Below, one piece after another: positions 1-64,000 of a stretch of DNA of 64,000 bases; position 1 is the first letter of the stretch, and each line of letters begins with the position of its first letter. Position numbers and translations under genes: made by a program. The stretch is from contig JAPPBX010000080.1 in assembly GCA_026702755.1 (NCBI GenBank), positions 26,969 to 90,968 on the forward strand, given 5' to 3'. Under the pieces are notes generated by a model that worked only from the letters and a program-made list of their open reading frames with translations, had not been told where the DNA came from and did not search any database. The DNA comes from Candidatus Poribacteria bacterium (GTDB lineage: Bacteria > Poribacteria > WGA-4E > WGA-3G).

Positions 1-569
1 CCGCCTGTGAATTCGTAACTCGGTCCCAAATCAAACGGAGCGATACCACCCGGAAGGCTATCCAAGTCGTGATGTCTAAAGTATTCTGCCCAAATCCGGT
101 GGCTTCCGGGCCAAACCGTAAACCCGCCACCCTGTTCTTCAACTGTGTCGAGATAGACGGTAGCACCGAGCGTGAAGGCACCGACAACACCTTTAGGCAC
201 CCCGTTCGTGGGGGTATGGTAACCGTCAAGATGTCCCCTGGGTTCGCTCCATTTTCTGTCTGGGTCTGGAAAATTGATATGCGGTCCTGCTCCGCCGCTG
301 GCGTTCAATTTGCCCTCACCGACGAGTTCTTCTGCCATAGCGAAGACTCGGTTGTTATATGTTGTCCCGCTGATAACATCTTCGCTGCCAACAGGCACTG
401 TACGATAACCTTTACGAATCCAGGACTCTGGGTCGTTCCGATCTTCTTCCAGCTCTTCCCAAAGTCTGTCAAGTGCGGCATCAATCGCTTCCTGTTCCAG
501 CGCGCCGCGGACGACCAAATAGCCATTTTCTTTAAAGAACGTTCTGTCTGCTTCCGTTAAATATGCCAT
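1..569 (-). CDS. Phytanoyl-CoA dioxygenase (PhyH) family protein, C-terminus cut by window edge
   Basis: Reading the minus strand from an ATG at 569 gives an open frame of 189 codons with no stop before the window edge. The N-terminus (MAYLTEADRTFFKENGYLVV) is typical of PhyH proteins, Fe(II)/2-oxoglutarate-dependent oxygenases. A His-x-Asp iron-binding motif (GHLDGYH) lies near residue 117, followed by a GGGFTVWPGSHR block like that of other family members. The second iron His and the 2-oxoglutarate Arg would lie beyond the edge. A weak Shine-Dalgarno (GGGAGAA) stands about 9 bases upstream of the ATG. It is the first of three PhyH genes in the window (others at 22513 and 58029). The substrate cannot be told from sequence. 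Confidence 0.88.
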   Translation of the reverse strand, partial: MAYLTEADRTFFKENGYLVVRGALEQEAIDAALDRLWEELEEDRNDPESWIRKGYRTVPVGSEDVISGTTYNNRVFAMAEELVGEGKLNASGGAGPHINFPDPDRKWSEPRGHLDGYHTPTNGVPKGVVGAFTLGATVYLDTVEEQGGGFTVWPGSHRIWAEYFRHHDLDSLPGGIAPFDLGPSYEFTG

Positions 570-778
570 GGTTCCGTTTCTCCCAGAATGTTTTGTGATC
601 TGCCTTCAGGTTCGGAGATCGTTTCTCCTAACTTGTGTTGGCTTCAGCAAGTGCTGTGCCTACGGATTTGGAGGGTTGCAATATTTCTCCTATCCTCCAA
701 CAAACCACTTTATTAGCATAGCTACTGCTATCATACCAACGATGTATATAAGGGTTTCTATCGGTATCCCAATTACCA

Positions 779-1903
779 CTATGCACGAACCTCAAATCCA
801 TTCTCTTCACGCGCTTTTTGGTAAGGTATCTCGTCTATATTCAATCCGAAACCCAGACTTTGGGGAACATTCACATAACCGTTGGATATGGAATAACCCG
901 AATCATCTATACCCGGAGTCGTCGCGTGATCCCACTCGGTGAACTCAAACCGCTCTACCTTCGCTGCAAGGTGACAGGTGACGAAATTGCCATAATAACC
1001 ACCATAGTGATGTGGTGCTGTGCCAACGTCCACCGCATCTAATTCGGGACCGAGTTCAAGCCAGCGTGAGAAACCGGGGTAAAAAATATCGTATTGCACG
1101 ATGTCAATGAGTCCATCTTTTGCCCAGTCTACCAAATTCGGTGAGGCACCACCTTCGCCATCTGCGATACGCGTTTCTAAACCTTCGGCGTTCAGCCATT
1201 CCTTCAGTAGACTATAAACACGGGCATCTTCGTGAAACGCTTCTTCCATCCAATAGACATTTGCATCAGCAGCTCCACCTAATACCTGCTTTGTAAGATT
1301 GAGGTTATAGCCGTTGTTTGCGTCTATCAAAATCGAAGCATCGGGTCCGACAGCCTCGCGGACAGCACGAATAACATCAATATCCCGTTGTGTCCCTTTA
1401 TCGAGTGGCATGTGCATCGCGCCGCGCCCTACCTTGATTTTGTAGGCGTTATGTCCGCGTGCCTTCCCCTCTAATGCCTCGGACGCAATAAGTGCCGCCG
1501 CTTCAGCATTGTCCTCAAGGTGCAAATCATCGATGTAGAGCGAAGTATCATAACACGGGGCGCGAAATTCTCCATTCCCTCCAGAAAGCATCGCATAGAC
1601 CGGTTTTTGCGCCAAATTTCCCACCAGATCCCAGAGTGGATACTCCAACATTCTGAATTCTTCGGTGACACCACTTTCTGCCTTGAAAGCATCATTGAGT
1701 TGAAACCCAACGATTGCTTCCGCTTTTTCGCGCGAGATTGGCGAAAACCCAAAACCACTGGCACCATCTGTTGTCGTTAGACGTGCGATGGCGGGACGGA
1801 CATACAATCCATGTTCACCGAGTCGCGAGTTGCAGCCAGCTTTACGAGGGCGTTCACCTGTTAAGCGTGCCCATTCAATTCGTTCGATTCTTACATCTTC
1901 CAC
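779..1903 (-). CDS. Mandelate racemase/muconate lactonizing enzyme family protein (enolase superfamily)
   Basis: This 374-residue protein has the enolase-superfamily layout, an N-terminal capping domain followed by a beta/alpha barrel. Visible active-site elements are a KxK pair (K155, K157 in YKIKVGRG), a metal-binding Asp in DANNGY (about D194), Glu at about 220-221 (MEEAFHED), Glu at about 250 (ADGEGG) and a late His pair (APHHYGG, about 298-299). Members abstract a proton alpha to a carboxylate, often in sugar-acid dehydration or racemisation; the substrate here is unknown. Length is normal for the family. It lies 209 bp upstream of the partial PhyH gene on the same strand, so the two might be co-transcribed. 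Confidence 0.9.
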   Translation of the reverse strand: MEDVRIERIEWARLTGERPRKAGCNSRLGEHGLYVRPAIARLTTTDGASGFGFSPISREKAEAIVGFQLNDAFKAESGVTEEFRMLEYPLWDLVGNLAQKPVYAMLSGGNGEFRAPCYDTSLYIDDLHLEDNAEAAALIASEALEGKARGHNAYKIKVGRGAMHMPLDKGTQRDIDVIRAVREAVGPDASILIDANNGYNLNLTKQVLGGAADANVYWMEEAFHEDARVYSLLKEWLNAEGLETRIADGEGGASPNLVDWAKDGLIDIVQYDIFYPGFSRWLELGPELDAVDVGTAPHHYGGYYGNFVTCHLAAKVERFEFTEWDHATTPGIDDSGYSISNGYVNVPQSLGFGLNIDEIPYQKAREENGFEVRA

Positions 1904-2025
1904 TCTTACTGACCTCCGTAGGTATCGTTTTAGCAGTGCCGTTTTCGTTAAAAGGAGAGGCGCGATCCTATGTTTATATAGGAAGTTGCGCCTTAAAAAA
2001 TAATTAAATCTCGTAGAATAAGCCG

Positions 2026-2535
2026 CTATAATTGCGTTTCAAGAAGTGCCAGACTTGCGGGGTCCAACCGATGGTAGTTCTCAATTTCGTAGCGATTGCC
2101 ATCGGCATCTTTAATAAGCACTCGCCCGTTTTCAAGGCTGACGACATCGTAGCGAGTCCGCATGCCAAAGGTTACGGGACCACGGTTGGTTTCCACGACC
2201 CACCGCGTAACACCGAATTCGCCCTCAAGTTCATGGATCTTGGTGATTTTCGGCATAAAATATCGCTTCTGCAACTCTGACACGAGGATTTCCGCCGACT
2301 CTCGCGGTAACTGTCGGATGTCCTGAATAATACCGATTTCTTCGCCTTCGCTATCCAGCAGTGTGATATATTTGTTGGAATCAGTGAGTGGGAAGGATCG
2401 GATTGCTTCAACGTTTGTGTGGCTTGTGCCATCCGGCAGTTCAACCGTGAGTTCTTCAAACGAATCTCGCGCAATTTTGACCTTGGGGGCATCAAGGAAC
2501 TGCACCTCATCGGTAATCGGCGTAGCTTCCTGCAT
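2026..2535 (-). CDS. DUF1854 family protein, partner of the upstream ABC exporter
   Basis: I take the start at the ATG at 2535 (MQEATPITDEVQFLD) because AAGGAG lies about 10 bases before it; a longer frame to 2601 begins with an Arg-rich stretch that does not look coding. The 169 residues match DUF1854 as I remember it: a small beta-rich protein with motifs like SEGEEIGIIQDI and a C-terminal NGRVLIKDADGNRYEI block. DUF1854 genes are usually found directly after a fused ABC exporter, and here the ABC gene ends 80 bp upstream on the same strand. Its biochemical role is not established. It most likely works with the transporter, but this is inference from pairing. Confidence 0.82.
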   Translation of the reverse strand: MQEATPITDEVQFLDAPKVKIARDSFEELTVELPDGTSHTNVEAIRSFPLTDSNKYITLLDSEGEEIGIIQDIRQLPRESAEILVSELQKRYFMPKITKIHELEGEFGVTRWVVETNRGPVTFGMRTRYDVVSLENGRVLIKDADGNRYEIENYHRLDPASLALLETQL

Positions 2536-2615
2536 AACGTGGTTTCTCCTTCTTCTATAGCAGGGAGGGTGCGGTGTGCGCTTTCTAAGCGTACACCGCA
2601 AAAATGTGTTATTGC

Positions 2616-5072
2616 CTACAAGGCACGAATCTTTGACAATTCCGTCTGCTTCTCACACAAGACTGCGTAAGTACCATCTTTGGCAAGAAGTTCTTCATGC
2701 GTACCGATTTCGTCAACTTTCCCATCTTTCAGCACGACTAACCGGTCAGCATACTTGAGCGTAGAGAGTCGGTGCGCGATGGCAAATACAGTACGACCGC
2801 GGACGAGCCGTTCCAACGCTTCCTGAATATTCGACTCGGTTTCTGTGTCTACGGACGATGTCGCTTCGTCTAAGATAAGGATTCTTGGGTCTTTCAGGAT
2901 CGCGCGGGCGATAGAAATTCGCTGTCGTTCGCCGCCGGACACGCGAGCACCACGTTCACCGACCATTGTATCGTAACCATCGGTGAATTTGATGATAAAT
3001 TCATGTGCATTTGCTGCTTTCGCTGCAGCGATAATTTCATGCCGAGAAGCCCCCGGTTTCGAGTAACCAATATTTTCGGCTATTGTCCCTTGGAACAGGA
3101 ATGGATCTTGAAGCACCACACCTACTTGTTGCCGCAGTGCTTTCAACTTAATGTCTTGGGTATCATGCCCATCAATCTCTATTGAACCTTCACTTGGATC
3201 ATAGAAGCGGGTAATCAGGTTAATCACGGTGCTCTTTCCAGCACCGCTGTGTCCGACGAGTCCAATCATCTCACCTGCCTCTGCTCGGAAACTGATACCG
3301 TTGATGGCGTTCTTTTCTGTGTCGTAAGAGAAATAGACATCCTTGAATTCGACATCGCCTTTGATATTTTCAAGGGTGACCGCACCTTCTCTGTCCGCAA
3401 CACTTGGGGGGGTGTCTATGATTTCAAATACTCGTTCGGCAGATGTTGCGGCTCGGATGAATCGTTCGTTCATCTGACAGAGTGTGTAAACAGGTCTGAA
3501 GAACCGTCCCATTAATGCCTGGAACATAAAAAGTTCACCGAGCGTTAACAGTCCATTGAAGATTTGTGAACCACCAATCAACCATATCAAGATAGAACCG
3601 GAAAAGATAATAAATTCCATGATCGGGCGGTACAGCGTATACAACTTCGCCGCATTCATTTCGCCATCGAACACCTGATACGTCTTTTCGCTAAATCGGT
3701 TTACCTCGTAGCGTTCGCGCGCAAAAGCCTTGACGACTCGCACGCCTGGAATGGTACTTGCCAGTATTGTGCTAATGTCGGCATGCCGCTTCCATAGCAC
3801 GGAAAACACTTTGCCCATCTTTTTCCCAAAGAAGATGGTAAAGAAAATAAGGCAGGGCACCGGAATCAACGTCCACGCAGCCAGTTTCCAATTGGTGAGA
3901 AACATAAAGGCGCAGATATAAACGAGCGTTAGTGAATCACCAATTAAATCTTGCAAGCCACTTGCAATGAACTCGCGGAGCCTTGCTACATCGCTTGTGA
4001 TTCTTGACATGAGGTTACCGGTGTCACGCTGATTGTAAAAATCTAAGGAAAGCGAGTTGAGATGCTCGTATGTTTCGTTCCGAAGTCTGCGCGTGATATT
4101 TTGGCCTACCCATGCCATCATATAGCCCCGGACAGCACCAGCACCCATCGTGAAAACATTGAAACTAATCATTAAAATGATAATGGTGGTAAGGTGCCCC
4201 CAACTTCCAGCAACAGGAAGCGTTAGCCACCCTGAAACACCTTCAACTATCCCGCTGAGTTGTCCCCATGTCGGATCTGGAATCGGTTCACCAGTTGCGG
4301 TTAACGTAGCTCCGCTGACCCTACTTTGTGCTGGAGAAAGGACATTATCAACGACCTCCTTGCTCAGAACAGCTGGGAACAACGAAACGAGCCGGATAAC
4401 CATCATCAAAGCAAGAGCAGGAACGGCAACGTGCCAAAAAGGGAATGAATATCTAATAAGTCGGAAGATGAGTTTCCCTTTTTCAACACAATTAACACAA
4501 ACGCCAGACCAGCGCGGTAACGGTTGTCCGCATTTTTCACACTTGTTTTTATTTTTACCCCAGCCTTGCGGACGGTGTTGTTCCTCATGTTCTACATCCG
4601 GGTTCGCGTCTTGGACGAGCGTTTCCAATTCAGGCGTTGCTAACTCGAATTTTGGCGAGACTCGGCGTGAATAACGTGCAACTTCCGTGGCATCCTCGGA
4701 CGTTCTGATTTTGAGGATATTGTTGCCGTACATTTCAACGATCTCAACAGCCTCAACTGATGTGAGTGGAATCTCACGAACTTGATGCTCAGGAGCACCG
4801 TTCTGGTTGAAAGCGAGGAGTCGTCTATCCGTAGCAATTACCCAATCTTTGCCATAATTGCCATCGAACCGAAGGTCGGTTGAAACAGCGACTTTAATTT
4901 CTTCGCCCTTTGCAAGTAACTCATGTGCCCGTGTTTCCAATTCCTCGGGCATTTCTTCCATTGTTGTTAACTCTTCGTTAGCCTGTTCGTCGGATGCGGG
5001 CTGTCCGTTAGAAGGGCCTTTCCGTAGAAATGTGCGCCTCACATCGGATGACTTCGACATTATCCCGCGCAT
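2616..5072 (-). CDS. Fused ABC exporter (permease-ATPase) with N-terminal PH-like domain and zinc ribbon
   Basis: The 818-residue protein is longer than a usual half-size exporter (about 580-600 residues). Residues 1-50 are polar. Residues about 55-150 resemble a bacterial PH-like domain (WVIATDRRLLAF and following strands). A CxxC pair at C178/C181 and C192/C195 forms a zinc ribbon. The six-helix exporter domain spans about 205-530 with a large first external loop. The ATPase has Walker A (GHSGAGKS, 607-614), signature VSGGERQ (about 711), Walker B ILILDEA (about 731) and the H-loop His (767). It should be an inner-membrane exporter acting as a dimer, substrate unknown. The start may be M1 (5072) or M5 (5060); neither has a decisive ribosome site. 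DUF1854 follows. Confidence 0.92.
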   Translation of the reverse strand: MRGIMSKSSDVRRTFLRKGPSNGQPASDEQANEELTTMEEMPEELETRAHELLAKGEEIKVAVSTDLRFDGNYGKDWVIATDRRLLAFNQNGAPEHQVREIPLTSVEAVEIVEMYGNNILKIRTSEDATEVARYSRRVSPKFELATPELETLVQDANPDVEHEEQHRPQGWGKNKNKCEKCGQPLPRWSGVCVNCVEKGKLIFRLIRYSFPFWHVAVPALALMMVIRLVSLFPAVLSKEVVDNVLSPAQSRVSGATLTATGEPIPDPTWGQLSGIVEGVSGWLTLPVAGSWGHLTTIIILMISFNVFTMGAGAVRGYMMAWVGQNITRRLRNETYEHLNSLSLDFYNQRDTGNLMSRITSDVARLREFIASGLQDLIGDSLTLVYICAFMFLTNWKLAAWTLIPVPCLIFFTIFFGKKMGKVFSVLWKRHADISTILASTIPGVRVVKAFARERYEVNRFSEKTYQVFDGEMNAAKLYTLYRPIMEFIIFSGSILIWLIGGSQIFNGLLTLGELFMFQALMGRFFRPVYTLCQMNERFIRAATSAERVFEIIDTPPSVADREGAVTLENIKGDVEFKDVYFSYDTEKNAINGISFRAEAGEMIGLVGHSGAGKSTVINLITRFYDPSEGSIEIDGHDTQDIKLKALRQQVGVVLQDPFLFQGTIAENIGYSKPGASRHEIIAAAKAANAHEFIIKFTDGYDTMVGERGARVSGGERQRISIARAILKDPRILILDEATSSVDTETESNIQEALERLVRGRTVFAIAHRLSTLKYADRLVVLKDGKVDEIGTHEELLAKDGTYAVLCEKQTELSKIRAL

Positions 5073-5255
5073 AAATTAAAACCCCCACAGATTAAAAGGC
5101 GTGGTTTATCAGCCTATATTAAACAATTAAGACATTTTATTTAACGTAAAATATAGGAAAAGGGTTAAATTAAAATACAAAAAATTGACGAAAAGATATA
5201 AACATGCGCGGAATTGGCGGATTTAATCGTCTGGGACCTCAATTTGTCAATCAAT

Positions 5256-5672
5256 TTACGGATTCGGGGGCGATGTACAAATCAACACCTCCATAGACTC
5301 ATCACCTGTATTTTCGATACCATGCTCACACCAGGGTGGCAGATGGATAAATGTACCCGCCTCAACAGGAACCTTTTCACCAGCAAGAGTCATTACCCCT
5401 TTTCCTTTTAGGATAACGTAGCATTCCTCGGTATGATGGCTCCCCGGTTCAAGGACGACGTGCGGCGGTACAAAAAATATGACTAACCCCAAGTTTTGTG
5501 CGGGCGCGTTCGGGTTTGCTGGATGCACAACCCGTACGCCGATACCGTCGCAACCCGAGTACTTTACAGGCACACCGTCTTGGACTGTGACAACGTTCGC
5601 TTGCACCTGATGCGCAGGTTTCGGAATAGGAGGTTCTCCTTGATACCCTTTGAACATCGTAATTTTTGCCAT
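5256..5672 (-). CDS. Small cupin-domain protein
   Basis: The start is set at 5672 (MAKITMFKGYQG) by an AAGGAG placed 7 bases upstream; a longer open frame runs back into an intergenic repeat. The 138 residues form a single cupin barrel. Motif 1 is seen as PGSHHTEECYVILKGKG, giving the metal-binding His-His-Glu, and motif 2 as PPWCEHGIENTG, giving the later His. Such proteins bind a metal and act as small dioxygenases, isomerases or ligand sensors; nothing in the sequence fixes which. It follows the SDR gene at 5758 on the same strand across an 85-bp gap that carries short palindromic repeats. Confidence 0.85.
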   Translation of the reverse strand: MAKITMFKGYQGEPPIPKPAHQVQANVVTVQDGVPVKYSGCDGIGVRVVHPANPNAPAQNLGLVIFFVPPHVVLEPGSHHTEECYVILKGKGVMTLAGEKVPVEAGTFIHLPPWCEHGIENTGDESMEVLICTSPPNP

Positions 5673-5690
5673 TTTTTTCTCCTTAATAGT

Positions 5691-5754
5691 AGTAGGCACA
5701 CGCCCTGTGCCGTTAAACCCATACATAATAGCAGGCACACGGCGCGTGCTGTCA
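5691..5754. repeat. Two tandem short palindromic repeats (about 25 bp, period 39)
   Basis: Two related units, about 5691-5715 and 5730-5754, both read AG[T/C]AGGCACACG and then return as a hairpin (GGCACA with TGTGCC in the first, GCAC with GTGC in the second). They fill the gap between the SDR stop and the cupin start. They look like REP-type intergenic elements. I see no other copies in this window. Confidence 0.5.
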
Positions 5755-5757
5755 TAT

Positions 5758-6576
5758 CTACCAATCTCGTGTATAGCCAGCGGTCCAGCCGCCATCTACC
5801 GTGAGGATGGTACCGTTAATATAGCTCGCATCTGGCGATACAAGAAACAGCACTGCTGCTGCCATTTCTGTCGTTTCTCCGGGTCGCCCCAGTGGAATGT
5901 GTGATAGTAGACTTGCGGCGTTCTCGGTGTAAGCACCGTCGTCTCCATAAAAAAGTGCCTCCGTGCCACGCGTCAGGGTTGAACCGGGCGCAACAGCATT
6001 TACCAAAATCCCTTCAGGACCCAATTCCAATGCCATTGAGCGGGTCAGGTTCGCAACGCCTGCTTTCGCCGCGACGTAAGCACTCTGCAGGCGCAGCGGT
6101 ACCAATCCGGCGATAGAACTGATATTAACAATGCGTCCAGTGGCATTCTCAGAACCAGATCTGCTATGAGATTTAAGGATATAAGGGATAACGGCACGGC
6201 TCGTCTTAAAAACGCCTGTGAGGTCTATTTCCACGATCCGCTGCCAGTCCTCTAAGGTGTATTGATGGATCGGCACCCTATCGCTTCGGGTATTAACCCC
6301 GGCATTGTTTACGAGAATCTCGATTTTCCCGAAATGCGCCGCAATCTGAGCAGCGACATCCTCCATTTGTGCTGCGTCTGTTACGTTGCCCTCCACGAAC
6401 AGACAGGTTCCACCCATCTCTTTAATCTCTTCCGTGGTTTTTATACCTGCTTGTGTGTCAATATCTACAATTGCCACGTGTGCACCGTTGTCGATCAGTG
6501 CGTCTACGGTGGCTCGCCCGATGCCATTCGCGCCCCCCGTAATAACTGCGACCTTTCCTTCAAGTGCAACCTTCAT
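5758..6576 (-). CDS. Short-chain dehydrogenase/reductase (SDR)
   Basis: This is a classical SDR of 272 residues with all key elements: the NAD(P)-binding TGGANGIG motif at 13-20, NNAG near 90, the catalytic Ser in NISSIAG, and YVAAK carrying the Tyr and Lys. The acidic residue after the second strand (VDID) favours NAD(H) over NADP(H). It should oxidise or reduce a hydroxyl/keto group in the cytosol; the substrate cannot be named. The ATG at 6576 has AAAAGGAGAA shortly upstream. It sits between an antiporter gene and a cupin gene on the same strand. Confidence 0.93.
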   Translation of the reverse strand: MKVALEGKVAVITGGANGIGRATVDALIDNGAHVAIVDIDTQAGIKTTEEIKEMGGTCLFVEGNVTDAAQMEDVAAQIAAHFGKIEILVNNAGVNTRSDRVPIHQYTLEDWQRIVEIDLTGVFKTSRAVIPYILKSHSRSGSENATGRIVNISSIAGLVPLRLQSAYVAAKAGVANLTRSMALELGPEGILVNAVAPGSTLTRGTEALFYGDDGAYTENAASLLSHIPLGRPGETTEMAAAVLFLVSPDASYINGTILTVDGGWTAGYTRDW

Positions 6577-6635
6577 GTCATTCTCCTTTTCCGTTTCAGG
6601 GTTTTTGTAGAGATGATGCTTTTCTCCGTTTCCAT

Positions 6636-8333
6636 CTACGACGCGGTTGGCGAGACATCACGCGATTCGTGAAACTTACGGAAAGCAGCGACACCATAGA
6701 ACAACAAGACGATTAAGATTGTACCACCGGCGATCCCCATCGCTGAGGAGATTCCAAGCGCGGCAGGGAGATAACCGCAGACCAAAGCGATGGTTGCAAC
6801 GGTAAGACTGTAGGGGAGTTGTGTTCGGACATGGTGCAGCGGATCGCAGCTACTGGCGATGGAGCTGAGAATCGTTGTATCTGAAAGCGGCGAGCAGTGG
6901 TCCCCGAAGATAGCACCGTCCAACACCGCACCGAGGCAAATGATTGTCGTTAATCCGTAACTCCCGTTGTCAAGCGAGAATGCCACTGGAATAGCAGTGG
7001 GTATCAGGATTGCCATTGTTCCCCAACTCGTACCGGTAGCGAAAGAGGTCACGGACGCGCATATAAAGACGAGGAGTGGAAACCAGAGGGGTGAAACGAT
7101 GTCACTAAGCATCGTCGCGAGAAATTGACCCGTCATCAGTCTATCGCAGCTCGCTTTTAAGCCCCATGCCAATAACAGAATACTCAACGGTGTGAGACTC
7201 CCTTTTACACCACTCCAAACGACTGGAAGGATGTCTGAAAATCGCAGTTTTGAGAGCCAACGTGCACAGACAATTGCAACAATAAACCCGCTCGCGGCGG
7301 CACAAGCGAGAATCTTGACGTTGTCTGCCGCTGAAAGCGCGTTCCGCCATGCAGTGAGTGAGAAGATGGATCCTGTGCCTTTGCCATCTATCCAGAAACC
7401 ACCTAACAGTAATCCGAAAAGTGTTAGAAGCGGTAAAACGGCTGAAAAAGGTTGTATAACAGCGTTTGGCAAACTGGTGAAAGACGCGGTATGTCCGAGT
7501 GCCTTCGCATCCGGTGCGGCAACATTTCCAGTTCTCCGCGCACGCGTTTCCGCTTTGTGCATCGCACCATAGTCCCTGCCACTGATTGCATTGACAATGA
7601 CAAAAATAATGGTCAGGATACAGTAAAATCGGAAACCGAGTGCATCGAAGAACATCGAATATCCGTCACGTTCAAGTCCGATCGTCTTCGCGATATCTTC
7701 AAAAAGCCCCACCTCATAACCGATCCACGTGCTAACGAACGCGAGACCCGCAATCGGTGCACTCGTGGAATCCACAAGGAACGCCAATTTTTCGCGACTG
7801 ACGCGATGATGATCGGTGAGTGGACGCATCGTCGGACCCACGAGCATAGCGTTGGAATAATCCCCAATAAAGATGAGAATGCCCATCAAACCCGTAATGA
7901 ATTGTGCTGAACGTGGTCCCTTTGCGAACTGAGAGAGCCATACGATAACCCCACCGATGCCCCCGGATGCTACCACAACAGAGATTGTCGCCATAATGAG
8001 ACACACGAATAGGACGACCCAGAAGTTAAATAGATCCACGCCATCATTGCCGATGCTTACAGCACGGGTGAACCATATTACTTCCGTCAAGAGACCACTT
8101 AGGGTAGCACCTTTTTGGGTCCACGACAGCAGGATTCCAACACCTACCGCTATGCCGAGGCTCGGCAGCAATCGGGTTGTCACGATTGCTAATGTGACAG
8201 CGAGTAGCGGTGGAAGGACGCTGTACCATACAAGGGTTTCGGCATCACTCACCTGCTCTGCACGCCACTTAAAAATGAGGCTAAGCCCCAAAAAGATTAA
8301 AAAGCCGATAACAAATTTCAGTTTAGAATTCAT
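6636..8333 (-). CDS. Na+/H+ antiporter, NhaC family
   Basis: The protein (565 residues from this start) is highly hydrophobic, with about 12 membrane segments. NhaC/ArsB-type signatures are visible: SFATGTSWGTMAILIPTAIP and GDHCSPLSDTTILSS in the C-terminal half, and a conserved Asp region IFIGDYSNAMLVGP in the N-terminal half. The family exchanges sodium for protons across the inner membrane; some relatives move amino acids or dicarboxylates instead. An in-frame ATG lies at 8348, but its AGAGGA is only two bases away. The ATG at 8333 has AAGGA five bases upstream, so I prefer it. Confidence 0.85.
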   Translation of the reverse strand: MNSKLKFVIGFLIFLGLSLIFKWRAEQVSDAETLVWYSVLPPLLAVTLAIVTTRLLPSLGIAVGVGILLSWTQKGATLSGLLTEVIWFTRAVSIGNDGVDLFNFWVVLFVCLIMATISVVVASGGIGGVIVWLSQFAKGPRSAQFITGLMGILIFIGDYSNAMLVGPTMRPLTDHHRVSREKLAFLVDSTSAPIAGLAFVSTWIGYEVGLFEDIAKTIGLERDGYSMFFDALGFRFYCILTIIFVIVNAISGRDYGAMHKAETRARRTGNVAAPDAKALGHTASFTSLPNAVIQPFSAVLPLLTLFGLLLGGFWIDGKGTGSIFSLTAWRNALSAADNVKILACAAASGFIVAIVCARWLSKLRFSDILPVVWSGVKGSLTPLSILLLAWGLKASCDRLMTGQFLATMLSDIVSPLWFPLLVFICASVTSFATGTSWGTMAILIPTAIPVAFSLDNGSYGLTTIICLGAVLDGAIFGDHCSPLSDTTILSSIASSCDPLHHVRTQLPYSLTVATIALVCGYLPAALGISSAMGIAGGTILIVLLFYGVAAFRKFHESRDVSPTAS

Positions 8334-8640
8334 CAGCGTCCTTGGCATGTTCCTCTTTAGATTTGTGGGATTTATCTGTTCTCGCTTGTGTGTATCATAG
8401 CAGTTTTTGGTGTCGCTTGCAAGCCTAAACTTACCTATGGAGGTATAAATATTTTGTCAAAAGTTACTGACGAAAACCTTTTGAAAGTCTTCGTTGTATC
8501 AAGACATACTATGAAAATATATACAAAAAAAATACATACAAAAGACCTATTATGTCGGAATTCGCCCCAAATTTTCGTGATCTATATATGAAGGCAATCA
8601 CACGATCATTTCGGAAAAGATGAGGTGAGCACTTGAATAG
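8334..8640. other. Intergenic region between divergent antiporter and sigma factor genes
   Basis: About 300 bp with no convincing gene. It holds a decayed copy of the dispersed palindromic repeat near 8403-8438 and then an AT-rich stretch (8440-8600). Promoters for both flanking genes should lie here, but I see no clear -35/-10 pair. Confidence 0.5.
8403..8438 (-). repeat. Dispersed palindromic element, copy A (decayed)
   Basis: The core GCTTGCAAGCC followed by AAACTT matches the better copies at 22451 and 39275 (reverse). The left arm TTTTTGG is kept but the outer terminal repeat is lost. It lies upstream of the antiporter gene. Confidence 0.5.
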
Positions 8641-9426
8641 GTGAACAATGTTTGTTTAAATCGATGGTTCGTGGAAACCGATGACAAAGAAGAGGCATGT
8701 AGACTTATCTTCAATGCGTATTACAAGGCTGTCTTCGACGCAGTTATCAGAATGCGGCGGAATCATCCAGATACCGTCGTCGATCCCGATGAAATCACCA
8801 GCGATACCTTCATCAAAGCCTTCGAGAAGCGGAAAGAAATCCAAGAACCGGAGAAGTTGGTAGAGTGGTTGGTAACCGTCGCGGAAAATCTGATGATTGA
8901 CGAGATAAGAAAATCACGCCAAAAGCGACGCTTGTCAGCTATATTGGTTGGGACCGTTTTTGATGTTGAAAAAGAGGAACCCTTCGCATCAACGCTCGTG
9001 GAAACTGATACCGAGCAATCCGAAGCAGACCAGTATCTGGTCGCACAACTCCTCCGTCTCCTTCAAGATACGGACAGGGAAATCGCAGAACTTAAGGGTG
9101 CTGAGCTTTCTGCCAAAGAGATAGCGGAACTGATAGGTTCTACTACACCCGGAGCAGTTCAGAAGAAATGGGAACGACTCCGCAAGTGGTTGGAACCCAT
9201 CGCCCGCAATTTAGATGCTTTGATCAACTGCCTCCCCAAGGAGAAAGACAAGTGGATTATGGAACGGTACTTGGATGGACAACCGCTATCGGTGATTACG
9301 GAAGCACTTGGTGTCTCTCCCGCCACCGTTGAGCAAACAGTGAGACGTGTGAGAGCACAGTGGAAGAAAGCTGCGACGGACAATCCCACGGATCCTGTTT
9401 CCGCAATGGTTAAGAAGGAGAGATAA
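8641..9426 (+). CDS. ECF-like RNA polymerase sigma factor with two C-terminal HTH segments
   Basis: The 261-residue protein begins with a sigma-70 region-2-like segment (about 20-105: FNAYYKAVFDAVIRM, then DEITSDTFIKAFEKR and WLVTVAENLMIDEIRKSRQK). Two separate helix-turn-helix-like stretches follow, about 140-175 (ELSAKEIAELIGSTTPGAVQ) and about 200-240 (PLSVITEALGVSPATVEQTV). A usual ECF factor has one region 4, so the second is extra. The start codon is a GTG at 8641 with GAGGTGAG upstream; the start is not certain. Two His-rich exported proteins follow on the same strand and are probable targets or partners. No anti-sigma factor is recognisable next to it. Confidence 0.8.
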   Translation: MNNVCLNRWFVETDDKEEACRLIFNAYYKAVFDAVIRMRRNHPDTVVDPDEITSDTFIKAFEKRKEIQEPEKLVEWLVTVAENLMIDEIRKSRQKRRLSAILVGTVFDVEKEEPFASTLVETDTEQSEADQYLVAQLLRLLQDTDREIAELKGAELSAKEIAELIGSTTPGAVQKKWERLRKWLEPIARNLDALINCLPKEKDKWIMERYLDGQPLSVITEALGVSPATVEQTVRRVRAQWKKAATDNPTDPVSAMVKKER

Positions 9427-9447
9427 TTATTAATTTTTCGTTTTGTA

Positions 9448-9476
9448 TTGACTTTTTTGGACGATTTTCATATAAT
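9448..9476 (+). promoter_or_regulatory. Candidate promoter for the His-rich protein gene
   Basis: TTGACT, a 17-base spacer and TATAAT match a sigma-70 consensus well. The predicted start point (about 9483) falls on the GGAG ribosome site at 9481-9484, so the promoter could give a nearly leaderless message or be a chance match. Confidence 0.45.
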
Positions 9477-9492
9477 CAAAGGAGAAAAAACA

Positions 9493-9858
9493 ATGAAAAT
9501 GTCTTTACGTCAGATGATTGTAGTTGTAGTGGTTCTCACCTTGTCAGGTATTTCTCTAACCACAGCACCTGAGGCTACATGGGACCGTGCGTCATCACAC
9601 CTCGTGACCGTTGATGTTTACAGTGTAAGCGGTGCATATTGTTACACCTACGGTTACAGTTATTATGTGCCGGATACAACCACACAACACTACAAGTATT
9701 ACCACAGGGGACCTACTGTGCCAAATACGCATCCATATCCACACACGGCGACCCTCACAGGTACACATCAGCATGAAACCGAAGAAGATTTGGACACCTT
9801 GTGTGATGGAAGGGATCCTTTCGACAGTTCCGGCACTATGTACGCTTCGGATTCCTAA
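9493..9858 (+). CDS. Small exported His/Tyr-rich protein, function unknown
   Basis: I set the start at the ATG at 9493 because AAAGGAG lies just upstream; the longer frame from 9448 would read through the promoter-like sequence. The 121-residue product has a clear signal peptide (MKMSLRQMIVVVVVLTLSGI) and then a short mature part rich in Tyr, His, Thr and Pro, with two Cys. A GTHQHETEED motif near residue 95 recurs as GTHQHEHTHSHEDD in the protein encoded next. I recognise no family. Histidine clusters suggest metal binding in the periplasm or at the surface, which is inference. It probably forms a unit with the sigma factor upstream and the gene at 9925. Confidence 0.7.
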   Translation: MKMSLRQMIVVVVVLTLSGISLTTAPEATWDRASSHLVTVDVYSVSGAYCYTYGYSYYVPDTTTQHYKYYHRGPTVPNTHPYPHTATLTGTHQHETEEDLDTLCDGRDPFDSSGTMYASDS

Positions 9859-9873
9859 TCCTGTTGAAACTTA

Positions 9874-9895
9874 GGGAAGTCATCTATGACTTCCC
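9874..9895. terminator. Perfect hairpin between the two His-rich genes
   Basis: GGGAAGTCAT and ATGACTTCCC form a 10-bp inverted repeat around a two-base centre. No T-run follows, so it is more likely a processing or partial-termination structure than a strong intrinsic terminator. Confidence 0.45.
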
Positions 9896-9924
9896 ATCTT
9901 CCTAAAAGGTAGAAAGGATTTCTC

Positions 9925-10584
9925 ATGCGACTCTTTATTATTCCTGTTCTCATTGTTTGTGTCATCTCAATCGCGTTATTTTTTTTTCTGGAACATGACA
10001 CAAAGAAATTTATCAAAAACCTTTCCCCATCCCCGGTGCCTACGATAGATAAGGGAAGCGAACATGCAACCGAGACGGCGGATACCCCCTCAATAGATGA
10101 CACATCTTTGGTTGATACTCAAGAAACCCAAAGAGTCGTTGAAGCAGAGGAAGTACACCCACATCACCCTCAGGCAGATGGCACCCATCAACACGAGCAC
10201 ACACACTCCCATGAAGATGATACTGAAATTTCAGAACCGAATCGAATCCCACTCGCCTCGGCAAAATCTAACACGAAGGAGGATGTGAAGGCAAAGCCGC
10301 CAAAACCCTTTGAAACTCTCAAAAAGAAGTTGATTGAAGAGCACGGTGATATTCCGTTAGTCCATACATACATTGGTTTGAAACAGAAGTTTCTGAATCA
10401 AGAACAAATGACAATAGATGAGGTCAGCACTTATTGGGAAGCAACAATGGTTTTCAATCCGACCTCTCGGAATCGAAAAACCTATGAGCTAATAAAAAGG
10501 CTCTCATCGCAAGCAGATCCTGGCACTTTTGAAATCATTTATGATCCGAAAAAATTAGAAGAAAAAAAGAGATCGGCTCAATGA
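9925..10584 (+). CDS. Membrane-anchored His-rich protein, function unknown
   Basis: The 219-residue product has one N-terminal membrane helix (MRLFIIPVLIVCVISIALFF) that would anchor it with the rest outside the cytosol. A long acidic, Thr/Ser-rich linker follows, with a His cluster at about 78-98 (VHPHHPQADGTHQHEHTHSH) typical of metal-chelating segments. A Lys-rich C-terminal helical region follows (about 125-219). The ATG at 9925 has AGAAAGGAT about 8 bases upstream. It shares the GTHQHE motif with the secreted protein just upstream (66-bp gap), so the two probably act together, perhaps in handling a divalent metal. I do not recognise a known family. Confidence 0.7.
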   Translation: MRLFIIPVLIVCVISIALFFFLEHDTKKFIKNLSPSPVPTIDKGSEHATETADTPSIDDTSLVDTQETQRVVEAEEVHPHHPQADGTHQHEHTHSHEDDTEISEPNRIPLASAKSNTKEDVKAKPPKPFETLKKKLIEEHGDIPLVHTYIGLKQKFLNQEQMTIDEVSTYWEATMVFNPTSRNRKTYELIKRLSSQADPGTFEIIYDPKKLEEKKRSAQ

Positions 10585-11066
10585 AAAAGATGCCTTTTTA
10601 TAGGAACTCATAGCGAGTAAGAGCTAAGAATTCAAAGTCCATGGAGATCTGAGGCGGAAAGAAAAGGACACAAATTATTTCCCTTTCTTTCCCTATCAGA
10701 CTACATCATTATGCTTTACTCAATATAACTTCTAGGACTGTGCCCTCCTCAAGGAATTCGTTTCATAGCAAAAGCCAGAGCATGCGATCCACGGCCATAG
10801 TAACGGATTTCGCCCTCACATCACCCGAAAATCGGGCGGAATATTCTCTTTATACACGCACAAAACATCCTGCCTATCAAGTACCTCAAATACATCTGAA
10901 TGCTTGTGGAATCGGTACTGTCCTGTTCATCTTTTCCTTCTACACTCGTGCCTAACCGATCACAGTACCGATCCCTAATGCATCCGTCACCATAGGAGAA
11001 TGGATCGCGTAGCGTCCGATTGGAAGCAAATATCCTACTGAATTAGAACAGTTAAGAGCGTTTTAG
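10585..11066. other. Non-coding or decayed stretch
   Basis: About 480 bp without a convincing gene. The one open frame here (10740-10955, plus) has no ribosome site and a low-complexity product. The last part, in the frame of the GspC-like fragment that follows, is interrupted by stops at about 11010 and 11064, so this looks like the decayed 5' part of that gene. Confidence 0.5.
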
Positions 11067-11363
11067 AAATCCGACTTCTACCGAACCGTCATAGACAACG
11101 ACCTCTTCCGTCCCGTGGGGTGGACACCCCCACGTCTACAAGAACCCTACCGCTTGCTTGGAACCATCATCCCTACAGACACAAAGATTCCCTCAAGAGC
11201 CATCATCCAAAACACCGTAGGAAATCAGACGCACATTGTCACTATCGGTGATACTCTTGAGACAGACACGACCGTTACAAATATCCAACCCAAGCGTGTC
11301 ATCGTTGAGAAAGCAGGACAGCAGAGAACCCTCACCTTAAACGCAACGCCGCTGATAAAATAA
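11067..11363 (+). pseudogene. GspC-like (type II secretion HR domain) gene fragment
   Basis: Reading in frame from 11067 gives SDFYRTVIDNDLFRPVGW, then EPYRLLGTIIP, a strand-rich block, IVTIGDTLETDTTVTNIQP and EKAGQQRTLTL before the stop. This order resembles the periplasmic homology region of GspC/PulC-type secretion proteins. The fragment has no good start: in-frame stops lie just upstream at 11064 and about 11010, and the possible GTG at 11115 is inside the conserved part. The membrane anchor and N-terminus are missing, and no other secretion gene is nearby. I call it a 5'-truncated remnant. The alternative is a short expressed domain starting at GTG 11115. Confidence 0.55.
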
Positions 11364-11481
11364 TTAGAGATATGGCGATTGCCGGATTTTGACGAAAAAC
11401 AACAAATCTTGATTCAGACAACTAACGACTGACGGCTGATTGCTGAAAACCGAATGCCCATGGAATGAACCCGATAAAATC

Positions 11482-11517
11482 TTGACAATCGCACTGTATG
11501 TCAACTATAATTGTCAA
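11482..11517 (+). promoter_or_regulatory. Promoter with overlapping inverted repeat upstream of the ribokinase-like gene
   Basis: TTGACA (11482-11487), an 18-base spacer and TATAAT (11506-11511) form a strong sigma-70 promoter. TTGACAAT at 11482-11489 is mirrored by ATTGTCAA at 11510-11517, so both ends of the promoter lie in an 8-bp inverted repeat that could be a repressor operator. Confidence 0.6.
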
Positions 11518-11525
11518 AAATCGTT

Positions 11526-11566
11526 CTTTATAATAGCAAGTTTTGGCTTGCAAGCTACGCCAAAAG
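11526..11566 (+). repeat. Dispersed palindromic element, copy B
   Basis: This copy contains AGCAAGTTTTGGCTTGCAAG and ends GCCAAAAG. Inner arms TTTTGGC and GCCAAAA can pair. It lies in the leader between the promoter at 11482 and the ribokinase-like gene at 11593, so it would be in the message 5' untranslated region. Confidence 0.75.
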
Positions 11567-11592
11567 AATTAAAAGAATAGGAATGCGTCGTG

Positions 11593-12537
11593 ATGAACCA
11601 TACAACACCGAAAGTTACCGTTGTTGGCAGTTTGAATGTTGATCTGGTGTGTCACGCGACACACCGACCGAACAAAGGAGAAACGCTCATCGGTGATGCT
11701 TTTGATATTTTCACGGGTGGGAAAGGATTTAATCAAGCAACTGCTGCCGCACGATTGGGTGCTGAAGTCACGCTTATCGGAAGTGTTGGCGCGGATCTTT
11801 TTGGAGATATGCTGCTCACAGCGACAGCAAATGAACATATTGACAGCAGGTTTGTCACAAAACGTACGAACGTTGGTACAGGTGTTGCAACTATCGTGAT
11901 TGAACCGGATGGCGACAATAGCATTATCGTCGTGCCGCGCGCAAATATGGCACTCACAACAGCGGATATAGATGCCGCTGCCGATTGGATCGCGGACGCG
12001 GATGTACTCCTTTTGCAATTAGAAACACCGATTGCAGCGTCCGAACATGCTGCAGCAATTGCCAAGAGACACGACACACGGGTAATATTAAATCCCGCAC
12101 CGGCGCAACCACTACCGGATAGTCTTTTGAGATACGTTGATATTCTCACACCAAACCAATCCGAGACGGAGTTACTATCGCGGTTGAAGGTGAGTAATCA
12201 CGAAGAGGCGTGCCGCGCAGCAGAGGTGCTACGCGCTCGGATGGTGGATACCGTAGATGCTGCTGTCGTGCTAACGCTTGGAGAACAGGGTGCATTGATG
12301 TTGACAGCCACATCATCTGAACATATCTCCGCGCTGCCTGTTGAACCTGTAGATACTACAGGCGCAGGCGATGCTTTTTGTGGCGCACTCGCAACCGCCT
12401 TGGCGAGCGGTGAAACCTTACATTCAGCAGTTGCGTTTGCAAATGCCGCTGGCGCGGCAGCGGTCACTGTTACGGGTGCAACACCTTCCATGCCGACACG
12501 CGCGAAAATTGAATGTCTATTAGAATCTGAAAAATAA
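11593..12537 (+). CDS. rbsK: Ribokinase-like carbohydrate kinase (PfkB family)
   Basis: A PfkB-family kinase of 314 residues. The N-terminal VVGSLNVDLV strand and the GGKGFNQA sugar-binding motif are typical of ribokinase, as are NPAPA and LTPNQSETELL in the middle. The catalytic signature DTTGAGDAFCGAL lies near residue 250 with the base Asp. It should phosphorylate ribose or a similar sugar with ATP in the cytosol. The frame opens at a GTG (11590), but ATG at 11593 is the more likely start, with AGGAA about 10 bases upstream. The promoter at 11482 and a palindromic repeat lie in its leader. No sugar transporter is adjacent, so the exact sugar is open. Confidence 0.88.
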   Translation: MNHTTPKVTVVGSLNVDLVCHATHRPNKGETLIGDAFDIFTGGKGFNQATAAARLGAEVTLIGSVGADLFGDMLLTATANEHIDSRFVTKRTNVGTGVATIVIEPDGDNSIIVVPRANMALTTADIDAAADWIADADVLLLQLETPIAASEHAAAIAKRHDTRVILNPAPAQPLPDSLLRYVDILTPNQSETELLSRLKVSNHEEACRAAEVLRARMVDTVDAAVVLTLGEQGALMLTATSSEHISALPVEPVDTTGAGDAFCGALATALASGETLHSAVAFANAAGAAAVTVTGATPSMPTRAKIECLLESEK

Positions 12538-12590
12538 AAACCTTAGGGTAGAGAAACCATATTCTGTAGTTCATCAAAGGAAAAAATAAA

Positions 12591-15548
12591 ATGAAAAAAA
12601 CAGTGCTAAATCCCACATTTATTGTGCTAATTGTATGCTTAGGATTCAATACATCTTTCCTACAAATTTCCTCCGCGGCGGAAAAATGGGAATCGAACAT
12701 GAGAAAAGACTTCTCAAAGATGTTGCGGGAGAAGAAAAAACCCGCGGAGAAACATCGCGAACTCATCCTCAAGTGGCAGAAAGAGGGACGACTTTCCACA
12801 CTTCTGACGCTTTATACGGCGGCGAATGAGAATCGCCAGGCACAGGAGCCTTCATCCGCCAAAATTGAGGCAGCGTTCTACTACGGTTTAGGCTACGTAC
12901 ATGCCCTCCAAGCTACGGAAACCGGTGAAGAACTAAATACTGCAATTACCTATTTGCAACGCGCACTTGAGATTAATCCAGATCTATTTTGGGCGCGCTT
13001 CAACCTCGGCGGTATCTATCAGGAACAAGGCAAAGACGAATTGGCACTTGCTGAATTTGAGTCTTGCATCGATTTAAACCCGAGTTACTACCCTGTTTAC
13101 TATCGCATCGGTGAGATTCATTTGAAACGGCAGCACTACCCGGAGGCACTCCACGCCTTCGAGTCAGCACGGAAGTTGAATCGGAAGTGGGAGTATCCGC
13201 AATACGGTATCGGTTTAGTCTACTTCGCACAAGGTGAGATAGACCGCGCCCGAGAGGCATTTGAGAATATTACCCGTCAAAAAAAGAAGTTCGCTCCCGC
13301 CTACTTCAAACTTGGACAGGTGCTTGCCATGGAAGGTTTCTTTGATGATGCATTGAAAGAATACGCCAAAGGGTCCCAACATCAAGACTACTCCGGACAG
13401 GTGCTTTACGAGTTGGCGGTTATCTTCGATGAAAAAGGCAATACAGATGGAGCAATTCGGCTATATCAACGCACAATTGAGGTTGAACCAACCCATGCAA
13501 AAGCACATTTCGCGCTTGGAGAAGTCCTCTATGCAAGTGGTGATACCGTGACAGCGGTCCAACACTATCTACAAGCATTGGCACTCACGCCAAGCATTAC
13601 GGACACTTTCTATGAACCGCTTGAACCTTACTTCGCCGGATTGATGACCCCAGATGAAGCGATGCCACTTTTAGAGAAAGCGATGCTTGTTCTCCCTGAC
13701 GATCCACGCTCTCACTTTTATGCAGGCATCATTAAGGCGGACGTAGGCAACATTGAAAAAGCCATTGAACATTACGAAAAGACGCTTGAAATTATTGAGG
13801 CGGACGCGAGTTATCTACAAATTGAACTCACTTTGGGAAACCTTAACGATGTTTATTTCAAACTTGGTGAACTTTATCACCAACAGGGAGATGTAAACAC
13901 TGCTGTTGCCTACTTTAAACGTGCCTTGGAATTAAATCCAGAATTGGCAGATAGATTTATCACACAGGGACAACGCGCTTTCGATGCAGGCAACTACCAA
14001 GAAGCCATTGAGCCGTTAAATACACACCTCCTACTGTTTCCAGAAGACATCAGTGCTACCTATCTGCTGGGGCAAAGTTACGAGGCTGATAGCGATACAG
14101 ATAGCGCACTTGTTTTTTATGAACGCACTTTGGCATTAGACCCACAGCGACCAGATGTGCTTCTCAAGATGGCTCACATTTATCGTGGACGCGAGGCACA
14201 TCAACAGGCGGTTAACACCTTACAACGAATTATTGAAATCGCGCCTGAAACGACTGAAGCACACTATCTGCTGGCACTCTCTTATCTTTCACTAAAGCAG
14301 CCTGATGATGCGTTATCCGCATTTCTTGCTACTGTTCGGTTGCGTCCAGACGATGTCGCAGCACACTACCACGCGGCAATCGTTTTTGAGCAGAAGGGCG
14401 AGATAGACAACGCCATTGCACATTATGAGAAAACGATTACGCTTGATACAACGCTGCTTGAAAACGACATAGGCAGGAGCTTACAAACTCCCTTGCCGGG
14501 CGTTGAAGCAACAGAAGCGGAGCCCTTTTTCCGACTCGGTGCGATCTATCGTGAACGCAACGACGAGGATAATATCATCCGTGTGTATCAACCTGCATTG
14601 GAAATAGAGCCTGCGCATCCAGAACTTCATCACCTCCTTGCTGTTATTTTTGAGAAGCGGGACGAGCGTGAAGATGCGATTCGGTACTACGGATTAGCGA
14701 ATCAGTACAACCCGGAAAAATTCGATTGGCACTATAGTTATGCACGCGTGCTTGACCGACACGCTGAAACGCTCGGAGATGACTATCATAAACATGCTGA
14801 GATGGCTGTTACAGAGTACACGACAACCATTGCGCTGAATCCGGACTATATAGATGCTTACTTTTATCGCGGGATGCTCACGCTTCGTTATAGGCAGATA
14901 GGCAAAACGCTTTATCGCTATAGCCAAATTTTAGAGGATTTCAGGCAAGTGGCTGAATTCCAACCCAGAAATCGTGAAGCGAACTACCAGCTCGGGGTCA
15001 TTTACCTTGAAATTGATCGGCATCGTCTCGCCAAAGAAGTTTTTAAGAAGATGCTCTCTTACGCGCCAAAATATAGGGGCATCCATCTGCACCTGGGACA
15101 GATTGCGGAATGGGAGCAGATGTGGAAACAGGCAATTCAGCACTATGAAGCGGAAGCCGCGCTTATTCAACAACCGCCTGAAGAAAGCGATGATATTGCC
15201 GTCAAAACGTATCAACGTCTCGGTAATCTCTACTATGCACACGCCTTAGATTACAATGCGGCGAAAGAGACGTTGGAGAAGGCACTTGCTTTAGATGATA
15301 CACACGTGCAAACGCTGCTCAACTACGGTAATAATCTTTTCAGTATGGATTTACTCGGCGCAGCTGCAGAACAATTTGAACGAGTGATACAACTGGAACC
15401 GGGCAACTTGACAGCGAACTATAACTTGGCGTTGATGTATGAATATACAGAAAAGAGCGCACAAGCGAAAGCCCAGTGGCAACGTTTTCTCGATCTTGAT
15501 CCACCGGAGCAGTGGAAAAATGAGGCAAAAAAACACCTGAATCAATAA
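12591..15548 (+). CDS. Large exported TPR-repeat protein
   Basis: A 985-residue protein starting with a signal peptide (hydrophobic stretch at about 7-25, ending near SSAAEKW). The rest is almost entirely tetratricopeptide repeats, recognisable by recurring units such as FWARFNLGGIYQEQGKDELA and AHYHAAIVFEQKGEIDNAIA, with Pro near the end of each unit. I count on the order of twenty repeats between about 80 and 980. TPR superhelices bind other proteins, so this is probably a periplasmic or outer-membrane-associated scaffold. An AAAGGAAAA site precedes the ATG by about 7 bases. It lies between a sugar kinase and a biotin ligase without obvious functional linkage. Confidence 0.9.
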   Translation: MKKTVLNPTFIVLIVCLGFNTSFLQISSAAEKWESNMRKDFSKMLREKKKPAEKHRELILKWQKEGRLSTLLTLYTAANENRQAQEPSSAKIEAAFYYGLGYVHALQATETGEELNTAITYLQRALEINPDLFWARFNLGGIYQEQGKDELALAEFESCIDLNPSYYPVYYRIGEIHLKRQHYPEALHAFESARKLNRKWEYPQYGIGLVYFAQGEIDRAREAFENITRQKKKFAPAYFKLGQVLAMEGFFDDALKEYAKGSQHQDYSGQVLYELAVIFDEKGNTDGAIRLYQRTIEVEPTHAKAHFALGEVLYASGDTVTAVQHYLQALALTPSITDTFYEPLEPYFAGLMTPDEAMPLLEKAMLVLPDDPRSHFYAGIIKADVGNIEKAIEHYEKTLEIIEADASYLQIELTLGNLNDVYFKLGELYHQQGDVNTAVAYFKRALELNPELADRFITQGQRAFDAGNYQEAIEPLNTHLLLFPEDISATYLLGQSYEADSDTDSALVFYERTLALDPQRPDVLLKMAHIYRGREAHQQAVNTLQRIIEIAPETTEAHYLLALSYLSLKQPDDALSAFLATVRLRPDDVAAHYHAAIVFEQKGEIDNAIAHYEKTITLDTTLLENDIGRSLQTPLPGVEATEAEPFFRLGAIYRERNDEDNIIRVYQPALEIEPAHPELHHLLAVIFEKRDEREDAIRYYGLANQYNPEKFDWHYSYARVLDRHAETLGDDYHKHAEMAVTEYTTTIALNPDYIDAYFYRGMLTLRYRQIGKTLYRYSQILEDFRQVAEFQPRNREANYQLGVIYLEIDRHRLAKEVFKKMLSYAPKYRGIHLHLGQIAEWEQMWKQAIQHYEAEAALIQQPPEESDDIAVKTYQRLGNLYYAHALDYNAAKETLEKALALDDTHVQTLLNYGNNLFSMDLLGAAAEQFERVIQLEPGNLTANYNLALMYEYTEKSAQAKAQWQRFLDLDPPEQWKNEAKKHLNQ

Positions 15549-15553
15549 CGCCT

Positions 15554-16231
15554 ATGGATGTTACGCATCTGCGTGCGACGCTTCAGACCGCTTTCATTGG
15601 TTGTCAAATCGAACACCATACGCAAGTTGCCTCTACCAACGACATCGGTATTACGCGTGGGAAAACCGGTGCAGCAGAGGGAACCCTCATCATTGCGGAA
15701 CATCAGACCGCTGGACGCGGGAGATATGGCAGGAAATGGAGTGCTCCCCCCAGAAAGAGTCTTCTTGTGTCCGTTGTGCTTAGGCATCGCTTGCTTCGCG
15801 ATCAAGTTGCGCTTCCCAATCTCATCGGTGCAATCGCCATTGCACAGGCACTTCGCACAACACACAAACTTGATGCCCGGATTAAGGTGCCTAACGATGT
15901 CCGGATCAAGGGAAAAAAGGTGGCGGGTGTACTCACAGAACTTGCTTACGATGACCAGCAGCACCCGTTTTTTGTCTTGGGTTTTGGCGTGAATGTCAAT
16001 AGCACTTTAGAGGATTTCCCGCCGGAACTGCGTGAAACGGCAACCTCTGTACGGATAGCAGCTGCCCGTATGGGAAACCAGGACGCTGAGATCTGCCGAA
16101 CCTCGTTGTTACAAATCATACTTTGTCAATTGGAAAAAACCTACCAGCAATTGAAAACAGGTGAGACAGATTTAATCATGCGGCAGTTTGAGGCGTTACA
16201 GGAAAGGACATCACATGAAGACGATCGTTAG
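15554..16231 (+). CDS. birA: Biotin--[acetyl-CoA-carboxylase] ligase, HTH-less
   Basis: The 225 residues carry the biotin-protein ligase fold. Visible are the STND motif (VASTNDIG), the ATP/biotin loop GRGRYGRKWSAPP and KVPNDVRIKGKKVAGVL, which holds the catalytic Lys; the usual KWPND is here KVPND. GFGVNVN follows. There is no N-terminal winged helix, so it is a class I, non-regulatory ligase that attaches biotin to carboxylase carrier domains. It starts five bases after the TPR gene stop and its end overlaps the DUF523 gene by 17 bases, so the three genes may be read together. Confidence 0.9.
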   Translation: MDVTHLRATLQTAFIGCQIEHHTQVASTNDIGITRGKTGAAEGTLIIAEHQTAGRGRYGRKWSAPPRKSLLVSVVLRHRLLRDQVALPNLIGAIAIAQALRTTHKLDARIKVPNDVRIKGKKVAGVLTELAYDDQQHPFFVLGFGVNVNSTLEDFPPELRETATSVRIAAARMGNQDAEICRTSLLQIILCQLEKTYQQLKTGETDLIMRQFEALQERTSHEDDR

Positions 16232-16652
16232 TGCTTGTCTCTTGGGTGTGCGCTGTCGATACGACGGCGGCGACAGCCAAAATGAAACAGCGATGAAACA
16301 GAAGGAAACGTCCGAACTCATTCCTGTCTGTCCCGAAGAGTCTGGCGGGTTGCCAACGCCGCGTCCTCCGGCAGAGATTGTCGGCGGCGATGGTGAGGAT
16401 GTCCTAAACGGTAAGGCAAAAGTTATGACTGTTGATGGGAGAGATGTGACTGATGCCTATTTAAAGGGTGCCCATCACGCCTTACAAGTCGCACAAGCAC
16501 ACGGGGCAACGCAGGTGATTCTCAAAGCGAGAAGTCCATCCTGTGGCTGCGGCGACATCTACGACGGTACTTTTTCCGGGACCCTTACGTCCGGCGACGG
16601 CGTGACCACAGCACTCCTGAAACGACACGGCATTACCGTTACTTCGCTGTAG
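16215..16652 (+). CDS. DUF523 family protein
   Basis: I place the start at the ATG at 16215 (MKTIVSACLLGVRCRYDGG), preceded by AGGAAAGGAC; the frame is open slightly further upstream inside birA. The 145-residue product shows the DUF523 hallmarks: SACLLG near the start, PVCPEESGGLPTPRPP in the middle and KARSPSCGCG near 105, giving several conserved Cys that may bind a metal or Fe-S cluster. The function of the family is not established. It overlaps the end of the biotin ligase gene and is probably co-translated with it. Confidence 0.88.
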   Translation: MKTIVSACLLGVRCRYDGGDSQNETAMKQKETSELIPVCPEESGGLPTPRPPAEIVGGDGEDVLNGKAKVMTVDGRDVTDAYLKGAHHALQVAQAHGATQVILKARSPSCGCGDIYDGTFSGTLTSGDGVTTALLKRHGITVTSL

Positions 16653-16679
16653 TTTCTACCGACGGTGTTTAACCCGCGT

Positions 16680-17504
16680 TCAAGAAATTAGACATCGAAC
16701 CTGTTGTCCAATATCGGGACTCCGCATCAATGACTCACCGACAAGCATCGCCTGCACATTTGCTTCCCGCAGCCTCGTAACGTCTTCACGCGAATAGATA
16801 CCACTTTCACTTACCACAACCCTGTCCGTCGGGATAGTCTCACGTAATCGGAACGTTGTTGCGATGTCCGTTTCAAACGTGTGCAAATTTCGGTTGTTGA
16901 TACCGATAATCTGCGCATCAACGTCCAACGCGATAGCCAATTCTTCTTGTGTATGTACCTCCACCAGACACGCCAGCGACAACGACTCAGCGACATCCAT
17001 AAACGTCCGCAATTCTGGTGCTGTCAGTGCTGCTACAATTAGTAAGATAGCATCCGCCCCGGCGACGCGCGCTTGATAGATGTGGTAAGCATCAATCGTG
17101 AAATCTTTTCTGAGCAGTGGTACGTCAACGACATCTCGAATTGCGCACAAATAGGCGAGTTCGCCTGAAAAAAAATGTTTGTCCGTGAGCACAGAAATGG
17201 CAGCAGCACCGTTTTCAACGTAGGTTTCGGCAATTGACACCGGATCGAAGTCTTCACGGATAATGCCTTTACTCGGTGATTTCTTCTTCACCTCTGCGAT
17301 AAGCTTAACAGCATCGCTACCCGTAATGGCATCACGGCTTTTGACAGCAAGTTTTGGCTTGCAAGCTGCGCCAAAATCCCGCGTTGGTGGTAGGTTCTTA
17401 ACCTCTGATTCCAACTTCGTAAGCGGCACCTGTGCCTGTTCAGCTGCTAACTCTTTCCGTTTATGTGCGATGATTGTGTCTAATATCAATGCGTTATCCC
17501 TCAC
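16680..17504 (-). CDS. trpC: Indole-3-glycerol phosphate synthase
   Basis: A 274-residue beta/alpha barrel enzyme of tryptophan synthesis, converting carboxyphenylamino-deoxyribulose phosphate to indole-glycerol phosphate. Visible motifs include LIAEVKKKSPSKG (catalytic Lys), VPLLRKDF, GADAILLI, CLVEVHTQEEL, IGINNRNLHTF and VVSESGI. The linker between RDF and LIAEVK is about 24 residues, roughly ten more than I expect, and these extra residues (GAACKPKLAVK) are encoded by copy C of the dispersed palindromic repeat. The start is a GTG at 17504, or a TTG five codons later with GAGGG upstream. It follows trpD with a 10-bp gap on the same strand. Confidence 0.95.
   Translation of the reverse strand: MRDNALILDTIIAHKRKELAAEQAQVPLTKLESEVKNLPPTRDFGAACKPKLAVKSRDAITGSDAVKLIAEVKKKSPSKGIIREDFDPVSIAETYVENGAAAISVLTDKHFFSGELAYLCAIRDVVDVPLLRKDFTIDAYHIYQARVAGADAILLIVAALTAPELRTFMDVAESLSLACLVEVHTQEELAIALDVDAQIIGINNRNLHTFETDIATTFRLRETIPTDRVVVSESGIYSREDVTRLREANVQAMLVGESLMRSPDIGQQVRCLIS
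17338..17377 (+). repeat. Dispersed palindromic element, copy C, inside trpC
   Basis: A nearly complete copy (outer CTTTTG at 17338-17343, inner arms TTTTGGC and GCCAAAA, core GCTTGCAAGC shifted by one base). It lies wholly inside the trpC reading frame and is translated on the minus strand as FGAACKPKLAVK. Confidence 0.8.
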
Positions 17505-17514
17505 CCATAATAGG

Positions 17515-18555
17515 CTAATTGTTGGACACCAACTTCAGACCTTCTAACTTCGCGAGTGCCTCGCCTGAGTCGATGGATTCCGATGCAAGTGCGATACCCG
17601 CATCAAGGCTATCTGCCTTCCCACCTGCAACAATTGCCGCGCCAGCGTTTAGCACAACAATATCGCGCTTGGGTCCTCGTTCGCCTTTCAGCATATTCAC
17701 TATGATTTCAGCGTTCTCCTCTGGCGCACCGCCCAAGAGTGCATCAGGTTCCGTTTTCGGAATTCCGAGTGTTGTGGGATCAAGGGTATAAGTTTCAACA
17801 GCACCGTTTCGGAGTTCCGAGACGCGTGTCGTTGTTGTTGTTGTGATGTCATCTAAGCCATCAGCCCCATGCACAATAAACGCGTGCTGGCACCCGAGAT
17901 TGTTGAGCGCATTTGCGTGCGCTTCAGTCAATTCTGGCGCATAGACCCCAATTACTTGTGCTTGTGGCCCCGCTGGATTGGTTAGCGGTGCTATAGCATT
18001 GAAAATTGTGCGAATTCCGATTTCTCGCCGCGGCCCGATGGCATATTTCATCGCGCCGTGCAGCACCGGCGCGAACAGGAAACCGATGCCGACCTCATCA
18101 ATGCAGTGACCAATTTGTTCAGGTCCAATTTCAATATTCACACCCAACGCCATCAGTACATTCGCGCTGCCGCTCTGACGTGTTACACCGCGGTTGCCGT
18201 GCTTTGCAACCGGTACGCCTGCGCCAGCGGTAACAATAGCGGAAGTTGTTGAGATGTTGAAATGGTTCAAACCCGTCCCACCCGTACTGCACGTATCAAC
18301 AAGTCGGGGAACTATAGGTGTAGCTTGTAAGTCAGGCGCATGGCGTGTCGGAACAGGCGTGGATTTGGCGCGCATTGCACGCGTTGCCCCTGTAAGCTCT
18401 TCTATTGTTTCACCTTTGAGCCGCAGAGCGGTAAGAAAACACGCAATTTGTGCGTCTGTCGTCTCACCCTCCATGATTTCGTTCATGGTATTAATCATCT
18501 CTGCTTCGGTTAGGTTATCTCCTGCTATAACTTTCTGAATTGCTTCACGAATCAC
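17515..18555 (-). CDS. trpD: Anthranilate phosphoribosyltransferase
   Basis: A 346-residue enzyme that joins anthranilate to PRPP in tryptophan synthesis. Recognised parts are the helical N-terminal segment with EIMEGETTDAQIACFLTALR, the pyrophosphate loop DTCSTGGTGLNHFNIST, KHGNRGVTRQSGSANVL (usually KHGNR..SS.SGSADVL) and NPAGPQAQVIGVY. The start is a GTG at 18555 with a strong TAGGAGGAA eight bases upstream. A run of six Thr (ITTTTTTRVS) from repeated ACA/ACG/ACC-type codons is unusual but in a loop. trpC follows directly; no other trp gene is in the window, so the pathway is split in this genome. Confidence 0.95.
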   Translation of the reverse strand: MIREAIQKVIAGDNLTEAEMINTMNEIMEGETTDAQIACFLTALRLKGETIEELTGATRAMRAKSTPVPTRHAPDLQATPIVPRLVDTCSTGGTGLNHFNISTTSAIVTAGAGVPVAKHGNRGVTRQSGSANVLMALGVNIEIGPEQIGHCIDEVGIGFLFAPVLHGAMKYAIGPRREIGIRTIFNAIAPLTNPAGPQAQVIGVYAPELTEAHANALNNLGCQHAFIVHGADGLDDITTTTTTRVSELRNGAVETYTLDPTTLGIPKTEPDALLGGAPEENAEIIVNMLKGERGPKRDIVVLNAGAAIVAGGKADSLDAGIALASESIDSGEALAKLEGLKLVSNN

Positions 18556-18714
18556 GCAGTATTCCTCCTAAAATATGATGCCTACAATTATAGCAAATCT
18601 TCACAGACATTTCAAGAACGACATCTGAATCCAATCCAGAAGAAACTTGCAATTTATCTTCAGATGGTATAATATATCAAGGCGTGTCCCAGATAAAAAG
18701 ATAGTTCTCTTGTA

Positions 18715-18735
18715 CCACAAACTGTGAGTTTGTGG
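18715..18735. repeat. Perfect 9-bp inverted repeat upstream of the GNAT gene
   Basis: CCACAAACT, GTG, AGTTTGTGG form a stable hairpin between a possible -10 box (TATAAT at 18668) and the gene start at 18800. It may be an operator, a 5' untranslated hairpin or a REP-type element. Confidence 0.5.
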
Positions 18736-18799
18736 CATTTGGCGTATAATCCTTCAAACTCATCCTTGTATAAACGAATTTATAAAAAGAAACAAAAAG

Positions 18800-19264
18800 A
18801 TGATCCGAAACTATAAACCGAACGACCTGCAAACCCTTCGAGAGATCACCGCTATCTGTTTCGAGAAAGTGTCCATAGACAAAAACATCGAAGACCAATT
18901 TGGACGTATTGGTGATATGGACTGGAAAGAACGCAAAATGTCCCATATCAATGACGATACAGAAGCAAACCCAGACGGGGTTTTTGTGGCGGAAGTGGAC
19001 AGCGAGATTGCTGGTTATATTACAACCCGAATTAATCACACAACACGGATTGGCAGTATTCCGAACCTCGCTGTGTTACCACAGTTTCAACGCCGCGGTA
19101 TCGGCAGACAGTTGATTGAAAAAGCGTTAGCGTATCTGCAGTCGGAAGGGATGCTTTATGCCCGCATTGAAACTTTGGAACAGAATCCCGTAGGTACAAG
19201 TTTTTATCCGTCCATGGGCTTCACAGAAATTGCAAGGCAGATTCACTACATCCAACCCCTGTAG
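18800..19264 (+). CDS. GNAT family N-acetyltransferase
   Basis: A 154-residue GNAT protein that would transfer an acetyl group from acetyl-CoA to an amine. The fold is visible from the N-terminal MIRNYKPNDL strand, the central GYITTRINHTTRIGSIPNLAV strands and the acetyl-CoA pyrophosphate loop QRRGIGRQLIEKAL (about 100-113), followed by YPSMGFTEI near the C-terminus. The layout resembles RimI-like acetyltransferases but the target is unknown. AAAAAGAAACAAAAAG precedes the ATG and gives no strong ribosome site. It is flanked by trpD (divergent) and a convergent membrane protein gene. Confidence 0.88.
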   Translation: MIRNYKPNDLQTLREITAICFEKVSIDKNIEDQFGRIGDMDWKERKMSHINDDTEANPDGVFVAEVDSEIAGYITTRINHTTRIGSIPNLAVLPQFQRRGIGRQLIEKALAYLQSEGMLYARIETLEQNPVGTSFYPSMGFTEIARQIHYIQPL

Positions 19265-19351
19265 GATGCAGTTGTCAGTTAACAGTACACCGTGAAACAA
19301 AATGTGATGAGTCAAAGCATCTCTTAATTGCGTATTGAGTACTGAATACTA

Positions 19352-21277
19352 TTAAAATAGGAACCGGTACATCGGTTGATTTGTCGTAATTCCTATGAGG
19401 CTCCAGACGCTGCCGACGATAAATTCACCTAAGATTAAGCCCAAGAAAAACGGAATAAGTTTTCGATGCGCGCTTACACCACCGTGCCGAAGGATAATCC
19501 ATTTGATGACTGAACTTACAAAGATCGAAAACCAGAACACATTCATCGACCAACTGCTGGAGATAGCGAACCCAGCAGGATGAAAGGGCCACCAAAAAAG
19601 CCGCATCCGCATTATCATCAGGAAACCGGTAATGAGAAAGCCGATACACATTGCGATGGTTGCTGGTACATCTGGTGCTCTCGGTGAAGTCAGCCAACTT
19701 TGAAGTCGGTTGAAGGGTCGCCCTGCGAACCAGTCCCGCGCCCCCTCAATATAAGAGATATGATAGAATGCCCAAAATGAGGCAAAGGTTCCAATAACGA
19801 TTGCAACGCACATCGCAATCAGCAACCGTCGGTTGGAAATTTCTGTCCGTTCCGCTAATTTAAACCCCTCTAAGATGTGTGGCATCGGATGCCCACGATA
19901 GGCACGGTTGAAGAAGAAGAGATACGCCATTATGGTTAAGTTGTGCGGACCGAGCAGTCGTGTTCCAAAAATGCGAGGCATCATCTCATCGGGTCCAATA
20001 AAGTGTAAATCGTGGACAGGCGATCCGAGTTCCGCACGCATTCGAGTCACTGCTGTGGAGATAGCGTAATAAATACCAAAAAACACGAGGATTACCCAGA
20101 TAGACATTCCTGCTGTTTTGCAAAAGCCAACAATAAAAGCGAGACTTGCGATAAGCCCTAACACTGTCATTCGATAAGACATCGGTTCTTCTGAATCGTC
20201 AACACGTGGATCGTTTCTAAATAATTTGCGTCCAACCTGCGCGAGGTGTTTTCGCGTGGCTACAATTGCGATAACAAACAATCCGAGATATGCCCCGAAG
20301 GATTGTTCATCAGTGAAAGGGAAGTTCGGCATGCCCCGTACGCCTAAAGCATCTCCGAAGATCCGTTCTGCTTTCCAAAATAGGTAGAAAAACCAGCATG
20401 AGAATGACAAGTCAAGTGGAATAAAGAAAGCAATGCCTACTGCAAATGGAAACACGGCTATCGGAGTCCATCCGATTGCACTCCACGGTTTCTGTGTAAA
20501 GAATGGACGGAGGTCATAAAGCCTCCCACCCAAACTCGGCACTGTCGGGTAAAGATAGTGAAGCCCATTGAGGATATCAATTGCGCCAGCGAGACCGAAA
20601 CCGAGCCACATCATCTTGTTTGTCAACAAGTTTGTTCTGCCACCACTTGTCAATTCAAGCGGTAGTTGGATAATAGGATAACTCAGTTTCTCATGTTCTG
20701 TCCACTGTTTCCGGACGAGGCTGTTGATACACACCATCAGGAATACCATAGCGCATAAGAAGCCACCCCAGACAACAGTCGTCGTTAACCACCCTTGAGC
20801 AGTTTCCCATTGGTAAAAGGTTGTTTCGCCGCGGTAGTATTCTGTTAAGAAGGATCTTTCCTTGACAGCCATCCAATCCGGGATATACCGATGAAACAGG
20901 TCTGCCCAGTCATTTTCCGGTGTTGCGTACCAGAAAGCGTACGGAATCATCGGAATCAACACGCGAAGGACATCGTGTCCTGCAAGCGAGGAAGCGATCG
21001 ACAACATGACGTAAATCGTCAACAATTCACCTTGCTGTATTGCAACCGCTGGTGCTATCCGTACCAAGAAAAGGTTAACACATACAATAACAAAGATGCA
21101 GAAAATGACGTTAAAGTAGAGGGAAATAGTGGTCGGATACCCTTGCCCAGCAGAGTCCAGAATCCAGTACATATTCGGGATAATAAGGACAGTACCGAGT
21201 AGGATTGCTCGCCATGATGCTCCAAATTTGGAGGGTTGTCTTGATCTATGAGGTTCTGAGGTTAATTCGCTTTTCAA
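19352..21277 (-). CDS. Polytopic membrane protein, DUF6785/DUF6784-like
   Basis: A 641-residue protein with roughly 12-14 predicted membrane helices. From memory its layout matches the DUF6785 (N-terminal) and DUF6784 (C-terminal) pair, large membrane proteins distantly similar to oligopeptide transporters (OPT). Motifs such as EHEKLSYPIIQLPLEL and RMRAELGSPVHDLHFIGPDE in cytosolic loops fit this. The role is unknown; transport of a peptide or metal chelate is only a guess. The ATG at 21277 has no strong ribosome site. It stands alone between GNAT and Rpn genes. Confidence 0.7.
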   Translation of the reverse strand: MKSELTSEPHRSRQPSKFGASWRAILLGTVLIIPNMYWILDSAGQGYPTTISLYFNVIFCIFVIVCVNLFLVRIAPAVAIQQGELLTIYVMLSIASSLAGHDVLRVLIPMIPYAFWYATPENDWADLFHRYIPDWMAVKERSFLTEYYRGETTFYQWETAQGWLTTTVVWGGFLCAMVFLMVCINSLVRKQWTEHEKLSYPIIQLPLELTSGGRTNLLTNKMMWLGFGLAGAIDILNGLHYLYPTVPSLGGRLYDLRPFFTQKPWSAIGWTPIAVFPFAVGIAFFIPLDLSFSCWFFYLFWKAERIFGDALGVRGMPNFPFTDEQSFGAYLGLFVIAIVATRKHLAQVGRKLFRNDPRVDDSEEPMSYRMTVLGLIASLAFIVGFCKTAGMSIWVILVFFGIYYAISTAVTRMRAELGSPVHDLHFIGPDEMMPRIFGTRLLGPHNLTIMAYLFFFNRAYRGHPMPHILEGFKLAERTEISNRRLLIAMCVAIVIGTFASFWAFYHISYIEGARDWFAGRPFNRLQSWLTSPRAPDVPATIAMCIGFLITGFLMIMRMRLFWWPFHPAGFAISSSWSMNVFWFSIFVSSVIKWIILRHGGVSAHRKLIPFFLGLILGEFIVGSVWSLIGITTNQPMYRFLF

Positions 21278-21387
21278 ATTGCGTGGTGCTTCCTCTCTAT
21301 AGCACGTTTATAGGCTCGGAAATAAAAATCAAATCGGAGCTTTCGTTAAAGATTATCTCAATGACTGTTGAGAAAAACTCTGCATCG

Positions 21388-22338
21388 TTACGGCTCGATC
21401 CCGCTGCCATTTTCCAACATTTGCGCGAAGGTTTCAAGACTGTACGTTCGTAAAACTTCACGACGCAATTCTTTGAGACGTTGCAGGGTTTCAACACTTT
21501 CAAGCATTGGCTTCAACTTTTCCACATCTTTAGCAGAAAATCGAACCTCCAGTGCCTCAAGAATACCTTCAATGATGCTTTCTCGGGCACCTTGTTCAAT
21601 GCCTTGTTCAATGCCCAGTTTTTTGAAGTATTGGACAACATCTGATTGCATGAGGATTTCCTCCGGTATAATTTCACGAATGTCATCAAAGTTGAAGATG
21701 ACGTTACATAAGATAGCCATAGAGGCAAGATAATTCGGCTTGTCCGCCATGTCCATCGGGATAGTTTCTGCAACTTCAATGCAGTGTCGCAACCATTCTT
21801 TAGAACCCATCTCCTCTGGCGGCTTCATTAATGGTGCGAATGGGATGAGTCCTTTCAACTTTGCCTCCAGAATGTCTTGTCCCTCTATCTCAGAGAGTCT
21901 GATTACCTTGTATTTGATGGTAATCTCGTACCCTGGACCGTCTTGGACGTATTCCCCCGGATCATTGAGACCCGCATCCGGATGAAAATAGATGACATGC
22001 GAATAGATAGGTATTCCAAACGTCCGAATCCCTAAACCAACGTAGCCTGCTACGCGGTGCGGCATCGGTATCTGCCTGCTATCGTGCGTCTGAAGTTCGA
22101 GATGCACGATAACTTCTTTTCCGCGGACCCTCGCGTGTATGAAACTATCGGCACGATACCAATTCACTGTCGGCTGTTCTGTTTCAAGAACCCGAATTAC
22201 CTCAGCATCCTGTGTGCCAAGACTGAATCTGATTAGGTCATTCGGATCCCCTCGAATGACGTTTTTTGCCACTGTATCATATCGACCACTCGGAAAATCG
22301 GACGCGTCGGGCTCAGGTTGCTCTATATTTTCTTCCAT
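21388..22338 (-). CDS. Rpn-family recombination-promoting nuclease / putative transposase
   Basis: The start is set at 22338 (MEENIEQPEPDASDF) where AAGGAAAC precedes the ATG; the longer frame from 22419 is not supported. The 316 residues resemble RpnA-type PD-(D/E)XK proteins: an RYDTVAKNVIRGDP opening, VRGKEVIVHLELQTHDSRQIP (catalytic E-x-Q strand), then a helical C-terminus with the typical IEQGIEQGARE motif (about 245-256) and a DUF4351-like tail. Such proteins cut DNA and are scattered in bacterial genomes, often in expanding families. Nothing nearby suggests a mobile element with ends. Confidence 0.8.
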   Translation of the reverse strand: MEENIEQPEPDASDFPSGRYDTVAKNVIRGDPNDLIRFSLGTQDAEVIRVLETEQPTVNWYRADSFIHARVRGKEVIVHLELQTHDSRQIPMPHRVAGYVGLGIRTFGIPIYSHVIYFHPDAGLNDPGEYVQDGPGYEITIKYKVIRLSEIEGQDILEAKLKGLIPFAPLMKPPEEMGSKEWLRHCIEVAETIPMDMADKPNYLASMAILCNVIFNFDDIREIIPEEILMQSDVVQYFKKLGIEQGIEQGARESIIEGILEALEVRFSAKDVEKLKPMLESVETLQRLKELRREVLRTYSLETFAQMLENGSGIEP

Positions 22339-22380
22339 ATTAAGTTTCCTTACAGAGTCAATTAGAAAAATAAAATTGCT

Positions 22381-22410
22381 TTGAAATTTTTTCGGTATGT
22401 CTTGTATAAT
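22381..22410 (+). promoter_or_regulatory. Candidate promoter for the PhyH gene at 22513
   Basis: TTGAAA, an 18-base spacer and TATAAT. The predicted message would begin near 22417 and include the hairpin at 22429 and repeat copy D at 22451. Confidence 0.55.
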
Positions 22411-22428
22411 GCATAGCATGATTCAAAT

Positions 22429-22446
22429 CTCGATCAGCAGATCGAG
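22429..22446. repeat. Short perfect hairpin in the PhyH leader
   Basis: CTCGATC, AGCA, GATCGAG: a 7-bp stem with a four-base loop, five bases before repeat copy D. Confidence 0.5.
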
Positions 22447-22450
22447 GTTA

Positions 22451-22489
22451 CTTTTGGCGAAGCCTGCAAGCCAAACTTGCTATCAAAAG
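22451..22489 (-). repeat. Dispersed palindromic element, copy D
   Basis: Starts CTTTTGGC, has core CCTGCAAGCCAAACTTGC and ends TATCAAAAG, so both 6-bp terminal inverted repeats (CTTTTG and CAAAAG) are intact. It ends 23 bases before the PhyH start codon, inside the 5' untranslated leader. Confidence 0.75.
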
Positions 22490-22512
22490 CCAACGCACTA
22501 AAGGATAACACT

Positions 22513-23349
22513 ATGGATACAATAACAGATCTTGATCCAGCAACAGTCTTTACACCAGAGCACAAAGAATTTGTCGAAAACAATGGGTATTTGCTGATTA
22601 AAAATGCTTTGCCCCCTGATGTTGTCGCGGAAATTGATGCTGCTGTTGACGAGGTTTATGCCAAAGAGGAAGCCGCGGACAGACTTGAGAATGGTGGTAA
22701 ATTAAACCTCCGTAACTGCATCACGCACCACGAGGCTTTCCTTCAACTCCTTGATTGGCAAAAAACGGTGCCGCTCGCCTACGGCGTGCTCAATTGGAAC
22801 GTACAGATGATTACGTCACACCTTATTGTACTCCCCTCAAAAGAGGAGCCGCCTCCTGAGGTGAGGAACCGCATCGGCTTGCACCGCGACGGCGGCACTT
22901 CACATGCGGAAATGCAGGAACCCCACCCTCGGATCATGCTTAAGATTGCCTACGCTATCAGCGACCAATCCGATCCTGCCTCTGGCGCGACCGTGTTGGT
23001 TCCAGGGAGTAACCGGTTGACGGGTAGACCACCACTTGATCCAGATACAGGTTGGGCACGCGGTGCCATCTCTATGAATGTCAATGCCGGAGATGCATTT
23101 CTCTTTGAGCAACGGACATGGCACGGTATAGGGCATAACTGGTCTGGCATGCCCCGCAAAACTATTTTTATGGGCTACGCCTACCGCTGGGTCAAACCGA
23201 TGGATTATATCACGATGCCTGATGAACTGGTTGCCAAATGCAATCCGATCCAGAAGCAATTGATTGGGGTTGTCAGCGATCCACTCAGTTATTATCTACC
23301 GAAAGACCAAGATGTACCGCTGCGAGAATTGCTCAGTTCGCAAGATTAG
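22513..23349 (+). CDS. Phytanoyl-CoA dioxygenase (PhyH) family protein
   Basis: I choose the ATG at 22513 (MDTITDLDPATVF), which has AAGGATAAC upstream, over the frame opening at 22477 inside the repeat. The 278-residue protein is a non-haem Fe(II)/2-oxoglutarate oxygenase. Iron ligands are the His and Asp of GLHRDGG and the His of QRTWHGIG, and the Arg of MPRKTIF probably binds 2-oxoglutarate. ASGATVLVPGSNRL is the usual linking block. Its C-terminal third (YRWVKPMDYI ... DVPLRELL) is close to that of the protein at 58029, so these two are paralogues. The substrate is unknown. Confidence 0.92.
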   Translation: MDTITDLDPATVFTPEHKEFVENNGYLLIKNALPPDVVAEIDAAVDEVYAKEEAADRLENGGKLNLRNCITHHEAFLQLLDWQKTVPLAYGVLNWNVQMITSHLIVLPSKEEPPPEVRNRIGLHRDGGTSHAEMQEPHPRIMLKIAYAISDQSDPASGATVLVPGSNRLTGRPPLDPDTGWARGAISMNVNAGDAFLFEQRTWHGIGHNWSGMPRKTIFMGYAYRWVKPMDYITMPDELVAKCNPIQKQLIGVVSDPLSYYLPKDQDVPLRELLSSQD

Positions 23350-23390
23350 TTGGCAAGCCGACACTCCACAATAAGGATGTGTGCTACTCC

Positions 23391-24296
23391 TTATTCAAGT
23401 TCGCTTTTGAGTGAAAGGCTATAGTCAAGCAGCGCGTTGGCATAGGGTATATTGTGGAGTCCGTACCCACTATCGCCTTTAACCATGTCGTAGTTCAGTT
23501 TTGCGTCCAGATAGGCTTGCGAAGTTTTATCAGGTGCAGCGTCAAGTATCTTTTTGACGGCTTGCATCTTCGATTCTATTTCGGCGCGGTATTGTGGTAA
23601 CTTCGTTTCCATGTTGTTATCAACACTATCGTGACAGCCTGAAGTACTACATGTCGAGAAGTCTGCGATGAATGTGTGGCCTCCATGTTTCGCAACTGTC
23701 TCTGGGTCCTCTTTTGCCATGTGGCAATGTACACATCGTTTCTTCATTGCGCGCACATGCGGCGACGGCATCCGTTTCACACCGGCACCCTCACGTCCAA
23801 GGAACATCTCCGATTGTGATTGGTGAACGATACCTGCGCCCGCGCACCCACAGTCCATTTTATGGCAGTTGACGCATAATTTTTTTGCAGGCTTCACCAA
23901 TAAGTGTTCCTCTTTACTTGTGTGGGAATGGCACGAAGAACAAGCAACAGCGTTCACCGCTGTCTCTATATTGTAAGTATGCCCTGGATAAACCCGATCA
24001 CTGAAGACTTCGTAGCCAGAGGAGTGACAACTCAGACACGAGGTCTGGACTTCGTACGGACCTTCAATCAGGTTGACAAGAGCGTGTGAGTGCCCCGCGT
24101 GCTGCCATTCTTGATAGGCGGGTTCGGTTGCATGGCATTTGCTGCAACCCTCAGCAAACGGTGTTTTTGCGTTAAGGGCAACGTTCTCTATAGGTGCTGC
24201 GTGCAGTGTTCCAATCTGGTCGTAACCACAAATCGTAAAAAGGGCAATTGTTCCCATCAGTAGGGATAACCCTAAAAATAAGAAAACCTGTTTCAT
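23391..24296 (-). CDS. Exported hexahaem c-type cytochrome
   Basis: The 301-residue protein starts with a membrane or signal segment (VFLFLGLSLLMGTIALFTI). It has five CxxCH haem sites (C51, C87, C119, C141, C188) and one CX4CH site (CSTSGCH, 216-222). Extra His residues (HAGHSH near 67, HGGH near 204) could be distal ligands. The C-terminal 70 residues are helical without haem sites, as in cytochrome c554/NrfH-type or tetrathionate-type multihaem proteins. It should carry electrons in the periplasm; a partner reductase is not adjacent. Its maturation would need the Ccm proteins coded at 28-40 kb. No ribosome site stands out before the ATG at 24296. Confidence 0.9.
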   Translation of the reverse strand: MKQVFLFLGLSLLMGTIALFTICGYDQIGTLHAAPIENVALNAKTPFAEGCSKCHATEPAYQEWQHAGHSHALVNLIEGPYEVQTSCLSCHSSGYEVFSDRVYPGHTYNIETAVNAVACSSCHSHTSKEEHLLVKPAKKLCVNCHKMDCGCAGAGIVHQSQSEMFLGREGAGVKRMPSPHVRAMKKRCVHCHMAKEDPETVAKHGGHTFIADFSTCSTSGCHDSVDNNMETKLPQYRAEIESKMQAVKKILDAAPDKTSQAYLDAKLNYDMVKGDSGYGLHNIPYANALLDYSLSLKSELE

Positions 24297-24471
24297 GAGT
24301 TTTAATTATCCTCGTCCAATTTCTCTTTTAAATCAATGGAGTTCTGTTGCTGACTGAATAGACTTGATGATTAAATATAGTATCCGATTGTGTGAAATAT
24401 GTCAACACTTTTTAGTGTTAAAAACTCACGAGTTACGACCTTAAGATTTCGTCAAACTCGCGGGATGACTT

Positions 24472-24485
24472 CGATCTGGAGATCG
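24472..24485. repeat. Short hairpin before the DUF1080 gene
   Basis: CGATCT, GG, AGATCG is followed by CGACTGTAGGAGGG, which supplies the ribosome site. The layout (hairpin, then C[T/A].CTRTAGG near a start codon) is like that at 57996. Confidence 0.35.
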
Positions 24486-24505
24486 CGACTGTAGGAGGGA
24501 CTTTG

Positions 24506-25171
24506 ATGTCTCAATCTGGAAACGGAATTGAACTTTTCAACGGTAAGAATATGAACGGTTGGCTCGCCCGAGGTGGCGCGCCACATCATGAATGGGATGC
24601 TGCTGGTAGTGTTGCTCTCAACCCAGACGATGCGAAACTGCTCGAAACGACAGCCGGTGAAGGGATTTTTTACAACGGTGCTACCGGACGGACGCTTGAT
24701 ATCTACACCGAAGCTGAATACGGTGATTGTGAATTACATGTAGAATTTATGGTGCCACAAGGTTCCAACTCCGGCGTTTACCTCATGGGTAGATATGAGA
24801 TCCAGATATTGGACAGTTGGGGTGAAACGGAACTTGGCTACGGCACCTGTGGCGGCGTTTATTGTCGTTGGATCGACAATCAACCGGTGGATGGCGTGCC
24901 ACCGCGCGTCAACGCCAGCAAACCACCGGGTGAGTGGCAAACCTACGACATCACCTTCCGCGCACCAAAATTTGATGCCAATGGCAGTAAGATAGCCAAC
25001 GCTACCTTCGTCAAAGTCGTGTGGAACGGACAGGTCATCCATGAAGATGTTGAAGTAGTGGGTTGCACACGTGGCGCGATGGTGGAGGAAGAAGCCGCTA
25101 CCGGTCCAGTGCTGTTGCAGGGCGACCATGGACCTGTCGCCTATCGCAATGTTGTGCTAAAACCGATTTAA
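24506..25171 (+). CDS. DUF1080 (3-keto-disaccharide hydrolase-like) protein
   Basis: Start ATG 24506 with GGAGG eight bases upstream; a TTG one codon earlier is also open. The 221-residue protein is a DUF1080 jelly-roll: IELFNGKNMNGW at the start, a central EYGDCELHVEFMVPQGSNSGVYL strand pair, YEIQILDSWG, then PGEWQTYDITFRAP and the closing LLQGDHGPVAYRNVVLKPI. The family includes 3-keto-disaccharide hydrolases and many secreted proteins of polysaccharide users. No signal peptide is seen here, so it is probably cytosolic. A Gfo/Idh/MocA oxidoreductase follows 39 bp downstream, a pairing that fits oxidation followed by cleavage of 3-keto sugars. Confidence 0.9.
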   Translation: MSQSGNGIELFNGKNMNGWLARGGAPHHEWDAAGSVALNPDDAKLLETTAGEGIFYNGATGRTLDIYTEAEYGDCELHVEFMVPQGSNSGVYLMGRYEIQILDSWGETELGYGTCGGVYCRWIDNQPVDGVPPRVNASKPPGEWQTYDITFRAPKFDANGSKIANATFVKVVWNGQVIHEDVEVVGCTRGAMVEEEAATGPVLLQGDHGPVAYRNVVLKPI

Positions 25172-25210
25172 GCCGTTTTAACTACAAACATACCGGACTA
25201 AGGAAATGTT

Positions 25211-26299
25211 ATGCAGAAAATAAAACTTGGTGTTATCGGTGCAGGCGGTATCGTCTGCCGAATGCACCTGCCCGACCTCGTACAGGGCGACGATTTTGAA
25301 GTTAGTGTCATTGGTGGTAGACGCGAACACCGTCTCAAACATCAATGTCAAGAATTCGATATACCACGCTGGACACAGGATTACGACGCAATCATTGCAG
25401 ATGATACACTTGATGCCATTCTGGTTGGCACACCGCATCCCTTACATGTTTCGTGGGGTGTCAAAGCACTCGAGGCTGGCAAACATGTGCTGATGCAAAA
25501 ACCGCTTTGCGGCGATATGAATGAGGCGAATCAATTTGTCGAGGCAACTGAAGCGAGTGGTAAAACAGTCATGTGTCTCCCGCATTTCGGCGCGGCTGTC
25601 TATAAGATTCGCCAATTAATTGCCGAGAATGCGATTGGGCGCGTGTCCGGTGCGAGAATGCGAAGTAGCCATGGAGGTCCCGAAATCTACTATGCAGAGA
25701 TTCGCGACATCTTCGGTGAATCTGGCGACGATCTGTGGTTTTTCGATGCCAAACAAGCGAGTGTCGGCGCACTTTTCGACATGGGCGTTTACGCTGTTTC
25801 CAGCCTCGTTGGGATGCTTGGCACCTTCAAACGGGTGACGGGTTTCGTTTCTACGTTTGACAAACCGACGGAATTAGAGGATGTCGCAACGCTTGTGCTT
25901 GAGATGCAATCGGGGGGAATCGTCACTGCGGAGACGAGTTGGTGCGATCCAGCACGCACGGGTGAAGGGAGTGTACACGGCACAGCAGGCAAATTTACGA
26001 TGCCCGGCAAAGATGGCGCGACGCTTAGCCAGTGGACACCGACCTCTTACACGCGCGAACACGCGCCCGTTGATGTCAAAGCGATTGACTGTTCAGACGC
26101 AGCACCGAGTGGAATGCACACACATTTCGCCGAACATATCCGTGAAGGAACGCAACCACCGCTCTCAAATGTGTATACAGCGCGGCATGTTACTGAAATT
26201 TTGCTTGCTGGACTTGAATCTTCCGAAACAGGTAAGGCAATCGAGCTGACCACAGAAGCAGAAAATTGTGGAGATTGTTCGTCCGCAGACTGTTGTTGA
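25211..26299 (+). CDS. Gfo/Idh/MocA oxidoreductase with Cys-rich C-terminal tail
   Basis: A 362-residue NAD(P)-dependent sugar-type dehydrogenase. The N-terminal Rossmann motif GVIGAGGIVCRMH and the dinucleotide/substrate motif VLMQKPLCGD are visible; the last is usually EKP and here reads QKP, keeping the catalytic Lys. The C-terminal domain begins near 130 and has the GALFDMGVYAV block with the usual Asp. The end, ENCGDCSSADCC, has five Cys in ten residues, which I have not seen as a family feature. TAAGGAAA precedes the ATG. It lies 39 bp after the DUF1080 gene and probably shares its message and substrate. Confidence 0.92.
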   Translation: MQKIKLGVIGAGGIVCRMHLPDLVQGDDFEVSVIGGRREHRLKHQCQEFDIPRWTQDYDAIIADDTLDAILVGTPHPLHVSWGVKALEAGKHVLMQKPLCGDMNEANQFVEATEASGKTVMCLPHFGAAVYKIRQLIAENAIGRVSGARMRSSHGGPEIYYAEIRDIFGESGDDLWFFDAKQASVGALFDMGVYAVSSLVGMLGTFKRVTGFVSTFDKPTELEDVATLVLEMQSGGIVTAETSWCDPARTGEGSVHGTAGKFTMPGKDGATLSQWTPTSYTREHAPVDVKAIDCSDAAPSGMHTHFAEHIREGTQPPLSNVYTARHVTEILLAGLESSETGKAIELTTEAENCGDCSSADCC

Positions 26300-26357
26300 T
26301 ACGATAATTGAACTAACAGCAGAAGCAGATAGATAGTTAGAAAGGAAAAGAGGTGTG

Positions 26358-26392
26358 TTTCATGTAGGCGCGGAAAGCGCGCCTACATGAAA
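26358..26392. terminator. Perfect 15-bp hairpin between convergent genes
   Basis: TTTCATGTAGGCGCG and CGCGCCTACATGAAA pair completely around a five-base loop. It lies between the ends of the convergent genes stopping at 26299 and 26404, with A/T-rich flanks on both sides, so it may stop transcription from both directions. It could equally be a REP-type repeat. Confidence 0.65.
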
Positions 26393-26403
26393 TGACGAAA
26401 CGT

Positions 26404-26850
26404 CTAATCTAAACTGGCGTGAAATTCATACCAATCATCAAGGTTGTTGAGATTAACAGCGTCCAAGATAGAACCGTCGTCGCCAATACCGCTTGCACCG
26501 AGGATGCCCCCACGGGTATCGTCGTCGTGATTATAGCCTGAAATTGCAGCGTTCAGTTCGTCGACTGCTGCTTGGTCAAAACTTCCGTTTTCCGAAACCC
26601 ACGCTTCAAATTGTGGATAGGTGGGCGAATTGTCGCTGATGTATGCCAGTGTAGCGTCCTTGTCCAGTCCGAGTCCATCTAACACCATCTGATCAAAACC
26701 TGCGCCGCATGCCGGATACTCTTCATTTAGTACACCCTTGGCATCCATTAGCACTTTCGACCAGAATCGTGGAAGATGCAATACCCCAAGCGGTCCTGCA
26801 ACTCCGGAACTAATTGTGGGTATCATTGGTGTTTTCTTCCTTCCAAACAT
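26404..26850 (-). CDS. DUF5069 family protein
   Basis: Start ATG 26850 (MFGRKKTPMIPTISSG) with GGGAGGAAAA about 6 bases upstream. The 148 residues resemble DUF5069, a family of unknown function: LHLPRFWSKVLMDAKGVLNEEY, then ACGAGFDQMVLDGLGLDKD and YPQFEAWVSENG. The C-terminal part (NHDDDTRGGILGASGIGDDG) is acidic and Gly-rich. Whether it is an enzyme is unknown. It converges with the oxidoreductase gene across the hairpin at 26358. Confidence 0.78.
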   Translation of the reverse strand: MFGRKKTPMIPTISSGVAGPLGVLHLPRFWSKVLMDAKGVLNEEYPACGAGFDQMVLDGLGLDKDATLAYISDNSPTYPQFEAWVSENGSFDQAAVDELNAAISGYNHDDDTRGGILGASGIGDDGSILDAVNLNNLDDWYEFHASLD

Positions 26851-26993
26851 TCTGTTTTCCTCCCTTACTTTGAACGTTAAGTAATAGGTCGGTATTATCA
26901 ACATAACAGGTGTTATTGCCTGCCATGCGAAATTCTACTCTATTATAGCAGCGCGTACAAAAAAAGCAAGAAAAATTTAAATGCTGTTACGAA

Positions 26994-27281
26994 TCACTTA
27001 ACATCGTCAGGTTTAGCGACTTTAAACTTGAGTTCGCCGGGTTTTATATAACCGAGCCGTTTTCTCGCGAGCCGCTCCTTTGTGAGTTCGTCGTTTTTTA
27101 GCATTTCGACGCGCTTCTGGAGCCGGTCACGTTCGGCTTCCAGTTCTCGGATCTCGGCGCGGTAGGCTTCTTCAGCGAGCTGCGCGTGCTGCCAATCGCC
27201 ATAACCGTTCATGAATTGATCAACGCTAACGAGGAGTAATCCAACCGCAATAAGAAGTAAAATTGGACGAAGAATACGCAT
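26994..27281 (-). CDS. ftsB: Septum formation initiator, FtsB/DivIC family
   Basis: Start ATG 27281 (MRILRPILLLIAVG) with AAGG seven bases upstream. The 95-residue product has the FtsB/DivIC plan: short cytosolic end, one membrane helix (about 5-22), a coiled coil (about 40-72, AEIRELEAERDRLQKRVEML) and a conserved ERLARKRLGYIKPGE segment. It would act in the divisome with FtsL and FtsQ. It lies directly after eno, an arrangement common in several phyla, separated by a terminator-like hairpin that ends just before its ribosome site. Confidence 0.9.
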   Translation of the reverse strand: MRILRPILLLIAVGLLLVSVDQFMNGYGDWQHAQLAEEAYRAEIRELEAERDRLQKRVEMLKNDELTKERLARKRLGYIKPGELKFKVAKPDDVK

Positions 27282-27293
27282 GAAGTGGACCTT

Positions 27294-27330
27294 AAAAAAA
27301 AGCGTTCTGGGACAGCACACAAGCTGTCCC
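27294..27330 (-). terminator. Terminator-like hairpin between eno and ftsB
   Basis: On the minus strand GGGACAGC and GCTGTCCC (27330-27309) form an 8-bp stem with a six-base loop, followed after seven bases by eight T (27301-27294). It would reduce read-through from eno into ftsB. Confidence 0.6.
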
Positions 27331-27347
27331 TATGCAAATGTAATCGG

Positions 27348-28769
<1,422 letters not shown>

Positions 28770-28806
28770 TTATTTTAGATGTACCTTCCAAACATTTGCG
28801 TCAATA

Positions 28807-29499
28807 CTATTCCTCAATGACAGCATCTGCAAGTAGATACGCAGCTGCCAAAAAAACTAAACTACACCCGATGAGCAGTGCCAGCCAAAATCCGTTATCT
28901 AATCCGCCAGTTACCAAAAGCGAGACGGTGCATTTCGCTCCGCCCATAATAATTGGGATGACGAGAGGAAGTAAAATAACGGAAAGGAGGCTCTCGCCGC
29001 CATTCGCACCTGTGGACATACCAGCTAACAGCACACCGACAGCGCAAAAACCGAGTGTCCCGATACCAAGTACACCGGATAATTTCAATAATATACCCAC
29101 CGTCACCACATCAAGCAGATCCAAAAATTGAAGTGCGATGGGGGTAATGACGATTTCCAATAGGAATAAAAAAATGACATTGCTAACGACTTTAGAGAGG
29201 TAGAGATTACTCGCATCAACGCCGGTCAGGCGTATGCCCTGCAACGCACCGTGTGAACGTTCTGCTGTGAATGAACGGTTCAAGGTGATAATCCCTGCAA
29301 AAACGAATGCCGCCCAGAGGACACTTGCAGTGAGTTTGCCACGCTCTCCCCTTTCAGGAAAAATCGGGCCAAACGCGAAAGCAAAAATGAGGACAACTAA
29401 TATGCTGAAGACGAAGACTAATACAAACGTCTCTTTTGAACGGAATTGAAGCCCAAGGTCTTTGCGAATCAACGCGCCAATTTGACGAAGTGCCTTCAT
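28807..29499 (-). CDS. ccmB: Haem exporter permease CcmB
   Basis: A 230-residue membrane protein with about six helices. The opening LIRKDLGLQFRSKETF and the LLSVILLPLVIPIIMGGAKC segment are typical of CcmB, part of the CcmABCD complex that releases haem-loaded CcmE in system I cytochrome c maturation. It follows ccmA by 73 bp on the same strand. ccmC, which normally follows, is not present next to it or elsewhere in the window. CcmE, CcmF and CcmH are coded about 7-10 kb away on the same strand. Confidence 0.92.
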   Translation of the reverse strand: MKALRQIGALIRKDLGLQFRSKETFVLVFVFSILVVLIFAFAFGPIFPERGERGKLTASVLWAAFVFAGIITLNRSFTAERSHGALQGIRLTGVDASNLYLSKVVSNVIFLFLLEIVITPIALQFLDLLDVVTVGILLKLSGVLGIGTLGFCAVGVLLAGMSTGANGGESLLSVILLPLVIPIIMGGAKCTVSLLVTGGLDNGFWLALLIGCSLVFLAAAYLLADAVIEE

Positions 29500-29572
29500 G
29501 TTTGTCTCAATTTTTTGCCAGCCATCAAGTGTTAGTAGCCAAAAGACGTTTTACGGCACAAGAACCCAACAG

Positions 29573-30274
29573 TTAAGAGCTTAACCTCTCTTCATACATA
29601 AACAGCAACGTCTCTGCTGTAATTTCATCTTTCTGCGCGACTTCCTCCAGTTCTCCCTTTATCATAAAGAAGAACCTTGTGCCTGCGAGATAGCCCAGCT
29701 CTGTATTATGTGTTGTGATGACAATACCTTTGCCGTTTTGTTGTTCTTGTGCAATGCGCTCCAGAGCAAACTGCTTGGCAGAAGCATCCAATCCAGAGAA
29801 GGGTTCGTCGAGTAATAAAACTGAAGGTTGATGGAGAAGTGCTCTGGCAATCATAAAACGCTGCGTCATGCCCCGTGAGAAGATGTGCAGAGGCTCATGG
29901 GCAAAGTGTTGCAAGCCGACTTCCGTGAGGAGCGTCATACAGCGGTGTTCTAACTGTTTAACGCCGTACATCCGTCCAAAAAACTTGAGATTCTCGTAAG
30001 GACTGAACACCGGATAAGCGAGATTTTCATGAATAAGGACACCCAATCCGTTACGCACGTCCGAGTAATTTGCGATTGCATCCGCGCCTTCAATCTCAAG
30101 TTTCCCGGATGTCGGCTTCAGGAGTGTCGCGAGAATTTTGATGAGCGTTGTTTTACCAGCACCATTAGGACCGAAAATTGTAACCACTTCGCCCGGATTA
30201 ACCGAAAGCGTGGCATCTTTGACGATCGCGCGATTTCCAAAGTCTTTGGTGAGTTGGGAAGCACGAAGGCGCAT
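29573..30274 (-). CDS. ccmA: Haem ABC exporter ATPase CcmA
   Basis: A 233-residue ATPase with Walker A GPNGAGKTT (about 35-43), Q-loop region GVLIHEN, signature FSRGMTQR (about 133), Walker B VLLLDEPFSGLD and the switch His in TTHNTE. The CcmB gene follows, which supports CcmA over a generic ABC ATPase. Together they use ATP to release the CcmE-haem adduct on the periplasmic side. The signature FSRGM instead of LSGGQ is usual in this subfamily. Confidence 0.92.
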   Translation of the reverse strand: MRLRASQLTKDFGNRAIVKDATLSVNPGEVVTIFGPNGAGKTTLIKILATLLKPTSGKLEIEGADAIANYSDVRNGLGVLIHENLAYPVFSPYENLKFFGRMYGVKQLEHRCMTLLTEVGLQHFAHEPLHIFSRGMTQRFMIARALLHQPSVLLLDEPFSGLDASAKQFALERIAQEQQNGKGIVITTHNTELGYLAGTRFFFMIKGELEEVAQKDEITAETLLFMYEERLSS

Positions 30275-30289
30275 GGTGTGAGAGATTCC

Positions 30290-30395
30290 GGACCGGCTGG
30301 AAAAGTGGAAGTCCTTCCAACCCTCTATCTTTCCATTTGGAAGGGTGGAAGGGTGGAAGATTGCGGGGCTTCCATCCTTCCATCTTTCTTCTACT
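30290..30395. repeat. TGGAAG/CTTCCA-rich repeat stretch between korB and ccmA
   Basis: About 105 bp made largely of TGGAAG and its complement (for example GGCTGGAAAAGTGGAAG, TTGGAAGGGTGGAAGGGTGG, CTTCCATCCTTCCATC). The two polarities could pair into a long imperfect hairpin. It is related in composition to the element at 28693. Confidence 0.5.
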
Positions 30396-30396
30396 T

Positions 30397-31302
30397 TTAC
30401 ATCATTCTTTGGATGATTGCGTCACCCTGCTCCTGGGTGATGCCGAGCGGTTGATGCACTATAGGACCTTTTTCCAAAACAGGTTCCATTTGATCCAATG
30501 ACTGGCGGCTTGTATCATGGTAGAACAACCCAAGCTGCGTTTCATGCCCCGTCTTGACTGCTTGCGCAAGTGCAGCGGCTCTGTCACTTGTGTCATGATT
30601 TTCAAGAGATTGGACTCGCTCCTTCCAATAGTCGAAAATCTTCATTTTCTCCTTCTTCCAAGTCACACAAGGACTGATAACGTCAATGAACGCAAACCCT
30701 TTGTGTTGCATCCCGTTATACATCAATTCCGCGAGTTGTCTTCCTTCAGAACTAAATGCCCTTGCGACATAAGTCGCACCCGCGACAATTGCCATCGCAA
30801 CCGGATTGAGAGGTGACTCTAAATTACCGAACGGCGTGCTTTTCGTCTGTTCTCCTACTATAGTCGTCGGTGAGGCTTGCCCAACAGTCAACCCATACGT
30901 CTCGTTATTCATGACAATGTAGAGGAGATCAATATTTTTTCGCATCGTATGAATGAAATGATTTCCGCCGATACCGTAACCATCACCATCACCACCCGTG
31001 ACGACAACATTCAACTCGTGATTGGCAAATTTAGCACCCGTTGCGACTGCTAAAGCGCGACCGTGTAGCGTATGCATCCCGTACGTTTTGACATAACCAG
31101 GGAGGTTAGAGGAACACCCGATTCCACTTACAGTCAGGTGATCATGATTGCCACGACCGAGTTTGGCATAAGCGTTTTGTAGCGCATTAAGGACACTAAA
31201 ATCACCACAACCGGCACACCAATCGGGATTAACATCACCTTTAAAATCTCGCGCTGTAGGTGCACCTTGAATAGGTCTTTCTCGTCTTGCTCGTCTCGCC
31301 AT
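30397..31302 (-). CDS. korB: 2-oxoacid:ferredoxin oxidoreductase, beta subunit
   Basis: Start ATG 31302, nine bases after AAAGGAGG; the ATG three codons earlier is too close to it. The 301-residue protein carries the thiamine-diphosphate half of the enzyme: NPDWCAGCGDFSVLNAL near 30, VSGIGCSSNLPGY, HTLHGRALAVATGAK and the metal/ThDP motif GGDGDGYGIGGNH, then NNETYGLTVGQASPT. The alpha subunit gene lies just upstream, 18 bp away. The pair would convert 2-oxoglutarate or a similar 2-oxoacid plus CoA to acyl-CoA, reducing ferredoxin. Which 2-oxoacid is inferred from family resemblance. Confidence 0.93.
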   Translation of the reverse strand: MARRARRERPIQGAPTARDFKGDVNPDWCAGCGDFSVLNALQNAYAKLGRGNHDHLTVSGIGCSSNLPGYVKTYGMHTLHGRALAVATGAKFANHELNVVVTGGDGDGYGIGGNHFIHTMRKNIDLLYIVMNNETYGLTVGQASPTTIVGEQTKSTPFGNLESPLNPVAMAIVAGATYVARAFSSEGRQLAELMYNGMQHKGFAFIDVISPCVTWKKEKMKIFDYWKERVQSLENHDTSDRAAALAQAVKTGHETQLGLFYHDTSRQSLDQMEPVLEKGPIVHQPLGITQEQGDAIIQRMM

Positions 31303-31320
31303 CTGATTCATCCTCCTTTG

Positions 31321-33105
31321 TTAGACAACAATCTCTTGATAGGGGACATAAAGATCTGTTTTACTGTTCAAAAGTTCACGGGTGCCATCAACAACGTGAT
31401 GCGGCATAAACGGCTCACCGTCGTATTTGCGGATGTGCCCATCTGCCTTAAAGCCGGTCTCACCCCGTAAAAACCGAGCGAATTGACCCGTGTAGTTGCA
31501 CTCAACGATAATCGAATGCGCAGATTTTGCAAGCACTTCGTTGACGGCATCTTCATCCATTGGATAGAGCCACTTGAAGTGGATATGGTTGGTGGCAATG
31601 CCTGCTTCGTTTAACATTTGTGCTGCTTCAGCGATGACACCATGCGTGGACCCCCACCCAATCAAGGTGACTTCGGCATCTTCAGCTCCCTCCAGAGTCG
31701 GAGGCGGGAGCAGTTCAACGATGCCTTCCATCTTGCGTTGCCGTTTCTCCATAATATCACGACGTTTATGAGGATTCGTGAATTCATCACTAATCAGCCC
31801 CCCATCTTCATCATGATCGTCGGTAGCAACAACGTGCGTATGCCCAGGCGTGCCAGGGATAGCACGGGGCGAAATTCCGCTGTCTGTGATCTGGTAACGC
31901 AGATATTCACCATCTGTCTGTCCTTGTCCGGTGATTAATTCCCCACGGTCGATTTTAGGTTGCCAGTTGATAGAATCCGGCACGAATGTCGTGTGACCTT
32001 CCGCCAGCGACAAATCCGTGAGCACCATGCCGGGGCACTGAAACTTGTCAATGAGGTTAAAGAGTTCAGGTATTGTATCAAAACCGTCCATCATACTGGT
32101 AGGTGAAACAACAATTTTCGGAAAATCACCTTGGCTCGCGCCGAGAACTTGCCATAAATCTCCCTGCTCGGTTTTGGTAGGTAAACCTGTGGAGGGGCCC
32201 CCGCGTTGAACATTAACAACAACGATTGGAATTTCCATCATGCCGGCACTGCCAATCGCTTCGGACATGAGTGCGAAACCGCCACCCGATGTGGCACACA
32301 TTGCGCGTGCACCGGTGTGTGCAGCACCGATTACCATATTGACAACGCTGATTTCATCTTCACATTGCCGAACGATAATACCGAGATCGCGAGCGTTTGG
32401 GGCCATCCAGTGGAGAATACCTGTTGATGGACTCATCGGATATGCAGCATAAAATTTGACACCTGCGGCTGCACCGCCCATCGCCATCAGCATATTACCG
32501 CTACCGAACGCCAACGGGGTATCCTGTCTCTCAAATTGGACATCTAACGGCGTAAAGTGTTCAGCAGCGTAATCGTAACTTGCACGTGCAGCAGCAATAT
32601 TCGCATCCACTACTGCTTGACCTTTACGTTTGAGAAATGTCAGAACGATGATGTCCTCAAGCACTGCTAAATCTATCCCTACCAATTGCAAAGCCACACT
32701 GGACATACAAACATTCAGCATAAGGGCTTTTCTATCTGGGTCGTTGGTGAGCTCTTTATAGGAAATAGGACACAATTGGATGTCATCTCGTGTTGGAGGC
32801 TCTTTCACATGCTCGCTATTATAGATTAAAGCACCACCAGGGGCTACATGTGGCAGATGCTTCTCTACGCTATTGGCATCCAGAGCAATAATCAGATCTA
32901 TCTTGTCCCCGTGGTTCGCAACAGGTTCAGAACTGATCCGGATCGTCAGGAAGGAGTGACCGCCGCGGATGAGGGATTGATAGGCGGTGTAAGTAAAAAC
33001 GTTCAGCCCATACCGGGCACAGATTTGGCTGATGCTTTTGCCTGCAGCTTCTATACCCTGCCCGGGTGCCCCTCCTACAGCGATTGCAAAATCGTACTTT
33101 GCCAT
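31321..33105 (-). CDS. korA: 2-oxoacid:ferredoxin oxidoreductase, fused gamma-alpha subunit
   Basis: A 594-residue fusion. Residues 1-190 are the gamma domain (VGGAPGQGIEAAGKSISQI, QSLIRGGHSFLTIRIS), and about 200-594 the alpha domain (AAYPMSPSTGILHWMA, CEDEISVVNMVIGAAHTGAR, TSGGGFALMSEAIG, VQRGGPSTGLPTKTEQGDL). This is the usual two-gene KorAB-type layout with no separate ferredoxin subunit. GGGAGCC precedes the ATG. A working oxidative enzyme of this kind fits an oxygen-sensitive or microaerobic TCA step. Confidence 0.93.
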   Translation of the reverse strand: MAKYDFAIAVGGAPGQGIEAAGKSISQICARYGLNVFTYTAYQSLIRGGHSFLTIRISSEPVANHGDKIDLIIALDANSVEKHLPHVAPGGALIYNSEHVKEPPTRDDIQLCPISYKELTNDPDRKALMLNVCMSSVALQLVGIDLAVLEDIIVLTFLKRKGQAVVDANIAAARASYDYAAEHFTPLDVQFERQDTPLAFGSGNMLMAMGGAAAGVKFYAAYPMSPSTGILHWMAPNARDLGIIVRQCEDEISVVNMVIGAAHTGARAMCATSGGGFALMSEAIGSAGMMEIPIVVVNVQRGGPSTGLPTKTEQGDLWQVLGASQGDFPKIVVSPTSMMDGFDTIPELFNLIDKFQCPGMVLTDLSLAEGHTTFVPDSINWQPKIDRGELITGQGQTDGEYLRYQITDSGISPRAIPGTPGHTHVVATDDHDEDGGLISDEFTNPHKRRDIMEKRQRKMEGIVELLPPPTLEGAEDAEVTLIGWGSTHGVIAEAAQMLNEAGIATNHIHFKWLYPMDEDAVNEVLAKSAHSIIVECNYTGQFARFLRGETGFKADGHIRKYDGEPFMPHHVVDGTRELLNSKTDLYVPYQEIVV

Positions 33106-33359
33106 CTTGGCTCCCTTCTAATAATTTTTCGTATTCCAGTCTGATACCGCAGATACGCCACAGTTGGTCTCAATCAATGTTGCGACATCAGATGGATGGA
33201 CAAATAAGCAAATTGTTCGTTTGTTAATTACATTGCGATATTTGCGCCTTTTTCTTAATATTCATGAACACATATAACATTCTATTTTTTTAATTATACC
33301 ATGTTTAAGTGATTTTTTCAAGTTTTTTAAATCTCTACGAATGCACTATATAGCAGATT

Positions 33360-33887
33360 TTATAAACCTGCTCCCCCGATCATAGTATGCCTCTTCAGAT
33401 TGCAAGTAGCCATTTCCCACTCCGCCACAATCACCTGCCGAGGCAATTTTCCATCTTCTGAATGGTACACCAACACATCGTGCCGATGATATTCGTGCAG
33501 TAGGGCAACAAGGGATCGGGAAAAACCTGCTGGAGAAATCAGGAAAGAATATAAAGGACGCGCAATACGACTATACATCAGAAGTTGGGAAAGGTGTGCC
33601 AACGTGAGTTTGGTGTTTTTACACTCGACCAAAACCAGCTCGGTCGGTTTATTGGCGTGATGGACAAATCCAACAACATCAACTTTTATATTCCATGAAC
33701 GCCATTCTCCAAGAAAGTTGCCACGGTTATATGTGCTAAGAAAACGGGAAATTGGGGTATGCGGAAAGGCATGGATATCAATCTCAACTTGACGAAATCG
33801 CCCCTTTAGAAAATTCTCTAACCATTGGCACACATCAGGGTACAGGTCCATAACACTCTTCGGACCGACCTTTTCAGGGGTTTTCAT
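33360..33887 (-). CDS. PD-(D/E)XK nuclease-like protein of unknown family
   Basis: Start ATG 33887 with GGAGAAG seven bases upstream. The 175-residue protein has a likely PD-(D/E)XK core: D70 in NIKVDVVGF, E88-x-K90 in ELVLVECKN, and a following helix with Q101 (HLSQLLMYSRIARP), the order seen in many restriction-type and repair nucleases. I do not recognise a named family. The gene follows a HEAT-repeat gene by 13 bp on the same strand, with a second HEAT gene before that, so the three are probably one operon. A DNA-related role is inference. Confidence 0.65.
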   Translation of the reverse strand: MKTPEKVGPKSVMDLYPDVCQWLENFLKGRFRQVEIDIHAFPHTPISRFLSTYNRGNFLGEWRSWNIKVDVVGFVHHANKPTELVLVECKNTKLTLAHLSQLLMYSRIARPLYSFLISPAGFSRSLVALLHEYHRHDVLVYHSEDGKLPRQVIVAEWEMATCNLKRHTMIGGAGL

Positions 33888-33900
33888 GGAAACTTCTCCA

Positions 33901-34515
33901 TTACGTTTGGCTGAACGCTTCAAGTGCCTGTTTTGCTTCCGGGGTTCCAATTTTTTCTAATGCAAAAGCGACATAATTTTGGACCTCTTCGGATTCATCG
34001 TCAAGTGCCTTGATAAGCGCAGGTACTGCATCCGCTGCTGCGTCTTCCAGTTTAGCAAGCGTGTACGCAGCATAAGACCGAACATCCTCCGACGGATCGT
34101 TCAAAGCATCAATAAGCGCAGGCATCGCACCAATTGCCGCGCTCCCCATCAGATTGAGCGCGCGAGCTGCATATTCGCGGAACTCTTCATTGAGTTTGTC
34201 AGATAACGCTTCCACCAAAACCGGTATTGCTGGTTCACCGATGAGGCTAAGCGTATTACCAAGCGCGAGTGCATAGTACCTCTCAGCTATCGCCATCTGA
34301 TCAATAAGCGCAGGTATTGCCGGTTCACCAATGGCAGCCAAGACCTCAGTGGCTTGCTCAACCACATCCCCAAGATTATCAGCGAGTGCCTCAACAAGTT
34401 GCGGTATAGCAGGTTCACCGATAGCAACCAATTCTTCTCTCGCAGCTTCAAGGATATCGTCATCCAGCTCCGACAAATCCTCGATTAAATCCGCTACGAT
34501 GTGTTCATCGTCCAT
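33901..34515 (-). CDS. HEAT-repeat protein
   Basis: A 204-residue acidic all-helical protein of about five to six HEAT repeats, each ending in motifs such as AIGEPAIPQLVEALAD, SLIGEPAIPVLVEALS and AMPALIDALNDPSEDVRSYA. It should be a small protein-binding solenoid, perhaps in the PBS-lyase/HEAT group. Its first 40 residues are clearly homologous to those of the 131-residue protein coded just upstream (HIVADLIEDL vs HHIADLIVML; ELVAIGEPAIPQL vs ELIAIGRPAIPQL), so one gene arose by duplication. No catalytic residues are seen. Confidence 0.85.
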   Translation of the reverse strand: MDDEHIVADLIEDLSELDDDILEAAREELVAIGEPAIPQLVEALADNLGDVVEQATEVLAAIGEPAIPALIDQMAIAERYYALALGNTLSLIGEPAIPVLVEALSDKLNEEFREYAARALNLMGSAAIGAMPALIDALNDPSEDVRSYAAYTLAKLEDAAADAVPALIKALDDESEEVQNYVAFALEKIGTPEAKQALEAFSQT

Positions 34516-34520
34516 CTATT

Positions 34521-34916
34521 CTATTCGCCTTTCTTAACATACGCCAACATTGTGATAAGACGGTCGGTTTGTTCGGGTCGTAAATACTTGTAAAACCATT
34601 CCGAAAACTCACGCTCGGCTCTGGTGAGCTGAGCCGTTAGGGTGGGGACGGTGGACTCTCCGATTTCCGCTAAGACCTCCGCAGCGTGGTTCGCCATCTG
34701 TTCCATGTAAACAGGAAGTGCGGACTCCTCGATATGGGTATAGAACTCGGCACCATATCCAGAGATATGCCAGCATTCCTGAGTAAGGACATCAATGAGC
34801 TGTGGAATAGCCGGTCTACCTATCGCAATTAATTCTGCTTTCGCGGTGTCCCGAATGTTTTCGTCTATATGACCCAACATGACTATCAAATCAGCGATGT
34901 GGTGTTTGCTATGCAT
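34521..34916 (-). CDS. Short HEAT-type protein with a tail shared with the upstream gene
   Basis: The 131-residue product starts with HEAT-like helices homologous to the next protein, but its last 25 residues (SEWFYKYLRPEQTDRLITML) closely match the C-terminus of the 452-residue-frame protein coded upstream (SERVYKRLRREQTERLTTLL). It therefore looks like a composite of two neighbours. Its ATG lies inside the end of the upstream gene (8-bp overlap) with AGAGGGG five bases before it, so translation is probably coupled. Function unknown. Confidence 0.75.
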   Translation of the reverse strand: MHSKHHIADLIVMLGHIDENIRDTAKAELIAIGRPAIPQLIDVLTQECWHISGYGAEFYTHIEESALPVYMEQMANHAAEVLAEIGESTVPTLTAQLTRAEREFSEWFYKYLRPEQTDRLITMLAYVKKGE

Positions 34917-36231
34917 TGTTTCCCCTCTTTTGTTCTTCTAAGAGTGTGGTAAGGCGTTCGGTTTGTTCTCGGCGCAAGCGTTTGTAGACGCGCTCCGAGA
35001 TTTCCTGCTTCTCGTACTTATCATCGAGATGCGTAATGAATTCAAGCCTTGCGACGCGGACATGCTCGCGGTCGTCCGGAGTCAGTTTACGAAGCCATCC
35101 GGCGTCTGAAGGTGTTGAGGTATTATCAGTATTAGATTCGGTAGTAGTTTTGGCTGTGCGGAGTTTGAAAAGTGCAGCAACGAAAAAACCCCCTGTCAAT
35201 GCTGCTGCAACAGCGATAAGTATTAGTTGTCCAAGATTAGATGTCTGCGCTGGTAAGGCACCATGCGCAGTGTCCATATTCACGTCGAATGCTAAGTCGA
35301 TTGTTTTGCCTGCCTCAAACGGCTTTGGCGCAGTACTCTGATAATTTAGATAAATGACCCCGTGGATTTGTTCGCGTCTGGGTGCCCCGAAAAACTTGGC
35401 ACGCGGCATAAGACCAACACCTTCAGGGACTAAAAATGAGAGTTTTGATGTGGTGAAATTCAGGCGACGGGATAAATCCAGTCCGTCTTTCTCGACATGA
35501 AAAATATAAGTGTAGCCTAAGATCGTTCCTCCAGGCGGTAATGGCGTTGTCAGGATGGCGTGATTAGTGGCAGTATCCATCGTAAGGGCTACTGACGAAT
35601 GCGGTTGAAAAGCCTCAACACCTTTTGGAAGCGCGAAAAGTGCCCCAACCTTTTGTGTGCCGTGTGTTGTTCTAAAAGGTAGATCGCTTAGGTTTTCGAT
35701 CTCAAATACTTCAATAACTGTAACAGCACCGTCTGGCGGGTGGTCCTCAGGTGGAGGTCCAATAAAGAGACTATGCGTCTTGACACGGACGTGCGTTTTG
35801 TCTTCTGTAAACGCCCCAATTTCAAAGTTGATTTTGATATTCGGAGCCCAGGTTGACAGCACCAGATCTTTCTCAATGTAGTCTGTGCCTTCGTAGATAG
35901 TTGAAACCGTGTAGTGAACACTGGGATTAAGTGGTAGATTCCCGAAACGGTAGTCCCCATTTTCATCCGTTGTCGTTTCTTGTGTTTCAGCGGTGTCAGC
36001 CTTATGTACCGTCAGGGTTACAGGTTGCGAGGCGATGGGTTTCTCGCGTTTTCTGTCAATGACTGTGCCTTGAATGTCGCCCGAATCTGTTGTTTGCTGG
36101 GCATGGAGGGTGGAAAGCCAAAAGAGAAGGGTCAAGGCAACCGTTAGTAAGCTACCGATGCGCCACGCGGGAACATAGCGAATCTGCATGTTGCGTTTTG
36201 AACGGTTGTATAAAGATGTGTTAGTGTACAT
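34909..36231 (-). CDS. Exported membrane-anchored protein with carboxypeptidase-regulatory-like domain
   Basis: From the ATG at 36231, two bases after the previous stop, the product is 440 residues; an ATG at 36189 would give a neater signal peptide (MQIRYVPAWRIGSLLTVALT). After the signal, residues about 50-130 form a beta-sandwich like carboxypeptidase regulatory domains (IQGTVIDRKREKPIASQPVT, TTDENGDYRFGNLP). A second beta-rich region follows, then a membrane helix near 335-360 and a cytosolic tail with a short helical motif (YEKQEISERVYKRLRREQTE). It directly follows ccmF-ccmH-ccmI-like genes, so it may assist cytochrome maturation, but that is inference from position. Confidence 0.75.
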   Translation of the reverse strand: MYTNTSLYNRSKRNMQIRYVPAWRIGSLLTVALTLLFWLSTLHAQQTTDSGDIQGTVIDRKREKPIASQPVTLTVHKADTAETQETTTDENGDYRFGNLPLNPSVHYTVSTIYEGTDYIEKDLVLSTWAPNIKINFEIGAFTEDKTHVRVKTHSLFIGPPPEDHPPDGAVTVIEVFEIENLSDLPFRTTHGTQKVGALFALPKGVEAFQPHSSVALTMDTATNHAILTTPLPPGGTILGYTYIFHVEKDGLDLSRRLNFTTSKLSFLVPEGVGLMPRAKFFGAPRREQIHGVIYLNYQSTAPKPFEAGKTIDLAFDVNMDTAHGALPAQTSNLGQLILIAVAAALTGGFFVAALFKLRTAKTTTESNTDNTSTPSDAGWLRKLTPDDREHVRVARLEFITHLDDKYEKQEISERVYKRLRREQTERLTTLLEEQKRGNNA

Positions 36232-36232
36232 A

Positions 36233-36580
36233 TTATGTTTCACGTTGTTGCTGTTTAAATCTCTCAATTTCTGCTTCTACATCTGACAAGGATTCGTTTT
36301 CGAGTTGCATGATGACGCGCGCAGTCTCTTGCAAGAGTTCTTCACGTAATTCTTGGTAGTCGGCATCTGAGAGTTTTCCGGTTTCGTAATCTTCGTCAAG
36401 GTCTGCAAGTGCGGCGTAACTGTTTTCGCGTTCCTGAAAGAGGGTTCGCCGCCGTTCTTCAACAATTTCCTCTGACGACGCAATAGCTTGCGGACCTGTT
36501 TTCGAGAAAATCGGGAATCCCAGATAGATAAGAAGCAGGATCCCAAAAATTACCATCCATAAAAGTACAAGGAAAGACAT
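36233..36580 (-). CDS. CcmI-like small membrane protein
   Basis: Start ATG 36580 (MSFLVLLWMVIFGILLLIY) with AAAAGGGG five bases upstream. The 115 residues comprise one membrane helix followed by a charged helical segment (EERRRTLFQERENSYAALADLDEDYETGKLSDADYQELREELL). This is the pattern of the N-terminal part of CcmI and similar short proteins in ccm operons, which hold apocytochrome near CcmF-CcmH. Position right after ccmH supports it. The TPR part of full-length CcmI is absent here. Confidence 0.7.
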   Translation of the reverse strand: MSFLVLLWMVIFGILLLIYLGFPIFSKTGPQAIASSEEIVEERRRTLFQERENSYAALADLDEDYETGKLSDADYQELREELLQETARVIMQLENESLSDVEAEIERFKQQQRET

Positions 36581-36645
36581 AACAACCCCTTTTGTAAAGT
36601 CGTACACACGTGAAAATCAATTCCGTCGCGAAAAACCTGCTGAGT

Positions 36646-37218
36646 CTAACTCTCCCGTTTGTACCTTTCAAGTTCAGTCTCAACCTGCTTGACTGCTTCA
36701 TCCGAAGGTTGTGATTCCAATGCTACCTGCGCGTCCACTGTTACTGATGCCCTCTGCCTTGACTTTCGGAGCACAACAAAGACAATCCCACCAATTACAA
36801 TCAGAATGACAGCAGGCATAATGTAGGCAAGTATGTTAATACCTTCTACAGGCATGACTGCATAATATTGCGGTCCGTAAGTGTCAAGGTAATCCGTGCG
36901 AATTTGCTCAACGGCCTCACCAGCAAGCAACCGATCGCGAAAATTGTTCTCAATATTCATTGCCGTGCTGCACGTACACACTTCAATTGTCTCCCTTACA
37001 CATCCGCAGTAACAGTAGACTGTAGTTAGCAGCTCCTCTAAATCGGACGTAACCGTGGCATCTTTCATGTCCTCCGGTTCTACCCCAGCGGTACCTTCTG
37101 TCTGTGCATACGCGATGACACTAAAATTGCAAGCAATAATAAGCACAATAACCCGAAGACAATTAAGAACTACAGATTCATTGAACAGCATAATGCGATC
37201 AAATCTTCCTATTTTCAT
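36646..37218 (-). CDS. ccmH: CcmH-family cytochrome c maturation protein, Cys-rich variant
   Basis: A 190-residue protein with an N-terminal signal or membrane segment, a periplasmic domain and a second membrane helix (about 128-148). Where normal CcmH has an LRCxxCQN motif, this one has YCYCGCVRETIEVCTCSTA (Cys at 69, 71, 73, 81, 83). The following segment (IENNFRDRLLAGEAVEQIRTDYLDTYG) matches CcmH helix sequence. It should help reduce apocytochrome Cys pairs before haem attachment. TTAGGAAT precedes the ATG. ccmF lies 18 bp upstream. The cysteine pattern suggests redox or metal chemistry unlike E. coli CcmH. Confidence 0.8.
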   Translation of the reverse strand: MKIGRFDRIMLFNESVVLNCLRVIVLIIACNFSVIAYAQTEGTAGVEPEDMKDATVTSDLEELLTTVYCYCGCVRETIEVCTCSTAMNIENNFRDRLLAGEAVEQIRTDYLDTYGPQYYAVMPVEGINILAYIMPAVILIVIGGIVFVVLRKSRQRASVTVDAQVALESQPSDEAVKQVETELERYKRES

Positions 37219-37236
37219 GGTCTTATTCCTAACCTG

Positions 37237-39255
37237 TCAAGCGTCTCTATTGCGTTCAGATTTCTCGGCTATCGCGACGATGCCACCCAATACCATTATA
37301 GCAACGCCAATCCAGACAACGCCAATCAGAGGGTTGTAATATCCTTGAACGTTCACAACGCCTCCTGTCTTGACATCCGGTGGGATATTGCCCAATGCAA
37401 CATAGAGGTCGTTCATACCAAAATGTCGGATCGCTGGTTCCTTTGTAGGTTCTTCATCCGGTTTCGACTTGTAATAGGCATGAAGTGCGGGTTCCATTGT
37501 CCCTATACGTTTCCCATTCTTTTCAACGTCGAAAATAACGCTGCTCCGAAGATAGTTTCCGTATTCTTTATCAAACGCGTCTCTCATTGTGAGTTTATAC
37601 TTGCCTACTTCCATTGATTCCCCGAGTGTCATACTTTTGGATTCAAGCAGAAAATAGCCTTTTGATCCCATAATGCCGATATAGAGGATAACGATACCGA
37701 TATGGATGATGTAACCGCCGTATCGTCTCTTGTTGCGCTGGATAAGGAGGTTCAAGCCGTTGAGGAGAGAGGTTTCCTGTCGCTTCGCTCGGAGTTTCGC
37801 CCCGCGATAAAATTCAGCAAAGATTGCAGCAAGCACGAAAACAGCAGCAAAACTACAGAGCACTGAGTACAACGGAAAAGTATATCCTATTAATGCAAGG
37901 AATCCCCAGGTCAAAGCACCGCCGACTAAACCGATAACAAGCGGCAACAAAAACATGCGTTTGAAGTTGTTAGGCGTAATTTTCTTCCATGAAATGATTG
38001 GACCGGCACCCGTTAAGAATAGCAGCAGTATCCCCGGAATGATGACGACTTGATTGAAAAAGGCTTCAGGAACTGAGGACTTTTCACCGTTAATCGCCTC
38101 AGAGATGATTGGCCATAACGTACCCCAGAGGATAATTAGGGTTAACCCGACGAGGAGCCAGTTGTTCAGGACAAAGGCACTTTCACGGGAGAGAAGAGCT
38201 TCTAAACGATTCGCGCTCTTGAGTCGGTTCCAACGATAGATGATAAGTGCGATGACCCCGGCAGTTGAAGTTAAGATGAAGCCAAGAAAATACCCACCAA
38301 TATCCGATTGTGCGAAAGCATGTACCGATGTGATGATTCCACTACGCGTAATAAAAGTCCCTAATAGTGTAAATTGGAAGGCAAGCGTAATTAGGAGGAT
38401 ATTCCAAAGTTTGAGCATATTCCGCTTCTCTTGGATCATCACAGAGTGTAGATAAGCGGTGCCGAGGAGCCACGGCATAAAAGAGGCGTTTTCGACCGGA
38501 TCCCATGCCCAGTAACCGCCCCAACCGAGTTCTTGGTATGCCCAATTGCCACCAAGCGTGATACCGATCGTCAGAATAATCCACGAAAATAGCATCCATC
38601 TACGCGAGCGAAGTATCCAACCGCTTCCGATTCTACCAGATGCGAGTGCACCAACCGCAAACGCAAACGGGACAGTCAGGCTAATCCAACCGATATATAA
38701 TGTCGGGGGATGGATCGCCATGAGCGGTGTCTGGAGAAGTGGGTTCATTCCTTGACCGTCAGCAGCGACCTGTCCGCCAGGAAACCGAGCGAGTGGATTG
38801 TAAACGCCTTCAATTAAGCCTGTGACAAGGATAGTGAAGAATAACTGAACAATAGCGATTGGAATCAGAGAGTAGTCTGCTAAGGTATCGCCTGTCTGTT
38901 TGACACGTTGGTAGTTCTGCCAGACGACAATAGCACCAGCACCTGTAAGCACCCAGAGCCAGAGTAGGAGGGAACCGGACATGGCACCCCAGAGTGCCGT
39001 TATTTTGTAGAATAGGGGTTGTGCCGCGCTCGATACCTCAAAAACATAGCGCATTGAGAAGTCGTCGGTGACAAAACCGTAGATTAATGCACCCGTCGCG
39101 ATACTAGTAAGAATGAAGGTGGCAACAACGGCGTTTCTGCCGCTCTGGATGGCACGGGCATTTCGTATGCGGAGCCCGAAGCTGAGAAAGCCAATTGCCC
39201 ACAAACATGAAAGCACAGAGAGGTATATAGCGGCTTGTCCGATTTCCGCAGTCAT
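37237..39255 (-). CDS. ccmF: Haem lyase CcmF
   Basis: A 672-residue inner-membrane protein with about 14 helices and a large periplasmic loop. The WWD haem-handling motif appears as WGGYWAWDPVENASFMPWLLGT (near 245), with further His-bearing segments around it (LMAIHPPTLYIGW, TYLHSVMIQEKR). CcmF receives haem from CcmE and joins it to apocytochrome with CcmH. Length is normal. ccmE lies upstream and ccmH downstream on the same strand. No strong ribosome site is seen before the ATG. Confidence 0.95.
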   Translation of the reverse strand: MTAEIGQAAIYLSVLSCLWAIGFLSFGLRIRNARAIQSGRNAVVATFILTSIATGALIYGFVTDDFSMRYVFEVSSAAQPLFYKITALWGAMSGSLLLWLWVLTGAGAIVVWQNYQRVKQTGDTLADYSLIPIAIVQLFFTILVTGLIEGVYNPLARFPGGQVAADGQGMNPLLQTPLMAIHPPTLYIGWISLTVPFAFAVGALASGRIGSGWILRSRRWMLFSWIILTIGITLGGNWAYQELGWGGYWAWDPVENASFMPWLLGTAYLHSVMIQEKRNMLKLWNILLITLAFQFTLLGTFITRSGIITSVHAFAQSDIGGYFLGFILTSTAGVIALIIYRWNRLKSANRLEALLSRESAFVLNNWLLVGLTLIILWGTLWPIISEAINGEKSSVPEAFFNQVVIIPGILLLFLTGAGPIISWKKITPNNFKRMFLLPLVIGLVGGALTWGFLALIGYTFPLYSVLCSFAAVFVLAAIFAEFYRGAKLRAKRQETSLLNGLNLLIQRNKRRYGGYIIHIGIVILYIGIMGSKGYFLLESKSMTLGESMEVGKYKLTMRDAFDKEYGNYLRSSVIFDVEKNGKRIGTMEPALHAYYKSKPDEEPTKEPAIRHFGMNDLYVALGNIPPDVKTGGVVNVQGYYNPLIGVVWIGVAIMVLGGIVAIAEKSERNRDA

Positions 39256-39274
39256 TCGCTTCTGTGCCTCCTCA

Positions 39275-39314
39275 CTTTTGAGAGCAAGTTTTGACTTGCA
39301 AGCTGCGTCAAAAG
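39275..39314 (+). repeat. Dispersed palindromic element, copy E (complete)
   Basis: The most complete copy: outer ends CTTTTG (39275-39280) and CAAAAG (39309-39314), inner arms TTTTGAC and GTCAAAA. Compared with copies B and C (TTTTGGC/GCCAAAA) both arms changed together, keeping the pairing. It lies between ccmE and ccmF. Confidence 0.8.
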
Positions 39315-39352
39315 GGTGTCGTTGAACATACTGCTAAAGTGTTGTGTATCCC

Positions 39353-39799
39353 TTATTCTGAAGCATACGAAGTTTCATCTGTAGGTACGGCACTTTCTGC
39401 CCCTTCGTATTTTGAGGCACATTTCGTCATGAGTTTCGTAGCAACAACGAGGTTCTGTGCTGCATGGTATCTACCTTCAACGAAAACACTGCCGCCATCT
39501 TTAAAGTTATCCGGTTTAAGCTGATCTTCGTAAATCACGTTCACTGTTGCATCGGTCTCGCGGTCTCGGACAGCAAAGGTGAGCTTAAAATTGACGGCAT
39601 CCCATTGCGAACTCCCTTCTGCGATGAGACCATCAACCTGGACCAACTGATCGTCTGCACTGTTCGCATCCGCCACAAGCGCAGCGGGTGTGAAATGTCG
39701 CATACTCGTGCTTCTGGTCATGGCTATTACCAAAAACGCCATACCACTTAGCAAAATGACACTCGCTGCGATCACTTTGAATCTTTTCTGTTTTTGCAC
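39353..39799 (-). CDS. ccmE: Cytochrome c maturation haem chaperone CcmE, Cys-type
   Basis: A 148-residue CcmE with an N-terminal membrane anchor (about 8-26) and a periplasmic OB-fold domain (VQVDGLIAEGSSQWD, VNVIYEDQLKPDNFKDGGSVFVEGRY). The haem-binding site reads ATKLMTKCASKYEG: Cys127 takes the place of the His found in most CcmE (HxxxY), leaving Tyr131. Such CxxxY CcmE proteins are known in Desulfovibrio and archaea (called system I*). It would accept haem from CcmC and pass it to CcmF. CTCCA-free leader; AGGGATG precedes the ATG. ccmF follows 97 bp downstream with repeat copy E between. Confidence 0.92.
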   Translation of the reverse strand: MQKQKRFKVIAASVILLSGMAFLVIAMTRSTSMRHFTPAALVADANSADDQLVQVDGLIAEGSSQWDAVNFKLTFAVRDRETDATVNVIYEDQLKPDNFKDGGSVFVEGRYHAAQNLVVATKLMTKCASKYEGAESAVPTDETSYASE

Positions 39800-39958
39800 C
39801 TGAACATCCCTCCATTAATGCGAATCAGTAGGCGCGACTTTTAAGCGTACTGATGAGATAAAACCTTCTCTTTAAAATAATACTTGATTTTACATTCAAA
39901 ATCAAGTTAAAATAGATTAAATTTGGAAAATCGTGTGGAATCCTACGTAGTCATACGC

Positions 39959-40032
39959 TTTGTGAAATCTGCAAGCAAATCACAAACGAAAAGGGAGATT
40001 TGTGAGAATTTTCGTTTTTCACAAATCTTTTT
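39959..40032 (+). promoter_or_regulatory. Possible transcription attenuator before the DapA-like gene
   Basis: Four matching segments alternate: TTTGTGA (39959), TCACAAA (39980), AGATTTGTGA (39996) and TCACAAATCT (40019). The last two form a 10-bp hairpin followed by TTTTT. Segments two and three can also pair, giving an antiterminator-like alternative. The gene starts at 40042. AT-rich repeats could arise by chance. Confidence 0.4.
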
Positions 40033-40041
40033 GCGAAAAAT

Positions 40042-40989
40042 ATGGAATTAAATTGGCAACACCATCCATGGGCGGGTGTCTTCCCGGCGACGCTCTGCCC
40101 TTTTCACGAGGATGAATCAATTGACGAAGTCGGATTGCGTCAGTATATGCAGGAACTTGCGAGTGTTCCGGGGATAAAAGGCGTTGTCTGTAACGGGCAC
40201 ACCGGCGAAATCATGTCTCTCCGATCGCATGAAAGACAACAGGTTACGCGGGTGACCGCTGAGGCTGTTGGCGATCGTGTTAAAGTTGTTTCGGGAGTTA
40301 GCGCGGAAGGAAGTCTTCCAGCGATTGACGACGCACTCGCTGCAAAGGAAGCGGGCGCGGATGCCATCCTGTTGATGCCTGCGCATCATTGGTTGCGTTT
40401 TGGAAGGACCCCTGAAACGGCAGTCGGTTTCTTTCAAGATGTCGCCGAAGGGGCGGACATACCGATTATTGTTCACCAATATCCCGCATGGACAAAAGCA
40501 GGATATAGCCTTGAAGAGATGTTGGAGATGGTGAAAATTCCGCAGGTTGTCTGCATTAAAATGGGCACCCGTGATATGGCGCGCTGGCGATGGGATTATG
40601 AACAACTGAGAGAAGCCGCGCCGGATGTCCCTATCTTGACATGTCATGATGAGTACCTGCTCGCTTCGCTGCTTGAGGGCAGTGATGGCGCACTCATCGG
40701 GTTTGCAGGATTTGTCCCTGAGTTGATGGTTGATGTCGTGCACGCAGCACTCAATAACGATCTTATCGGGGCACGCAAAGCGCGCAGTCAGGTGGATTCA
40801 TTGGCACGAATCGTCTACAATTTCGGAGAACCGAGCAGTGATGCCCATCAACGGATGAAATGCGCACGTTGGTTGATGGGAAGATTCCCCTCAATGACGA
40901 TGCGCCGACCTCTGCGTCAATTGTCCACAGCCGAAGTAGACAAAATCCGAGCAAGTCTTGAAACAACCGGCTATCAGTGCGTTCACTAA
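40042..40989 (+). CDS. DapA-family (N-acetylneuraminate/dihydrodipicolinate-type) aldolase
   Basis: A 315-residue class I aldolase of the DHDPS/NAL family. The substrate-binding GHTGE motif is at 52-56, the catalytic Tyr at 147 (VHQYPAW) and the Schiff-base Lys at 173 (CIKMGTRD). The family includes dihydrodipicolinate synthase, sialic acid lyase, KDG aldolase and 5-keto-4-deoxyglucarate dehydratase. Three Gfo/Idh/MocA dehydrogenases follow on the same strand, which points to sugar or sugar-acid breakdown and not lysine synthesis. No ribosome site is obvious before the ATG; the attenuator-like segment ends 9 bases upstream. Confidence 0.9.
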   Translation: MELNWQHHPWAGVFPATLCPFHEDESIDEVGLRQYMQELASVPGIKGVVCNGHTGEIMSLRSHERQQVTRVTAEAVGDRVKVVSGVSAEGSLPAIDDALAAKEAGADAILLMPAHHWLRFGRTPETAVGFFQDVAEGADIPIIVHQYPAWTKAGYSLEEMLEMVKIPQVVCIKMGTRDMARWRWDYEQLREAAPDVPILTCHDEYLLASLLEGSDGALIGFAGFVPELMVDVVHAALNNDLIGARKARSQVDSLARIVYNFGEPSSDAHQRMKCARWLMGRFPSMTMRRPLRQLSTAEVDKIRASLETTGYQCVH

Positions 40990-41044
40990 ATTTTAATGCA
41001 CATCCACTGCCCAATGTGAGTACTATAAGAATTGGAGGGTCCGA

Positions 41045-42256
41045 ATGTCACGTCTGAAATACGCTTTAATTGGCCACGGTAGACGCGGCGCAGGGCACCT
41101 GTCAACAGCTGCGACACTGAAGGATACCTTTGATATAGTCGCCGTGTGTGATGCACATCCTGAGTCGGCGGAAGCCGGTGCAGCGAGATTCGGTGCTAAA
41201 GCCTATACGGATGTCCGGAAAATGGTTGATGAAATATCACCCGATGTCTGCGATGTCGTTGTGCCTATGCAGCTGCATCACATTGTCTCCTGTTACCTCT
41301 CACGGTGCGGCATCCCACACAACGTAGAAACCGGACTCGCACCGACACTCGGTTTGATGGATATGATGATAGCCGACGCTGCCGAAAATGGGGTGAAACT
41401 TCAGACATCGGAGAACTTTCCGTTCGTTCCTGTGGAACAGTTTGTGTGCAAACTCATTAAGGAAGGCGTAATTGGGAACATCCACAAGTGTTACCGGCTC
41501 TTTTCTACAACCGGCTACCACGGACTCGCTGCAATACGGTGCCGTATGGATGCCGCTCCAAAAATGGTCAGCAGCATCGGGCATACGATGCCTGTTAGGT
41601 CCTACGTTGATCGGGCGAAACGAGATTTTAATCGCGAAAACCTTGAGTTCTACGCCATAGATTTCGATAACGGTGGACTCGGCATTGCCATGGTAGGGAA
41701 CAAGAATGGATGCCTCGGACGGAATAAACTTGTCGGTTTCGAGACGTGTGGTGAGCGCGGCACGATTATTACCAACGGGAATCAGGGTGCCACCGGTGGT
41801 GAAACAGTCAATGTTTGCACAGATGAAGACCTGCTAAACGGAGGCAGGGCACAAACCTACGAATTCCAGAGAGAATATAGTGATAATGGCACTTTGCAAC
41901 GTATCTTTGTGGAACTCCCAGCGTCTCTTGGTGGCACTGTAGCGTGGGTAAATCCGTATCAACAGACGGATATCTCGGAGACAGGTATCTCATTAGCGAC
42001 AATGCTTGACGGTATCGCACGTGCTGTCCGGGAGGATACACAACCGCTATGGACGGGTGAAATGGGCAGAGCAGACCAAGAGATGGTGATTGCTGCGCAC
42101 CGATCCATCCAGACGAATCGACAACCTATCGAACTTCCACTTGAACCCGATCCTGCAGAAGAGGATGCGTTTGATCGCGATTTTGAAGCACAGTTCGGTG
42201 TTCATCCACGCGAAGATATCGAAAAAGCATTAGAGGTTAATTTTAAGGCACGTTAG
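41045..42256 (+). CDS. Gfo/Idh/MocA family oxidoreductase (first of three)
   Basis: A 403-residue protein with an N-terminal Rossmann motif (ALIGHGRRGAGHL) and a long C-terminal domain. The usual EKP motif is replaced by ETGLAPT near residue 98 (NVETGLAPTLGLMD), so the catalytic Lys is not in the expected place and its chemistry may differ. The SIGHTMPVRSYVD block in the C-terminal domain and a negatively charged tail are notable. TTGGAGGG precedes the ATG by about 5 bases. It lies 55 bp after the aldolase gene and probably shares its transcript. Confidence 0.85.
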   Translation: MSRLKYALIGHGRRGAGHLSTAATLKDTFDIVAVCDAHPESAEAGAARFGAKAYTDVRKMVDEISPDVCDVVVPMQLHHIVSCYLSRCGIPHNVETGLAPTLGLMDMMIADAAENGVKLQTSENFPFVPVEQFVCKLIKEGVIGNIHKCYRLFSTTGYHGLAAIRCRMDAAPKMVSSIGHTMPVRSYVDRAKRDFNRENLEFYAIDFDNGGLGIAMVGNKNGCLGRNKLVGFETCGERGTIITNGNQGATGGETVNVCTDEDLLNGGRAQTYEFQREYSDNGTLQRIFVELPASLGGTVAWVNPYQQTDISETGISLATMLDGIARAVREDTQPLWTGEMGRADQEMVIAAHRSIQTNRQPIELPLEPDPAEEDAFDRDFEAQFGVHPREDIEKALEVNFKAR

Positions 42257-42279
42257 TTGAAATACCTCCAACCAAGGTA

Positions 42280-42301
42280 GGTGCGGTTTCCCAACCGCAC
42301 C
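42280..42301. repeat. Perfect 9-bp hairpin (REP-like)
   Basis: GGTGCGGTT, TCCC, AACCGCACC between two oxidoreductase genes. It has no T-run and could be an intergenic REP-type element or message-stabilising hairpin. Confidence 0.55.
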
Positions 42302-42410
42302 GAGTCTGAAAGAAGAATACTTTGTCGGCAAGGGCCACATACCTGAATCCGATAATCTATTTATGAGAGGACTTGCAACAATATCTAAGTACATATAATA
42401 GAGGTAAGAG

Positions 42411-43382
42411 ATGAAAGAAATTAAAATCGGATTTATTGGATGTGGTGGCAATGCCAATGGGCACATGAACCAGTTAGCTGGGATTGAAGGGGCAAATGTT
42501 GTGGCTGTGTGTGACGTTCAAGCTGAACGGGCGCAAAGTGCAGCCGAGAGGCACAATGCAGATCCTTATACTGCACACCAACATCTACTTGAACGCGATG
42601 ATTTGGATGCGGTCTACTTGAGTCTTCCCGTCTTTGTTCATGGACAACCGGAACGTGACGTTATTGCGCGCGGCTTACCGTTTCTTGTTGAGAAACCCGT
42701 TGCCATCAATATAGATATTGCCCGTGAACTTGAAGCCGCGGTAGCGAAAGCTGGATTGATAACATGCGTCGGTTATCAACTTCGTTATCTCGGTTCGACA
42801 CAGATAACGCAGCAAATCCTGAAGGAAAGAACAATTAACATGATCGTGGGTAAGTACTGGTGCAGTACTGGACATGGCGATCCGAACGCGTGGCTCCGTC
42901 AGATGAACAAATCCGGCGGTCAACTTGTCGAACAAGCAACACACACAATCGACATGATGCGTTATATGGGTGGCGAGGTGGAGTCTGTCTACGCGATGCA
43001 GGCAAACAGACTCCTTAAAGAGACAGATTGTCCTGATGTCAATAGTGTCGCACTCCAGTTTGCCAACGGTGCTGTTGGTTCATTGACTGCTACTTGGGCT
43101 TATGCAGGAGACTGGTCGAACGCGAATGTCTTGGACTTGCTGTATGAGGGAGAACTGTTGAATTGGAACCCATCACGGGTCTTGGCGCAAGAAGATGGTG
43201 AATGGGTAGATAAGACTGAGCCGAGTCCAACAATCGATGAAGTTTTTGTTGAGGCGGTACGTAGTGGTGATGCATCTCAGATTTTGAGTCCCTATAGTGA
43301 TGCTGTCAAGACGCTTGAAATATCGCTCGCAGCGAATCTTTCCGCGCAAGAGAAAAGGTTGGTAGAAATCTCTTCGCTATAG
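42411..43382 (+). CDS. Gfo/Idh/MocA family oxidoreductase (second of three)
   Basis: A 323-residue NAD(P)-dependent dehydrogenase with Rossmann motif GFIGCGGNANGHM, the acidic VCDVQAER after strand two, and the EKP motif in FLVEKPVAIN (Lys near 94). The second domain has GGQLVEQATHTIDMMRYMGG, where the His-x-x-x-Asp pattern is typical for sugar substrates. It is most like inositol- or glucose-fructose-oxidoreductase types. GAGGTAAGAG precedes the ATG. Part of the four-gene block starting at 40042. Confidence 0.92.
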   Translation: MKEIKIGFIGCGGNANGHMNQLAGIEGANVVAVCDVQAERAQSAAERHNADPYTAHQHLLERDDLDAVYLSLPVFVHGQPERDVIARGLPFLVEKPVAINIDIARELEAAVAKAGLITCVGYQLRYLGSTQITQQILKERTINMIVGKYWCSTGHGDPNAWLRQMNKSGGQLVEQATHTIDMMRYMGGEVESVYAMQANRLLKETDCPDVNSVALQFANGAVGSLTATWAYAGDWSNANVLDLLYEGELLNWNPSRVLAQEDGEWVDKTEPSPTIDEVFVEAVRSGDASQILSPYSDAVKTLEISLAANLSAQEKRLVEISSL

Positions 43383-43404
43383 GGTAATAGTTATCAGTTC
43401 TCGG

Positions 43405-43490
43405 AGGAGAGGCTGTCAGCCATCAGCAACGGCAATCAACAGGAAAGACCGAAAGCCGACAACTAATGGTTTCCGATAGCCAATAAAAAA
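43405..43490. repeat. CAGCCATCAGC-type intergenic repeat, copy 1
   Basis: Contains GGCTGTCAGCCATCAGC and GCCGACAACTAATGGTTTCC. A related stretch lies at 49222-49320 and a shorter one at about 11418-11458. Both long copies end directly before a start codon. Confidence 0.45.
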
Positions 43491-43492
43491 TC

Positions 43493-44479
43493 ATGGCGAA
43501 AAAATATCGGGTGGCGATTGTTGGGTGTGGTGGTATATCCAACGCTCACGGCAATGCGTGGCGAAATTTGCCAGAAATCGAAATTGTCGGGGCATGCGAT
43601 GAAAAATTTGAATCGCTCGCGCGCTTTGCTACTGAATATGAGGTCCAAAATACCTACAACGATCTCCGACAGATGTTAGAGAAACAGCAACCGGATGTCC
43701 TCGTCATTGCGACGTGGCCCTCAAGTCATCTCAAAAATGTGCTGGAGGCGGTCCGGTGTGGTGTCAAGGGTATCCTTGTTGAGAAACCGATTGCGGTCAA
43801 CACCACACAGTTGGAACAGATGATTCAGGTTACAGAACGTGCCGATATCTTATTGATGGAGGCGTTCATGTATCGGCATCACCCGTTGACACTCGCTGTG
43901 AAACAGAAGATTGAAGATGGCGCGATCGGGGAAGTGTGCTATGCACGCTCTACTTTTTCAACAGGACTCACCGACCGTCAGAATTGGAGATTACGGGGGG
44001 ACCTCGGTGGTGGTGCTGTCATGGATTTGGGGTGTTATTGCATCAACATCATTCGTTATCTTGTTGGACGGGAACCGCAGTCGGTCTGGGCAACAGGTAA
44101 ATTTGAACCGATTAACAACGTCTGGGAAACTTTGATTGGAACCTTGGACTTTGGCAACGGTATTACTGGACAATTGGACTGCAGCTTTGGTTGGACATGG
44201 CGTGAATCTTATGAGGTCGCTGGTACAGATGGCACGCTTTTCGTTCAGAGCGCGTGGGGCAATTCGGAAGGTGAGTCACACTTTATTGTAAACGGCGAGA
44301 CTTTTAGTGTTATTGATGGCGTGAATCCTTACGGTGCTGAGATTTTGAATCTCTGTGAAGCAATAGATACAGGTGCCCCTCTCCATTTACCGATAGAGGA
44401 CGCGCTCGGAAATATGCGTGTCATTGATGCGTTGCACGAATCTGCGCGTACAGGTCAGCACCTCAGTCTCTCCGCGTGA
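43493..44479 (+). CDS. Gfo/Idh/MocA family oxidoreductase (third of three)
   Basis: A 328-residue member with Rossmann motif AIVGCGGISNAHG, GACDEKFES after strand two, ILVEKPIAVN carrying the catalytic Lys (near 98) and GGGAVMDLGCYCINIIRYLVG in the second domain. It is closest in plan to trans-dihydrodiol or xylose dehydrogenase-like members. No Shine-Dalgarno is visible; the ATG directly follows the intergenic repeat that ends CCAATAAAAAATC. It ends the sugar-catabolic block. Confidence 0.92.
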   Translation: MAKKYRVAIVGCGGISNAHGNAWRNLPEIEIVGACDEKFESLARFATEYEVQNTYNDLRQMLEKQQPDVLVIATWPSSHLKNVLEAVRCGVKGILVEKPIAVNTTQLEQMIQVTERADILLMEAFMYRHHPLTLAVKQKIEDGAIGEVCYARSTFSTGLTDRQNWRLRGDLGGGAVMDLGCYCINIIRYLVGREPQSVWATGKFEPINNVWETLIGTLDFGNGITGQLDCSFGWTWRESYEVAGTDGTLFVQSAWGNSEGESHFIVNGETFSVIDGVNPYGAEILNLCEAIDTGAPLHLPIEDALGNMRVIDALHESARTGQHLSLSA

Positions 44480-44607
44480 AGTCTTGCCTGCCAATCGCTG
44501 ATTGAGCAATCCCGGATGGTCGTAAGGAAATAGCCGTTCTTTTGGAACTGAGTGAATGCTAATAAAAACCCGATTAACCTGTGAGGTCAATCGGTGAAGG
44601 AGCCTGA

Positions 44608-47034
44608 TTGTTAAAAATGTTTGAAAAAATGATGAAGTATCCCATTGACGTTTTTCGAGAAGGAAATTTCTCATTTGGGGTACCGTTACCCGGGCTTCTT
44701 ATAGCTGTTCTACTCATCGCGCTTTTTGCTGTTACAATATGGGCGTATCGGAGTACACAAGGACGTATCCGACGCGGTTTCCGAGGTTTTCTCATCTTTC
44801 TTCGTGCGGTTGTACTCTGTTTGCTTGCCTTCTGCTTGCTCAAACCCTTTCTAACGATTTATCAGACAAACCCTGATGATTCCTATCTATTGGTGATGGT
44901 TGACCGCTCTAAAAGCATGCAGATCACCGACTCTATTGATTCGACAACACGGTTGCGCCGCGCCAACGACCTGTTGTTCGCCGAAGAGGACGGACTCCTT
45001 GAAAAACTGGATGCTAAATTCAAGGTCAGACTTTTTGCGTTTGACACTACCGCAAAACGGATTTCCAGCGAGGCATTGACAAGCGCGGAGGGTGAAAGTA
45101 CGGATATTCCACAGGCACTAAACGAAGCACTTGATGATCTACAAGGAATTCCACTTTCTGGTGCTGTATTGTTAACGGATGGTGCAGATAGGAGCGGTGT
45201 TGACATCGCAAAATTTGCCATGCAAATCCGAGAGCGAAAACTGCCGATCCATACCGTCGGCATCGGTGCCGAAGAGGGCAATCCAGACCTTGAAATTGTC
45301 AAAGTGGATGTACCTCGAACAGCAGAAGAAGATTTTCCCGTGGAGATGTGGGTATCGCTGAAACGAAAGGGATTCAACGGAAAGAAGGTGAACGTCCAAT
45401 TGACGAGTAACGGACGAATCCTAAAGACAGCATCCGTTGATCTGGATGAAGGAACCTCCTGGATGCCACAACTCGGCGGAACAGGCACAACATCTGCGCC
45501 TAAGACCGGACGCGTGTCGATTAAGTTTACCCCTCGCGAAGCCGGTACCCAAAAGTTTGAAGTGCATGCGGAGTTAGGTGAAGTAGAGGCGGTGCCACAA
45601 AACAACACGAAGACATTTTTACTCAAGGTAGCACCCACCAAACGTGTAAAAATCCTACTTGTTGATGGTAGACCGCGTTATGAGCTGGGTTTCATAAAAC
45701 GTGCCCTGAATAACGATCCGAACATCCAATTAACGGATCGATTTTTGAAAAGTATCTCTACGAATGGTCAGAATTACGGCGGTACTCGCACCGATGTATC
45801 GCATGATTTCGGTTTTTATCCGGATGATCGGGAAACCCTCTTTGACTTCGACGCTATCATTTTAGGCAATGTAGATGCCTCCGAATTTACACCGAAGCAG
45901 TTGGAAAATACCGTTGAGTTTGTACGCACTCGAGGCGGTGGGTTGCTTATGTTAGGGGGTTCGAGTTCGTTGGGAAACCACGAGCTTTCTGGATCCTATA
46001 TCAATACGCCGATTGCCCAATGTCTCCCTGTGGAGTTGGAACTTGGATCCGCACCAGCACCGTTGGCACCGAGACGACTCCCTCGGTCTACCAGCCGTTC
46101 ACGGTCTACCGACGATAAAGGATATAAATTGCAACTGACACCGGAGGGGAAGGTTGAAAATTTGATGCGGTTGGCAGATATTCCTACCGAAAATTTGGAA
46201 CTTTGGAAGATCATGCCCGCGCTGAAAGGGTATAGTAAAGTGAAACGCGCGAAAGCAGGAGCCTTGGTTTTGGCGGAACATCCGACTGACCGAAATGAAT
46301 TCGGAAATCGGATCCTCATCGCGACCCATAATTACAATGCCGGACGTGTCATGGTATTTACGCCGCATTCTTCGTGGCGGTGGCGGTTGATACCCTCCCA
46401 CGAAGAGGGTAATCAACGATTCTGGCATCAAGGTGATAGTCACGAACGGTTTTGGCGACAGGCTGCGAGGTGGTTGACAACGGCACCAAAAGAACATCTT
46501 AAACTTGATATTGCAAAAACAATTTACGCGCTGAAAGAGCCAGTCGTGATTGAGGTCACCGCTACTGATCCAGAGTTTCAACCGACTAACAACGCAAAGA
46601 TTCGAGCTATCGTCGTTGACGAAGAGGGTAAGCGTAAAGAGTTGAGACTTGAACAGATCCTCGGTAAAGATGGTCTCTACACTGCGCGTTTTATTCCGAA
46701 TCGATACGGCGAGTACACCGTCATTGCAGCCGGTAGTCTCGGAGGTGAGGACCTGGGTGAGCAGCAAACCCTTTTTGAGGTAAAGACATCTTACGCCGAA
46801 TTTAGCGATGCTGAACTTAACGTCGCACTTCTCAAGACTTTGGCTGAGGGTAGTGGTGGAAAGTATTACACAGTGGAGGAAGCAGACCAACTCGTAAAGC
46901 AGATTCCACTCGTCGAAAGTGCAACATCAAAAATTACGGATGTTGACATTTGGGATATACCTCTCATCTTTGGTGCGGTTATCGCGCTACTTGGATTTGA
47001 GTGGTTTTTGAGAAAACGCGGGGGTTTAGTGTAA
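44608..47034 (+). CDS. Large membrane protein with von Willebrand A domain and GATase-like region
   Basis: The start is probably TTG at 44608, six bases after AAGGAG; an ATG three codons later is also possible. The 808-residue protein has two N-terminal membrane helices (about 27-75), a VWA domain from about 90 with the MIDAS motif DRSKSM and LLTDGADRSG, a beta-rich middle, a glutamine-amidotransferase-like domain (from about 345: KILLVDGRPRYELGFIKRAL, GGGLLMLGG) and a C-terminal helix (IPLIFGAVIALLGFEWFL). This plan occurs in proteins coded with MoxR ATPases and DUF58 proteins. A MoxR gene lies 2.3 kb downstream. Confidence 0.88.
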   Translation: MLKMFEKMMKYPIDVFREGNFSFGVPLPGLLIAVLLIALFAVTIWAYRSTQGRIRRGFRGFLIFLRAVVLCLLAFCLLKPFLTIYQTNPDDSYLLVMVDRSKSMQITDSIDSTTRLRRANDLLFAEEDGLLEKLDAKFKVRLFAFDTTAKRISSEALTSAEGESTDIPQALNEALDDLQGIPLSGAVLLTDGADRSGVDIAKFAMQIRERKLPIHTVGIGAEEGNPDLEIVKVDVPRTAEEDFPVEMWVSLKRKGFNGKKVNVQLTSNGRILKTASVDLDEGTSWMPQLGGTGTTSAPKTGRVSIKFTPREAGTQKFEVHAELGEVEAVPQNNTKTFLLKVAPTKRVKILLVDGRPRYELGFIKRALNNDPNIQLTDRFLKSISTNGQNYGGTRTDVSHDFGFYPDDRETLFDFDAIILGNVDASEFTPKQLENTVEFVRTRGGGLLMLGGSSSLGNHELSGSYINTPIAQCLPVELELGSAPAPLAPRRLPRSTSRSRSTDDKGYKLQLTPEGKVENLMRLADIPTENLELWKIMPALKGYSKVKRAKAGALVLAEHPTDRNEFGNRILIATHNYNAGRVMVFTPHSSWRWRLIPSHEEGNQRFWHQGDSHERFWRQAARWLTTAPKEHLKLDIAKTIYALKEPVVIEVTATDPEFQPTNNAKIRAIVVDEEGKRKELRLEQILGKDGLYTARFIPNRYGEYTVIAAGSLGGEDLGEQQTLFEVKTSYAEFSDAELNVALLKTLAEGSGGKYYTVEEADQLVKQIPLVESATSKITDVDIWDIPLIFGAVIALLGFEWFLRKRGGLV

Positions 47035-47161
47035 TGTAAGGCCTGCTCACATTGGAAAAATATTTATAGGCGTGCTATTTCCAATCTCGCCGCATCTGAG
47101 GAATTAACAAATCATTCTTACCAGAAATTCGCTGTGAGACATCAAAAGAGGGATGAAAGAC

Positions 47162-47728
47162 ATGACACAACAAGAACTTCACGAAATCGCAGAAGGCATT
47201 CGCTCACCGGAACAGATCTCCATGACATTGGCGGAATTTCTTGAGAACGATGTAGACGGATATGAATACGTTAAAGGAGAATTAGTGCCGATGTCCCCAC
47301 CAACGAGGATACATAGTAAAATTAGTGTTAAGGTTATCCGATATTTGGATCGGCATGTGGATGAGAATCAGTTGGGAGAAGTCCATGTAGAGGCAACTTT
47401 TCAGGTCGGTGATCGGGGCTTGAAACCCGATGTGGCGTTTGTTTCAACACCGCGGTTGGATGGAGATGAAAACAAAGGTTTCCCGATACCGCCCGATCTG
47501 GCAATTGAGGTCGTTTCGCCGACAGACGTTCAGTGGCGTGTTGCAGACAAAGCGTTTGCCTATTTGAACGCAGGAACGCGCCTCGTCTGGGTTCTGGATC
47601 CCCGTTCCAAAACGGTGACGGTCTATCGTTCCGAGAGAGACATCGCGCTGTTCACATTTGAAGATACACTCACGGGTGAGGATGTCGTACCGGGGTTTAC
47701 CTGTCCGGTTTCACAACTTTTTGAGTAG
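47162..47728 (+). CDS. Uma2-family (DUF820) putative endonuclease
   Basis: Start ATG 47162, nine bases after AGAGGG; an ATG three codons earlier has no room for a ribosome site. The 188-residue protein shows the PD-(D/E)XK core of this family: ELVPMSPPTRIHSKI, LKPDVAFVSTPR (Asp), LAIEVVSPTD (Glu) and the helix DKAFAYLNAGTRLVWVLDP. Uma2 proteins are abundant in some lineages and their role is unclear. It has a small gap to the VWA gene and no clear partnership with it. Confidence 0.9.
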   Translation: MTQQELHEIAEGIRSPEQISMTLAEFLENDVDGYEYVKGELVPMSPPTRIHSKISVKVIRYLDRHVDENQLGEVHVEATFQVGDRGLKPDVAFVSTPRLDGDENKGFPIPPDLAIEVVSPTDVQWRVADKAFAYLNAGTRLVWVLDPRSKTVTVYRSERDIALFTFEDTLTGEDVVPGFTCPVSQLFE

Positions 47729-47855
47729 TGTTCTGTCCATTCTAAAATTGAGGCTGGTAGGTTGGATTGAACGCATTGAAACCCAACACAACCACCTCCT
47801 ACAAATCCAATTACTGATTTCGATTGTCAAATTTCATTAGGGTACACGGAGAATC

Positions 47856-49214
47856 ATGAACAATTCTTATAAAAGCGTTATGTTCGTCATCGCTGACGAT
47901 TGGAGCCGCATCGCGAAGTGCTACGGAAATGATGTTATCCGAACACCGAATATTGATGCCTTTGCGGAGCGCGGGGTCGTGTTTGACTACGCATTTTGCA
48001 CGAGTCCTTCGTGTGCGGTGAGTCGCGCGTGCATTCTTACCGGGCAGCATAGTCATACACATGGACAATATGGACATTGCCACGGCATTCACGGATTTCG
48101 TACACACGAGTATATGCAATCGGTGCCAAAAATTCTGAAGTCACACGGATTTGCGACGGCGTGTATTGGGAAGAAACACGTTGAACCTGAGAGTGTTTAC
48201 CCCTTCGATTTTGAACCGAGGGTCGACAATCGCAGTCCTGTAGACATGGCGGTAAAGGTTACGCAATTTCTGACCGAGAACGCGGACAACCCCTTCTATC
48301 TCCATATCGGCAGTGGCTACCCGCATCGTGCAGGGAAGGGATTCGGAAACGACAGGACACATCCCGGTATTGAACCCCGCGCTTACACACCGGAGGAAAT
48401 TATTGTCCCGAATTTTCTACCGGATGTACCTGCTGTCCGTGAGGACCTTGCTGATTATTACGAGAGCGTTTCGCGGTGGGATGCTGTAGTAGGCGCGGTT
48501 TTGGACGCGCTTGACGCTTCTGGACGCGCAGATGAAACCCTTGTTTTTGTCACAACCGACCACGCAATGCCGTTTCCTGGTGCAAAGGCATCAAGCTTTG
48601 ACAGTGGACACCACTGTCCGCTGTTAATCTCCAGTCCTACACAACAAAAGTACTGTTTTCACAATCAAGCACTCGTCAATTGGGTTGACTTTTGCCCGAC
48701 GATGTTAGATTGGTGTGGTGTTTCACATCCCGATGGAGAAGACGCACTTCCGGGCAGCTCGATCCTCCGTGTGCTTGAAGATGACAGCGCGCATCCGGGC
48801 AATGGTGACTGGGAGGAAACCTACTTCTCCCACTGCTTCCATGAGGTGACGAATTACTATCCGTATCGCGTGTTACGCGGGAGGCGATATAAATACGTCC
48901 GTAATCTGGCATATCAACTGGAAACACCGCTCCCCAGCGACCTGTTCCGCTCGATTTCATGGACGGCAGTCCGAAATGACAACGTTCAACAACTCGGTGA
49001 ACGGCAGCGGACTGATTTCCTACAGCAGGGTCGTGAGGCATTGTTCGATATGCAGAACGATCCAGCAGAGTCGCAAAATCTTATAGACGCACCAGAGTTA
49101 CAGGACGTAGCCAACGAGATGCGCCGAAAGGTCATTGAGTTCAGGCAAAAAACCCAGGATCCTTGGTTGGAGCAGTCCTTTCAGGAAGGCGAAACACAAC
49201 CTTTTTTCACGTAA
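47856..49214 (+). CDS. Sulfatase with non-standard active-site motif
   Basis: A 452-residue sulfatase/alkaline-phosphatase superfamily protein. The metal Asp pair is in FVIADDWSR, and the predicted formylglycine site is in SPSCAVSRACILTG. The usual motif is Cys-x-(Pro/Ala)-x-Arg; here the third position is Val (C-A-V-S-R), so modification to formylglycine may be less certain. Later metal residues are in VTTDHAMPFPGAK and DSGHHCPLL. There is no signal peptide, suggesting a cytosolic enzyme. A SUMF1-domain protein that could do the modification is coded at 56866, not adjacent. ACGGAGAATC precedes the ATG. Confidence 0.85.
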   Translation: MNNSYKSVMFVIADDWSRIAKCYGNDVIRTPNIDAFAERGVVFDYAFCTSPSCAVSRACILTGQHSHTHGQYGHCHGIHGFRTHEYMQSVPKILKSHGFATACIGKKHVEPESVYPFDFEPRVDNRSPVDMAVKVTQFLTENADNPFYLHIGSGYPHRAGKGFGNDRTHPGIEPRAYTPEEIIVPNFLPDVPAVREDLADYYESVSRWDAVVGAVLDALDASGRADETLVFVTTDHAMPFPGAKASSFDSGHHCPLLISSPTQQKYCFHNQALVNWVDFCPTMLDWCGVSHPDGEDALPGSSILRVLEDDSAHPGNGDWEETYFSHCFHEVTNYYPYRVLRGRRYKYVRNLAYQLETPLPSDLFRSISWTAVRNDNVQQLGERQRTDFLQQGREALFDMQNDPAESQNLIDAPELQDVANEMRRKVIEFRQKTQDPWLEQSFQEGETQPFFT

Positions 49215-49221
49215 TAGCCAT

Positions 49222-49320
49222 TAGCAGTCAGCCATCAGAGTTGTGATTTTACCATATAGATCACTGACACAACTGCTCTTTGCTGACAGCTGAAGGTTTC
49301 CGACTGCTGACCGCCATTAA
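49222..49320. repeat. CAGCCATCAGC-type intergenic repeat, copy 2
   Basis: Contains AGCAGTCAGCCATCAGAG and CTGACAGCTGAAGGTTTCCG, similar to 43405-43490. It ends GACCGCCATTAAAAC directly before the moxR start codon. Confidence 0.45.
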
Positions 49321-49323
49321 AAC

Positions 49324-50316
49324 ATGCAAAACTACGATTTAGAAGCCATGAATGCCCGCATCGAAGCGGATAGTGGGTTTATACAGCAGATTCTCACGGA
49401 GGTGGGAAAAGTTATCGTCGGGCAAAAAGTACTGCTGGAGGGACTGGTTATTGGGTTGCTCTGCAACGGGCATATTCTACTCGAAGGGGTACCCGGACTT
49501 GCAAAGACAACCGCCGTGAGCGCACTCGCTCAGACGATTGATGCTTCCTTCAATCGTCTGCAGTTCACACCCGATCTACTTCCTGCTGACCTCGTTGGCA
49601 CACTCATCTATGATCAACAGAAGGGCGATTTCTACACGAAGAAGGGACCCATTTTTGCCAACGTTATCCTTGCTGATGAGATAAACCGTGCACCCGCCAA
49701 AGTGCAGAGCGCGCTCCTTGAAGCGATGCAGGAACGACAGGTCACGATTGGGGACACGACCTATCCACTCGACGATCCATTTCTCGTTCTGGCGACCCAA
49801 AATCCGATTGAACATGAGGGCACCTATCCTCTACCCGAAGCACAGGTGGATAGGTTCATGCTGAAAATTAAGGTTGACTACCCTTCACATGCTGAGGAAT
49901 TGCAAATCCTTCGGCGGATGACTACCGAAGAGGTCTCCTCTATTCAACACGTGATTGCCCCGAAAGATATTATTCGATTCCGGGAGGTCGTCCGAAACAT
50001 CTATATGGCAGAGCAGTTGGAAAATTACATTGTCGATTTGGTGTGTGCGACGCGTGCACCGGAAGCGTATCAATTAGATGAACTCAGCACGTTGATTGAA
50101 TACGGTGCATCGCCACGCGCGACAATTTTCCTCGCTTTTGCTGCGAGGGCGAGAGCATTCCTTTCCCAGCGGGGTTATGTCACCCCTGAAGATATCCACG
50201 CAGTGGGGATGGATGTGCTAAGACACCGAGTCATTATCAGTTATGAAGCGGAAGCAGACGGACGCGATGTTGAGAGCATCATCTCACAGGTATTCGCGAA
50301 GATTGAAGTGCCTTGA
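49324..50316 (+). CDS. MoxR-family AAA+ ATPase
   Basis: A 330-residue ATPase with Walker A GVPGLAKTT (about 57-65), Walker B ILADEINRAPAKVQSALLEAMQERQ (the family signature, about 117), sensor 1 ATQNPIEHEGTYPLPEAQVDRF and a helical lid with ASPRATIFL. MoxR proteins help fold or activate protein complexes, usually with VWA-domain proteins, and the VWA protein at 44608 is a plausible partner. The usual DUF58 gene is not in the window; argG follows on the other strand. No ribosome site precedes the ATG, which sits just after an intergenic repeat. Confidence 0.93.
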   Translation: MQNYDLEAMNARIEADSGFIQQILTEVGKVIVGQKVLLEGLVIGLLCNGHILLEGVPGLAKTTAVSALAQTIDASFNRLQFTPDLLPADLVGTLIYDQQKGDFYTKKGPIFANVILADEINRAPAKVQSALLEAMQERQVTIGDTTYPLDDPFLVLATQNPIEHEGTYPLPEAQVDRFMLKIKVDYPSHAEELQILRRMTTEEVSSIQHVIAPKDIIRFREVVRNIYMAEQLENYIVDLVCATRAPEAYQLDELSTLIEYGASPRATIFLAFAARARAFLSQRGYVTPEDIHAVGMDVLRHRVIISYEAEADGRDVESIISQVFAKIEVP

Positions 50317-50320
50317 ACCT

Positions 50321-51559
50321 CTATTCCTTTGTCTGTCCAGCGACAGCCGATGCCCTTGCTCCTACGCCCAGTACTGCTAAAAATCCCTCTGAATCGGCGT
50401 GGTCGAAATCGCCGATTGCCTCCATAGAAGCGGTCTCCTCGGAATAGAGTGAGTGAGGTACGCCACCTGCGGCATGGAATGCCACATTCCCTTTGTAGAG
50501 TGCTACTGTGATAGTTCCACTCGCCAAATCGGTCAACGGTTGAATAGAAGATAGTAGTGCCTGTGTAGCGGCATCAAACCAATAACCTTGATAAATCTGT
50601 TCTGCGATTGTTTTGGCTACGCCATCGAAGTGCCGACGTGCACGTCTATCTAAAATCAGTTGGAGCAGATACTCGTAACACTTTCCAAGCAATTCCATCC
50701 CCGGAGATTCATAAACGCCGCGGCTCTTAATCCCAACAAACCGATTTTCAACAGTGTGAATGCCGATACCGACACCGTTTCGTCCACCGATGCGGTTTGC
50801 TTCTAACAAACTCTGGAGTGCCGTGACGGGGCTTCCGTTGACTTCCACAGGTGTCCCACGGGCAAAGGTAACGGTAAAGTGTTCTACATCATCAGGTGCA
50901 TCTTTCGGATGGACTCCCATGCCGGGGTTGATAAATCCTGCTGGTGTTTTCAGCGATTCGAGTCTTCCGGCTTCATGCGTGAGTCCTAAGAGATTTGCGT
51001 CGGTTGAGTAAGGTTTTTCGTGTGTGGCGGTAATCGGTAGATTGTGTGCTTGGCAGAAGTCTATCATCTCTTTTCTGCCACCGAAGTTTTTCAGGAATTC
51101 AGCATCTCGCCACGGGGCATAGACAGAAAAATGAGGGTTAAGCATATTCGTGGCGAGTTGAAACCGTACTTGATCGTTACCCCTACCGGTTGCGCCGTGT
51201 GTCAAGATGGAAATACCGCGCTTTTCCATCTCCGGCAGGAGTGCTTTCACTGTGACGTGTCGCGCGATGCCAGTTGTATTCCAGTAGCCGCCTTCATACA
51301 TCGCTTGGCACTGGATGAGTCGGATCCCATCTTCGGCGAGTGCGTCTTTCGCATCTACAATGATTGCATCTTCGGCACCGCATGCCAGCATCCGTTCCCG
51401 GATTTCGGAAACGTCTCGTTCATCGGGTTGACCGAGGTCTGCCGTAAAACAGACGACGTTGACCCCGTTATCAACTAACCATTTGGTGATGGTGCAACTA
51501 TCTAAACCTCCTGAAACAGCAGCACCAACCGTTTTTCCTTTTAATGTATCAATATTCAC
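50321..51559 (-). CDS. argG: Argininosuccinate synthase
   Basis: A 412-residue synthase that joins citrulline and aspartate with ATP in arginine biosynthesis. The P-loop SGGLDSCTITKWL is near residue 16, the citrulline/aspartate region has THGATGRGNDQVRFQL, and EKPYSTDANLLGLTHEAGRLE and SRGVYESPGMELL follow. The length and the TITKWLVDNG start place it with the longer, type 2 ArgG proteins. GGAGACTGCTTGTG precedes the ATG. It converges with moxR (4-bp gap between stops). No other arg gene is near. Confidence 0.95.
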   Translation of the reverse strand: MNIDTLKGKTVGAAVSGGLDSCTITKWLVDNGVNVVCFTADLGQPDERDVSEIRERMLACGAEDAIIVDAKDALAEDGIRLIQCQAMYEGGYWNTTGIARHVTVKALLPEMEKRGISILTHGATGRGNDQVRFQLATNMLNPHFSVYAPWRDAEFLKNFGGRKEMIDFCQAHNLPITATHEKPYSTDANLLGLTHEAGRLESLKTPAGFINPGMGVHPKDAPDDVEHFTVTFARGTPVEVNGSPVTALQSLLEANRIGGRNGVGIGIHTVENRFVGIKSRGVYESPGMELLGKCYEYLLQLILDRRARRHFDGVAKTIAEQIYQGYWFDAATQALLSSIQPLTDLASGTITVALYKGNVAFHAAGGVPHSLYSEETASMEAIGDFDHADSEGFLAVLGVGARASAVAGQTKE

Positions 51560-51607
51560 AAGCAGTCTCCAAGGTGTTGTGTATTAAGTTATGACGGAAT
51601 TATACCA

Positions 51608-51638
51608 CTTTTTGGGGCAGCTTGCAAACCAATATTGA
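51608..51638 (-). repeat. Dispersed palindromic element, copy F (decayed)
   Basis: CTTTTTGGGGCAGCTTGCAA then ACCAATATTGAG follows the element consensus on the left half and degenerates on the right. It lies just upstream of argG, between argG and the promoter at 51659. Confidence 0.5.
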
Positions 51639-51658
51639 GATGTTCAACAACGATGTAT

Positions 51659-51687
51659 TTGATAATTTATCCCGTTTATAGTATAAT
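51659..51687 (+). promoter_or_regulatory. Promoter for the 1007-residue protein gene
   Basis: TTGATA, a 17-base spacer and TATAAT. The predicted start near 51694 gives a leader of about 180 bases. The leader holds a small hairpin with a GCGA tetraloop (AAGGTA/TACCTT, near 51745) and CTCCA/TGGAG just before it. Confidence 0.6.
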
Positions 51688-51874
51688 GGTTCAATGGTGC
51701 GATGGCATCCGCTCCATCTGGAGCAACGAATCTGAGAAGTAGAAGGTAGCGATACCTTTTCCCCCCGATCTCTCAAAACGGCGTTAGGTTTACAATTTTC
51801 ACACGACTCTCTCAAGTCGGTCTTAAGATTCCTGAAAACCCGATCAGATATATTTTCTCTGGGACTTTCTCTAT

Positions 51875-54800
51875 ATGGAATGTGTGAAGGATATTATCCA
51901 ACAGTGCCATGAACGGCGACAGAAGGACATGCAACAGCGGGAGACGATTGTCTCACCCACGTTGCACGGTGAATACCCTTACCACTATATTGTTTATTGT
52001 GCGCATCGGTATCCGTTGCTTTTGCATGACCTTGAACAGGCAGATATTTCGTTTATGCCGATTGGACAAGCACCCTTCGATCGGGGTCCAGCGTATTGTG
52101 GTGGCACGCGTCTCTTAAGACGACAAGGCACACTCAACTGGGAGCCAAGGCGATGGTTCTCGTCCTGGGGGATTCAGGTCTACACAGGAACGCCATCCGC
52201 GCGCGACGGGGCGAACTGGCACGACATCGAGTTCACCTACAGGGCGATCCGCGATGCCCCTGATGCCGTTGTTGCCTGTGTGGACGCACTCGCCAACGCT
52301 GTTATGAACCCGCTACTCACCTTACTCAAAGGTGGAGGCTTGCGGTTTTCGTGTCGAGTGCCAGACTATCTTCACCCGAACACAACAGACGCAAAGCAAT
52401 ATGTTCATAAGCATCTACCCGACATAGACCATCACCGCGATCGTGATATCTACATTGAGATTACTGGCGATAAAGGCTTTACGCGCTGGGATGCTCGCTA
52501 CGAGATTCTTACGGGTAACCTCTTAAACCCGCCTATCATTTCTAAAGACGTGCTTTTCGCGTTTCTCGATGTTTTGCGAGAACTGCTCCATGAACCCGCT
52601 CCGGTATCGGAATTAGACCTGACAGATGCAGCACTCATAGATACACAGGATTTCGACGATTTCGATGTCATAGAATCGTTAGAAACGGAACAAGTTATGA
52701 ATGAAAGTATCCTGGCAGTGCAACGCGGTGAACTTTCTCCGATTAGCATTAAACGACCGAGACCACTCCTCGAAAAAGCAAAACACACTGCAGTGGAGGG
52801 TGAGAGGAATCTCTCTGAATGGGAAGCCCACATTCTTGGGATTACCACAGGTTCAATGAGCACTGAAAAGAGACGTGAAATCGAAGCTACATTTCTTGAT
52901 ACCGCCCCTATATGGATCAACGCTAATACCGCACACGATGCCGAAGAAGCAGAGCGGTATTATGAAGGGCAGGGCGTTTCAGTCGGACGTTGGAAACCAC
53001 GAAACTATCGCTGGGAACAGGTAAAGCGGATACCCATTGTTGAAAGGATGCAGAATCCTTTCGCGCCGGGAAACGCCTGCGAAGATGCCGAAAGATGCAA
53101 CGCCTTAGAGCAGAAAGGCGGTGATCCGAATAAGAGTATCTGTCCGAGTTGTCCGGTTTATGAAGCGTGTCAAGTGCGCGGGTATCTTTCTCAATTTCAG
53201 ACACTCAAGGAGAATCAGGTCATCGTATCCAATATTCGGAACCTCTTTCTGGACCGACGGTATGCGGCGTTTGTTGAGGCGTTGATTGTTCCTGATAGGG
53301 TCTGTATTATAAATGATTCTGAATCCCAGCTCACGAAGCTCTTTACAGAGCATCATCTGTCAAGCGAGATTCTCGAAGGCTGGCTCATTAATTGGAGTGG
53401 TACGGTGTTGGGTCAATTCGCGGAAACAATGCTGAACGCTATTCAAATTACAGACAGTCAGCACGGCGATATTGCGAAGCGAATTCGTACCGTTGTTCAG
53501 GCGTTTGAAGGGTTAGAAGATAACATTATTCAGCAGATGTGTCAGGTAAATTGCCCAGGTAAAGATGGTAGCAGGATTGCAACAGATATTGAGAGTGCAA
53601 TCCAGTTTGGGATTTTGGATATATCAACCTCGGAAAACATAAAGAAGGTACCGAATGTGTATCTCGACTCAGAGTGGACGTTATGGCATCAGTTGAAGAC
53701 ATTCTTTGCGTATTATACGCGCGATATGGATGCTCCGATGTTTGTTGATGACGGGATTCTGCGGTTCTGGTTACCACCGAGAATTCATCAAGAGATTCAG
53801 AAACTTGCGTTCATATCGCCAGCATTCTCGGAAGATTGTTTCAAAGACGTGTTTCCTGAAGAGACCGTATCAGTCAGGCGGGTTGAATCGCAGGAGACAT
53901 CGCTTTCACGGAATAAGTCCTTCCAACTGCGGAGTGCACCGCATATTTCCCATGCAATCGCAAACTACGAGGTTAATTGGGATGTGTTTAGTCTTTCTGA
54001 AATTGCGAACCGCTTTTTTCGCGGTATCTATAGAGAAATGAAGCGACACCCAGATCGCAATCATGTCGTTATCTCAAGCACAAGCACAAGACTGATGTTG
54101 AAAAATGTTTTTGATAAGATTATCAGCTACCACGATCTCATCAAAGACACCCTGGCATCCCCTGAGGATTTGCGATCTACTTTTGAAGCGGCTGACATTT
54201 ACTACGACCGCATCAATGTTCTACGATCCGTCTTTGAGGGTGCTGATGTTGTTTGGATTGTAGGAACACCTTATTTTCCACCGCATTTTATCTGGGAACA
54301 AGCGAAAATACTCTTTGGAAACCAAGTGGAACCGTTAAATTATAATTTGACAATGAACCCTTATCAATTTGAAGATGAACGGATACAAGAACTCTATGAA
54401 CAGAACGCTATCGGTATCCTAACACAGATTGTCTACATCGCAGGATTCAATAAGGCATCAGATAGAACCCTGGTTCTCAACGCGGCTTTACGGGTACCCT
54501 CTGTCACCGATGCTCCAGAGACGGAGTTATTCGATTGGGAAGACTTTGAGATCGCTGGCGGGTTGGATGACCTCTCAGAGACCATTCGGATCCGCGAGGA
54601 TTACGAGGCAGAATACGCGAACATGGATGCTTCATGGACGCGAGAACGTGTTGAATATTTGCTCGGTGTTTCTAAATCGCAAGCGAACCGTATCTTGATG
54701 AGATTGAGGGGCGGTAAACTTGAGCGTGTCCCATTTCATGCTCAGATTTTCGAGCTGCTCTCGGATGGAGAGAAAACAACATCTGAAATCCTTGAATCAA

Positions 54801-54898
54801 TTCAGGGGAATCCAGGCTCCATTAAAAACGAACTCACCCATCTTGTAGAAACGGGTGATATTGTGAGGGTCCGGCGGGGTGTTTACGCACTGGCATAG
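51875..54898 (+). CDS. Large protein with Cys cluster, degenerate XPD/DinG-type helicase core and winged-helix tail
   Basis: I do not recognise a named family for this 1007-residue protein. Residues 1-250 are a domain with motifs such as SSWGIQVYTGTPSARDG and DIYIEITGDKGFTRWDARYE. Five Cys lie at 402, 408, 423, 426 and 432 (SICPSCPVYEACQ), like the Fe-S or zinc insert of XPD/DinG helicases, followed by NQVIVSNIRNLFLD and CIINDSES, which sits where DinG has IIDEAH. Near 790 ADVVWIVGTPYFPP resembles their late motifs. No Walker A is seen, so it is probably not an active ATPase. The last 85 residues form a winged helix ending VRVRRGVYAL, as in some antitoxins. It has its own promoter and no neighbours in operon. 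Confidence 0.8.
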   Translation: MECVKDIIQQCHERRQKDMQQRETIVSPTLHGEYPYHYIVYCAHRYPLLLHDLEQADISFMPIGQAPFDRGPAYCGGTRLLRRQGTLNWEPRRWFSSWGIQVYTGTPSARDGANWHDIEFTYRAIRDAPDAVVACVDALANAVMNPLLTLLKGGGLRFSCRVPDYLHPNTTDAKQYVHKHLPDIDHHRDRDIYIEITGDKGFTRWDARYEILTGNLLNPPIISKDVLFAFLDVLRELLHEPAPVSELDLTDAALIDTQDFDDFDVIESLETEQVMNESILAVQRGELSPISIKRPRPLLEKAKHTAVEGERNLSEWEAHILGITTGSMSTEKRREIEATFLDTAPIWINANTAHDAEEAERYYEGQGVSVGRWKPRNYRWEQVKRIPIVERMQNPFAPGNACEDAERCNALEQKGGDPNKSICPSCPVYEACQVRGYLSQFQTLKENQVIVSNIRNLFLDRRYAAFVEALIVPDRVCIINDSESQLTKLFTEHHLSSEILEGWLINWSGTVLGQFAETMLNAIQITDSQHGDIAKRIRTVVQAFEGLEDNIIQQMCQVNCPGKDGSRIATDIESAIQFGILDISTSENIKKVPNVYLDSEWTLWHQLKTFFAYYTRDMDAPMFVDDGILRFWLPPRIHQEIQKLAFISPAFSEDCFKDVFPEETVSVRRVESQETSLSRNKSFQLRSAPHISHAIANYEVNWDVFSLSEIANRFFRGIYREMKRHPDRNHVVISSTSTRLMLKNVFDKIISYHDLIKDTLASPEDLRSTFEAADIYYDRINVLRSVFEGADVVWIVGTPYFPPHFIWEQAKILFGNQVEPLNYNLTMNPYQFEDERIQELYEQNAIGILTQIVYIAGFNKASDRTLVLNAALRVPSVTDAPETELFDWEDFEIAGGLDDLSETIRIREDYEAEYANMDASWTRERVEYLLGVSKSQANRILMRLRGGKLERVPFHAQIFELLSDGEKTTSEILESIQGNPGSIKNELTHLVETGDIVRVRRGVYALA

Positions 54899-54960
54899 GC
54901 AGTTATCTACCTTTCAAAACGCTTTTTTTGCAAAAAAATTTATCAAAATACACTTTTTTT

Positions 54961-54980
54961 ATACAAAAATTGTATTTTTT
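54961..54980 (+). terminator. Weak AT-rich terminator-like hairpin after the 1007-residue gene
   Basis: ATACAA and TTGTAT pair around AAA, followed by six T. The stem is short and AT-only, so termination would be weak. It could alternatively be an operator for the promoter at 54982, which starts two bases later. Confidence 0.35.
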
Positions 54981-54981
54981 C

Positions 54982-55010
54982 TTGCAAAACAGAATTAATT
55001 TGTGTATAAT
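54982..55010 (+). promoter_or_regulatory. Strong promoter with no gene behind it
   Basis: TTGCAA, a 17-base spacer and TATAAT. Transcription would begin near 55017, ahead of the direct repeats. The nearest plausible coding start is at 55455, which has its own promoter, so this one may make a noncoding RNA. Confidence 0.55.
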
Positions 55011-55053
55011 TTATTTAGTATGACTAAAAATCTGCTCCTATTAATAAGCCATT

Positions 55054-55135
55054 ATGATTTAAGTCATACAGAATTCAAACTGAAATCCATTCATACATCA
55101 TACATAACCATGATTTCAGTTATACAGAATTCAAA
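55054..55135 (+). repeat. Two 26-bp direct repeats, period 56
   Basis: Units 55054-55079 and 55110-55135 differ at two of 26 positions and share ATACAGAATTCAAA in full. Each begins with a near-palindrome (ATGATTTAAGTCAT in the first). They may be tandem binding sites or parts of a structured RNA. Confidence 0.7.
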
Positions 55136-55385
55136 AGGAGATTTGGTAGAGCGCAGAGAGGAAAATTCCAGAAGCGCATCCTCTCTGTTGCTCGCCAACT
55201 CCCTTTTCAAACCACTCCAATGAACATACCCCTGCACGCCCGACAGATAGGAATATTTATTATACTAAACTAAAGTTTGGATAATATATTTACACACCCA
55301 TCGGTTTGACAGATACTCACAACTAAGTTATAATTTTAAACATAATCCCATTTCTGAATAATGACTTCTCATTAACAAAAAATTC

Positions 55386-55414
55386 TTGACATCCCTCCCA
55401 AAACCGCGTACAAT
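55386..55414 (+). promoter_or_regulatory. Promoter for the propeller / lipoate-ligase-like / SUMF1 operon
   Basis: TTGACA, a 17-base spacer and TACAAT is close to the ideal sigma-70 promoter. The message should begin near 55421, giving a leader of about 35 bases. Confidence 0.7.
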
Positions 55415-55454
55415 GAAACCTTAAGTAAGCTATAATTGTACATGGAGGTTTCTT

Positions 55455-56087
55455 ATGCCGACAATCGAAAAAGTTTTTGACTCCCCAGGTCCACAACCTA
55501 ATGGAATGCAAGCGACTGAAGACGGTCTCTGGATTCTCGACCAGCAGACGAATGAAGTGCATCTCGTCTCTTACGAGGGCGATGTGAAAAAGACGCTCGC
55601 CACCGGCTCCGACAGAGGCAGCGGTATTACGGATACAGGTGGCACACTCTGGCTTGCGTCTACCTACAGTTGCGAAATCTTATCAACTGACCCTGAAAGC
55701 GGTGAGACACTTGCCTCTTATGACACCCCCGGCGCAGGTCAGACCGGTGCGCACGGCTTAGAATGGCGCGACAATAAACTCTGGCTGGCGGTGCCGCCTT
55801 CTGCCACTATCTATCACGTCGATGTTGAAGACGGTTTTAAGGTGATTCATACGCTCCCGGCTCCTGGTGATCGACCACACGGCATCGCATGGGTGGGTGA
55901 CGATCTCTGGTGTGTTGAGACGAACCACCGCGCGATCTTTCACCTCAACCCAGAAGATGGCAGCCACCTGAACAAAATTGAGATACCGGAACCGCATCCT
56001 GAACCCCACGGCATGACCTACTGGGATGGGTATTTCTGGTACTGCGATGCACATACCACAGCGGTGTGTCGCGTCCCCTTATCCTAA
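55455..56087 (+). CDS. Small beta-propeller-like protein (SMP-30/Vgb type)
   Basis: A 210-residue cytosolic protein built of repeated strand units with motifs GLWILDQQTNEVHLV, TLWLASTYSCEIL, KLWLAVPPSATIYHVD, DLWCVETNHRAIFHL and YFWYCDAHTTAVCRV, spaced about 40 residues apart. This is the pattern of a five-bladed propeller related to the SMP-30/gluconolactonase and virginiamycin B lyase group. The enzyme residues of either are not certain here. GGAGG precedes the ATG by eight bases and a strong promoter lies at 55386. Its stop codon overlaps the start of the next gene by one base (TAATG). Confidence 0.82.
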   Translation: MPTIEKVFDSPGPQPNGMQATEDGLWILDQQTNEVHLVSYEGDVKKTLATGSDRGSGITDTGGTLWLASTYSCEILSTDPESGETLASYDTPGAGQTGAHGLEWRDNKLWLAVPPSATIYHVDVEDGFKVIHTLPAPGDRPHGIAWVGDDLWCVETNHRAIFHLNPEDGSHLNKIEIPEPHPEPHGMTYWDGYFWYCDAHTTAVCRVPLS

Positions 56088-56869
56088 TGGAAACAATTGG
56101 CAGACTCCTGAATATGGGAAAAAGCAGTGCCGCGATGAATATGGCGGTTGACGAAGCAATTCTGCTTTCGCAGAAGGAGCACTCCACTCCGACACTACGG
56201 TTTTACGGTTGGACGCAACCCGCGTTCAGTTTCGGTTACTTTCAAGATATTGCTTCAGAGGTTGACATAGATGGGTGCCACGCGGATGGCATCGAATTGG
56301 TGAAACGGATGACTGGTGGTGGAACCGTCGTGCATGGATGGGAATTGACCTATACACTGGTGCTTCCGAGGAGCATCGGAGAAATAGGTGTTTCCGAAGT
56401 GTATCAACGCATTGGGCAATCGCTCGTCAAGGCGTTTCAGAAACTCGATGTTCCTGCACAGTGCTATGCTGCAGACGCAGATACTTCGCAGTCTGCCCAG
56501 AACATTTGCCTGACAAATCCTGCTGAATATGACGTTATGTGTAACGAAAAGAAGTTAGCGGGTGTTTCTGTGAGGCGTAATCGAGATGGGATACTGTTCC
56601 AGGGCTACATCTCTTTAGACATGCCGCCTACGTCAATCCTCGCTCGCGTTTCAAAAGACCCCAAGGTTCAGAAGATGCTATGCGAGAAATCAGCCGCTAT
56701 CAATACAGAAGGGCGTTTTGTAACGAGAGATGCCCTCATCCAAGCCATTTCTGAAACATTTGACCTCGAAATTGCGTTTAAGTCAGGAAAACTGTCGCTG
56801 ATGGAGCGAGCGCAGGCGAAAACCCTTGCTGAAACCAAATATGCCACAACGGCGTGGAATTTGGGATGA
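56087..56869 (+). CDS. Lipoate--protein ligase A family protein
   Basis: Start ATG 56087 overlaps the previous stop by one base, implying coupled translation; a longer frame from 56066 is less likely. The 260-residue protein has the biotin/lipoate ligase fold: MNMAVDEAILL, TLRFYGWTQPAFSFGYFQ, the lipoyl-AMP loop RMTGGGTVVHG and NEKKLAGVSVRR with the catalytic Lys. It should attach lipoate or octanoate to 2-oxoacid dehydrogenase or GcvH domains; LplA, LipM and LipL cannot be told apart from sequence. None of its targets is adjacent. Confidence 0.88.
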   Translation: METIGRLLNMGKSSAAMNMAVDEAILLSQKEHSTPTLRFYGWTQPAFSFGYFQDIASEVDIDGCHADGIELVKRMTGGGTVVHGWELTYTLVLPRSIGEIGVSEVYQRIGQSLVKAFQKLDVPAQCYAADADTSQSAQNICLTNPAEYDVMCNEKKLAGVSVRRNRDGILFQGYISLDMPPTSILARVSKDPKVQKMLCEKSAAINTEGRFVTRDALIQAISETFDLEIAFKSGKLSLMERAQAKTLAETKYATTAWNLG

Positions 56870-57933
56870 ACCAAAATCAAAAACCTACCAACACCGTGCT
56901 CATTCCACAGGGTGCGTTTATCATGGGCACCGATATTGAGGACTTCTACGGGACCGCCTTAGCCAATTCAGAGCATGCCAAACTCGATGAAGCACCGATG
57001 CACGTCCGTTTTCTTGAAGCGTATCTCATTGAGCAGTATCCGGTAACAAACGCCGAATATGCCGCTTTCGTGCAAGCGACAGATCATTCACCACCGGTCC
57101 ATTGGAAAAATGGGAGTTTCGCGCCTGAAGATGCGAATTCGCCCGTCGTTCATGTGAGTTGGCATGATAGCAATGCCTACGCCGAATGGGCGGGTAAACG
57201 GCTACCGACGGAGGCGGAGTGGGAGAAAGCGTGTCGTGGGCCTGACGGGCGGATTTATCCGTGGGGCAATACCTTTGTGCCCGATGAACCTGAATCTACA
57301 GAAGCCTCACAGATTTTGACGACGCATCTCACTACTGTAGGGGTTCGTCCTGCCACATTAAGCCCTTACGGTGTCGGCGATGCTGCCGGTAATGTCTGGG
57401 AATGGACTGCAGATTGGTATCAACCATATCCTGATCCAAAACGTCAAAAGTCTAAACGGACGACAGACGATACACATAAGGCATTGCGTGGTGGGTCATG
57501 GTTGGAAGTGCGAGATGGTACGGCGGAACGTTATTTTCGGTGTGCGAATCGCTTGCATGCCCCGCCGGAGTATACCGCCGGAAATATTGGTTTCCGTTGT
57601 GTACGTGAAGTGCTGCAGAGACAAGCCGAGTCGGTGCATGTTCCCATAGAAACCCTTATTGACTATGTGAAGCAACGGAAACTAACCAATCTACGACTCC
57701 TTCAAAAACGTGCGCAAAAGAACGCCCTCAAAGATATGTTCATCGCTGTCCTACTCATTGGGGGAGCGGGTTATGGTATTATCAAGGCACCCGAGTTGGT
57801 ATTAGGCGGCGTGACTGCTGGCATCATTGGAGCAGGGTTCCTCTTTAGTGCAAGTGTTAATTTTTGGCGGAGATGGCGCGCGGTGGCGCGCGCAAAACAG
57901 GTAACGTCCGAAAGTTTCTTGCCTGTTCAGTGA
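56866..57933 (+). CDS. SUMF1/FGE-domain protein with C-terminal membrane segments
   Basis: Start ATG 56866 overlaps the previous gene by four bases (ATGA). The 355-residue protein has a formylglycine-generating-enzyme-like domain at about 10-250: LIPQGAFIMGT, YPVTNAEYAAFV, PVVHVSWHDSNAYAEWAGKRLPTEAEWEKACRG, GNVWEWTADWY, LRGGSWLEV and NIGFRCVRE. Only one Cys is present where true FGE has the catalytic pair (YFRCANRL), so it may be a non-catalytic or ligand-binding member. The C-terminal 100 residues contain a helix and two membrane segments (DMFIAVLLIGGAGYGIIKAPEL region). It closes a three-gene operon starting at 55455. Confidence 0.85.
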   Translation: MNQNQKPTNTVLIPQGAFIMGTDIEDFYGTALANSEHAKLDEAPMHVRFLEAYLIEQYPVTNAEYAAFVQATDHSPPVHWKNGSFAPEDANSPVVHVSWHDSNAYAEWAGKRLPTEAEWEKACRGPDGRIYPWGNTFVPDEPESTEASQILTTHLTTVGVRPATLSPYGVGDAAGNVWEWTADWYQPYPDPKRQKSKRTTDDTHKALRGGSWLEVRDGTAERYFRCANRLHAPPEYTAGNIGFRCVREVLQRQAESVHVPIETLIDYVKQRKLTNLRLLQKRAQKNALKDMFIAVLLIGGAGYGIIKAPELVLGGVTAGIIGAGFLFSASVNFWRRWRAVARAKQVTSESFLPVQ

Positions 57934-57995
57934 AAGGACTTTTCACGTTGACGAGAATTTGGATTCAGGGTAAACTTTTCATAAACTAAAGCATC

Positions 57996-58010
57996 GCGAC
58001 TTCAAGTCGC
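57996..58010. repeat. Short palindrome before the PhyH gene
   Basis: GCGACTT, C, AAGTCGC followed by TTCTATAGGGG, which supplies the ribosome site for the gene at 58029. Similar to the arrangement at 24472. Confidence 0.35.
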
Positions 58011-58028
58011 TTCTATAGGGGAAAAACG

Positions 58029-58877
58029 ATGAACCCGCTATGTTTAGAACACTGTTTGACCGAAACAGAAAAACAGCAGTTTGAAGAGAACGGTTTCTTG
58101 ATAGTTGAAGATGCCATCACCCAGGAAATGGTTGATAAGTTGATCATCGCTGTTGACCGGGTTGGCGCAGAACACCTGGGCAAAGACGAACTCCCACCCG
58201 ATGCGCAATTCAACCTCCTCGATTTTGTCGGCAGAGACGAAAGCTTTATTGAGCTGCTTGACTGGCATAAGACGTTTCCGAAAGTCTGGGGAATTTTGGG
58301 GTGGAACATCAAACTCTATCATTCACATCTAATTGTGCTACCGCCACTACCACCGGAAGAACGAGACAAACCTAAGCGTCTCGGTTGGCACCAAGATAGT
58401 GGGAGACTCAATATCGAATTGGAAGGAAACCCACGTCCACGTGTATCGTTGAAGGTGGCATTTTTCCTCACCGATACATCTGTCCCGGGACGTGGTAATT
58501 TTTCTGTGATACCGGGTAGTCACAAGTTAAATGCGGTGGAGATGCCTGACGAGAACACGGCGGACCCCGAGAACGCTATATCTGTATTTGCCAAGCCGGG
58601 AACGGCTGTCTTTTTCGATCGCAGGTTATGGCATGCTGCAGGGCGAAATGCCTCTGACATCACTCGAAAAGTGCTGTTTTACGGCTACAGTTATCGTTGG
58701 TTGCAACCGCGGGATAACATGACAGTGGCGCATTTCATGGAACGCTCCGACCCAATTCGACAACAGATTTTGGGTAAAAGCACAGGTGGAATGGGATATA
58801 CCTCGCCCGGTGAAAAAGATGTGCCGCTTCGCTCGTGGATTCAGGAACACCTCGGTTCTGATGCAGTTGTGCATTAG
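58029..58877 (+). CDS. Phytanoyl-CoA dioxygenase (PhyH) family protein
   Basis: A 282-residue non-haem iron oxygenase. Iron ligands are His and Asp in GWHQDSG (about 120) and His in RRLWHAAG; the 2-oxoglutarate Arg is in DITRKVLF. The block PGRGNFSVIPGSHK is typical. The C-terminal segment GYSYRWLQPRDN ... DVPLRSWI matches that of the protein at 22513, so these are paralogues. A GGGG site precedes the ATG by about 7 bases. A good terminator-like hairpin follows (58892). Confidence 0.93.
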   Translation: MNPLCLEHCLTETEKQQFEENGFLIVEDAITQEMVDKLIIAVDRVGAEHLGKDELPPDAQFNLLDFVGRDESFIELLDWHKTFPKVWGILGWNIKLYHSHLIVLPPLPPEERDKPKRLGWHQDSGRLNIELEGNPRPRVSLKVAFFLTDTSVPGRGNFSVIPGSHKLNAVEMPDENTADPENAISVFAKPGTAVFFDRRLWHAAGRNASDITRKVLFYGYSYRWLQPRDNMTVAHFMERSDPIRQQILGKSTGGMGYTSPGEKDVPLRSWIQEHLGSDAVVH

Positions 58878-58891
58878 CATAGAAAAATAAT

Positions 58892-58913
58892 GGGCGAGCA
58901 ACACTGCTCGCCC
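58892..58913 (+). terminator. Terminator-like hairpin after the PhyH gene
   Basis: GGGCGAGCA, ACAC, TGCTCGCCC, then TTATGGTTTTG. A 9-bp GC-rich stem with a T-rich tail that is not a pure run. Confidence 0.7.
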
Positions 58914-59069
58914 TTATGGTTTTGAACAACATATCATTTTTTTTGGCAATTCTGAAAAGAAAAATTGTATACTTTTATTGAATAATACGGGTTTAACACA
59001 GAGATACCACACGATCTTTATAGCGTTTGCACGGTCCCTTTTCTTCTTCTTTTGTTGAGAGAAAAGCGG

Positions 59070-59098
59070 TTGAACTCTCTGTTCTTATGCTGTAAACT
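59070..59098 (+). promoter_or_regulatory. Possible promoter for the TonB-receptor-like genes
   Basis: TTGAAC, a 17-base spacer and TAAACT, about 75 bases before the start at 59172. Moderate match only. Confidence 0.35.
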
Positions 59099-59171
59099 CT
59101 TAAGTTAAACTCACGTTCAATATATCGTATGCAATTTTCTGACATAGCAGGAATAGGAGTTGCCAACTTTC

Positions 59172-61436
59172 ATGAAGTCTTTTTTTTCTCTACTAATGGT
59201 TTTTTGGGTTCCCGCGATTGCCTTTTCCCAGACAGGCACAATTGAGGGCACTGTCTATAATAGTGTGACGAAGGCACCATTAGTAGGCACAGAAGTTCTC
59301 ATCCTCGAAATCGATGCACGTCAGAAAACGGATGAAAATGGAAAGTTCGTTTTCAGTGCCATTCCGGCAGGAAATTATATCTTAATTACCACAATACCTG
59401 ATACCGAATTGCAGCAACGCACCTCAATTGTCGTTGCGGCTGGGGAAACCCTGAAGCCTGATATCTATATGGAAACAGCGCAGTATCGGCTTGAAGAGGT
59501 TGAGGTAATTGACGAGCGTGCTCCCAAAACTGTCAGCAAAAAGAGCCTGCAAGCGGAGGAAATTACGCGCTTGCCCGGCACAGGTGGTGATGTACTTCGC
59601 GCCCTTCCAGCAATCCCCGGTATCGGCGTAGCAAACGATTTCAGCGGGGCACTCTATATTCGCGGGGGCTCCGATGAGGACAATCTCTATTACTTCGACC
59701 GAGTGCCGGTCGGTTACCCCTACCACTTCGGCGGGCTTGTCTCGTCCTTAAGCTCCGAAATTATCGATCGAATTGATGTCTATGCAGGCGGTTATGGTGT
59801 CGAATATGGCGTGGACTCTCAAGCCGTAATCGACATCTATTCACAAGATAGTAGCCCAGCGGATTTGCGTGGGAAGTTTAATCTCAATCTTCTGTATTCG
59901 GAGGGTCTGTTTCAAGGGAAGATCGGCGAAAAGGGGTTCTGGTATGCAGCAGGACGCAGGAGTTATATTGACCTCTTCGTCGGATCCTTGTCGTTTGATA
60001 CTGGCGCGATCACTGCGTTCCCACGTTTCTGGGATTATCAGCTGAAGGCCGGCTACGATCTCAACGAAAAACATCAGTTTTTTTTCAATCTCTTTGCCTC
60101 TGGGGACCGGTTTTCCCTGAAGTTAGATGGTGAAAATGTGGACGAGGATTTTAGAGGTAATAGCAGTTTTGAAAGCGGTTTTGAAGGCGGAGGCATCCAT
60201 CTCCGTTCCTTTCTGACAGAACGGCTCACCTCCTATCTATCCCTAACCCGGTCAAAGTTTCTATTTGATGTCAATTTCGGTCCAGCATTTGAGCTTGAAA
60301 TTGATGCACCCAGCTATGTGCTTCGCGAGGATCTTACTTATGAGTTAAACCCAAAACATCGACTGGAATCTGGGTTAATCCTCGGACTTGAACCCGGACA
60401 GGTTAATGGCACTTTTGCTCGCATACCTGATGAGGGTGAGGTTGAATATGACATCCGGCTTGAGGAAAAAGTAGCCGTAGACGAATATGTGCGCGGGCAA
60501 CGTATCGAAGGTTACCTGCAAGACAGATACGCACTGCTGCCCTTTTTATCTGTGGTATTTGGACTCCGTTTTGATTATTTTAATCGCACTGATGAACTCT
60601 CTATCCAACCGCGTGGCAGCCTGCTCATAGAACTCCCCAATAGTTCCGAACTCCAATTTGCTTATGGCATTTACAACCAGACTCCCCTACCCGCCTTGCT
60701 CTCTTCGAGTGTTGGTAATCCCGCCTTAAAGTCAAGTCGCGCAAGCCACTATATCCTGGAACTCAAACGGCCGCTTTCACAAGATACAGAAATAAAAATG
60801 GCAGCCTATTATAAAGACCTCACAGGCTTGGTAACGGCTGACGAAGAAGCCACTTATCTCAATCAAGGCGTTGGCTATGCACAAGGCACCGAGATTTTCC
60901 TACGCCACCAGAGTGGGGATAAACTTTTCGGTTGGATTTCTTACGCGTATGCGCTGTCTAAACGTCGAGACCGGACTGGCGAACCGTATCGTTTTTACTC
61001 ATTCGATCAGACGCACGTTGCTACGCTCGCTGCCAGTTATAACCTTACGCCGACTTGGGAGATAGGTGCGAAGTGGCAGTATCGCACCGGAAATCCATAT
61101 ACACCTGTTGAAGACGCAACTCAAATCAAGGATCCGAGAAATGGAAAACCTATCTATAGCCCTGTTTATGCCGAAACTAACTCTGGCAGATTGCCTCCTT
61201 ATCATAGATTGGACCTACGTGTCAGTAAAACTTTCCAATTTGGAGGGTGGAAGTTAGGGGCTTTCATCGAACTTCTAAATGCCTACAACCGAAAAAATTT
61301 GTTGGATTTCAGATATAGTTATAGCATAGACGATACAGAACTCGGAAATAGTGATCAATTGCCTATTATTGTAGAACGCGAAGATGTTAACCAATTGCCT
61401 ATCCTTCCTTATCTCGGAATCACGGCGGAATTTTAA
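59172..61436 (+). CDS. TonB-dependent receptor-like outer-membrane protein with N-terminal regulatory domain
   Basis: I take ATG 59172 (MKSFFSLLMVFWVPAIAFSQ, a clear signal peptide), with AGGAG 12 bases upstream; TTG 59160 is too close to it. The 754-residue protein has a carboxypeptidase-regulatory-like domain (about 25-105: IEGTVYNSVTKAPLVGTEVL), a plug-like domain (about 110-230: DVLRALPAIPGIGVANDFSG, LYIRGGSDEDNLYYFD) and a beta-barrel ending in a C-terminal Phe. It should sit in the outer membrane and import a ligand. A shorter paralogue follows 24 bp downstream. Confidence 0.9.
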   Translation: MKSFFSLLMVFWVPAIAFSQTGTIEGTVYNSVTKAPLVGTEVLILEIDARQKTDENGKFVFSAIPAGNYILITTIPDTELQQRTSIVVAAGETLKPDIYMETAQYRLEEVEVIDERAPKTVSKKSLQAEEITRLPGTGGDVLRALPAIPGIGVANDFSGALYIRGGSDEDNLYYFDRVPVGYPYHFGGLVSSLSSEIIDRIDVYAGGYGVEYGVDSQAVIDIYSQDSSPADLRGKFNLNLLYSEGLFQGKIGEKGFWYAAGRRSYIDLFVGSLSFDTGAITAFPRFWDYQLKAGYDLNEKHQFFFNLFASGDRFSLKLDGENVDEDFRGNSSFESGFEGGGIHLRSFLTERLTSYLSLTRSKFLFDVNFGPAFELEIDAPSYVLREDLTYELNPKHRLESGLILGLEPGQVNGTFARIPDEGEVEYDIRLEEKVAVDEYVRGQRIEGYLQDRYALLPFLSVVFGLRFDYFNRTDELSIQPRGSLLIELPNSSELQFAYGIYNQTPLPALLSSSVGNPALKSSRASHYILELKRPLSQDTEIKMAAYYKDLTGLVTADEEATYLNQGVGYAQGTEIFLRHQSGDKLFGWISYAYALSKRRDRTGEPYRFYSFDQTHVATLAASYNLTPTWEIGAKWQYRTGNPYTPVEDATQIKDPRNGKPIYSPVYAETNSGRLPPYHRLDLRVSKTFQFGGWKLGAFIELLNAYNRKNLLDFRYSYSIDDTELGNSDQLPIIVEREDVNQLPILPYLGITAEF

Positions 61437-61460
61437 TCGATTTTTCAAGGAGATGGGACC

Positions 61461-63728
61461 CTGAAACAGATATTGATCCCCATAATTTTTATAGCGTTAA
61501 TGCCGCTTGGTACCTTCGCGCAAACGGATGATGCTCCTCAATCCGACCCAGTAGAGGCAGCGGCATCTGATGATGTTCATAAGTTGGAAGAGATAAAGGT
61601 CGAAGCAAAGCGATTAGATAAAACAACACGGCGGACGCTGGATGGCGCGATGCTTCGGCGAGCTACAGGCGGTGCCGGTGATCCATTCCGGGCAATAGCC
61701 CGACTTCCGAGTGTCGGCACAGTTAACGATTTCTTTGGTGTGCTTTCGGTGCGTGGCGGTGCCCCCGGAGATAATCTTTACTACTTCGATCGACTGCCGT
61801 TAGGGTATCCCTATCACCTGCTCGGTATTGTCTCAGTGGTGAGTCCAGAGGTTATTGGAAACATTGATGTCCATCCCGGTGGGTTTGGTGCGCAGTTTGG
61901 TGCCGACTCGCAGGCAGTTATTGATATTCATTCCCGTCCAAAAAATGCGAAGTTTTTGGGGCAGTTTGATGAAACGTTAAAACCCGGTTTTTTTAGGTGG
62001 TTGAGATCCATGACACAGTTTTTGGTGCAAAGGTTTGATGGGACACTAAAACCCACTTTTATCTATCATGAAGCCTTCCTCAGCGGATCTTTTTCTTTTC
62101 GAGGTGCACCTTCAAAGGACTCATCTGACAACAAAACTAACCAAAAAACGGCGCGGACTGACCAAGAATATTTGGAAAATAGATTATCGGCTGGACAAGG
62201 TTATTGGTACGCTTTCGGCAGACGCAGCTCCTTGGAGCCGTTTTTTGAACTGGCTTCAAGATTAGTGGACCTTGAAGATTTGGTGCGAGAGGTGCCGAAT
62301 TTTTGGAGTTACCAACTAAAAGGTGTTTATAAATTCAACGATACGCATGGAGTCGTGCTTAACGCAGTTACCGCGTATGATGCCTCTAAATTATACTTAG
62401 GATCAAAGGAGGTTCACGACAGTGATCTCCAAGGTACCTGGAACTCAGAAAATCCTTTTGACGTCCAAGGGATTCATTTTTATTCTCAGTTGTTGCCACG
62501 ATTCAGGTCTATTCTATCGTTGACCCGTTCATTTACTGAAAATGAACTCGCTTTCGGTAAAGGATACTACTACCGGACAGCGGCTTCTGTTTACGCGCTC
62601 CGAAATGATTTTACTTACACAACCGCTTCAGAAAATACCGATGTAGAATTCGGTTACTTGCTTTCAAGTACGCCTTCAACAGTCACAAGTCATGGTGCTC
62701 GGCGCCCCGAAGAAGGGGATGCGGATTATGAATTCCGAATCCGACACAACTTCAAAACCGTCAATGTTACGGAGACGCGAAACCTTCATCGTTTGGAGGG
62801 ATATCTTCAAGCCAGCCAGAACTTATTCTCTCCTAACGTTTTGGGCACTTTCGGAATGCGGGCGAGTTACTTTAATCTCACGGACAACCTATCCCTCCAA
62901 CCACGCGGGCAATTTCGTTTTATCCTTCCTTGGGAAGCATCTCTATACTTTAGTTATGGTCGCTATGCACAAAATCCACGATTAGATCAGTTTGTACTTG
63001 GCGTAACGCCAAACTCGTCTCTTGAACAGAGTCTCGCAACGCATTACGTCCTTGAATTGAGACAAACGCTACCATTCGGCATGAACATGAATATAGCTGG
63101 TTATTACAAAACGCTCGAAGATCTCGTCACCTATAATAAAAGTGAGAGGCAGTACCAGAACGGTCAGGCTGGATTTGTGCGTGGACTTGAGGTTTCTTTA
63201 GGCTATAAAATTCCCGAAGTCTTTGATGGATGGTTGGCGTATGCTTACACTATTTCCAAACGCCAGGATATTTCTGAAAGATTTCATCGATATTATACCT
63301 ACACCAGTCCACATGTGCTGACTGCCGCAGCGAGTTACAGTGCCCCGCAGAGATACCTCCTCTCAATTCCGCTTATTGACGCGTTCGATATAAGTGCGAA
63401 ATGGCAATACCAAAGTGGTGTTCTCTACGCGACTTTGGTAGGTCGGACCCTCTATACGAATCCCCGAACGAAGGAGAAAAAGTGGCGACCAGATTACGGG
63501 GAATGGAAACGCACCGCACCCTATCACCGGTTGGACTTGAGTCTCCACTTTCAATTGTTCGGCGATTTAGAGGGCAGCGGTTGGGAATTAGGGCTTGCGC
63601 TTGAGGTGTGGAACGTCTACAACCGGAACAATATACTTGAAGTTCGCTACAGTCCGAATTTTACAAAAGAAGAGCCTATTTCACAATTGCCGATTATTCC
63701 ATTTGTAGCGATAGTGTTGGAATTTTGA
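61461..63728 (+). CDS. TonB-dependent receptor-like outer-membrane protein, paralogue with probable CTG start
   Basis: The frame starts best at CTG 61461: AAGGAG lies eight bases upstream and the product (MKQILIPIIFIALMPLGTFA) is then a normal signal peptide with Lys at position 2. TTG 61473 would remove the charge. The protein (755 residues) lacks the regulatory domain of its neighbour but shares the plug (PFRAIARLPSVGTVNDFFGV, GDNLYYFDRLPLGYPYHL) and barrel, ending in Phe. An insertion of about 55 residues near 160-215 includes a tandem 23-residue duplication (FDETLKPGF, then FDGTLKPTF). The two receptors probably work on related ligands. Confidence 0.88.
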   Translation: MKQILIPIIFIALMPLGTFAQTDDAPQSDPVEAAASDDVHKLEEIKVEAKRLDKTTRRTLDGAMLRRATGGAGDPFRAIARLPSVGTVNDFFGVLSVRGGAPGDNLYYFDRLPLGYPYHLLGIVSVVSPEVIGNIDVHPGGFGAQFGADSQAVIDIHSRPKNAKFLGQFDETLKPGFFRWLRSMTQFLVQRFDGTLKPTFIYHEAFLSGSFSFRGAPSKDSSDNKTNQKTARTDQEYLENRLSAGQGYWYAFGRRSSLEPFFELASRLVDLEDLVREVPNFWSYQLKGVYKFNDTHGVVLNAVTAYDASKLYLGSKEVHDSDLQGTWNSENPFDVQGIHFYSQLLPRFRSILSLTRSFTENELAFGKGYYYRTAASVYALRNDFTYTTASENTDVEFGYLLSSTPSTVTSHGARRPEEGDADYEFRIRHNFKTVNVTETRNLHRLEGYLQASQNLFSPNVLGTFGMRASYFNLTDNLSLQPRGQFRFILPWEASLYFSYGRYAQNPRLDQFVLGVTPNSSLEQSLATHYVLELRQTLPFGMNMNIAGYYKTLEDLVTYNKSERQYQNGQAGFVRGLEVSLGYKIPEVFDGWLAYAYTISKRQDISERFHRYYTYTSPHVLTAAASYSAPQRYLLSIPLIDAFDISAKWQYQSGVLYATLVGRTLYTNPRTKEKKWRPDYGEWKRTAPYHRLDLSLHFQLFGDLEGSGWELGLALEVWNVYNRNNILEVRYSPNFTKEEPISQLPIIPFVAIVLEF

Positions 63729-64000
63729 TAATCCCTCGTTCAATTGAAATTTATATAGTCCCATTTGCCCTCCTTTTCGTCTTTATATTAATTAACCTTA
63801 GTTGACACCTTATGTTAAATAAACAAGAATTGCAGGGGTAGGACACCACAGAATACCAGATATTAGAAGAAATTTATTATATTTTCAATCAAAAACGGTG
63901 TATACCTGTCTAAAATCTTGTAAGTAGCAACTTAGGTTATTAATTGAGGGTGTTTCATAAATCATTAATATTCTATCGAAAGACAGTTTTAATGTGTGTG
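63729..64000. other. Intergenic region to the window edge
   Basis: AT-rich, with no convincing gene. A TTGACA at 63802 has no good partner -10 (AAGAAT at 17 bases). I see no repeat or hairpin of note. Confidence 0.4.

Follow-up and report, generated by a model that had tools for sequence, protein, structure and literature searches.

A predicted prim-pol/XPD-like helicase fusion without helicase ATPase motifs, and probably without primase activity, beside argG in Poribacteria

We analyzed a 64,000-nucleotide stretch of a Candidatus Poribacteria genome (the window; contig JAPPBX010000080.1) and asked what a protein shaped like a DNA helicase may do once its ATPase is lost, and from what it descends. 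The gene in question (positions 51875–54898; this and all domain and motif coordinates below are on the forward strand) translates without a stop into 1,007 residues, as a first-pass annotation had read it, and its product, P0001, appears to be a pseudo prim-pol/pseudo-helicase fusion. It is not a chance open reading frame, because it has homologues (713 at E ≤ 0.001, of which the best 120 were listed), orthologues in the genus, and a dN/dS of 0.17 (median 0.174 over 15 orthologue rows, one of which, close to the end of its contig, is short of ~71 N-terminal residues). A pseudogene was rejected on the same signal of purifying selection, and none of the 15 window-clade rows tested has an interrupted frame. 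Constraint is uneven along the protein: dN/dS falls to 0.129 in the helix-turn-helix (HTH) part, 0.136 in the Cys loop, and 0.137 in the N-domain, its lowest values, and rises to 0.259 around Walker A and 0.30 in the linker, its highest.

The gene stands alone. The start of argG lies 315 bp upstream on the opposite strand, in divergent orientation, and the next gene, encoding a beta-propeller protein, starts 556 bp downstream. The earlier description of a monocistronic gene with long flanks agrees with this arrangement, while the promoter of its own that it was given corresponds to a consensus match only (TTGATA-17-TATAAT, 51659–51687, 11 of 12 positions matching), from a weak scan that found 15 such sites in the region, where shuffled sequence gave 7.7 on average. 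The immediate neighbors in the window are argG, MoxR-type, beta-propeller, and lipoate-ligase-type genes, with no integrase, initiator, or partition gene among them. Downstream of the gene, at 55054–55142, are two 33-nt direct repeats, 85% alike and 56 nt apart.

A helicase fold with eroded motifs

Structure prediction gives residues 306–903 (52790–54583) an XPD/DinG-type helicase fold. Derivation from such a helicase with loss of the ATPase, as proposed in the first-pass annotation, is borne out by this predicted fold, by motif counts, and by homology to relatives with intact motors. The segments singled out there, IVSNIRNLF, IINDSES (478–484), and VGTPYFPP (about 796–803), are all in place, and so is the five-Cys cluster C402–C432 (53078–53170), with cysteines at 402, 408, 423, 426, and 432. 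P0001 resembles the SF2 Fe-S helicases of the XPD/DinG kind in predicted fold and in the placement of this cluster, after the Walker A position and before that of Walker B; it differs from them in carrying a fused prim-pol domain and in that all 76 orthologues are without Walker A, DExH, and the motif VI arginines.

There is indeed no Walker A motif, as the first-pass annotation had noted; at the aligned site stands GITTGSMSTEK (322–332; 52838–52870). The Walker B (DExx) remnant is CIINDSES (477–484; 53303–53326), and motif VI has become QIVYIAG (851–857; 54425–54445), with both arginines absent. Motifs and residues were counted among proteins of at least 850 aa after removal of near-identical cores (420 reduced to 387), with shorter paralogues lacking the middle part excluded. 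By these counts, GK[ST] at Walker A, the DE of DExH under a stricter pattern, and the motif VI arginines (QxxxRx(1–2)R) each score 0/76 in the P0001 orthologues, and C402, C423, C426, and C432 are each found in 76/76. The plain DE count is inflated by an upstream DE, counted in six of the seven members of a group at 60% identity; the stricter pattern scores 0/7 in that group and 46/169 in the remaining paralogues, although it also misses real motifs (21/43 among the L128-like relatives described below). We conclude that the helicase of P0001 is almost surely dead and that the conserved cluster is predicted to hold Fe-S (or zinc). In the genome from which the window comes, one paralogue (L011:6415–9366) has the whole Cys cluster deleted, with its frame still open.

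Domains flanking the helicase part

The N-terminal 250 residues had seemed to match nothing, and that view has to be revised: residues 1–248 (51875–52618) are predicted to form an AEP prim-pol-fold domain. The assignment follows from the fold prediction and from a bridge through the relative L128. The N-domain profile matches the L128 type with probability 100, with or without the intermediates L127, L128, and L143; its link to AEPs has a probability of 89.4 without these three and two other rows and of 95.8 with them; and against the Prim-Pol PF09250 type it reaches 0.8 without the intermediates (4.4 with them). The reading of P0001 as a lone degenerate helicase was rejected on the predicted fold of this domain. 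In the alignment, the motif I region spans W115–T121 (52217–52237), with position 121 not acidic, and the motif II region K152–R161 (52328–52357), with GGLR replacing GGxH; a motif III candidate combines E195 with the conserved W205-D206-x-R208-Y209 (52451–52504).

At the other end, predicted secondary structure supports an HTH segment (923–944; 54641–54706), which aligns with the HTH end of the relative L123, and a C-terminal winged HTH (wHTH) resembling AbiEi_4 (954–1006; 54734–54892). The winged helix earlier read from the terminal VRVRRGVYAL is upheld by this and by a weak AbiEi_4 match at residues 987–1007 (21.6 bits against a Pfam cut-off of 25), and the wHTH is predicted to contact DNA. 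An AbiE antitoxin, whose type IV AbiEi wHTH P0001 weakly resembles over the same residues, was considered and rejected: the match lies below the cut-off, and the neighbors are argG and the beta-propeller gene, with no AbiEii toxin.

Searches with P0001 itself returned little. Pfam gave just the weak C-terminal winged helix and NCBIfam no match; PADLOC gave weak AbiEi and weak Cas7_IIIg matches and otherwise nothing, PHROGs a single weak match, and a sequence search of the PDB chance-level matches only. Scans of viral contigs found no relative, and a BFVD fold search returned three unnamed matches at E ≤ 0.001.

Relatives with intact motors

A profile search of related genomes identified L123, whose open frame runs for 991 codons, or 918 when counted from its first ATG. 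L123 has Cys spacing as in P0001, an intact Walker A, and a DExx motif, and its N-terminus is a BT4734-type AEP primase (PF08800, E 6.5e-24). In hhalign comparisons of the helicase part, L123 as a single sequence matched the window family with probability 98.7 and the L123 family did so with probability 100 (E 4.4e-56), the C-terminal part reaching 34.8 only. These BT4734-like_N primase-helicases thus share with P0001 a homologous helicase part and an identical Cys pattern, while their N-domain is distantly related, P0001 having no PF08800 match at E ≤ 10. L123 as a query brought up L127, L128, and L129, all of which carry intact motors; L127 and L128 have the window-type N-domain, and the L129 frame begins inside that domain. 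L143 (319–3465), which shares 30% identity with P0001 and likewise with L128, forms a bridge: its prim-pol motif I is of the L128 type and it has two motif VI arginines, but its Walker A already reads GKN. Among plasmids and phages, L128 had no match and L123 was matched only in its N-terminal AEP part.

That homologues might keep Walker A and DEAH holds for a part of the family: none of the 76 orthologues does, whereas more distant relatives largely keep Walker A. GK[ST] is present in 78/92 L123-like and 30/43 L128-like proteins and the motif VI arginines in 92/92 and 40/43, respectively, and P0001 is without both. The remaining 169 family paralogues, L143 among them, have lost motifs at various stages, GK[ST] being kept in 42. 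In a FastTree tree, which carries long-branch warnings and was used only for orthologue grouping and for counting Walker A changes, the P0001 orthologues group together and six Walker A changes fall within the family. Two proteins, P0236 and P0254, join an L128-like helicase to a PF08800 N-domain, which suggests that the prim-pol domain has been swapped between related replication proteins.

Rep_3 initiators lie near L123 and L129, ParA near L123, and tyrosine integrases and methylases near L123 and L128; the contig of L127 is too short to tell. To judge by these neighbors, the parents seem to be plasmid or integrated-element replication proteins. For P0001 itself we predict descent from a replication protein of plasmid type, in which a prim-pol primase was joined with a helicase of the XPD-like Fe-S kind. 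An integrated plasmid-like region, L125 (G069:C61:8000–27900), with a Rep_3 initiator, ParA, a tyrosine integrase, and a DNA methylase, also encodes an intact AEP/XPD-like primase-helicase.

Comparable architectures are known from mobile elements. In pRN1 ORF904 and other mobile-element AEP prim-pol/helicases, a prim-pol fold is N-terminal and a helicase follows, as in P0001, but the ORF904 helicase is of SF3 (PMC8718748), whereas that of P0001 is XPD-like and its catalytic residues are lost. According to PMC5862659, the AEPs of mobile elements are fused to many kinds of helicase, SF2 included, and to WH domains, which are thought to read origins, and integrated elements carry AEP–helicase fusions. 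A Thermus PrimPol contributes to defense against invading DNA (PMC8718748). A review on DinG-like proteins from 2025 (PMC11981726) does not use the word primase in its main text; in one DinG-like group that it describes, pExoDinG, the nuclease part is thought inactive. Among the top matches of literature searches in a collection with few subscription journals, we encountered neither a prim-pol combined with an XPD/DinG-like helicase nor published work on the P0001 family, which does not prove that there is none.

Distribution, exchange at argG, and candidate functions

Within the genus, 15 of 38 genomes carry an orthologue at 75% identity or more, and a further one carries an orthologue at 62%. 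Across the phylum, 49 of 84 genomes and 2 of 21 genera have a match to P0001, the match in one of the 49 (G069) being an L123-type relative only; the profile search extends this to 50 genomes and three genera, the third matching only in the wHTH. Relatives from a named collection (80 kept of 148) are without exception titled Poribacteria. Four single-contig genomes hold 12, 12, 16, and 13 profile matches and another holds 4, and some family copies carry stop codons. Family paralogues form tandem arrays at L013 (G000:C108), G083:C1:461288–471119, G082:C1:1999196–2003975, and G079:C1:911658–919045, and versions of ~796 aa without the middle part (residues about 306–600) occur in G083, G055, and G056.

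The first-pass annotation had proposed a look at conserved neighbors in other genomes. Among the 11 loci read for synteny out of the 80 listed relatives, the orthologue follows argG in 9; of the other two, one has no sequence upstream, and the second, at 60% identity, is located elsewhere. Flank-gene loci were available for 30 of the 37 genomes with a match. At these 30 argG loci of the genus, the orthologue is within about 1.5 kb in 11 and on another contig in 1, the beta-propeller gene is within ~1.5 kb instead in 7, and neither is in the examined stretch in 11. In seven P0001-less relatives, a segment of ~3.7 kb (51645–55375, no strand assigned) is absent or replaced by other DNA, homology to the window ending at 51584–51644 and resuming at 55376–55379. 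We do not call this segment a transposon, because no inverted-repeat arms lie at its two edges (none among the five pairs of inverted repeats found). The P0001-less loci contain several kinds of short genes, other inserts, or, at one locus, ~155 bp only, and across the genus the stretch between argG and the beta-propeller gene is a site of variable cargo (L160, L169, L171, L176, L184, L185, and L187).

On a tree of argG and the MoxR-type gene, the presence of P0001 (12/30) requires 8 changes, compared with a mean of 9.6 for shuffled labels, and 99 to 102 of 500 shuffles needed no more changes than observed. Among the 12 carriers, mean pS is 0.373 for P0001 vs. 0.522 and 0.555 for two flanking genes, and mean pN is 0.087 vs. 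0.030 and 0.024; between P0001 and flank distances the correlation is r = 0.49 (Mantel p = 0.006), and between the two flanks it is 0.86. This pattern is consistent with an accessory gene that evolves fast and has repeatedly been exchanged locally, although losses and codon bias could contribute, and P0001 has apparently been exchanged horizontally between chromosomes at one spot.

The choice among regulator, replication factor, and defense factor left by the first-pass annotation is narrowed rather than settled, the parent being a primase-helicase replication protein and the primase site being eroded too. Tentatively, and with a probability we place somewhat short of even, we favor P0001 as a non-catalytic DNA-binding protein, derived from a primase-helicase, that blocks or represses related mobile elements. 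What is retained would be a DNA-handling shell of prim-pol scaffold, Cys cluster, HTH, and wHTH, with the motor gone, so that P0001 might bind DNA yet not move on it. It could then occupy origin-like or forked DNA of related mobile elements, and the occupied replicons would be blocked or repressed through dominant-negative interference or repression. We consider it unlikely that every element of a wider proposal holds, namely that a twice-dead prim-pol/XPD-helicase acts as a decoy initiator seizing the origins or forks of related elements and has spread horizontally via one chromosomal site, alongside paralogues that number up to about a dozen in a genome and are losing the motor step by step.

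P0001 might instead serve the host as a transcription regulator or nucleoid-type protein, its scaffold reused and its AbiEi-like wHTH reading promoters unrelated to mobile elements. The HTH and wHTH form the most constrained part of the protein, and the weak AbiEi_4 match is of antitoxin type, both as this account would have it. The patchy presence and the combination of low synonymous with high nonsynonymous divergence relative to the flanks better fit an accessory gene, however, and a scaffold of a thousand residues in which the Cys cluster persists would be much for a repressor; we give this account a rather low probability.

Under another account, the prim-pol is live and the dead XPD-like part is merely a DNA clamp, for example in repriming. 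The residues give it some footing. D117 is present in 76/76 P0001 orthologues and E119 in 74/76, and R157, R161, H167, D206, and R208 are invariant (76/76); hhalign with the window-family profile aligns D117/E119, weakly, with the PrimPol DxD, a possible shifted motif I. In the L128-like register, however, the positions aligned with the Prim-Pol DxD are 119 and 121, acidic in 40/41 and 41/41 L128-like proteins (position 117 being Ser in 9/41). Position 121 is Glu in all 41 and acidic in 0/76 orthologues, so that the motif I acids score 0/76 in this register and 74/76 in the alternative, weakly aligned one. The sxH of motif II is missing, R157 replacing the His and Ser standing at 153 in just 6/76; Arg or Lys at the His position has been noted in the DR0530-like family (PMC5862659). 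The motif III candidate at 195, assigned via a weak alignment, is E in 31, D in 7, R in 16, K in 13, and other in 9 of the 76, that is, acidic in 38 and basic in 29. On these residues the primase of P0001 is probably dead as well, and a live prim-pol is distinctly improbable. That the gene is a selfish replication gene in decay that does nothing for the host, its copies spreading with elements, dying, and lingering, would explain the many paralogues at various stages of motif loss and the tandem copies, some with stop codons, but is doubtful in view of the open frames in 15/15 window-clade rows, purifying selection strongest in the HTH, Cys loop, and N-domain, and motif losses fixed across 76 orthologues.

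P0001 thus presents a two-enzyme replication protein that has lost its motor and probably its primase and is nevertheless retained under selection. Its paralogues, at many intermediate stages, offer a natural series for studying how an enzyme becomes a DNA-binding pseudoenzyme. If P0001 does block related replicons, as we tentatively propose, it would be a form of immunity made from the invader's own replication protein.
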